This document shows, piece by piece, positions 1-35,992 of a DNA stretch of 35,992 bases (its first letter is position 1; every line of letters starts with the position of its first letter). Source of the stretch: Acidobacteriota bacterium. GTDB taxonomy: Bacteria > Acidobacteriota > Blastocatellia > Pyrinomonadales > Pyrinomonadaceae. The stretch is from NCBI GenBank assembly GCA_024640445.1, contig JAHEEZ010000003.1, positions 1 to 35,992 on the forward strand. The letters are read 5' to 3'. The notes below the pieces were generated by a model that saw only the letters and a program-made list of their open reading frames with translations, was not told where the DNA came from and made no database searches. The position numbers and the translations under genes are program-made.

Positions 1-57
1 GTAAACGGGCGGGCTAAACGTTCAAGCTGACCCACCCGTAAACGGGCGGGCTAAACG
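1..57 (-). repeat. Two copies of a GTTTAGCC hairpin repeat; the first is truncated by the window edge
   Basis: gtaaacgggcgggctaaacg occurs at 1-20 and 38-57. The complete unit on the minus strand (57..31) is CGTTTAGCCCGCCCGTTTACGGGTGGG, with the internal palindrome CCCGTttACGGG. Confidence 0.85.
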
Positions 58-66
58 GTGTGCGAA

Positions 67-1770
67 CTACTGAGCCCCGCCCGGAGGGGCCTTTCTGGGG
101 ATCTTGCCGTCCATCATCGCCGTCTGGTAAACGAAGGCCGCCATTATGACTGCATTCCGTTTTAGGTCTTCAGGCTGAAGACGGTCGTAGTTGTCCTGGT
201 TAGAGTGGTGCGTGCGTGTCGAATACTCGATCGGGTCCTGTATGAACTGGAATCCCGGAAGTCCGATGCCGTCAAAAGAAAGGTGGTCCGTACCGCCTGT
301 GTTTTCGAGCGTCAGCGTGGAGACTCCCCATTCGCCGAACGGCTGCATCCACTGCCTGAATATGGGTGCGACCTCGGAATTGCCCTGCAGGTAAACCCCT
401 CGGAACTGTCCGGTGCCGTTGTCCATGTTGTAGTACGCGGAGAATCTGTTGTAATCCGGCTGGGTGACCAGCTTGCCTCCGCTTCCGCCGCCGAGCAGTC
501 TCGCGAGACGTCCTCCGCCTCCCTCGACAGCGCCGAAGTGCTGTTTAACGTACGCTTGTGATCCGTTCAGCCCCTGCTCCTCACCGCTCCAAAGTCCTAC
601 GCGGATCGTTCTGCGCGGCTTGAGGCCGGTTGCCATCAATATGCGGACCGCTTCCATTGCAACGGCACATCCGGCTCCGTTGTCTGTAGCGCCCCCGGCG
701 GAATGCCACGAATCGAGGTGGCCGCCGAGCATCACGATCTCGTCCTTGAGGGTCGGGTCTGTACCCGGGATCTCAGCGACCGTGTTGTAGCCCATCAGGT
801 CGTCGTCGTAGTAACGCGTCTTGATATTGACGGTCATCGTCACATCAGTGCCGGTGTCCATCATCCTGACGATCCGGTTGTAATCTTCTGTCGCCATCGT
901 CATCTGCGGCAGCATATGCGATTCGGCTTCCTTCGACCACGCGCTCAGTCGTCCGCCGAAAATGTCCTCGATCGACTTCGGTGGGTCCCCTGCTACAGCA
1001 GCCCCCGAAACGAATACTGTTCCGCCGCTGCCGTTGGAGCTATTGTCCACCATGACCGCCGCGCCTTCATCGATAAGCATGTTCATCGCTTGCGCTTGAA
1101 GGGCGCGCTGTTTCATAAATTCCTGGAACTGCGGCGAGTTCGGGTCAAATCTGTTGCCGCCGCCCCTGCGCGGAGCTAAGGCCGGATCAGGAGCATCTGC
1201 CATCTTAAGGAGGTCCTCGGCGGTGAAGCGCTTGCCCATCCCGTCAAAGTCCGCCTTGATCTCCCTTTCATTCCCGACAAATACGATCGCGCCTTTCAGC
1301 TTGCCTTTGTATTTTGCCAGGTCTTCTTCGGTCTTGACGTCCATCTTGATGACCGGTCCGGTGACCGCTCCGTCGGTGGACGGCGACCACGCCTTGGGAT
1401 ATGCGATAACGGGCTGTCCCTGTGGTTCAGTGATCTGAGCCGAGAACTCTTCAAGTGACCAACCTCTCCCCCACGGGCCCCAAGCCTCGAGCTTGGCGTT
1501 CTTCAATCCCCACGAAGCCATCGTATCGCGGGTCCACTCGTTCGCCCTCTTCATGTTCGGCGAATTGGTCAATCTTCCGCCGATGACATCAGCGAGGTAA
1601 CTCATGGTCTTCATCACCTGTGAATTCTCGCCGGTTCCTTCAGCTTTGATCTTGTCAATTACTTCTTGCGGCGCTTCATAGATCTCCACTTTTGGCGTGC
1701 GTGCAAACACAGCCATGGGAAGGATCAGGGCGTAAAGCATAAACGCCGCCGTGATCTTACGTCGTAGCAT
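67..1770 (-). CDS. M28-family Zn-dependent peptidase with signal peptide and PA-like insertion
   Basis: 567 aa; hydrophobic N-terminus; motifs GGHLDSWHSAGGATDNGAG, SGEEQGLNGS, GGTDHLSFDGIGLPGFQFIQDP and THHSNQDNYDRL. Confidence 0.9.
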   Translation of the reverse strand: MLRRKITAAFMLYALILPMAVFARTPKVEIYEAPQEVIDKIKAEGTGENSQVMKTMSYLADVIGGRLTNSPNMKRANEWTRDTMASWGLKNAKLEAWGPWGRGWSLEEFSAQITEPQGQPVIAYPKAWSPSTDGAVTGPVIKMDVKTEEDLAKYKGKLKGAIVFVGNEREIKADFDGMGKRFTAEDLLKMADAPDPALAPRRGGGNRFDPNSPQFQEFMKQRALQAQAMNMLIDEGAAVMVDNSSNGSGGTVFVSGAAVAGDPPKSIEDIFGGRLSAWSKEAESHMLPQMTMATEDYNRIVRMMDTGTDVTMTVNIKTRYYDDDLMGYNTVAEIPGTDPTLKDEIVMLGGHLDSWHSAGGATDNGAGCAVAMEAVRILMATGLKPRRTIRVGLWSGEEQGLNGSQAYVKQHFGAVEGGGGRLARLLGGGSGGKLVTQPDYNRFSAYYNMDNGTGQFRGVYLQGNSEVAPIFRQWMQPFGEWGVSTLTLENTGGTDHLSFDGIGLPGFQFIQDPIEYSTRTHHSNQDNYDRLQPEDLKRNAVIMAAFVYQTAMMDGKIPRKAPPGGAQ

Positions 1771-1908
1771 ATTTATTTCTCCTGAAATTTCTTTTTCTAA
1801 GGGATGTTTTCGTTCCGTTTATACCACAGATGATGTTCAAAAGTTTCAAGATTGTCCCGACAACGGGACAGACGCGCCTGTAGGACAGTCAAATAAACAA
1901 AGGGACAT

Positions 1909-2487
1909 TCAGGTTCGCCAGGTAAGCGTATAAGCGGGCGGGACGTTCTTGACTATGAGGGAGCTTCTCTCCGAAACACCGTATCTGTTGCGCATAAACT
2001 CCCTCAGCTTTATCGCCGAGGGGAGGTAGAAGCCATGCGCGTATTGATAAGTTCGGAACACGCAGCCTTGTTCCATGAACTTCTCGATCTCGCCGTAGAT
2101 CTTCTGGTTGACTTCATTCGGAAGTGAGACGAACGGAAGGCTGCAGATTACGAAGCCGACCTTGCCCAGCTTTGAACGCCTGTGGAGCGCGTGCGCGTTG
2201 CAGGCGTCTCCGCGGACGAACTTCAGATCAGGGTATTTCCCCCGAATGCAAGATACGAGCTTCCTGTCGAGTTCGATCCCAAGATAACAGTCTTCTCCGG
2301 AAAGCGTCTTCTGGATATATTTTGTAAGGGCGCCGGTGCCGACCCCGAGTTCAAGAATTATCGAATCCTTGTCCGGAACAATGCCGTCCATCATTCTCTG
2401 AGACAGTTCGGGTGAACTGGGCGCGATAGAACCGACGCCAAGCGGATTCTTCAGGAATGCCTGCAGGAATTCGAGGTTATCGTTCAT
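1909..2487 (-). CDS. Class I SAM-dependent methyltransferase (rRNA adenine dimethylase / phospholipid N-methyltransferase-like)
   Basis: 192 aa; IILELGVGTGALTKYI SAM motif, LGIELDRKLV, FVRGDA, VICSLPFVSLP. Confidence 0.8.
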   Translation of the reverse strand: MNDNLEFLQAFLKNPLGVGSIAPSSPELSQRMMDGIVPDKDSIILELGVGTGALTKYIQKTLSGEDCYLGIELDRKLVSCIRGKYPDLKFVRGDACNAHALHRRSKLGKVGFVICSLPFVSLPNEVNQKIYGEIEKFMEQGCVFRTYQYAHGFYLPSAIKLREFMRNRYGVSERSSLIVKNVPPAYTLTWRT

Positions 2488-2549
2488 AAATTAGGATCTG
2501 AGGGCTCCCGAAAGAGATCGCCCGGATCCAGTTCGCCTTAATCGACGGT

Positions 2550-5075
2550 TCAGCCTGCAGGACTCGTGGCTTCAATTTCTTTCTCGCTGGTTTCGGGCTG
2601 GTCTTCAACCGCGATCTTATAATCACATTCTTCGTTTTGGCAATATCGAACCGTGCCGTCACGCTTGGTGGTCTTCTCGAGTACGAAATGGGCGCCGCAA
2701 TCCGGGCATTCCTCCTGGATAGGTTTGTTCCAGAAAACCACGTCGCAGTCCGGATACTCGCTGCAGCCATAAAAGACTTTGCCGCGCCTGGATTTCTTGA
2801 CGACGATGTCTCCCTTGCATTCTTCGCGGGTGCAGGCCATCCCGATCTTTTCCTGCTTTACGTATTTACATTCCGGGTAGTTCGAACAAGCCACGAATTC
2901 ACCGAACCTGCCTGTTCTGCGGACAAGGTTTGCCCCGTCTTTCGGACACGTTTCGTCAAGTTCGACCGGCGGCGGCGCGGGCTTCTCGTCGCCCTTCGCG
3001 ATCTTGCGAATGTTCTTGCATTCGGGATAACCGGTGCATCCGTAAAAAGCGCCGAAGCGACCGCGCTTCAGGCTCATCTCTTTGCCGCAAAGTTCGCACG
3101 GTTCGACCTCGGGCTCGCTTTCCGAATCGCCGTCGCCTTCGGCCTTGTCACGCTTGCTTGCCACCTCGCGGGTGTTCTTGCATTCGGGATAATTCTCACA
3201 GGCCAGGAACTGTCCGTAGCGCCCAAACTTGATTACCATTCCGGATCCGCATTTCTCGCAGACCTCGTCGGTAGGGATAGCCTGGCGCTTTTTGCCCTTT
3301 ATGTTCTCTTCAGCCTTCTGCAGGTCGACGGTGAAGCGCTCATAGAACCCTTTAATAGCTTCCCGCCAGTTGAGTTTGCCGTCTTCGATCTCGTCGAGCC
3401 GGTCTTCCATCCGCGCCGTGTAGTCGGTATTGAAAAGGTCGTCGAAGCTCTCGACCAGCAGGTCATTCACTGTCATGCCGAGTGCCGTCGGATGAAATCT
3501 GCCTTCTATCTTTTCAACGTACTCGCGCGTCTGGATGGTCGTCATTATCGAAGCATAAGTCGATGGTCGCCCTATGCCGAGTTCTTCCAGCACCTTAACC
3601 AGAGTCGCTTCCGAATATCGCGGAGGCGGTTCCGTGAAGTGCTGGTTCGAATTGATCCCTTCCAGCTTCAATTGGTCGCCTTCCTTAACGTCCGGAAGGG
3701 TGCGTCCCTGGTCATCGTCATCGTCTCTCTTGTCAGTCGCGCCGCGGGCTTCTTCATAAACACGAAGGAAACCGTCGAACTTGAGTATCGAACCTGTCGA
3801 GCGGAATGTGAACCGTCCGGCTTTGATGTCGATCGTTGTCTGGTCGAACAGTGCGGGAGACATTTGGGACGCTACGAACCTCTGCCAAATCAGCGTGTAA
3901 AGCTTTAGTTCGTCAGGCGCAAGATATTTCTTGATCGAATCCGGCGTGAAGCTCACGTCGGTCGGCCTGATCGCTTCGTGGGCGTCCTGTGCGTCCTTTT
4001 TCGATTTGAAGTGCCGAGGCTTTTCCGGGAGGTACCCTGGTCCGTATTCTTTGTCGACAAATGATCTTGCTCCGGCGAGGGCATCATCCGAAACTCTCGT
4101 CGAATCGGTTCTCATGTAGGTGATCAATCCGACCGCGCCTTCGCTTCCTATCTCTTTGCCTTCGTAAAGCCTCTGCGCGACCGTCATCGTCTTCTTCACT
4201 GAGAAGCCGTACCGGCGGGCCGCGTCCTGCTGGAGTTTTGAGGTGATGAAAGGAGGCGTCGGATTCCGTTTCCGTTCCTTCCGTACGACCTCGTCCACAG
4301 TGAAAGATTCCTTGCCTGCCTCTTCGACTATCGCTTTCGCTTCGTCCTCGGACTTTATGTGGACCTCGGACTTTTTCAGGTCCTTGTCGAATGCTCCGAG
4401 TTTGACTGTCTTGTCCTCGATCTTCCTCAGTTTCGAATCGAATTGCGGAGGAAGCGCGGCGGCGAGATTTGCGACGATCGACCAATACTCTGTCCGTTTG
4501 AATGCCTCGATTTCCCGCTCACGTTCAACGACAAGCCTGACTGCGACCGTTTGAACGCGCCCTGCGGACAGACGACCGCCGATAGTTTTCCAGAGAATGG
4601 GAGAGACCTTGTAGCCGACCAGCCTGTCAAGCACTCTGCGAGCCTGTTGGGCATCGACCAGATTGTGATCAACCTCTTTTGGGCTCTTGAACGCTTCTTC
4701 GACAGCTTTCTTGGTGATCTCGTTGAACATCACCCTGTAAACGGCCTTCTTGGAATTCTTCGGGACCAGTTCTTCGGCCAGATGCTGACAGATCGCCTCG
4801 CCTTCCCGGTCAGGGTCAGCCGCGAGGTAAACGGCTTCGGAGACCTTTGCGGCCTTCTTCAGTTCCGAGACGGTCTTCTTGTTGTTCCGCTTCTTGGTGT
4901 CGGGTATCACGACATATGTCGGTTCGAAGTCGTTGTCGACGTCGACGCCCAGTTCTTTCGAAGGCAGGTCCTTGATGTGGCCGATAGATGCCATCACCTT
5001 GTAGTCCGCGCCAAGATATTTATTGATCGTCTTCGCCTTTGCAGGCGACTCGACGATGACTAGGTTCTTACTCAT
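2550..5075 (-). CDS. topA: DNA topoisomerase I (type IA) with several C-terminal zinc ribbons
   Basis: 841 aa; N-terminal MSKNLVIVESPAKAKTINKYLG, active-site region GLITYMRTDSTRVS, repeated CxxCG...FGxFxxCxxYPxC ribbons. Confidence 0.98.
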   Translation of the reverse strand: MSKNLVIVESPAKAKTINKYLGADYKVMASIGHIKDLPSKELGVDVDNDFEPTYVVIPDTKKRNNKKTVSELKKAAKVSEAVYLAADPDREGEAICQHLAEELVPKNSKKAVYRVMFNEITKKAVEEAFKSPKEVDHNLVDAQQARRVLDRLVGYKVSPILWKTIGGRLSAGRVQTVAVRLVVEREREIEAFKRTEYWSIVANLAAALPPQFDSKLRKIEDKTVKLGAFDKDLKKSEVHIKSEDEAKAIVEEAGKESFTVDEVVRKERKRNPTPPFITSKLQQDAARRYGFSVKKTMTVAQRLYEGKEIGSEGAVGLITYMRTDSTRVSDDALAGARSFVDKEYGPGYLPEKPRHFKSKKDAQDAHEAIRPTDVSFTPDSIKKYLAPDELKLYTLIWQRFVASQMSPALFDQTTIDIKAGRFTFRSTGSILKFDGFLRVYEEARGATDKRDDDDDQGRTLPDVKEGDQLKLEGINSNQHFTEPPPRYSEATLVKVLEELGIGRPSTYASIMTTIQTREYVEKIEGRFHPTALGMTVNDLLVESFDDLFNTDYTARMEDRLDEIEDGKLNWREAIKGFYERFTVDLQKAEENIKGKKRQAIPTDEVCEKCGSGMVIKFGRYGQFLACENYPECKNTREVASKRDKAEGDGDSESEPEVEPCELCGKEMSLKRGRFGAFYGCTGYPECKNIRKIAKGDEKPAPPPVELDETCPKDGANLVRRTGRFGEFVACSNYPECKYVKQEKIGMACTREECKGDIVVKKSRRGKVFYGCSEYPDCDVVFWNKPIQEECPDCGAHFVLEKTTKRDGTVRYCQNEECDYKIAVEDQPETSEKEIEATSPAG

Positions 5076-5104
5076 TATTTAAGAGGTCTCACTTACAGAC
5101 AGAA

Positions 5105-5133
5105 AAATGCCAGACGCCATGAGTCTGACATTT
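5105..5133 (-). terminator. Hairpin followed by T-run between dprA and topA (terminator or topA leader element)
   Basis: Minus strand AAATGtCAGACtcatggcGTCTGgCATTTTTCTGT: 10 pairs with one internal mismatch, followed by T-rich sequence. Confidence 0.5.
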
Positions 5134-5262
5134 AAGAAGGAAAGACTCGGATTGTCAAACTTCTTCAACTTAACTCATCACGCCCTACAACACCAAACCC
5201 GGTTACCAACGTTGACCTTTTGATGCGCGCCGGTCGCCCCTTCGTCCTACACCTCTCCCGGT

Positions 5263-6378
5263 TCAGTGCCGCCTGGCGTAATTGTCGCCCGGGAGCGCGA
5301 GTATCAGATCTTTCAGGTCCAGGCCGACGAGCGCGGTGTTCAGTTCCCCGAACGACAGGCCGGTCTGCTCGAGAAGATCGTCCTTGTGAAGGTGGGCGTC
5401 CGGTTTGAGGACCGCGTACACTTTCTTTTCAGCTCCCGAAAGCCCTGGAGGCAGGCGTGGACTTTCGGGCGCGCCAGGCGCTTTGTCTCCGGGAGGAAGG
5501 ATTGAGGCTGCTATTTCGTCGGGAAGTTCCGTGACCACATCCTGCCAGTGCTGGACCAGCTTTGCGCCCGACTTGATCAGATAGTTTGTGCCGAAGGAGT
5601 TCCTGGATGTGATGTTCCCGGGCACGGCAAAAACCTCTCGGTCCTGCTCCATCGCCAGCCGGGCGGTGATCAGAGAACCGCTTCGCTCGGATGCCTCTAC
5701 AACTACGGCACCAAGGCTCAGTCCTGAGATTATCCTGTTCCGGTACGGGAAATTGTCTCTCAACGGAGGTGTGCCGAGAGGGAACTGAGTGACGATTGCG
5801 CCGCCTGCGTCAAGTATCTCGTCGAACAGCCTGCGGTTTTCGGCGGGGTACACGTCATCCAGGCCTGTGCCCATGACCGCGACAGTCCTGCCTCCGGCCC
5901 TGGCCGCGGCGCGGTGAGCGGCTGTGTCGATCCCGCGTGCGAAACCCGACACTATGCAGAGACCCTGTTCGGCAAGGTCCCGTGCAAGCATCGAGCAGGC
6001 GTTCCTTCCGTATGTCGTGCACCGGCGCGATCCTATTACGGCGACGCAGGGCATTTCCAGGCAGGTCCGCCAGTCGCCAGTCACATATAGGGTGATGGGC
6101 GGATCATGTATTTCACGGAGATACTGGGGATACACACCGTCGTCGAGGATCAGTATGTCGCCTCCGATCCTCCGTACGCGATCAAGCTCTTCCTCTGCCC
6201 GGTCATGAAACCGTTTGGCGAGTATGCTGCGGAGAGTATCGGGAGGCAGGCGAAGTTCTTCCAGCTCGGTCCGGAGCGCGTGAAAAACGCGCTCGGGCGA
6301 GCCGAATCGTTCAAGTAATTGTGTGGCTTTTCGGGGTCCTATCCCCGGTGTCATGTTCAGGGAGATCCATTCTTTCAT
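5263..6378 (-). CDS. dprA: DNA processing protein DprA; likely start MKEWISLNMTPGIG inside the longer ORF
   Basis: GSRRCTTYGRNACSMLARDLAEQGLCIVSGFARGIDTAAH, GTGLDDVYPAENRRLF, SGLSLGAVVVEASERSGSLITARLAMEQDREVFAVPGN; Shine-Dalgarno-like GCGGAG before ATG at 6378. Confidence 0.95.
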   Translation of the reverse strand: MKEWISLNMTPGIGPRKATQLLERFGSPERVFHALRTELEELRLPPDTLRSILAKRFHDRAEEELDRVRRIGGDILILDDGVYPQYLREIHDPPITLYVTGDWRTCLEMPCVAVIGSRRCTTYGRNACSMLARDLAEQGLCIVSGFARGIDTAAHRAAARAGGRTVAVMGTGLDDVYPAENRRLFDEILDAGGAIVTQFPLGTPPLRDNFPYRNRIISGLSLGAVVVEASERSGSLITARLAMEQDREVFAVPGNITSRNSFGTNYLIKSGAKLVQHWQDVVTELPDEIAASILPPGDKAPGAPESPRLPPGLSGAEKKVYAVLKPDAHLHKDDLLEQTGLSFGELNTALVGLDLKDLILALPGDNYARRH

Positions 6379-6428
6379 TGTCAGCTCCGCGCCTTTTGGT
6401 AAGGTATGGCGCCGAAGCGGCATCTCGT

Positions 6429-6527
6429 TGGCGGAGGCGTGTGGGAATCGAACCCACCTGAGCTTACTCTCGCAATCTCACAGACGGTTTTGAAGACCGC
6501 GCCGTTCACCAGAACGGATTCGCCTCC
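6429..6527 (-). tRNA. selC: tRNA-Sec (anticodon UCA)
   Basis: Minus strand GGAGGCGA-AT-CCGTTC-TGGT-GAACGG-C-GCGGT-CTTCAAA-ACCGT-(long variable arm TGAGATTGC-GAGA-GTAAGCTCA)-GTGGG-TTCGATT-CCCAC-ACGCCTCC-G-CCA. 6-bp D-stem with 4-nt loop, long variable arm and encoded CCA; layout matches E. coli selC. Confidence 0.93.
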
Positions 6528-6764
6528 CGAAAAGAGAACTTCGGCTGACTTTTGAGGTTTTCGGCTGCGGGAACGATCTTGCCGAAATCCGGGCACTGTG
6601 GGCCGGCTCCGGTCTGTCCCGGGGAAGCCGGTTCGAAGAACTTGAAAGGTTGATCCCTCCCGATAAAACTACGCTCAGGGATGAATTTCTGTCAAGTTTC
6701 GGCAGCTTCGGAAGGGCGCGTCTTCTTAGCCCGAAAGTGCCGTTTTCAGCACCCCAAACCTCGC

Positions 6765-6793
6765 TTGACCGTCCAAAATGGGCATGATATTCT
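6765..6793 (+). promoter_or_regulatory. Sigma70-like promoter for the atp operon
   Basis: TTGACC (6765-6770), 17-nt spacer, TATTCT (6788-6793), about 80 nt upstream of the first atp ORF. Confidence 0.55.
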
Positions 6794-6801
6794 TTCTTCT
6801 T

Positions 6802-6818
6802 TTGTAGTGACGCTACAA
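6802..6818. promoter_or_regulatory. Palindromic candidate operator TTGTAG-tgacg-CTACAA
   Basis: Perfect 6-bp inverted arms located at the expected transcription start of the 6765-6793 promoter. Confidence 0.5.
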
Positions 6819-6873
6819 TTTTGCCGCGGCTTGGTATGGCGGCTCATTTCTTTATAGAGAGTGTTTAGAAGGT

Positions 6874-7326
6874 ATGGTCTTGCTTGCTTTTGCTGAACAG
6901 GTTCAACTGCTTCCCGATCTCACGGTGTTTCTTCATGTAGGAATGATCCTCGCAATGATCTGGTTTCTGAACCGCACGTTCTTTAAGCCGATCAACAGGA
7001 TACTTGAAGCCAGGGACCGTAACCGGGGAGGCCACAAAGGCGAAGCCCAGGGAATTCTCAGCGAAGTGGCCGAGAAAGACGCGGCGTACAGCGCGGGGCT
7101 TCTTGATGCGAGGAACGAAGGTTACGAGCTGATCGAAAAGGAAAGGACCGCCGCGATCGATCACAAGGCGGCCGAAGTCGCCGCAGTGAAGAAAGAGGTT
7201 GCCGAATACCTGGAAAATGGCCTGGGCGAACTGGACAGGCAGACGTCGGAGGCCGAAGCGGATATCAGGGAAGAGGCGGAGAAGATGGCTGACAAGATCA
7301 GCGCCAATATCCTCCGCGCCGCCTGA
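6874..7326 (+). CDS. ATP synthase F0 subunit b'
   Basis: 150 aa; N-terminal TM segment, NRTFFKPINRILEARDRN, long charged coiled-coil; first gene of atp block. Confidence 0.85.
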   Translation: MVLLAFAEQVQLLPDLTVFLHVGMILAMIWFLNRTFFKPINRILEARDRNRGGHKGEAQGILSEVAEKDAAYSAGLLDARNEGYELIEKERTAAIDHKAAEVAAVKKEVAEYLENGLGELDRQTSEAEADIREEAEKMADKISANILRAA

Positions 7327-7366
7327 TAACGTAAATACAATATCTAGAACAATATTTTAGTTCCCG

Positions 7367-7393
7367 CCGGATAGGCGCACCCGCCGTATCCGG
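7367..7393 (+). promoter_or_regulatory. Intergenic hairpin between b' and b
   Basis: CCGGATA-ggcgcacccgccg-TATCCGG (7-bp perfect stem, with possible inner GGCG/CGCC pairing), 12 nt before the b ATG. Confidence 0.55.
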
Positions 7394-7405
7394 ACTGCCG
7401 TTAGT

Positions 7406-7993
7406 ATGCTAGCTTTTATCTTTAACTTCCTGATCATTCTTGCTGAAGGTTCCGCCTCCGCAGAGAAAGGCGGCTGGCTTGATGCTTGGAACAGGAACGT
7501 GGATCCGTACATGAACTACCCGGGCTTTGAGGCCTGGCGGTTCCTCAACCTCATCATTTTCTTCGGTATTCTCGCCTACATTCTAAAGAGGCCGCTTAGC
7601 GAGGCATACAAGGCGAAACGCGAAGCGATCCGGGCTGATCTTATAAGGGCGGAAGAAGAGCGAAAGGCCGCGATCGTAAAGCTTGCTGAAGCTGAAGCAA
7701 GGCTCGCCGGGCTGGATGCGGAAAAAGCGCGTCTTGTAGAGCACGCCAAATCTGAAGCAGTGGCCGAAAAAGAGAGGATCGCAGAGGAGATCCTGAACGA
7801 CGTGCGAAGGCTTCGCGAACAGGCCGAGAACGAGATCGACCGCAAATCGCAGCAGGTCCGGGTCAGGCTTCGCAGGTATTCGGCGGAAGAAAGCATAAGG
7901 CTGGCTGAAGAGAAGATCAGGAGCGCGATGAACTCGGAAGTGGATTCAAAGCTCGTCAAAGCGAACATTCAGACGATCGGAGGTATGAAATAG
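7406..7993 (+). CDS. atpF: ATP synthase F0 subunit b
   Basis: 195 aa; WRFLNLIIFFGILAYILKRPLSEAYKAKREAIRADLIRAEEERKAA. Confidence 0.9.
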   Translation: MLAFIFNFLIILAEGSASAEKGGWLDAWNRNVDPYMNYPGFEAWRFLNLIIFFGILAYILKRPLSEAYKAKREAIRADLIRAEEERKAAIVKLAEAEARLAGLDAEKARLVEHAKSEAVAEKERIAEEILNDVRRLREQAENEIDRKSQQVRVRLRRYSAEESIRLAEEKIRSAMNSEVDSKLVKANIQTIGGMK

Positions 7994-8536
7994 ATGAGCG
8001 TCGAGACCATAGCACGCCGCTATTCCAGCGCCCTGGCCGATGTCGTGATGCAATCAGGCAATGTCGACACCGTAGCCGCCGAGTTGAAGGACTGGGAGTC
8101 GATGATCGTCGGGAACCAGAATCTTCACACAGCATTCAGCAACCCTGCTATTGCGCACATGGCGAAAGAGAGGCTCCTTGATCAGTTGATCGCGCGATCG
8201 AACCCTTCGAAAACAACCGCGAACTTCCTGAAGGTGCTCCTGCGAAACTCCAGGCTCACCGAGCTGCCTCAAATAAACGAAAGATTTACCGCCGTCATCG
8301 ACGAACGGCGCGGCGTGACATCCGCGAGCGTGACATCCGCGCGCGAACTCACCGAAGCGGAAAAGGCCGATCTGAAGGCCAATCTTCAGAAGATGACCGG
8401 AATGGAGGTCAATCTTCAGTTTGAAATTGATCAGAATGTTATTGGCGGGGCGGTAACGCGACTTGGGTCCACCGTTTACGACGGCTCCGTGAAAACTCAA
8501 TTGGAAATACTTAAGCAACAGATGATCGATTCGTAG
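7994..8536 (+). CDS. atpH: ATP synthase F1 subunit delta
   Basis: 180 aa; ARRYSSALADVV...; C-terminal MEVNLQFEIDQNVIGGAVTRLGSTVYDGSVKTQLEILKQQM. Confidence 0.95.
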   Translation: MSVETIARRYSSALADVVMQSGNVDTVAAELKDWESMIVGNQNLHTAFSNPAIAHMAKERLLDQLIARSNPSKTTANFLKVLLRNSRLTELPQINERFTAVIDERRGVTSASVTSARELTEAEKADLKANLQKMTGMEVNLQFEIDQNVIGGAVTRLGSTVYDGSVKTQLEILKQQMIDS

Positions 8537-8593
8537 CCGCGAATGTCGGACCTTGACGGGTCCGGCCGGCGGGTGCGGACGGAATTTAAGAAT

Positions 8594-10186
8594 ATGGAAG
8601 CAATCAAGGCCAACGAGATAAACGAGATTATCCGGGCACAGATCGAGAATTTTGACGCGAGCATGACCGTTGACGAAGTAGGAACGGTCATCAAGATCGG
8701 CGACGGAATAGCCGAGATTTACGGACTTGAAAAGGTCATGGCCGGTGAGCTGCTGGAATTTGACCACGGTGTTCGCGGCCTGGCGCTCAACCTCGAAGAG
8801 GACAAGGTCGGAGCCGTTCTGTTCGGCGATTTCCAAAAGATCAAAGAGGGCGACGAAGCAAAACGCACTAAGAAGATCATGAGCGTTCCTGCCGGCGACG
8901 CACTTGTCGGCCGCGTTGTGGACGCGCTTGGAAATCCGATCGACGGCAAGGGCGAGATCGTCACTGACACTTACAATCCGGTTGAGCGCATCGCGCCGGG
9001 CATCATCGACAGACAGCCGGTTAAAGAACCGCTCCAGACGGGTCTCAAGGCGATCGACTCCATGGTTCCCATCGGCCGCGGTCAGCGTGAGCTGATCATC
9101 GGCGACCGCCAGACCGGTAAGACCGCAGTCGCGATCGACACGATCATCAACCAGAAAGGCAAGGACGTGATCTGTGTCTACGTCGCCATCGGACAAAAGC
9201 GCTCGACGGTCGCTCAGGTAGTTGAGAAGCTCAAGGAATTTGGCGCGATGGATTACACGATCGTCGTCGCCGCAACCGCTTCTGATCCCGCGGCCATGCA
9301 ATACCTGGCGCCGTATACCGGCGTCGCAATGGGCGAATACTTCCGCGATAACGGCCGCCACGCTTTGACGATCTACGACGATCTTTCGAAACAGGCTGCT
9401 GCGTATCGCGAGATCTCGCTTCTGCTCAGAAGGCCTCCGGGCCGCGAGGCCTATCCCGGCGACGTGTTCTATCTTCACTCAAGGCTTCTTGAAAGGGCTG
9501 CGAAGATGGCCGATGCGCGCGGCGGCGGATCGCTGACCTCGCTTCCGATCATCGAGACCCAGGCAGGCGACATCTCGGCATATATTCCGACTAACGTGAT
9601 TTCAATTACCGACGGACAGATCTTCCTTGAGGCCGACCTGTTCAACTCAGGTATTCGCCCCGCCATTAACGTTGGTAACTCGGTTTCCCGTGTAGGCGGC
9701 GCGGCGCAGGTCAAGGCGATGAAACAGGTCGCCGGAACGCTCAGGATCGACCTTGCACAGTACCGCGAACTGGCGGCGTTTGCTCAGTTCGGATCGGATC
9801 TCGACAAATCGACCCAGGCTCAGCTTGAACGCGGCAAGAGGCTGACCGAGATCCTCAAGCAGGGCCAGTACAGGCCGATGGAGGTCGAGAACCAGGTTCT
9901 TATCATATGGACGGCGACTAACGGCTTCGTCGATGACGTTGCGGTCGAAGACCTCGGCCAGTTCGAACGCGAGCTGTTCGAGTTCATGGAAAACTCCGCT
10001 CCCGCCGTTATGCAGACCCTGCGCGAAAAGAAGGCGGTTGATGACGATCTTAAGGCAAGCCTGAAAGAGGCGCTTGAAGATTTCAAGGCGACCCGATGGA
10101 GCAAGGCTGAGGCTGCTGAAGAGATAGCAGAGGCCGCAGAAGAAACCACGGAGGCCGAGACCGAGTCGGCATCGGCAAAGGCATAG
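8594..10186 (+). CDS. atpA: ATP synthase F1 subunit alpha; start set at [12 protein letters not shown]
   Basis: Walker [68 protein letters not shown]; acidic Ala/Glu-rich C-terminal tail. Confidence 0.98.
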
Positions 10187-10208
10187 TTCCGAAAGGTCCG
10201 AACGAAAA

Positions 10209-11078
10209 ATGGCAAGCTTACTGGACATGAGAAGACGGATCAAATCCGTCAAGAATACTCAGCAGATCACGAAAGCGATGAAGATGGTCGCGGCTGCGAA
10301 GCTGAAGCGAGCACAGGACCGTGTGACCGCGGCGAGACCTTATGCTGTGAAGATGAGCGAGGTGCTTGGCGGACTTAGCGCGAAGCTCGCGAACGACTTT
10401 ACGCATCCGCTACTGAATGAAAGGGGGGATTCAAAATACCTGATCGTTCTGGTCTCAGCCGACAAGGGTCTTTGCGGAGGTTTCAATGCGAACCTGATGA
10501 AAGCCGCGCAGAACTTCATCGCCGGGCATGAGGGCCGCGGAATATCGATGGTGCCGGTGGGCAGAAAGGCGAGGGATTTCTTCCGCCGCCGCCACATGAC
10601 CTTCGTAGAGGAGTACGTTGGCCTGACCGGCAGCGGGCAGGCGTCCGTTTCTGACGCCCGCGAGATCTCGGAGAAGATAATCAGCACGTTCGTCGAGGAC
10701 GAGTCTATCGACAAGGTGTTCCTCATTTTCACCGAGTTCAAGACCGTCATATCCCAGGACGTTCGCGTCGAACAGTTGCTTCCCATCCCGGATACCGCGG
10801 AAGAGAGCGGTGATGCCGCCGAGGCCGAGTACATCTACGAACAACCGCCAACTGAGATCTTCGGCAAGCTGCTTCCGAAGCAGGTAGAGACGCAGGTTTT
10901 CAGGGCGATGCTGGAGTCGGTAGCTTCCGAGCAGGGCGCTCGGATGACCGCTATGGACTCCGCGTCAAAGAACGCCGGCGAGTTGATCGACAGCCTGACA
11001 CTCAATATGAACCGCATCCGTCAGGCGGATATTACCCGTGAGATCATCGAGGTTGTCTCCGGCGCCGCGGCGCTCTAA
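10209..11078 (+). CDS. atpG: ATP synthase F1 subunit gamma
   Basis: MASLLDMRRRIKSVKNTQQITKAMKMVAAAKLKRAQ; C-terminal NRIRQADITREIIEVVSGAAAL. Confidence 0.98.
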   Translation: MASLLDMRRRIKSVKNTQQITKAMKMVAAAKLKRAQDRVTAARPYAVKMSEVLGGLSAKLANDFTHPLLNERGDSKYLIVLVSADKGLCGGFNANLMKAAQNFIAGHEGRGISMVPVGRKARDFFRRRHMTFVEEYVGLTGSGQASVSDAREISEKIISTFVEDESIDKVFLIFTEFKTVISQDVRVEQLLPIPDTAEESGDAAEAEYIYEQPPTEIFGKLLPKQVETQVFRAMLESVASEQGARMTAMDSASKNAGELIDSLTLNMNRIRQADITREIIEVVSGAAAL

Positions 11079-11139
11079 AGATAGTACTGAGAGGTGAGGA
11101 CTGAGAAGAATCAGACCCGCCCCTCGCAATCAAATTCCG

Positions 11140-11174
11140 ACCCCGCCCGGGCAATTCGTCCGGTGCGGGGTTTT
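11140..11174 (+). terminator. Rho-independent terminator after atpG
   Basis: ACCCCGC-c-CGG-gcaattcgt-CCG-gt-GCGGGGT-TTT. Confidence 0.8.
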
Positions 11175-11303
11175 CAATGCTAAAAAGAGCAATGTTCTCG
11201 CTGACTGAAGGATCCGTTCAATACTGGACCCCCGGATATCAAGTGCCATCATCGGCCGCTTTTCTTCAATGTCCTTGCCTGAGTTCGACGCAATGAAAAT
11301 TGT

Positions 11304-11332
11304 TTGAATTAGTCTTCGATTTCAGATATATT
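11304..11332 (+). promoter_or_regulatory. Sigma70-like promoter upstream of the small membrane protein
   Basis: TTGAAT-N17-TATATT followed by GGAGG-aacag-ATG at 11386. Confidence 0.5.
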
Positions 11333-11385
11333 CGGCTTGCCTTTTCTTTAAGTACTTAACTTTCAGGAAGATATTGGAGGAACAG

Positions 11386-11661
11386 ATGGAAATTCTCGGT
11401 TTTTTGGGTATCGGTTTGGGCGCCTTGCTATTCTTGATCGGCTGGATCTGGCTTATCGTTATCGGTTTCAAGGAAGGCGGACCTCTTTGGGGAATACTGA
11501 TCATCTTTTTCAGCTGGCTCGCCGGCATCATTTTCTGCTTTATGAAGAAGACCGGTTGGATACCGCTCGCCCTTATGCTGGTCGGTATTTTCTTTTACGC
11601 CGTGGGTGCTATACCCCTTATCATCAATATGATGGATTCGGCTGGCGGCGCTCCGTTCTAG
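11386..11661 (+). CDS. Small hydrophobic membrane protein
   Basis: ATG after GGAGG; two to three predicted TM segments (ILGFLGIGLGALLFLIGWIWLIVIGF, GILIIFFSWLAGIIFCFM, LALMLVGIFFYAVGAI). Confidence 0.75.
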   Translation: MEILGFLGIGLGALLFLIGWIWLIVIGFKEGGPLWGILIIFFSWLAGIIFCFMKKTGWIPLALMLVGIFFYAVGAIPLIINMMDSAGGAPF

Positions 11662-11678
11662 CTTCAGAACCATAGATT

Positions 11679-12128
11679 ATGGACAAGATCAGGCGTGAAC
11701 GATTAATTCGTTACACGCCTTTTGTTTTGTGGACCGCCGTCGTGCTCGGGTTTTCGACGAGTGGCGCGTCGATGTCCCGTACCTCGCGGATCATCAGGCC
11801 GATCCTGGAATTCCTGTTTCCGGGCGCGCCGGAGGCGACTCTCGTTTTCTACCATGGCCTTATAAGAAAGTCGGCGCACTTCTTCGAATATGCCCTGCTT
11901 TCCCTGCTCGCGATCAGGGCATTCACGGGCTCGTCCAGACATTTTCTCACTGACCATCCCTTTATATCAGCTGTTCTGGCGGCGGTCACTGTCGCCGCGA
12001 TCGACGAGTTCAACCAGTCGTTCGATCCTTCCCGAACCGGCCAATTTCGGGACGTGCTTTTGGATTTTTCGGGCGCGGCGGCGGCAGCGTTGGCCCTCGC
12101 GGTTTATAGGAGCTTTCGGAAAAATTGA
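11679..12128 (+). CDS. VanZ-like family membrane protein
   Basis: 149 aa; RKSAHFFEYALLSLLAIRAF and AIDEFNQSFDPSRTGQFRDVLLDFSGAAAA are VanZ-like signatures. Confidence 0.88.
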   Translation: MDKIRRERLIRYTPFVLWTAVVLGFSTSGASMSRTSRIIRPILEFLFPGAPEATLVFYHGLIRKSAHFFEYALLSLLAIRAFTGSSRHFLTDHPFISAVLAAVTVAAIDEFNQSFDPSRTGQFRDVLLDFSGAAAAALALAVYRSFRKN

Positions 12129-12261
12129 TAAACTAAAGGCCGTTCCCGTATAATTCGAAGATTGCGGCAATTTTCAGTTCGCGTTATCGATGACCGCACT
12201 GATCCCCCGCCGGAACTTTGTCCGGAACGGGACGTAGGATATTCAACAAGGAGATAAAAGA

Positions 12262-13428
12262 ATGGGAATTTGGGACAAGGTTAAAAGCGAAGCCTTAAAT
12301 CAGTTTATAGAGGTCATTGAGTGGCTCGATGATTCAAAGGACACCATCCTTTACCGGTTTCCGGTTGAAGGGCAGGAGATCAAGAACGGTGCGCAGTTGA
12401 TAGTAAGAGAATCACAGGCGGCGGTCTTCGTGTATGAAGGCCAGGCGGCAGATGTTTTCGGACCCGGCAAATACACTATCGATGGTGGAAACACCCCGAT
12501 CCTTTCAAAGCTCGGGGCCTGGAAGTACGGTTTCAACTCGCCTTTCAAATCAGAGGTCTATTTCGTCAACACCAAGCAGTTCACGGATATGAAGTGGGGA
12601 ACTTCCAATCCTATAATGCTGCGCGACGACGATTTCGGGATCGTCCGACTCCGTGCGTTTGGCGCGTACTCGATGCGAGTCGCGGATCCTTCGACCTTTA
12701 TTAAAGAAGTTGCGGGTACAAATTCACACTTTGAGACCGAAGATATTGATACTCAACTGAAACGCTCGATCGTAACCGAGTTCTCAGACGCGATAGGCGA
12801 GATGAAGATTCCCGCTCTTGACCTCGCTGCCCAATACAAGGAGATCGGCGAGGCGATCCGTGAGAAGATCAATGTCGATTTCAGTGGTTATGGGCTCGAA
12901 GTAACGAAGTTCTACGTTGAGAACGTCAGCCTTCCGAAAGAAGTGGAAGAAGCAATGGACAAGCGTGCCTCGATGGGCGCTCTCGGCGACGCTCAGAAAT
13001 ACGCGCAATTTCAGGCTGCCGACGCTATGCGGGACGCGGCACAGAACGAGGGCGGAGGGGCCGGTCTTGGAGCGGGGCTTGGAGCCGGTTTCGCGGTTGG
13101 AAATCAGATGGTCAACGCTTTCGGAGGAGCCCAGCAGGGAGGTCAGCAGCAAAGCGGCCAATCGGGGGCGGCGAGCGTCGCTTGTCCGAATTGCGGCAAA
13201 CCGAACCTGCAGGATGCGAAGTTCTGCGCCGAATGTGGCGGCAAGATGGAGATCGTGAGGGTCCCATGCGTAAAATGCGGAGCTCAATTGCGAGAAGGAG
13301 CGAAGTTCTGCTCAGAATGCGGATCGAGCCAGGAAAAAGAGAAATGCGCCAAATGCCAGGCCGAGCTCGCTGCGGGTACCAAGTTCTGCGCGGAGTGCGG
13401 GACCAAAACCGAAGATGCGGAAGGATAA
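12262..13428 (+). CDS. SPFH-domain protein (COG4260-like) with three C-terminal zinc ribbons
   Basis: 388 aa; SPFH-type core; CPNCGKPNLQDAKFCAECG, CVKCGAQLREGAKFCSECG and CAKCQAELAAGTKFCAECG. Confidence 0.88.
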   Translation: MGIWDKVKSEALNQFIEVIEWLDDSKDTILYRFPVEGQEIKNGAQLIVRESQAAVFVYEGQAADVFGPGKYTIDGGNTPILSKLGAWKYGFNSPFKSEVYFVNTKQFTDMKWGTSNPIMLRDDDFGIVRLRAFGAYSMRVADPSTFIKEVAGTNSHFETEDIDTQLKRSIVTEFSDAIGEMKIPALDLAAQYKEIGEAIREKINVDFSGYGLEVTKFYVENVSLPKEVEEAMDKRASMGALGDAQKYAQFQAADAMRDAAQNEGGGAGLGAGLGAGFAVGNQMVNAFGGAQQGGQQQSGQSGAASVACPNCGKPNLQDAKFCAECGGKMEIVRVPCVKCGAQLREGAKFCSECGSSQEKEKCAKCQAELAAGTKFCAECGTKTEDAEG

Positions 13429-13450
13429 TTTCCTTCAACGGCACTAAACC

Positions 13451-13485
13451 GAAAGGGCAGGAGTTGATCGCTTCTGCCCTTTTCT
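13451..13485 (+). terminator. Rho-independent terminator after the SPFH gene
   Basis: AAAGGGCAG-gagttgatcgctt-CTGCCCTTT-TCTT. Confidence 0.8.
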
Positions 13486-13550
13486 TCTGCTTGTCCGGAA
13501 GCGGTTTTCGGGCGACAATTAGCACAGTCTAGAAAAAGGAGTACTTATTA

Positions 13551-13742
13551 ATGGCTATCAGTCCAGAACTGTTAGAGATCCTTCGATGCCCGCAATGCAG
13601 GTCCGAGGTCCGGCTCACGGCAGACGAAACCGGACTCAAATGTACGAATGCGGAATGCCGGCTTGTCTATCCGGTCAGGGATGAGATACCAGTGATGATC
13701 GTGGAGGAGGCAAAGCAGGAGGCCGCGGAAGACGTTTCCTGA
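13551..13742 (+). CDS. Trm112-like zinc-binding protein
   Basis: 63 aa; ELLEILRCPQCRSEVRLTADETGLKCTNAECRLVYPVRDEIPVMIVEEA. Confidence 0.9.
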   Translation: MAISPELLEILRCPQCRSEVRLTADETGLKCTNAECRLVYPVRDEIPVMIVEEAKQEAAEDVS

Positions 13743-13763
13743 GGCGCCTTACCGACCGAACGA

Positions 13764-14840
13764 TTGAATAGACCACATCAAAGATTCGAATCGGGAAACA
13801 TTCCGGAGCTTGACGCTCATTCGCGAATTCTGGTCATCCGCCTCAGGTCGATCGGTGACACGGTACTGTGTACGCCGACGCTCAGGGCATTGCGAACTCA
13901 TTTGCCGGAAGCCAGGATCGATGTGCTTCTGGAGAACTGGGTGGCGCCGCTTCTTGATGGATACGACAAGGTCGATTCCGTTATAGCGATCCCGGATTCC
14001 GGTATCGGAAGGCTGCAGGCGGCAATTGCGCTCCGTAAAGCGCGGTACGACGCCGTCATCAACCTGCACGGGGGCACGACATCAACGTTTCTGGCCCGCG
14101 CGACCGGTGCCGCGGTGAGGGTCGGTTACGCGAACTACCAGTATTCGTTCCTATACAATGTGCTTCTCGACTCTTCATCGCGTTTTTGGAACTCAGAATC
14201 TACCCATTCCGCAGAACAACAGCTTGCGCTCGCCGGCAGTCTCGGGGTCCCGGTAGACTTCAGGCCGGAATCTCAACTCCCGATACTCGAAGCGGCAAAT
14301 AGACAGGTGATGTCGAGGCTCGTTGAGGCCGGCCTTTCCGGAAATGACGCTCCCATAGCCCTTATCCACCCTGCGGCCGCCACGTTCACGAAGCAATGGG
14401 ACGTTCAAAAGTTCGCGGCGCTTGCGGATCATCTTTCTCAAAGAGGGTTCTTTGTCGCCGCGGTAGGTTCGGCAAACGAAAATGCTCTGCTGGAAGAATT
14501 GAAATCCCTTTCCGACGCCAGGATAGCGACATTCGGAGGATTGCCCCTCCAGCAGATCACCGCGCTTGCCTCGATCTCGCGGCTCTTCGTTGGAAACGAT
14601 TCCGGTATCGCCCATATAGCGGCCGCAGTCGGGACTCCGCCCGTCGTGATATTCGGTTCATCCAATCGCGAACATTGGCGTCCTTGGACGAAAGGACCTT
14701 GCGAAATCGTATTTCGGGAATTCAGCTGCCAGCCATGTCCCGGATATGAGTGCCTCCGATTCGGCGACCCAAGGTGCATTCTTGAAGTCGATCTTGGAGA
14801 GGTTGTCGCGGCCGTTGACAGGCTGATCGATCGCACTTGA
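13764..14840 (+). CDS. Glycosyltransferase family 9 (ADP-heptose:LPS heptosyltransferase-like)
   Basis: 358 aa; ILVIRLRSIGDTVLCTPTLRALR, LFVGNDSGIAHIAAAVGTPPVVIFGSS, CQPCPGYECLRFGDPRCILEV; TTG start likely. Confidence 0.9.
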   Translation: MNRPHQRFESGNIPELDAHSRILVIRLRSIGDTVLCTPTLRALRTHLPEARIDVLLENWVAPLLDGYDKVDSVIAIPDSGIGRLQAAIALRKARYDAVINLHGGTTSTFLARATGAAVRVGYANYQYSFLYNVLLDSSSRFWNSESTHSAEQQLALAGSLGVPVDFRPESQLPILEAANRQVMSRLVEAGLSGNDAPIALIHPAAATFTKQWDVQKFAALADHLSQRGFFVAAVGSANENALLEELKSLSDARIATFGGLPLQQITALASISRLFVGNDSGIAHIAAAVGTPPVVIFGSSNREHWRPWTKGPCEIVFREFSCQPCPGYECLRFGDPRCILEVDLGEVVAAVDRLIDRT

Positions 14841-14991
14841 AGCCCAAATCGACGGGGCGAGAATGGCGTCGCGGTCCGGACCTGTCGGGAAAAACATCTT
14901 GCCTTTTCGAGCAGATTCGGAGTACCATTAGACGTAAATCGGAACTTAAGAAGTAAGGTTTCAGGCAAAATCAGGTCTGACCGGCCCCCTG

Positions 14992-15054
14992 TGGTCCCGC
15001 AGAAGCGGGCATCGGCAGAATTCGCATACCAGCGTTTAGGGCCTTTCGGGACCA
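14992..15054 (+). promoter_or_regulatory. Leader with alternative stems upstream of a small membrane protein
   Basis: TGGTCCCG (14992-14999) is complementary to CGGGACCA (15047-15054); an internal CCCGC-agaa-GCGGG competes for the same 5' arm; AAAGGAGG follows directly. Confidence 0.5.
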
Positions 15055-15073
15055 AAGGAGGAACGTAAGTCAT

Positions 15074-15265
15074 ATGTTATATGGACTTGGAGCTGTGATC
15101 AGTTTTGTTATCGCGGCGTTCTGTTTCTATTGGATCCGTACGACGGAGTCTAGTCCTCTGATGCTGGTCATCGGAATAGTATTTGGAATCTTGACCATTG
15201 TCTTCGGAGGCTTATTCCTCGCCGGCAGGATCAATAAGACAGAAGACATTCACGTCACAGAATAG
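15074..15265 (+). CDS. Small membrane protein (two TM segments)
   Basis: 63 aa; AVISFVIAAFCFYWI and LMLVIGIVFGILTIVFGGLFLAG; Shine-Dalgarno upstream. Confidence 0.65.
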   Translation: MLYGLGAVISFVIAAFCFYWIRTTESSPLMLVIGIVFGILTIVFGGLFLAGRINKTEDIHVTE

Positions 15266-15378
15266 TATCCGGCTGCGGAATCCGGCACGGGCGATCAGTC
15301 CTGATAAGTCATCATGTGTGACTCGCCCGTACCCCGCGCTAAAGTAAATCCCTGGTTTCAAGACTTGCTAAAGGAGAA

Positions 15379-15435
15379 ATGAACCACGTAGGGGTTTATT
15401 TTTGTCTTGGGGGGTTGGTTCCCTCAAGGAAGTGA
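15379..15435 (+). CDS. Candidate 18-aa leader-like ORF (MNHVGVYFCLGGLVPSRK)
   Basis: AAAGGAG immediately upstream of ATG at 15379; TGA at 15433-15435; about 140 nt before the SLC13 permease. Confidence 0.3.
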   Translation: MNHVGVYFCLGGLVPSRK

Positions 15436-15575
15436 CAGGTTCCGGAAGCTCTCATGATCAGCGATACTTCGGCTCACCCGTAATCTCTTTCGATCTATAA
15501 GTTTTTTGAGAACGCGCCGTCGGCAAATGCGAGGCCGGACAGGGCGTTGGTGTCTTTGGATAGCGGCCAGACCAT

Positions 15576-17357
15576 ATGACCTTTGAGATCATCCTCGTCC
15601 TTGCGGTGGCATTTTCCGCCGTAGTGCTCTTCGCCACTGAGAAACTTTCGGTCGACGTAGTGGCGATCGTGGTGATGGCGATCCTGCTGCTATCCGGGGT
15701 CGTGACTCCTGACGAGGGGATCGCGGGCTTCAGCAACAAAGCGACGGTCACCGTTGCCGCGATGTTCATACTAAGTACCGCGCTTTTCAAAACCGGTGCC
15801 GTCCGCTATTTGGGCTGGGCCGCATCGCGCCTCTTCAAGCGAAGCTATTGGTTGGGCCTGGTCGTCGTTCTTGTCTCGGTCGGTTTCTTTTCCGCATTCA
15901 TAAACAATACTCCGGTGGTCGCGATCTTCATTCCGATATTGCTGGGCGTCGCAAAAGACCTGAAAGTCAGCACCTCGAAACTGCTGATGCCGATGTCATT
16001 TGCGTCAATGCTGGGCGGGATCTGTACGCTGATCGGCACCTCGACGAATATTCTGGTCAGTTCGATCGCGGAAGAAAATGGCCTGAAGGAATTCTCGATG
16101 TTTGAATTCGCCCCAATAGGACTGATCTTCTTCGCTATTGGGATGATCTATATGCTGACCTTTGGGATCAGAATGATCCCGGAGCGCAGGACCGAAGGTG
16201 ATCTGATCGAGAGCTTCAGCCTGCAGGAATACATTACAGAGATCGTACTGCTGGATGACGCTTCTTCTGCCGGAAGGGCGATCAAAGATGCTCCGATCGT
16301 CAAGGAGATCGATCTAACCATCCTGGAAGTTCACCGGGGCAAACAGGTCTACTCGGTTCCTTCGCCCAATCTGGTCCTCCATTCGGGAGACATTCTAAGG
16401 ATCCGGTGTGACCTCGACAAGGTAAAGAAACTCCAGGCACGCGAGGGCATCCTCTTCAAGCCTCAGTTCAAGTGGCACGATGCCGATGTAGAATCCGAGG
16501 ACACGAGGCTGGTCGAAGCGGTCGTCGCCCTTAACTCGAATTTTATAGGCAAGACGCTCAAGGATCTTCGGTTTCGCGAGATATTCGGCGCTACCGTCCT
16601 CGCCTTGCGCCACAGGGGCAAACTGATGCGCGAGAAACTCTCGGAAACCCAGCTCGACGCCGGCGACGCGCTGCTTCTGGAAATCAAGAAGGACCGTTAC
16701 AACCAGCTGCGCCAGAGCCCCTCGTTCGTCATCATTTCGGAAGTGGAATATGAGAGATTCCGAAAGCGGAAGATCATTCCCGCCATAATGATAGTGCTCG
16801 GCGTGATCGCCACCGCGACGTTTGGTGTGCTCCCGATCGTGGTTAGCTCCATCGTCGGTTCACTTCTTCTCGTTCTCGTCGGATGTATCACGATGGAAGA
16901 GGCCTACAAGGCGATCGAGTGGCGCATAATCTTCCTTCTGGCCGGAGTGCTGACGCTTGGGGTGGCGCTGGAAAGGAGCGGCGCCGCCGAACTGCTTTCC
17001 GATGCTCTGGTTGAATATGTAGGTCCGTGGGGCGGCCCGGTCGTTTTGATGTCTGCTTTCTTTCTCTTTACATCGCTCCTCACCGGCGCGATGTCGAACA
17101 ATGCCACCGCCGCACTGCTGGCGCCAATCGCGATCGCCGCAGCGCACACGATGCAGGTCAGCCCCCGACCATTTCTCGTCGCCGTCACGGTCGCCGCCTC
17201 AGCAAGTTTTATGACCCCAGTCGGCTATCAAACCAACACGCTCATCTACGGCCCTGGCCAGTACAGATTCAACGATTTTCTGAAGGTAGGGACACCTTTG
17301 AATATAATGTTGTGGCTGGCGGCTACTTTCCTGATCCCGTATTTCTGGGCATTTTGA
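15576..17357 (+). CDS. SLC13-family permease with TrkA_C (RCK_C) domains, copy 1
   Basis: 593 aa; [89 protein letters not shown]. Confidence 0.93.
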
Positions 17358-17382
17358 TTCGGATCCGCTTCAGTCCATTTCT

Positions 17383-19173
17383 ATGACGTTCGAGATAGCA
17401 TTTGTACTCGGAGTTGCGGTTTGCGCGGTAATACTCTTTGCGACCGAGAAGTTCTCTGTGGATGTCGTCGCAATTGTTATTATGGCGACACTTATCGCAT
17501 CCGGGATCGTTACTCCTGAAGAAGGGATTTCCGGATTTAGCAACAAGGCGACAGTAACGGTCGCCGCTATGTTCGTTTTGAGCGCAGGCCTTTTCAAGAC
17601 CGGTGCGGTCAGTTTTCTTGGCACTCTCACAACGCGGATATTCAAGAAGAACTACTGGCTGGGTCTCATCTCGGTCATGGTGTTTGTTGGGTTCTTCTCT
17701 GCGTTCATCAACAATACCCCCGTCGTCGCGATCTTCATCCCTATCCTCCTGGGGGTCGCGAAGAAACTCAAATCAAGCACCTCGAAGCTGTTGATGCCGA
17801 TGTCGTTCGCCTCCATGTTCGGCGGAATTTGCACTTTGATCGGTACGTCTACGAATATCCTTGTGAACTCCATAGCGGAAAAGGAAGGCCAGCCCGCATT
17901 CTCAATGTTCGAGATCGCACCTCTCGGGCTCGTGATGTTCGCTATCGGAACCGCATACATGCTGACCATCGGCATAAGGCTGATTCCTGATCGAAGGGCG
18001 GAGGGAGATCTGCTGGAAAGCTTCAAACTTCGCGAATACATAACCGAAGTCGTGCTTCTGGAAGACTGCTCATCAGTCGACGTCCCGATCAAAGACGCAC
18101 CGCTCGTAAAAGACATCGCGATAAACATCATCGAGATCCAGCGCGGTGAAACGACGATTTCGCTGCCCGCTGCAACCGAGGTCCTGAGGGCGGGCGATGT
18201 CCTGCGTGTTCGGTGTGATCTGGAGAAGTTCAAGAAGATACAGCGACGGGAAGGCGTGCTATTTAAGCCGCAGTACAGATGGCAGGACGAAGACATTGCC
18301 GGAGGCGAGACAAAGTTGGTCGAAGCGGTCATTGCACCGAACTCGGAGTTCGCGGGAAAGACCCTCCGGGACCTGAAATTCCGCGAAGCGTTTGGCGCGA
18401 CGGTGTTGGCGCTGCGCCACAGAGGCGTGCTGATGCGCGACAGACTTTCAGAAACAAAACTTGACGCTGGCGACGCCTTGCTACTCGAAGTGCGTTTGCG
18501 CCGATTCCCGCAGCTTAAGCAAAGTCCCGCGTTTGTCATCATTTCAGAGGTGGAGCAGGAGCAATACCGCAAACGTATGATCATTCCCGCGCTTTTGATC
18601 GTTTCGGGTGTGATCGTGACTGCAAGCTCTGGAATGCTCGACATAGTCGCAAGTGCGATCATTGGTTCAATACTCTTGATCCTTATCGGATGTATCAAGA
18701 TGGAAGAGGCCTACAAGGCGATCGAGTGGAGGATCATTTTCCTTCTGGCCGGCGTCCTCGCGCTGGAAGCCGCCATGACGAACAGTAAGGCGGGGGAGTT
18801 GGTTTCCTCGCAGATAATCGCGACGGTCGGGGTATGGGGGCCGATCGCCATGGTCTCGGCATTCTACCTGATGACCTTTATCCTGACGGAGATGATGTCA
18901 AACACTGCGACCGCGGCTCTGCTGACCCCGGTGGCGATCGCGACAGCCAATTCGCTGGGCGTGAATCCAAGGCCATTTCTCGTTGCAGTCATGTTCGCGG
19001 CATCGGCGAGTTTTATGACACCCGTCGGCTACCAGACCAACACTCTGATCTATGGTCCGGGCCAGTACCGGTTTGCCGATTTCCTGAAAGTCGGAACCCC
19101 ATTGAACATACTTTTCTGGATCACCGCGACACTCCTGATACCGTATTTCTGGACCTTCGAACTAGCCCACTGA
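17383..19173 (+). CDS. SLC13-family permease with TrkA_C domains, copy 2 (tandem paralogue)
   Basis: 596 aa; collinear with 15576..17357 over its whole length; same motifs. Confidence 0.93.
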
Positions 19174-19279
19174 AGCTTCGCGTGTGCGAGGTGCCGGGTT
19201 TTCGGTTATAATGTTGACAAAAATGTAAAGATTAATAAACTAGTAAATTCGTATTAAGAAAGAGAGAAGTTACCAAGCA

Positions 19280-19840
19280 ATGCCGAAAATATCTGACATC
19301 CAGGAAACACCCAATCCAAACGCGGTCAAGTTCATCTTGAAGGAACCCGTCTCGCACGGCACTTCGCATTCCTTCAAATCCGCCGAAGACGCCGAAGATA
19401 ATGTACTCGCGAAGTCGATCTTTTTGGTTGGAGACGTCGTGTCCGTATTTTATATGGACAAGATGATCACGGTGGAAAAGACCGACGAAGCCGATTGGGA
19501 CGAGGTCCTGCCCGTGCTTGCGGTTCCGATCCGGGCGGCAGAGTCTGTTGCAGCGGGCAACGGCAACGCGGCGACAGCCGTCGGAGGCGCGATTGCCGCG
19601 GCGGTTTCCGACGATCCGGTGATAGCTGAGATCAATGAACTTCTGGACGATCGGATAAGACCGTATCTTGCGAGCGACGGCGGCTGGCTTGAAGTAATAG
19701 GTCTTGAGGAGAATGTGCTGAAGATCCGCTACGAAGGAGCATGCGGCAGTTGTCCAAGTTCTTTGACGGGCACTCTGATGGCGATCGAGAACATGATCAG
19801 AGACGAGATTGACGAGAGGATCGAGGTTGTGGCCATCTGA
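19280..19840 (+). CDS. Nfu-type iron-sulfur protein: Nfu_N plus NifU-like C-terminal domain
   Basis: ETPNPNAVKFIL, VFYMDKMITVEK; C-terminal IRPYLASDGGWLEVIGLEENVLKIRYEGACGSCPSSLTGTLMAIENMIRDEI. Confidence 0.93.
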   Translation: MPKISDIQETPNPNAVKFILKEPVSHGTSHSFKSAEDAEDNVLAKSIFLVGDVVSVFYMDKMITVEKTDEADWDEVLPVLAVPIRAAESVAAGNGNAATAVGGAIAAAVSDDPVIAEINELLDDRIRPYLASDGGWLEVIGLEENVLKIRYEGACGSCPSSLTGTLMAIENMIRDEIDERIEVVAI

Positions 19841-19926
19841 TCGCGTCCACTGATCCTTACTCCTATCCTCTTTTCCTCCATCGAATTACGGGAGCTTGCC
19901 TTTAAACATCTTTAAAAAACTACTCC

Positions 19927-19956
19927 TTGACATAGTTCTTCCATATTGGTCATAAT
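19927..19956 (+). promoter_or_regulatory. Sigma70-like promoter upstream of the GAF-like protein
   Basis: TTGACA-N18-CATAAT; gene begins at GTG 20085 after GGAGG. Confidence 0.5.
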
Positions 19957-20084
19957 TCAAAAGGTGGTGTTTCCCCTCAAAATGCCTTCACGTCTCGAAC
20001 GATCTCTTAATAAATTCATACCTGCCAGCCAACTGCCTTTCCATCTGAAATTGCGTTTGTCTGACCCTACGGAGGATTAACATA

Positions 20085-21947
20085 GTGAACAGTGAAGAAC
20101 TGGAACAAAGTTTGCGCGCCGAATTCGAAAACTATCTGAAGGACGTATTCAGCGAGATCAAACAGGAAGTTTCCGGCTTTCAGGAAAAACTCGACTCCGA
20201 GTTCAGGGAACACAGGTCCCGCGTGAACGCAGCTCTTGAAGAGTTGGCTTCGAAACTTGCTACGGAAAGGCAGTTTGAGAACAGTTTCACGGAAACGGTT
20301 ACGGAACACTTAAGGCTTGCAAAGGATGAAGGCGCGCGAATAACCGCGATGGCCTTTGCTGAAGCTGAGGAGCTGCGCGACGAGCATATTGCGAGTCAGC
20401 AGGCAGCGGTTCCCGATTATGCGGGGCTCCGGGACGCGATCTCCGATATCACCACGCGTTCGACGCAGGCGGAGATATTAAAGTCACTGGTCAGCCACGC
20501 GGCAGAATTTACGGCGCGTGGCGCGTTCTTCATTGTCAAAAACGAACATCTTGTGGGTTGGAGGGTGTTTGGTCAGGAAGATCATCCGGAACCGGATGTG
20601 GTTCGCGATGTGTACTTCCCGCTTTCTTCAGACACGGCTCTCAGCGAAGCGGTCAATTCCCTTTCGACCGTACGCAGCCTTGGTCACGGCACCGACGGCG
20701 TCATGTACCTTGACCGCCTGGGCTTCGGCGGTTCAAATCAAATGTTCGCCGTTCCTTTGGTCGCCCGTGGGCGCGGAGTCGCGGTCCTGTACGCGGATGC
20801 AGGGGATAACGGCGGGGCGGTGAATATCGAAGCGATCGAAACACTTGTACAGATCGCGGGAATGACAGTTGAACTTCTCGCGGCCGCTCCCGGAACGAAC
20901 TTTGCTCCGACTGACACTTCTTCGTTCGTTCATGAAGACTCAGGGGTCGCATCCGAGCCCGTCCACGAATGGGAGAGTGTTGAAAGCGAGGGGGAACAAG
21001 ATGCCGAACCTGTTTCGGAGGCCGTTGCGGAGTATCAGGAAGTTGAACCGGAGGCCGAAGAAAGGGAACCGGCAGGGTTCAGTTTCACGCCTTCGGAAGT
21101 GTCAGAAACTGAACAAGCGGAAGAAAGCTCTTTTGAAGCTGAGCCGGCTGTCGAAGCCGAGGCGACGGAATGGAACTCTACGAGCGAGGATTTTGCTGAA
21201 GAATTTGAGCCCGAAGGAGATGCGCTTTCCGCGGAGCAGAGGTTTGATGCCGAGGTAGACCAACTCTATGAGGTATCCGAAGCCGTCGAGTACGCGGAGC
21301 CCGAACTTGTGGAAGCTGCATCTTCTGAAGATGTCGTAGAAACGGTTGATGCGGTCAGCGAAACGGATGAATCCGAGGAAACTCCGGATATGTCATTCGA
21401 CTTTGCCTCGAGCCCGGTCCAGGAATCGGAACACGAAGAAGGACCCGTAGAGTCGTTCGAATATAAAAGCCTGGATGAAGAAGTCGAGATGGCGGAAGCC
21501 GATTTCGAAGCCGAGGAATCCGAGAGCGACGAAAAAGAGCCTGAATATCAGCCGGTCGCGGAAGCCGTCAACGTATCTTCAGAGCAGGCGGCAGTAGCTG
21601 AGACAGCGGCTCCCGCACGGCCGCGATTTGGAAACAGGAACATCGACCTTCCGATCGAAGTTTCAGAATCCGAACGACAGTATCATAATGCGGCCAGACG
21701 ATTCGCCAGACTCCTGGTATCAGAGATCAAGCTTTATAACGAGCAGAAGGTGAACGATGGCTGCGAGGCGAATGACCTGTACGACAGGTTGAAAGAGGCT
21801 ATCGACCGCTCTCGCGAAATGTACGAAAAACGCGTCCATGGTCCGGTTGCCGAAACTTTTGACTACTTCGATTACGAATTGGTGAACAATCTGGCGCAAG
21901 GCGACAAATCGAAGCTTGGGGGCTCTTACCCCGGTCCAACCGTCTGA
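20085..21947 (+). CDS. GAF-like domain protein with long Glu-rich linker and conserved-looking C-terminal helical segment
   Basis: 620 aa; coiled-coil N-terminus, GAF-like block (GVMYLDRLGFGGSNQMFAVPLVARGRGVAVLYADAGD), acidic low-complexity ~290-510, C-terminal YHNAARRFARLLVSEIKLYNEQKVNDG...YEKRV. Confidence 0.75.
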   Translation: MNSEELEQSLRAEFENYLKDVFSEIKQEVSGFQEKLDSEFREHRSRVNAALEELASKLATERQFENSFTETVTEHLRLAKDEGARITAMAFAEAEELRDEHIASQQAAVPDYAGLRDAISDITTRSTQAEILKSLVSHAAEFTARGAFFIVKNEHLVGWRVFGQEDHPEPDVVRDVYFPLSSDTALSEAVNSLSTVRSLGHGTDGVMYLDRLGFGGSNQMFAVPLVARGRGVAVLYADAGDNGGAVNIEAIETLVQIAGMTVELLAAAPGTNFAPTDTSSFVHEDSGVASEPVHEWESVESEGEQDAEPVSEAVAEYQEVEPEAEEREPAGFSFTPSEVSETEQAEESSFEAEPAVEAEATEWNSTSEDFAEEFEPEGDALSAEQRFDAEVDQLYEVSEAVEYAEPELVEAASSEDVVETVDAVSETDESEETPDMSFDFASSPVQESEHEEGPVESFEYKSLDEEVEMAEADFEAEESESDEKEPEYQPVAEAVNVSSEQAAVAETAAPARPRFGNRNIDLPIEVSESERQYHNAARRFARLLVSEIKLYNEQKVNDGCEANDLYDRLKEAIDRSREMYEKRVHGPVAETFDYFDYELVNNLAQGDKSKLGGSYPGPTV

Positions 21948-21966
21948 AACAAAGGCAAGTCTGCCA

Positions 21967-22010
21967 ACGGCCGTCTGATATAATGTCAGGCGGCCGTTTG
22001 TTGTTTGCGC
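21967..22010 (+). terminator. Rho-independent terminator after the GAF-like gene
   Basis: AACGGCCG-t-CTGA-tataatg-TCAG-g-CGGCCGTT-TGTTGTTT. Confidence 0.75.
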
Positions 22011-22094
22011 CGCCGGACACCATCCCGGCATCGAATGGTCGGCGCAGTTTCAGAATTTCTGCCGGATCAGCAATCACCAGGAGATCTATTTTCA

Positions 22095-24428
22095 ATGTAC
22101 AGCAGACCCGCAAGTCTCGGAATCCGAACCGGAAAGTTCCAATTGTTCTTCTTACCGTTCGTGCTTATAGCCTTGTTCGCTGTCGCCTGCACGGCACAAC
22201 CGCCCGAAGCCGTCGCGCTCAGTGCGCTCAGGGAAATGTCGGCGCGCGGTTCCTTCCCTCCGGAATCGGTAGTGGCGGATTTTGAAGGCCGCTACTCCGG
22301 GACTCGCGCCGGAGCTTTGGCGCGGCTTCTGCGGGCGCGGATCAAGTTCGAGAATGGCGATCCGACCGGCGCAGCGGCGCTTCTTGAATCAGATGTCTTT
22401 GCGAAAATGACCGAGCTTGGCGACTACGCGCTCTGGCTTCGCGGAAAAGCCCTGCTGGCAGTGAAGAGGGACAACGATGCACAGGATGTTCTTACTCATC
22501 TCCTGAAGCAGTATCCCGGCTCGCTCCGTGCGCGCGAGGCAAGGCTTCTCATGGCCGAAAGTATGATCGAAACCAAGGCGGCGTCAAAGGTGCCCGGCCT
22601 TCTTAAGGGGCTTATCGAATTGAACGACGGACCGGCAATAATCCTCGCCGCGCAAGCTTACGAAGAAACGGGTGATCAGAAAGGTTCGGTCAGTTTGCTC
22701 AGAAAGGCCTATTTCTTTGCCGCCGGCACGGACTCTGGAAAAGCGGCATTCGCGCGCCTGACGGAATTGGGCGAAAACACCGAACCGTCAACGGCATCGG
22801 AAATGATATCCCGAGCGAGCGAACTTCTTGAGGCTAAGCGATACTCCGACTCCGCGGAGGGCTTCGAAAAAGTGGTGTCCGGATTCCCGGGCGCCGTCAC
22901 ACCGGAAATACGTCTTAAACTCGTGACCGCATACGCGAAAGCGGGGAAGACAGCGGAGGCCTCTTCCGCGCTGAACAGAATTCCGATCGGATCTGATATC
23001 AGACAAGAAGCGCATTACCGCGTAGTGATGGGGTACGCGACAGCAAAGCAGTGGCCGGAGGCGCAGGCTCAGATCGCCGAAATGCGGAGGTCGTACGGAT
23101 CGAGCGAATGGATCCCGAAGGCGATGATCGATGCGGGCATGGAAGCGCGGGACCAAAAGCGCAGGCGTGAAGAATCGGAACTGCTTACCGCGGCGGTAAC
23201 TACATACCCGAAGGCGATAGATGTTGCGAAGGCACAGTTTGAGCTCGCCTGGCTCCAGCACGAATCCGGTAATTTCGAAATATCTTCTCGAATGCTCACC
23301 GAACATCTCGCCCGTTACGTGGACAAGGACAACACCTATCGCGGACAGACTGGATACTGGGCGGCAAGGGATTCCGAGCGTGCCGCCAAGATGGACGAAG
23401 CTTGCGCGCTTTATGACGGGACTGCCTTTCGTTACGGCGCCAACTGGTATGGCTATCTTGCGCTCGACCGCTTGACGAAACTGCGACGCGAAGGAAAATG
23501 CCAGAATCCGAAAAAGTTCTTCAGCGGATCTCTCGTGGCTGAGGCGGTAGATAATCTCAAGGTGGTTACTGTCGCAGCTGAGACGGCCGGCACGGCAGAA
23601 AAGAATCGACTGAGCAAAAGCACTGACCTGGGCGACGTGGGGTTGTTCGACTGGTCTGTGGAAGAACTTAAGGAAGCCAAGAAGACCGCCGACAACAGCC
23701 CAAGCGTAAACCTCGCTCTTGCCAGGCACTACCGTCTGAAAGGCGATAACGTAAATGCCCTTCTCGCTTTGGCCAAGAGCTACCCGGATTATGCGCAGAT
23801 GTTCCCTGAGGAAATGACGAAGGAAGAGTGGGACATCTTCTACCCGCTGGTCAACTGGGGAGATATAAAGTTCTGGGCCGGCAAGAGGAACCTGGACCCG
23901 TATCACGTTGCGGGGCTGATCCGGCAGGAGACGATCTTCAATCCGCGCGCCAAGTCGTCCGCGAACGCATATGGGCTGATGCAGCTCCTTCTTCCGACCG
24001 CTCGGACGATGGCGAGAAAGTATGGATCTGGCGCATCTTCGATCACTGCTAATTCATTGTTCGATCCGGCCGTAAACATCGAACTCGGTACGGCGTATAT
24101 GCGCGAACAACTTGATAAGTACGGAAGACTCGAGTACATGTCGGTTGCTTACAATGCGGGCCCCGGCCGCGTCGTTTCGTGGAGAAAGACGCTGCCTGGC
24201 GAGATGGACGAATTTGTTGAAGAGATACCTTTCAGCGAGACGCGCGGATACGTTAAAGGCGTGATACGGAATTCGGCTCAGTACAGGCGGCTCTACGATA
24301 TAGACGGCAGGTTCAAGGAGAACGTCGGTTCAAGCCCGCTTAGGGCGGCGATCGATTCGAAGCCTGCAAAGGCATTTGCCGCGGCTTTTCCTTATGTCAT
24401 CGTCGAACGCGCGAAAACAGGAGAATGA
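22095..24428 (+). CDS. Soluble lytic murein transglycosylase (Slt-like) with TPR-like N-terminus; ATG at 22095 preferred
   Basis: C-terminal SLT domain GLIRQETIFNPRAKSSANAYGLMQLLLPTARTMARKYG, NIELGTAYMREQLDKYGRLEYMSVAYNAGPGRVVSWRK; lipoprotein-like ALFAVACTAQ. Confidence 0.92.
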   Translation: MYSRPASLGIRTGKFQLFFLPFVLIALFAVACTAQPPEAVALSALREMSARGSFPPESVVADFEGRYSGTRAGALARLLRARIKFENGDPTGAAALLESDVFAKMTELGDYALWLRGKALLAVKRDNDAQDVLTHLLKQYPGSLRAREARLLMAESMIETKAASKVPGLLKGLIELNDGPAIILAAQAYEETGDQKGSVSLLRKAYFFAAGTDSGKAAFARLTELGENTEPSTASEMISRASELLEAKRYSDSAEGFEKVVSGFPGAVTPEIRLKLVTAYAKAGKTAEASSALNRIPIGSDIRQEAHYRVVMGYATAKQWPEAQAQIAEMRRSYGSSEWIPKAMIDAGMEARDQKRRREESELLTAAVTTYPKAIDVAKAQFELAWLQHESGNFEISSRMLTEHLARYVDKDNTYRGQTGYWAARDSERAAKMDEACALYDGTAFRYGANWYGYLALDRLTKLRREGKCQNPKKFFSGSLVAEAVDNLKVVTVAAETAGTAEKNRLSKSTDLGDVGLFDWSVEELKEAKKTADNSPSVNLALARHYRLKGDNVNALLALAKSYPDYAQMFPEEMTKEEWDIFYPLVNWGDIKFWAGKRNLDPYHVAGLIRQETIFNPRAKSSANAYGLMQLLLPTARTMARKYGSGASSITANSLFDPAVNIELGTAYMREQLDKYGRLEYMSVAYNAGPGRVVSWRKTLPGEMDEFVEEIPFSETRGYVKGVIRNSAQYRRLYDIDGRFKENVGSSPLRAAIDSKPAKAFAAAFPYVIVERAKTGE

Positions 24429-24437
24429 CCGCCGGGT

Positions 24438-25997
24438 TCATACGGGAATCCTCTCAGCGGTCCGCGCCTGATGGACTGAAAGGCGGCATCGGAACGTCTT
24501 TTCGAACGACTCTTTCTTCATCTTGATAGCGTAGATCTCGTTCGAGCAGTCTCGGTCGCTTATCAGCGTGAGCCGCACTTCGCGACCGACCTTTTCGACC
24601 AATACGTCCCTCACCCGGCTCTTGTAACCGCGATCCACCCCATCGGCGAGGCGCAGAATGGAGCTGAGCTTGCGGACTATCTCTCTTTCTTCCTTATCGA
24701 GTGATGAAAAGTCGGGGTGAGACCGTTTTGGAAGGGACTTTCTGTGGTACCTGGCGGTGTTCGCAATGATCAGCTTTTCCGATTCCGAAAATCCCGTCAT
24801 TTCCGAATGTTTGATCAGGTACAGCGAGTGCTTGTGGTGGTCTTCGTGCGAAATGTGATATCCGACATCGTGGAGAAGAGCCGCCGCTGAGAGCAGTGTC
24901 CGGTCGTGCCGGCTCAGGCCGAAGACCGGAGCCATCGCGTCGAAGATCTTTTCCGCCATCGTCGCTACCTGAAGCGCGTGGATCTCCTCGTAACCGAACC
25001 TTCGTCCGACCGCAAACACATCTCGCAGCCTGATGTCCTCGACATCCGGTACCGGCGGAAGCTGTTCCATCTCGATCTCCCTCAGATGATCTATGATCAC
25101 TCCCTCGCGAAGCGCGTACGGACATCGCTCAACGGTCTCGATGCCGAACGCCTTCATCACTCCTTCAAGTATTTGCGCGCCCGCGACTATCACCTCAGCG
25201 CGCCGCTCGTTCATCAGCGGGATAAGCGACCGTTCCGCGATGGTCATCGACGAAAGCCGCTTGTTAAGAGCGACAAGTACGTCGTAGTGGATCGGCGGGG
25301 TGAGGATGTCGCCGTTGTCGGGCTGTTCTGTCAGCATCATCGATACGGCGGTTATCGTTCCGGAAGTTCCAGAGGTGATCCCCCAGTTCTTACCCTTAAT
25401 TTTTCTCGTTGGTTGTACGAGTGCGAATCGTATCTCCTGCCTGAGCCGTTTGAGTTCCTTCTTCGAAGGCGGATCGCTTAAGAGGAAACGTTCGGTAAGT
25501 CCGACCGCACCGAGTTTCATCGAGAAGAGCTTGGACGGCTCTTTGTCCTCCATAAGCGAAATCTCGGTAGATCCGCCGCCTATGTCGATGTTCAGCAGTG
25601 AAGTATGTTCTCCGCCAAAATACTGAGCGGCGGCAACCCCTATAAGCCGGGCCTCCTCGATCGAGGACAGTACCTCGACACGCACTCCTGTCACCGTTTC
25701 CAGTTCGTCCACAAACTTCGCGGCGTTCTTTGCTTCACGGACGGAGGCCGTAGCGACTGCCAGCAAGGCATCGGATTCGCGTGCTTCGGCTATAGAACGA
25801 AATCGTGAAACAGCGTCCGCCGAAAGTGCGAGAGCCTCTGCGGAGAGGTGGTGGTTCTGTAATGTATTGTGCCCGAGCCTGACCCTCTCTCTGTCCTCGG
25901 CGATCAGGGTAAAGGAATCGGATGAAGCCGCCTCGATCACGGCGAGCTTCAGCGAGTTCGAACCTATGTCGATGGCAGCTAGGCGGGTTGTCTTCAT
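24438..25997 (-). CDS. Ppx/GppA phosphatase family protein with C-terminal HD domain
   Basis: AAIDIGSNSLKLAVIEA, LLNIDIGGGSTEISLMED, AAALLHDVGYHISHEDHHKHSLYLI. Confidence 0.93.
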   Translation of the reverse strand: MKTTRLAAIDIGSNSLKLAVIEAASSDSFTLIAEDRERVRLGHNTLQNHHLSAEALALSADAVSRFRSIAEARESDALLAVATASVREAKNAAKFVDELETVTGVRVEVLSSIEEARLIGVAAAQYFGGEHTSLLNIDIGGGSTEISLMEDKEPSKLFSMKLGAVGLTERFLLSDPPSKKELKRLRQEIRFALVQPTRKIKGKNWGITSGTSGTITAVSMMLTEQPDNGDILTPPIHYDVLVALNKRLSSMTIAERSLIPLMNERRAEVIVAGAQILEGVMKAFGIETVERCPYALREGVIIDHLREIEMEQLPPVPDVEDIRLRDVFAVGRRFGYEEIHALQVATMAEKIFDAMAPVFGLSRHDRTLLSAAALLHDVGYHISHEDHHKHSLYLIKHSEMTGFSESEKLIIANTARYHRKSLPKRSHPDFSSLDKEEREIVRKLSSILRLADGVDRGYKSRVRDVLVEKVGREVRLTLISDRDCSNEIYAIKMKKESFEKTFRCRLSVHQARTAERIPV

Positions 25998-26085
25998 CTT
26001 TTGATATATTAGACCGTAAAGCTAGAATCGTAAAAAGCCCGGACCAGTGCCAAGTGCTTTTGGGCACGCAATCCGTCTTTAGCCT

Positions 26086-26541
26086 ATGAAGATATCGAAG
26101 ATAATGACCGTTGACGTTGAGTCCTGCTCGCCTGAAGACACACTCGCCGCCGCCGCCGCCGCAATGTTCCGCCGCGACTGTGGCATGCTTCCCGTCGTGT
26201 CGGGATCGAAAGTGGTCGGCGCGATAACGGATCGCGACATCGCGATCGCTTCTGCGACCCGCGACCTGTCTCCCTCGCAGATCACGGTGGGCGAGGTTGC
26301 CAAACGCAATCCGGTGACATGTACGGCGGGAAAGAAAGCAGAAGAAGTGCTTTCGGTGATGCGAAAGAAGAGGGTCCGAAGGCTTCCGGTCGTCGATGAA
26401 AATGACGGCCTGGCCGGCATAGTTTCTCTTGCGGATCTGCTTCACGCATCGAAGAACAATAAATCCCTCAGGAAAGAGGTACTCAATACAGCCCGGCAGA
26501 TCTCGGCTCCGTGTCCGATCGTATTGGGTGAGATGAAATAG
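26086..26541 (+). CDS. CBS-domain-pair protein
   Basis: KIMTVDVESCSPEDTLAAAAAAMFRRDCGMLPVV...VGAITDRDIAIA, VRRLPVVDENDGLAGIVSLADLL. Confidence 0.93.
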   Translation: MKISKIMTVDVESCSPEDTLAAAAAAMFRRDCGMLPVVSGSKVVGAITDRDIAIASATRDLSPSQITVGEVAKRNPVTCTAGKKAEEVLSVMRKKRVRRLPVVDENDGLAGIVSLADLLHASKNNKSLRKEVLNTARQISAPCPIVLGEMK

Positions 26542-26545
26542 GGCT

Positions 26546-27040
26546 ATGAAGACTCTGCTCGTGCTGCGGCACGCGAAATCAAGCTGGGACCATCCGCATC
26601 TTTCGGATTTTGAAAGACCGCTCAACGCCAGGGGTGAGAAATCGGCGCCGGCGATGGGTGAATTCATGCGTTTGAAGGACCTTGTTCCGGACATCGTGTT
26701 CGCCTCGCCGGCGAAGAGAGCAAGGATGACGGCCGAGAAGGCAATGGCGTCGGGAGGTTTCGATGCGGAGATCGTATTTGAAGAAGGGATCTACGGGGCA
26801 GGCGCGAACAGCCTCTTGTATATTGTCTCCGGAATTGATAATGACCACGACACGGCAATGATCGTCGGTCACAATCCTGGATTTGAAATGTTGGTTCATG
26901 CGCTGACCGGAGAGAGCCGCCATATGCCTACAGCAGCTCTGGCGGTTATTGATTTCGACATTGAAGGCTGGTCGGAAATTCGGCAGAATTCAGGATCTTT
27001 GCGAGGCTTGTTCATACCCAGGGAAATAATGGCTTCATGA
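26546..27040 (+). CDS. SixA-like histidine phosphatase
   Basis: LLVLRHAKSSWDHPHLSDFERPLNARGEKSAPAMG; AMIVGHNPGFEMLVHALTG. Confidence 0.92.
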   Translation: MKTLLVLRHAKSSWDHPHLSDFERPLNARGEKSAPAMGEFMRLKDLVPDIVFASPAKRARMTAEKAMASGGFDAEIVFEEGIYGAGANSLLYIVSGIDNDHDTAMIVGHNPGFEMLVHALTGESRHMPTAALAVIDFDIEGWSEIRQNSGSLRGLFIPREIMAS

Positions 27041-27051
27041 GGCCGCGCCGG

Positions 27052-27101
27052 CTGTTACGTAATTAACACGTTGTTAACATTTCTGTAATGTCCAATTACG
27101 C
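27052..27101 (+). promoter_or_regulatory. Candidate Pho-type box: TTAACA repeats phased at 11 nt
   Basis: TTAACA at 27063-27068 and 27074-27079; weaker in-phase units gtaatg at 27085 and TTACGC at 27096. Confidence 0.45.
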
Positions 27102-27183
27102 TTCCGCAACTAAGCTTGCTTCTTGACTAGTGGTTGGCGGCGAAAGGCCCGGACCTTTGTGCGGATACCTGCCGCGGGGGAAT

Positions 27184-27873
27184 ATGAAGCACTACGTACT
27201 GATAGTCGAAGACGAAGCCGACATTGCGGAAAGCCTCCGATATAACTTTGAGCGCGAAGGGTTCAAGGTCCAGATCGCGGAATCCGGAGAAAAAGGGCTG
27301 CGATTGGCGCTTGACGAGAACAGGCCTCCCTCACTTGTCCTGCTGGACCTGATGCTCCCGGGCATGACCGGAATTGAACTTTGCAGGAGGCTTCGAAGGG
27401 AGCCAATGACAAAGAAAATGCCGGTCATTATGCTCACTGCGAAGGCGGCAGAAGGCGACAAGCTCACCGGACTGGATACGGGCGCCGATGATTACATAAC
27501 CAAGCCCTTCTCAGTCAAAGAGGTGATCGCCCGCGTTCGCGCGGTCCTCCGGCGGGTCGATTCGGAAACCGTCCAGAAGTATGAAGACGGGCAACTGTCG
27601 GTGGATTTTGTCGATATGCGCGTGTTCTGCAGCGATGAAGAGGTGAAACTCACGCGCAAGGAATTTGCACTGTTGACTTACCTTGCCAAGAATACCGGTC
27701 GCGTGGCGACACGCCAGAATCTGTTGGATAATGTTTGGGGGTACAGTTATTTTGGTGATACACGGACGCTCGACGTCCATATACGCCGTCTCCGGCAGAA
27801 ACTCGGAGACTGCGGTGACTGTATCGAGACCGTTGTCGGAGTCGGATACCGGTTTGTCGGATTAAAATCCTGA
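27184..27873 (+). CDS. phoB: OmpR/PhoB-family response regulator; start MKHYVLIVEDEADIAES
   Basis: Receiver LVLLDLMLPGMTGIELCRRLR, KPFSVKEVIARVRAVLRR; winged-helix TLDVHIRRLRQKLGDCGDCIETVVGVGYRFVG. Confidence 0.85.
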   Translation: MKHYVLIVEDEADIAESLRYNFEREGFKVQIAESGEKGLRLALDENRPPSLVLLDLMLPGMTGIELCRRLRREPMTKKMPVIMLTAKAAEGDKLTGLDTGADDYITKPFSVKEVIARVRAVLRRVDSETVQKYEDGQLSVDFVDMRVFCSDEEVKLTRKEFALLTYLAKNTGRVATRQNLLDNVWGYSYFGDTRTLDVHIRRLRQKLGDCGDCIETVVGVGYRFVGLKS

Positions 27874-27886
27874 CATCAATTGAGGT

Positions 27887-28960
27887 ATGAGCTTGCTCGG
27901 TACGCTATTCACAAAGCCTGAGACACAAAGGGAGCCTGAAAGCCCAAGAGTGACTGAAATACTGGATTCCCTTCGGGAAGGCGTCCTCATCGTCTCTGAT
28001 GATCTCCGCATATTCGCAGCCAATGGATCCGCGCGGGTGGCATTCGCGCGGACCAACGAAAGCCTGGCCGGGAAGCGCATTACAGAGGTGATCAGGGACT
28101 TCGCGCTCCATGAAGCCTTTGACCGTGCCCTGCTCAAGAAGGCGACCACCGTCGTCAGGGTCGAGATCATCGATCAGGATCGTCGGGTCTACGATGTGCG
28201 CGTCTCTCCTTTTGAAATGGAGGACGAGGGCAGGGCGATCGGCGTCTTCTACGATATTACGAAAGTGGAGCACCTTGAACGGGTGCGCCAGGCATTTCTT
28301 TCGAACATTTCCCACGAACTGAGAACACCGCTGACCTCGATATTGGCTTTCGTCGAAACGCTGGAAGACGGCGCGATCGACGACGAGGCAAACAAACGGC
28401 GGTTCCTTTCGGTGATAAGAAAGAACGCGGAAAGAATGCGGCACCTGATCGACGACATTTCTGAACTGTCCTCGATCGAGTCAGGAAATGTGAAGATCGA
28501 CCCGAAGGAAATCGATTTACACACCCTCGTTCGTGAGGTCTTCGTAAATCTCTCGGCAAAGGCTGGGGAACGCGGCATCGCGCTTGAGAATGAAGTTGAA
28601 CTCGAAACGCGTGTCCGCGCCGACGTGCTGAGATTAGAGCAAATGCTTACGAACCTTGTGGACAACGCAATCAAATTCAATCAGAACGAAGGCGCGGTGA
28701 CCGTGAGGTGCCAGGACCTTGGTAGCAGACATGTCATAGAGGTTTCCGACACCGGCGAGGGAATTATGCGGGATCACCTCCAAAGGATCTTCGAACGGTT
28801 CTATCGCATCGACCGGGCCCGCTCGCGTGAAGTGGGCGGCACGGGATTAGGATTGGCGATCGTGAAGCACCTGGCGCGTCTCCACGGGGGAGAGGTTAAT
28901 GTCGCGTCGTCGCTTGGCGAAGGATCCACGTTCTCGATAGAACTTCCCGACGCAGGCTAA
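27887..28960 (+). CDS. phoR: PhoR-like sensor histidine kinase with PAS domain
   Basis: H-box FLSNISHELRTPLTSILAFVETLEDGA; N-box LTNLVDNAIKFN; GTGLGLAIVKHLARLHGGEVNVAS. Confidence 0.85.
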   Translation: MSLLGTLFTKPETQREPESPRVTEILDSLREGVLIVSDDLRIFAANGSARVAFARTNESLAGKRITEVIRDFALHEAFDRALLKKATTVVRVEIIDQDRRVYDVRVSPFEMEDEGRAIGVFYDITKVEHLERVRQAFLSNISHELRTPLTSILAFVETLEDGAIDDEANKRRFLSVIRKNAERMRHLIDDISELSSIESGNVKIDPKEIDLHTLVREVFVNLSAKAGERGIALENEVELETRVRADVLRLEQMLTNLVDNAIKFNQNEGAVTVRCQDLGSRHVIEVSDTGEGIMRDHLQRIFERFYRIDRARSREVGGTGLGLAIVKHLARLHGGEVNVASSLGEGSTFSIELPDAG

Positions 28961-28980
28961 CAACCTGCAAGACCCCTCAG

Positions 28981-29018
28981 TGCCCGCCCCCGAAAAAAAA
29001 ATCGGGGGCGGGCAATTT
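28981..29018 (+). terminator. Strong rho-independent terminator after phoR
   Basis: 13-bp perfect stem TGCCCGCCCCCGA-(A8)-TCGGGGGCGGGCA followed by ATTTT. Confidence 0.9.
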
Positions 29019-29020
29019 TG

Positions 29021-29029
29021 TGCTATAAT
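29021..29029 (+). promoter_or_regulatory. Extended -10 promoter element upstream of carD-like gene
   Basis: TGC-TATAAT directly after the terminator stem; no good -35. Confidence 0.5.
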
Positions 29030-29127
29030 TACTTTATTCAATCATTTAGGCCCAAAGGCGGATTAGCATTTTCATTTCCGCCGATCCTCTTTTTTCACCG
29101 CAAAATATCACGATTGGAGGGAAATTT

Positions 29128-29676
29128 ATGGAACTGAGCGTTGGACAAAAGGTCTCCTATCCGAACCAAGGCGTGTGCATGGTAGAGGAAATCGAAAAGA
29201 AGCAGATCGCAGGCAGTCAGATGAAGTTCTATTCACTTCGCGTGCTGAGCGACAATTCGACGATTTTCGTTCCTACCGCAAACGCCGAAGCTGTGGGTGT
29301 GAGGCCGATCATCGGCACGAAGCAGTGTAAGAACCTGTTGGAATATCTTGCCGAGGACTTCGACAACGTATCCAGCGACTGGAAAGTACGTTCGCGCGAA
29401 TTTAATGACAAGCTTCAATCCGGAGATATCTTTGAAGCGGCGGATGTACTGAAGAAACTTACCTTCCTGAGCACGGAAAAGAAACTTTCTTTCCGTGAAC
29501 AGAGCCTTCTTGAAAAGGCGAAATTCCTGATCGTTTCTGAACTTCGTAGTGCCGAGGACGGCAACGAAAAGAAGATCACGAAGAAAGTGGAAAAGCTGAT
29601 CGACACTGCCTGTGGGTGCCACAGCTCGATGCTTGAAGAAGAAGAGGACGGCGACGCCGCAAAAGCGGGACACTAA
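29128..29676 (+). CDS. carD: CarD-family transcriptional regulator
   Basis: MELSVGQKVSYPNQGVCMVEEIEKKQIAGSQMKFYSLRVLSDNSTIFVPTANAEAVGVRPI; preceded by GGAGGGAAATTT. Confidence 0.92.
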   Translation: MELSVGQKVSYPNQGVCMVEEIEKKQIAGSQMKFYSLRVLSDNSTIFVPTANAEAVGVRPIIGTKQCKNLLEYLAEDFDNVSSDWKVRSREFNDKLQSGDIFEAADVLKKLTFLSTEKKLSFREQSLLEKAKFLIVSELRSAEDGNEKKITKKVEKLIDTACGCHSSMLEEEEDGDAAKAGH

Positions 29677-29697
29677 GTTCCGGATAGTTGAAATTTG

Positions 29698-29733
29698 GCC
29701 CTGGCCCGGATGCGTTCCCGGTCAGGGCTTTTT
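29698..29733 (+). terminator. Rho-independent terminator after carD, overlapping the 3' end of queF
   Basis: GCCCTG-gc-CCGG-atgcgttc-CCGG-t-CAGGGC-TTTTT. Confidence 0.8.
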
Positions 29734-30147
29734 CTTTCGGTACGAGGTGCGCACGACGGTCTTGATATTTCCCCGAACATTGAAGTCTCCAACGATCTCT
29801 AGTTTGCGGGGGTCGCAGGCAGTGACGAAATCGTCCCGGATAATATTTACAACGTGCTCGTGAAATACCTTGACGTCCCGGAAGGAATTTATGTACAGCT
29901 TAAGGCTTTTCAGTTCCACGCACCGTTCATCCGGCACGTAGCGAAGGCGTATGGTGGCAAAATCCGGAAAATCAGAGAAAGGGCAGATCGCCGTAAACTC
30001 CGGAATCTCGAACTCCACCCAGACCTTGCTTCCCGCGAATTCATATTCGAAGGTGTCGAGCGGATGAAGGTCCATTTGGTCTCTCGGTGTCGACCTTATG
30101 TCCAATTCCTGCAGATTCGCAGGCGGAAGTGTTGTTTCTTCAGTCAT
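29722..30147 (-). CDS. queF: NADPH-dependent 7-cyano-7-deazaguanine reductase (preQ1 synthase)
   Basis: [59 protein letters not shown]. Confidence 0.93.
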
Positions 30148-30150
30148 TTT

Positions 30151-30192
30151 CAAAAGCCGGGCCGAACGTCTGTACGGTCGCCGTGACCCGGT
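30151..30192 (-). terminator. Hairpin between the MFS gene and queF (terminator or queF leader structure)
   Basis: Minus strand CCGGG-tc-ACGG-cga-CCGT-...-CCCGG-CTTTTG; ends within 10 nt of the queF ATG. Confidence 0.45.
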
Positions 30193-30223
30193 AATCTGAG
30201 ATTAAGGGATAGATCCGAAAATG

Positions 30224-31456
30224 TCATTCGGCGAAACGGGGGTTCTTTACCGTCAAAAGCAGGATCGCGGCGACGACCGAGACCGACGCGCTGATCAAGA
30301 ATGCCGTCGAAGCGCCGAAACTTGTCCATATGTACCCAAACCAGAGTGACGCCGGGAACACGGTTATTCCGAACGCAAGATTGTACAAGCCATAAGCCGT
30401 ACCGCGCTTATCAGCGGGCACGAGGTCAGCCACTAAAGCCTTTTCAATTCCTTCCGTCAGCCCGAAATAGATGCCGTAAATGATGAAAAGCCCGAACGCC
30501 TGCCACGGGCCGGAGACGAACGCAAACCCGCAATACACTGCGGCATAGACGAGCCAGCCCGCGAAGATAAGCTTCTTCCGTCCGATCCTGTCTGAAAGGT
30601 CTCCGAAAACAAGTGAACTGATCACTTTGGAAAGATGCAGCGCCATCCAGAGCAGCGGAAGTAAATGGAGAGCAATGCCCGACTGCCCTGCCCGCAAGAG
30701 CAGGAATGCGTCGGTCGAATTTGAAAGCGTGAAGAGCGCGACGATGACCAGGAACCTTTTGAAGTTTCCGTCGAATCCTCTCAGCGACAGGTGCAGGGGT
30801 TCCGGGTTCGCTACCAGTGAATCGAATGTTGCTTCCTCTTCCCGGACAAAGAAGATAATCACGAAGAGCCCAAGTGCGACGGGTATCGCCGCAAAAAGAA
30901 AAACCTGTCTGTAATCGTGCGCGCTTGGAGCGTCAGGATCTGCCGCTATCAGGTAAAGAAGCAGAAAAGCGACCGCGGGTCCGAACACCGCGCCGAGATG
31001 GTCCGCCGCCCTGTTGAAACCGAACGCGAGACCTCTCTTTGAAGGATCGGTACTGGCGGCGAGAAGTGCATCTCTTGGCGCAACTCGAATTCCTTTTCCG
31101 ACACGGTCCGTGATCCTGACCGCGAGTACCTGCTGCCAGCTGCCGGCAAAGGCAAGAAGCGGCCTGACGATACTTGCGAGGGCATAGCCGGCGAAGACGG
31201 GGAGCTTCCGTTTATCAAAACGGTCACTTAGATATCCGGAAAACAGCTTTAGAAGGCTTGAAAGAGATTCGGCAAATCCTTCGATCAACCCAATTGCAAG
31301 CGGAGTGGCGCCAAGGGTGATCGCAAGAAACGCGGGAAGCAGGGGATAGATTATTTCGCTGGAAGTATCGTTGAGAAGGCTGACCGCGCTCAGGGCAAGG
31401 ACGTTTCGCGACAGACCCTTGAAACGCTGAAAGAAAGCTGCGTCTTTAAGCGGCAT
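30224..31456 (-). CDS. MFS transporter
   Basis: 410 aa; about 12 hydrophobic segments; LLNDTSSEIIYPLLPAFLAITLGA, GYLSDRFDKRKLPVFAGYALA, FGDLSDRIGRKKLIFAG. Confidence 0.92.
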   Translation of the reverse strand: MPLKDAAFFQRFKGLSRNVLALSAVSLLNDTSSEIIYPLLPAFLAITLGATPLAIGLIEGFAESLSSLLKLFSGYLSDRFDKRKLPVFAGYALASIVRPLLAFAGSWQQVLAVRITDRVGKGIRVAPRDALLAASTDPSKRGLAFGFNRAADHLGAVFGPAVAFLLLYLIAADPDAPSAHDYRQVFLFAAIPVALGLFVIIFFVREEEATFDSLVANPEPLHLSLRGFDGNFKRFLVIVALFTLSNSTDAFLLLRAGQSGIALHLLPLLWMALHLSKVISSLVFGDLSDRIGRKKLIFAGWLVYAAVYCGFAFVSGPWQAFGLFIIYGIYFGLTEGIEKALVADLVPADKRGTAYGLYNLAFGITVFPASLWFGYIWTSFGASTAFLISASVSVVAAILLLTVKNPRFAE

Positions 31457-31465
31457 TTATGAGGA

Positions 31466-31666
31466 TCATCTGACGCGGAGAGGCGCACCGGTTCCGCCCA
31501 CTCCGCTGTAGTTCCAAATGTATATGCCGCCGACAAGGGCAGCGCCGATTATAACGATCAGCAGGATCAACCGCACGAAGAACCTGACCGACCTCTTCAG
31601 GAGCCTGAAAGCGATATACGCTATCGCCACAAGAACCAACACAAATATCACACCGGCAATTTCCAT
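31466..31666 (-). CDS. Small membrane protein
   Basis: 66 aa; two hydrophobic segments separated by basic loop (RLLKRSVRFFVR). Confidence 0.6.
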   Translation of the reverse strand: MEIAGVIFVLVLVAIAYIAFRLLKRSVRFFVRLILLIVIIGAALVGGIYIWNYSGVGGTGAPLRVR

Positions 31667-31668
31667 AT

Positions 31669-31875
31669 TCAGTTTTCGAGGTCTCTGCCCGCCGCCTTTT
31701 CCAGATCGTCAATATCTTCTTCGGTCAATGACGACGTCTCTGCCGGCAACGCGTATTCACCGTCTGCCCAGGCACCGAAATCAAGAAGTTTGCACCGCTC
31801 CGAGCAGAATGGCCTGGATATATTCCCTGTGTATTCCGTGTACCGTCCGCAATGGGGACATTTTACCTCTGGCAT
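31669..31875 (-). CDS. yacG: DNA gyrase inhibitor YacG; true start MPEVKCPHCG inside the longer ORF
   Basis: VKCPHCGRYTEYTGNISRPFCSERCKLLDFGAWADGEYALP. Confidence 0.92.
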   Translation of the reverse strand: MPEVKCPHCGRYTEYTGNISRPFCSERCKLLDFGAWADGEYALPAETSSLTEEDIDDLEKAAGRDLEN

Positions 31876-31882
31876 TTCGGGG

Positions 31883-31891
31883 AAATTATAA
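31883..31891 (-). promoter_or_regulatory. Extended -10 (TGTTATAAT family) directly upstream of yacG
   Basis: Minus strand CTGTTATAATTTCCCCGAA-ATG: TATAAT ends 9 nt before the start codon. Confidence 0.45.
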
Positions 31892-31896
31892 CAGAA

Positions 31897-31931
31897 GACA
31901 GGAGATAGGAGACAGGAGACGGACGACAGGG
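31897..31931. repeat. Heptamer tandem repeat (GAYAGGA-type), five units
   Basis: GACAGGA GATAGGA GACAGGA GACGGAC GACAGGG. Confidence 0.75.
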
Positions 31932-32270
31932 CGGATCGTTCGACCCACTTTAGTTTGTCGTCACAGAAGATATTCTCTGCGTCTTGGCTCCACTGAGGGA
32001 TTCTCTCTTTTGGCGGGCCACCCACATTGGCAAGAAAGGACATCCCGTTAAGGTGCAAAGCCGCAGAGGAAGAGAAGCCGGATCAGTGAGCCGGAACTGC
32101 TTACACAACAACGACAGGGCTTGTGTCCGCTCGATGCACCAAAGGACCCGCCGTCAAATACTATCGATCCGCCCGACTTTTGGTGTAAGCTATTCCGTGT
32201 CCGGCGGACGAACATTTGTGCTGTGAATACCGTAACTTGTGCGGCGGGTGACGCTAAGGAAACAAGAAAG

Positions 32271-33332
32271 ATGTCAGACTACAAGAAAAAGATAGAAGAG
32301 TTTCAACGTGAGGCAAAGAAGAAGGCGGGCGCGCTGGACGAACAGTTCGGAATATCGGACCGTATCGGCGAAGGCGTGAAGGCGGCCTCTGAAACCGCGA
32401 AGAAAGGGGCGGAAACCCTAAAGGGCGGCGTTGACCGGATAAAGTCCGAGGCCGAAAAGTCACCGACGGGAAAACGCGTCGTAGAAGCAGCCGAGGGTAC
32501 CTACGAGACAGCTGAAAAGACCTTCAAGTCTGCTGAAGGAAAGGCTAAGGAAACTGCGAAGAAAGCCTGGGAGGCAAGCGAGCCGGTTCGGGACAAGGCT
32601 GAGGAAACAGCCGGTGAGGTGTTTGACTCTGCTTCGCGATCCGCCGGAGACGCATTCAAGGGGGCAAGTGACATGGCGGGGGAGTTTTTCGGCGAGACCC
32701 GGAAGACGTTTGAGTCGACGGCGTCTCGTGTAACGAATGCCCTGGGACTTGGGATCAGCTGGACCCGCACTATCGATTCCGCCGCACGTGCCGCACGGCG
32801 TACCGGCGAATGGATCGCAGAACGGCCTGCACAGGCGGCGGCGACCGGAGTTTCAGTGGTTGTCGGCGCAGGTCTCGGCGTCGTCTTTACAGGACTCAGT
32901 TCTCATTGGTTATTCAACTCTGCGCTGCCGGCGTGGTCCGTCAAGAAACTGTCCGGACTCTTTAATGACCACCTGAAGGAACAGGAACGGCTTATGAGCG
33001 AAGGCAATCTCGACAAGGCAGAAGCCGACAAGCTGAAATTCGAACGTGATATCGCAAAATACGTTGGAGCTCCTTTGCTCGGAGCATTCTCGTTCGCTTC
33101 CGGCGCGGTGATGATGACGAACATCGTCAACCCCAAGACGATCACGGGAGCCCCGATCGATTGGATAATCGGCGGGAATCCGTTGCTTGAAGGTGTTTGG
33201 TTCTTTGGCAACGGGATGGTCTGCTTCAAGACAAGCTATGATCTGTTTATGATCTCGCTCCAGGATGATGCGGACGTACAGAGGGTCGTTAAGGAGATCA
33301 AAGGGCTTTTGCCACAGGCGTCCGCCGCATGA
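32271..33332 (+). CDS. LEA/apolipoprotein-like amphipathic-repeat protein with C-terminal hydrophobic domain
   Basis: 353 aa from MSDYKKKIEEF; Lys/Glu/Ala-rich repeats (KGAETLKGGVDRIKSEAEKS..., YETAEKTFKSAEGKAKETAKKAWEASEPVRDKAEETAGEVF), then hydrophobic segments. Confidence 0.7.
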   Translation: MSDYKKKIEEFQREAKKKAGALDEQFGISDRIGEGVKAASETAKKGAETLKGGVDRIKSEAEKSPTGKRVVEAAEGTYETAEKTFKSAEGKAKETAKKAWEASEPVRDKAEETAGEVFDSASRSAGDAFKGASDMAGEFFGETRKTFESTASRVTNALGLGISWTRTIDSAARAARRTGEWIAERPAQAAATGVSVVVGAGLGVVFTGLSSHWLFNSALPAWSVKKLSGLFNDHLKEQERLMSEGNLDKAEADKLKFERDIAKYVGAPLLGAFSFASGAVMMTNIVNPKTITGAPIDWIIGGNPLLEGVWFFGNGMVCFKTSYDLFMISLQDDADVQRVVKEIKGLLPQASAA

Positions 33333-33354
33333 TCTTTCAGTTAGGCGTGAGCAT

Positions 33355-33430
33355 CGTTTAGCCGGCCCATTTATGGGTCGGTTTTATTTTGATCGAATAT
33401 CATAGTTTAGCCGACCCATTCATGGGTGGG
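33355..33430 (+). repeat. Second pair of the GTTTAGCC hairpin repeat
   Basis: CGTTTAGCCGGCCCATTTATGGGTCGG (33355-33381) and GTTTAGCCGACCCATTCATGGGTGGG (33405-33430). Confidence 0.85.
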
Positions 33431-33444
33431 ATCATCTTGTTCTG

Positions 33445-34476
33445 TCAATACGCAAGCCTGATCGGAAACGGGACAAAACACAGAATAAAGATCACAAGCG
33501 TCGCGAATGCGATCACTCTTCGTTTCATATCCAGAGGTTCAGTGTCCAAAGGCCTTGGATGCCCTACTCTGAGCATGACCCCCAATAGCACGGCGATGAG
33601 AAATCCGGACGGGCTGTTGTAAACCCAAAAACCGACGATCGCGAATGTCGCCATCAGGACGAATGCAACTCTTCCGGTCCAGCGGTGCACCACCGGACCG
33701 AAAATGGCGTAGTTCGCGTGGCCTCCATCCAATTGTCCGGAAGGAATAAGGTTGAGCGCCGTTACAAGCAAACCCATCCAGGAGGCATAGTAGAAGGCAT
33801 TCGGGACCGCGTACTGAAGGTTGACGCCGAACAGCCACGCCATTCCCTGCATGTACAGAGGATCAGAAAAATAGATCTGGCTTTGGTACATCGACGCCTG
33901 AGCAGGCGACAGTTGATCCATCGTAATAAGAGCGATGACAGACACCGGGATCAGCGCGACAAAACCCGCGATCGGACCGGCGACACCTATGTCGAACACC
34001 GCCTTGCGTGAAGGCATCGGCGCAAGGATCTTTATGAACGCGCCAAGCGTTCCCGCCGGTCCGATCACAGGGGGTGTAGGAATGAAGAACGGAAGAGTCG
34101 CGTGTACGCGATAAATTCGGCACGCAACATAGTGACCGGCTTCATGGGCCGTGAGTATGAACAGCAATGAAGCCGCAAAGCTAACTGAATAAGAAAGCCC
34201 TTGCGGAACCGTCAGCAGGTACGTCACAGACGCCTGAAGCAGGTGGGTGTAATACTGGGGCAGCAAGAATACCGCGAGCCAGGAATCGGGTGCCGTACCG
34301 TCTATCAACTCAGGGAATACGGTCAATCTTCCAAATGGCTCGAGAGTCGAAGCCAACATCGCAGTGAAAAACGTGGCCAAAAGAAGCAGGCCGTGCTTGA
34401 TCCACGTCGCGCGGGTCGGTTTCATAGACAAACGCTGGTTATCTTTCGGTATTGTGAAGGGAAATTGATCTGACAT
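33445..34476 (-). CDS. Site-2 protease-like (M50) membrane metalloprotease
   Basis: 343 aa, multi-TM; TAHEAGHYVACRIYRV (HExxH) and LNLIPSGQLDGGHANYAIFG. Confidence 0.9.
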   Translation of the reverse strand: MSDQFPFTIPKDNQRLSMKPTRATWIKHGLLLLATFFTAMLASTLEPFGRLTVFPELIDGTAPDSWLAVFLLPQYYTHLLQASVTYLLTVPQGLSYSVSFAASLLFILTAHEAGHYVACRIYRVHATLPFFIPTPPVIGPAGTLGAFIKILAPMPSRKAVFDIGVAGPIAGFVALIPVSVIALITMDQLSPAQASMYQSQIYFSDPLYMQGMAWLFGVNLQYAVPNAFYYASWMGLLVTALNLIPSGQLDGGHANYAIFGPVVHRWTGRVAFVLMATFAIVGFWVYNSPSGFLIAVLLGVMLRVGHPRPLDTEPLDMKRRVIAFATLVIFILCFVPFPIRLAY

Positions 34477-34565
34477 CGGACGGAGGGCAAATAAAAAATC
34501 GCAAACCGCAAATCATCTGATACTGCTGTAATCTGCGCTCTGCGATCCTCTCAAATTTTGCGAAG

Positions 34566-34841
34566 TTAGTCTATGGCCTTAGCCTGAAGATCTTTGCCGG
34601 GCTTAAATCGAATTGTCTTGCCCGCCGGGATCGGAACCTCTTCTCCCGTTCTCGGATTTCTACCAATACCGCGCTTTCGGGGTTTTACCACGAAAACGCC
34701 GAATCCGCGGAGCTCGATCCTCTTTCCCTCGGCAAGCGCTTCCTTCATTGCGTCAAAAAGCGCATCGACTACCTGCTCCGCTTTTTGCTTGGGAACGCCC
34801 GTCTTGTCGGCCACTCGATTGACGATGTCGATCTTGATCAT
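34566..34841 (-). CDS. HU/IHF-family DNA-binding protein; start MIKIDIVNRVADKTG
   Basis: KAEQVVDALFDAMKEALAEGKRIELRGFGVFVVKPRKRGIGRNPRTGEEVPIPAGKTIRFKPGKDL. Confidence 0.95.
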   Translation of the reverse strand: MIKIDIVNRVADKTGVPKQKAEQVVDALFDAMKEALAEGKRIELRGFGVFVVKPRKRGIGRNPRTGEEVPIPAGKTIRFKPGKDLQAKAID

Positions 34842-34925
34842 TGTCTGGTTCCTTTTGCTTGAAAATCGTTGAAACAAAAAACGTTAACGGGATTTACCGA
34901 TAATATGTACTTAAGTTCAAAAATG

Positions 34926-35804
34926 TCAAGATTTTTGCCGAATATTTTCCCGAAACTGCTGATAATGCTTGAGAACCGCCTCCGGAGCCTCGAAATGCGG
35001 AAAATGTCCGATTCCGTCCAACTCGATTATGTCTTTCTGCTCCGGGATCAATTCCCGAAACCTTTTCACGAGGTGTCTTCCCGACACCGGGTCGTCCAGT
35101 CCGTTGATAAACCGGAAAGGAAAATCCATCGACCGAAGAGCTTTCAGCCAGCGTTCGCGGAACACTGTCCGCTCGCGCATATACTGGATCAGCTTGTGCG
35201 CGATCTTCTTGCCGTTGTTATACCGAAAGAGCGCTATGAAATTCGTTAGTTCATCAGATGTTGGCCGCGTGCCGGAAGCGAACACCGAAGCAAGGCTCTT
35301 AGCGAATTGTGAGTCCGGGATAAGCCTTCCAAACAAAGGTCCGACCGGTCCTATGAGCAGTTTCTGAGCGAGAATCGGCCTGTGGGTCTCGGGAAAGAGC
35401 GCCCCGTTCATAAAGCAAAGACTTTTGATCTCGAATCCCAGCCCGCGTTCCTCCCTTCGCGCAAGGATCTCCTGGATAATCGTGTTCCCGTAATCGTGCG
35501 AGAGAACATGCAAAGAATCGACACCAAGCCGCTTCAGCACCTCCTCCAGAATGTCGGCCTGCGCGGCCGTCGTGTAATCGAATTCCGGCGGTTTGTCCGA
35601 GAAGCCGTAGCCGATCATGTCGAACGCGATAAGCGACGATCGATCTGAAAGCCCGTTCCATACCTTGTGGTAATCGAAAGACGACGTCGGGAATCCGTGC
35701 AGGCAGAGAAGCGTCTCAGTACCGCCGTCCTGCTGCACCACAAATATTTCTTTGCCGGCGATATCCAGTGTTCTTCCTCTGCCCTTCCAGTCTGCCGCTT
35801 GCAT
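34926..35804 (-). CDS. Alpha/beta hydrolase (haloalkane dehalogenase/epoxide hydrolase-like); start MQAADWKGRGRTL
   Basis: TLLCLHGFPTSSFDYHKVW, DMIGYGFSDKP, LHVLSHDYGNTIIQEIL, INGLDDPVSG, DGIGHFPHFEAPEAV; AAGGA before ATG at 35804. Confidence 0.9.
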   Translation of the reverse strand: MQAADWKGRGRTLDIAGKEIFVVQQDGGTETLLCLHGFPTSSFDYHKVWNGLSDRSSLIAFDMIGYGFSDKPPEFDYTTAAQADILEEVLKRLGVDSLHVLSHDYGNTIIQEILARREERGLGFEIKSLCFMNGALFPETHRPILAQKLLIGPVGPLFGRLIPDSQFAKSLASVFASGTRPTSDELTNFIALFRYNNGKKIAHKLIQYMRERTVFRERWLKALRSMDFPFRFINGLDDPVSGRHLVKRFRELIPEQKDIIELDGIGHFPHFEAPEAVLKHYQQFRENIRQKS

Positions 35805-35894
35805 TGTTTTCCTTTTCTCCCGGGTCCTCGGATGGTAGATTTCTAAAACAAATATATCGTTAAGCACCAAAAATGAGTAAGCGGGGAGATATCT

Positions 35895-35992
35895 ATGCGT
35901 TGGAGAGAACAAAGGCGAAGCAGTAACGTCGAAGACAGGCGCGGGATGAGCGCGGGGAAAGGGATAGCCATTGGTGGCGGAGGGCTGGGGGT
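35895..35992 (+). CDS. N-terminus of a neutral zinc metallopeptidase (YpfJ-like), truncated by the window edge
   Basis: MRWREQRRSSNVEDRRGMSAGKGIAIGGGGLG matches the characteristic N-terminus of the family. Confidence 0.75.
   Translation, partial: MRWREQRRSSNVEDRRGMSAGKGIAIGGGGLG

Follow-up and report, generated by a model that had tools for sequence, protein, structure and literature searches.

REPs headed by GTAG or GTGG, together with a REP-associated tyrosine transposase (RAYT, or TnpA-REP), make up the systems known as REPtrons (Nunvar 2010, PMC2817692; Di Nocera 2013, PMC3733652; PMC8266576). For TnpA-REP, the GTAG head has been suggested to help choose the cut site (PMC8266576). Other arrangements have also been described. 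These include the REPINs (Bertels and Rainey 2011, PMC3116915) and CGTC-tagged REPs, which have been reported without a dedicated transposase (PMC3733652). In the Acidobacteria there are TIRYT/TIR elements, that is, transposases flanked by TIRs (PMC3733652), and class 3 Y1 proteins with CnGA-foot repeats, which are also found in other groups (PMC6006769).

Here, we analyze a repeat family seen at both ends of a 35,992-nucleotide stretch of DNA (the window) from a member of the Pyrinomonadaceae in the phylum Acidobacteriota. With the GTAG/GTGG REPtrons it shares a short head followed by a hairpin with a small loop, many extragenic copies and imperfect copies with compensating stem changes; inverted units flank related RAYTs in other genomes, and here one lies on the assembled, downstream side of the RAYT. 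It differs from them in its host lineage, in tandem arrays of head and 5' arm, in a RAYT stop codon that lies inside the flanking unit, and in the head. The GTAG super-family is defined by a head of GTAG, GTGG or GGAG, whereas here and at related RAYTs the head is GTTTAG. Seven inverted pairs of 53 bp in a congener (G002) are shared with the REPINs, whereas the genome of the window has no REPINs and holds only single units and direct pairs, besides the arrays. The acidobacterial TIRYT/TIR and class 3 systems have in common with this family the Y1 transposases, the phylum and the dispersed flanking repeats, but they carry terminal inverted repeats or a CnGA foot in place of the GTTTAG head and the NF047646-type RAYT found here. 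The CGTC-tagged REPs are likewise tagged extragenic palindromes, with a different tag.

We suggest, with a probability of about 0.85, that the units are a REP/REPIN population of short hairpins, non-autonomous passengers that are dispersed by a GTTTAG-type RAYT. The kind of system is thus known, while the GTTTAG head and the half-unit arrays look new. The open-access literature on RAYTs in Acidobacteria, on GTTTAG and on REPs in Pyrinomonadaceae does not describe the family, which is weak evidence on this point. We tentatively propose a further tagged REP super-family, the GTTTAG-REPs, which may have their own RAYT clade in the Pyrinomonadaceae, a hexamer head, spread also as head-plus-half-stem arrays, and perhaps a transposase with a cut-site rule different from that of the GTAG systems. 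The findings widen the range of RAYT-REP systems to a little-studied soil lineage, where the recognition head is a different one.

The repeat unit and its hairpin

Four units of the family are found in the window:

33356..33381, + strand: REP unit 1, GTTTAG head and hairpin CCGGCCCAT-tt-ATGGGTCGG of 9 bp with one G-T pair
33405..33430, + strand: REP unit 2, GTTTAG head and hairpin CCGACCCAT-tc-ATGGGTGGG with a G-G mismatch at the third pair from the base
31..56, - strand: REP unit behind the M28 peptidase gene, GTTTAGCCCGCCCGTTTACGGGTGGG
1..19, - strand: REP unit truncated by the contig end, GTTTAGCCCGCCCGTTTAC

The sequences and coordinates that an earlier note on this DNA had given for units 1 and 2 are right. 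A 12-nt core is found as CCCATTTATGGG at 33366-33377 and CCCATTCATGGG at 33415-33426, both on the + strand, and as CCCGTTTACGGG at 35-46 on the - strand. This core alone is within chance in the window, with three matches against 1.08 expected at up to one mismatch, and 10 of 100 shuffled windows reach three matches. We accept the repeat family because the longer unit, with its 50 genome copies, decides the matter; the core is unconvincing when taken alone. In each 26-nt unit, the GTTTAG head is followed by a 9-bp stem that is closed by a two-base loop (TT or TC). All nine pairs form in unit 1, one of them as a G-T wobble, and unit 2, with its mismatch at pair 9-24, is an imperfect copy. As single-strand DNA, the window units fold with energies of -7.3, -5.4 and -8.0 kcal/mol.

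The 3.71-Mb genome contains 50 exact matches to the pattern TTTAGCCNNCCCRTTYAYGGG, divided equally between the strands (25 each), and none to the reversed control pattern. The pattern permitted mixed combinations of arms; nonetheless, all 50 copies have matched arms. The compensatory stem change proposed from the window is thereby borne out, since CCCG goes with CGGG and CCCA with TGGG in 50 of 50 genome copies. Beyond this, the GTTTAG head, the 9-bp stem and two further covarying stem pairs have come to light. The head is invariant in all 33 distinct variants from four genomes, an invariance that is partly due to selection, as the search patterns required TTTAGCC; the same head is also borne by other stems at other RAYTs.

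Three stem pairs change on both sides among the 33 variants, namely 9-24 (CG, GC, AU), 10-23 (AU, GC, CG, with GU) and 14-19 (AU, GC), and 94.6% of the stem cells are paired. Two-sided changes amount to 29 cells, compared with 9.5 +/- 3.0 in shuffles, and the covariation score is 0.306, compared with 0.128 after shuffling and no more than 0.087 after sliding. The count of pairs that change on both sides (3) is not above that in shuffles (2.5), and the strength of the signal lies in the coupled cells. In choosing copies, the head was fixed and pair 14-19 was limited to classes R and Y with the coupling left free, no restriction was placed on either side of pairs 9-24 and 10-23, and arrays without a 3' arm were excluded. 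Since the copies share ancestry, these counts overstate the number of independent events. In one congener (G004), the stem is CCACCCC/GGGGTGG, a separate replacement of two pairs. The earlier note had held that a lack of significant covariation across copies would speak against its folded element; the two-sided coupling stands well above both the shuffled and the slid controls.

Copy numbers across seven genomes of the genus are 50, 36 (G002), 5, 1, 0, 0 and 0, so that the repeat is present in four of the seven, and it is absent from 112 genomes of other genera in the Pyrinomonadaceae. Tandem arrays with periods of 17, 20 and 25 bp, at L066 (577-680), L029 and L018 (1500-1570), repeat the head and the 5' arm without a complete 3' arm. 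These arrays are REP half-units. G002 holds seven elements of exactly 53 bp, each made of two inverted units with heads outward and one base between them, besides two looser inverted pairs. A second family, GTTTAGAGCARYGC, is also dispersed, with 34 exact copies in G002, 17 in G006 and 5 in G001, and it has its own compensating stem variants in G006.

Insertion sites at gene ends

The genes that border the units in the window are as follows:

32121..33332, + strand: 'LEA-like' ORF from the ORF list, upstream neighbour of units 1 and 2; conservation among relatives starts at about 32271 (ATG, MSDYKKK)
33445..34476, - strand: peptidase family M50 gene, convergent neighbour (PF02163, 58 bits)
67..1770, - strand: peptidase family M28 gene, 3' end facing the first REP pair (PF04389, 114.4 bits)

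Of the two names that the earlier note gave to the neighbours of units 1 and 2, M50 agrees with Pfam, but the 'LEA-like' gene has no match in Pfam or NCBIfam. It had also placed the repeat at gene 3' ends and regarded random occurrence inside coding sequence as evidence to the contrary. By a home-made codon-usage gene caller trained on the window, one of 38 testable copies is inside a predicted gene and three overlap an edge, while random positions are inside in 81% of cases. The copies are thus extragenic and lie behind 3' ends, and random coding placement is not seen. Their flanking genes are convergent in 18 cases, tandem in 17 and divergent in 2 (15, 15 and 0 in G002), compared with 15 convergent, 46 tandem and 10 divergent in a small set of background intergenes. 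At tandem sites in the genome of the window, nine copies have the same orientation and eight the opposite one. A pyrimidine pair just 5' of the head is enriched (33 of 49, 13 expected). T-runs after the hairpin (at least five T in the next 8 nt) are rare, being found in just 2 of 48 copies here and in 3 of 36 in G002. An intrinsic terminator is ruled out by this rarity.

In five relatives (G001, G002, G003, G005 and G006), the repeat is absent from the LEA-like/M50 intergene, which is nearly empty in G005 and G006 and contains other sequence in G001, G002 and G003. It is also absent from the M28 gene end in G001, G002, G003, G004 and G006. Since these orthologous sites lack the repeat, the window copies are lineage-specific insertions and not conserved control elements. 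A conserved element of the LEA-like/M50 or M28 genes is ruled out by the empty or differently filled sites. Other palindromes (GCCGGCTAAAGCCGGC, AGGCTTTAGCCT) are found at the same gene ends in congeners, at L168 and L169 in the LEA-like/M50 intergene of G001 and G002 and at L289 at the M28 end of G001. Because congeners hold other palindromes there, both gene ends look like repeat hot spots.

The transposase and the probable mode of spread

The earlier note had advised looking for a RAYT in the same genome, and one is present. Among ten Y1 transposase genes, the C330 protein is a RAYT by NF047646 (109.6 bits, cut-off 80). Its HUH motif and the Tyr of the catalytic region are conserved, and its best PDB match is TnpA-REP (4ER8). 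The reading frame ends inside an inverted unit of the window's family, with the TAA in the loop, and six more GTTTAGCC heads follow downstream in an array of head and 5' arm with a period of about 17 bp. Half of the flanking pair is seen, as the inverted unit is downstream and the contig ends before the upstream flank, for which a DNA search gave no match. In the flanks fetched for the other nine Y1 genes, no unit of the family was found.

The nearest relatives of the C330 RAYT in the Pyrinomonadaceae have GTTTAG hairpins upstream (direct) and downstream (inverted), mostly on both sides. Their stems differ (AGCAGCGC/GCGCTG, AAGCGGGC/GCCCGC, AGGCGGGC/GCCCGCC), and in all, the GTTTAG head with different stems flanks about ten related RAYTs. 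The flanks at L084 and L130 fit this arrangement less well, and the downstream side of L143 is masked. Among more distant RAYTs, most are without the head. On a 62-row RAYT tree, the GTTTAG label clusters, with 4 changes compared with 10.2 when shuffled and 0 of 500 shuffles as low, although the deep forks of the tree are open and the clustering falls short of strict monophyly. The flanking inverted repeat supplies the RAYT stop codon, either as TAA in the loop (L066) or within the CTAAAC head (L078, L082). The recognition head is thus linked to the transposase clade across genera. A natural alternative head that tracks the RAYT clade makes the rule that the head guides the cut site (PMC8266576) testable.

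We propose the following mechanism for dispersal by the RAYT. The hairpin would fold when its strand is exposed as single-stranded DNA, the lagging-strand template being one example. After reading the head and the stem-loop, the RAYT would use its HUH/tyrosine centre to cut next to the hairpin and would join it to another site. Insertions would persist where they are least harmful, between genes and behind 3' ends, and very seldom between divergent promoters. If the units influence mRNA 3' ends, this would be a secondary effect. That the units work in a REP-like manner is well supported. The analysis establishes the repeat family, its covariation, its placement, the lineage-specific occupancy and the physical linkage to one RAYT, and we infer that the C330 RAYT probably cuts and moves these copies, or once did so.

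A covarying hairpin behind gene 3' ends could also be an RNA structure, a terminator or stabilizer of mRNA that selection retains because it acts on host genes. Effects of REPs on mRNA stability and termination have been reported elsewhere (PMC6006769), and TTTTATTTT happens to come directly after window unit 1. We consider this explanation quite unlikely, as it conflicts with the rarity of T-runs, the orthologous genes that do without the element, the near-equal orientations at tandem sites and the lack of an Rfam match (tRNA-Sec is the sole match over the window), and it leaves the conserved, unpaired GTTTAG head unexplained. Because the orthologous gene pairs of five relatives and the M28 end are without the repeat, and there is no T-run, the constraint on the stem more probably reflects a transposase that reads the hairpin in single-stranded DNA than service to neighbouring genes. 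Thus, convincingly covarying hairpins at gene ends need not be RNA regulators of those genes. The idea of a folded, selected and possibly undescribed element family stands as to structural constraint but not as to kind, since REP/REPIN plus RAYT is well described; to judge from the literature, it is only this family and its head that have not been described.

It is very unlikely that the units have spread by another route (slippage, recombination between tandem copies, or as the MITE of a different element) and that their position next to a RAYT is coincidence. Copies usually lie behind genes, so that one behind a RAYT could be chance, but chance does not explain the recurrence of the GTTTAG head, with different stems, at about ten related RAYTs. 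Direct pairs, head-plus-half-stem arrays and tandem copies of 20-25 bp show that slippage or recombination also acts, yet slippage is unable to scatter copies across a genome, and the seven REPINs of G002 are all exactly 53 bp long. G002 itself is a puzzle that fits this alternative, as its 36 copies and REPINs are accompanied by no RAYT that is more than 41% identical to that of C330; dispersal by a RAYT would then require that the gene was lost, that it falls in an assembly gap or that another RAYT acts. Finally, the palindromes, being dispersed and intergenic, might be read as duplexes by gyrase, a nucleoid protein or a replication or segregation system, as enterobacterial REPs do bind host proteins (PMC6006769). 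Such a role is extremely unlikely, since copy number is erratic among congeners, unlike that of a core chromosomal signal, and conservation is stronger in the asymmetric head than in the stem.

Copy-number differences and other features of the window

Contig C244 carries a stretch 97% identical to the window, with one unit where the window has two. This points to copy numbers that vary between strains or between duplicates, and a MAG can contain more than one strain. Several contigs end at or near REP copies, namely the window at position 1, C244, C291, C346, C354, C360 and C382. Some of these contigs of the MAG overlap one another and differ in the number of copies, as would be seen if the assembly had broken at the repeats. 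The window also contains a selenocysteine tRNA gene at 6433-6527 (Rfam RF01852, 73.2 bits) and, at 31891-31930, a heptamer tandem repeat, ACAGGAG, in 5.7 copies, which recurs at dozens of sites in this genome and in congeners.
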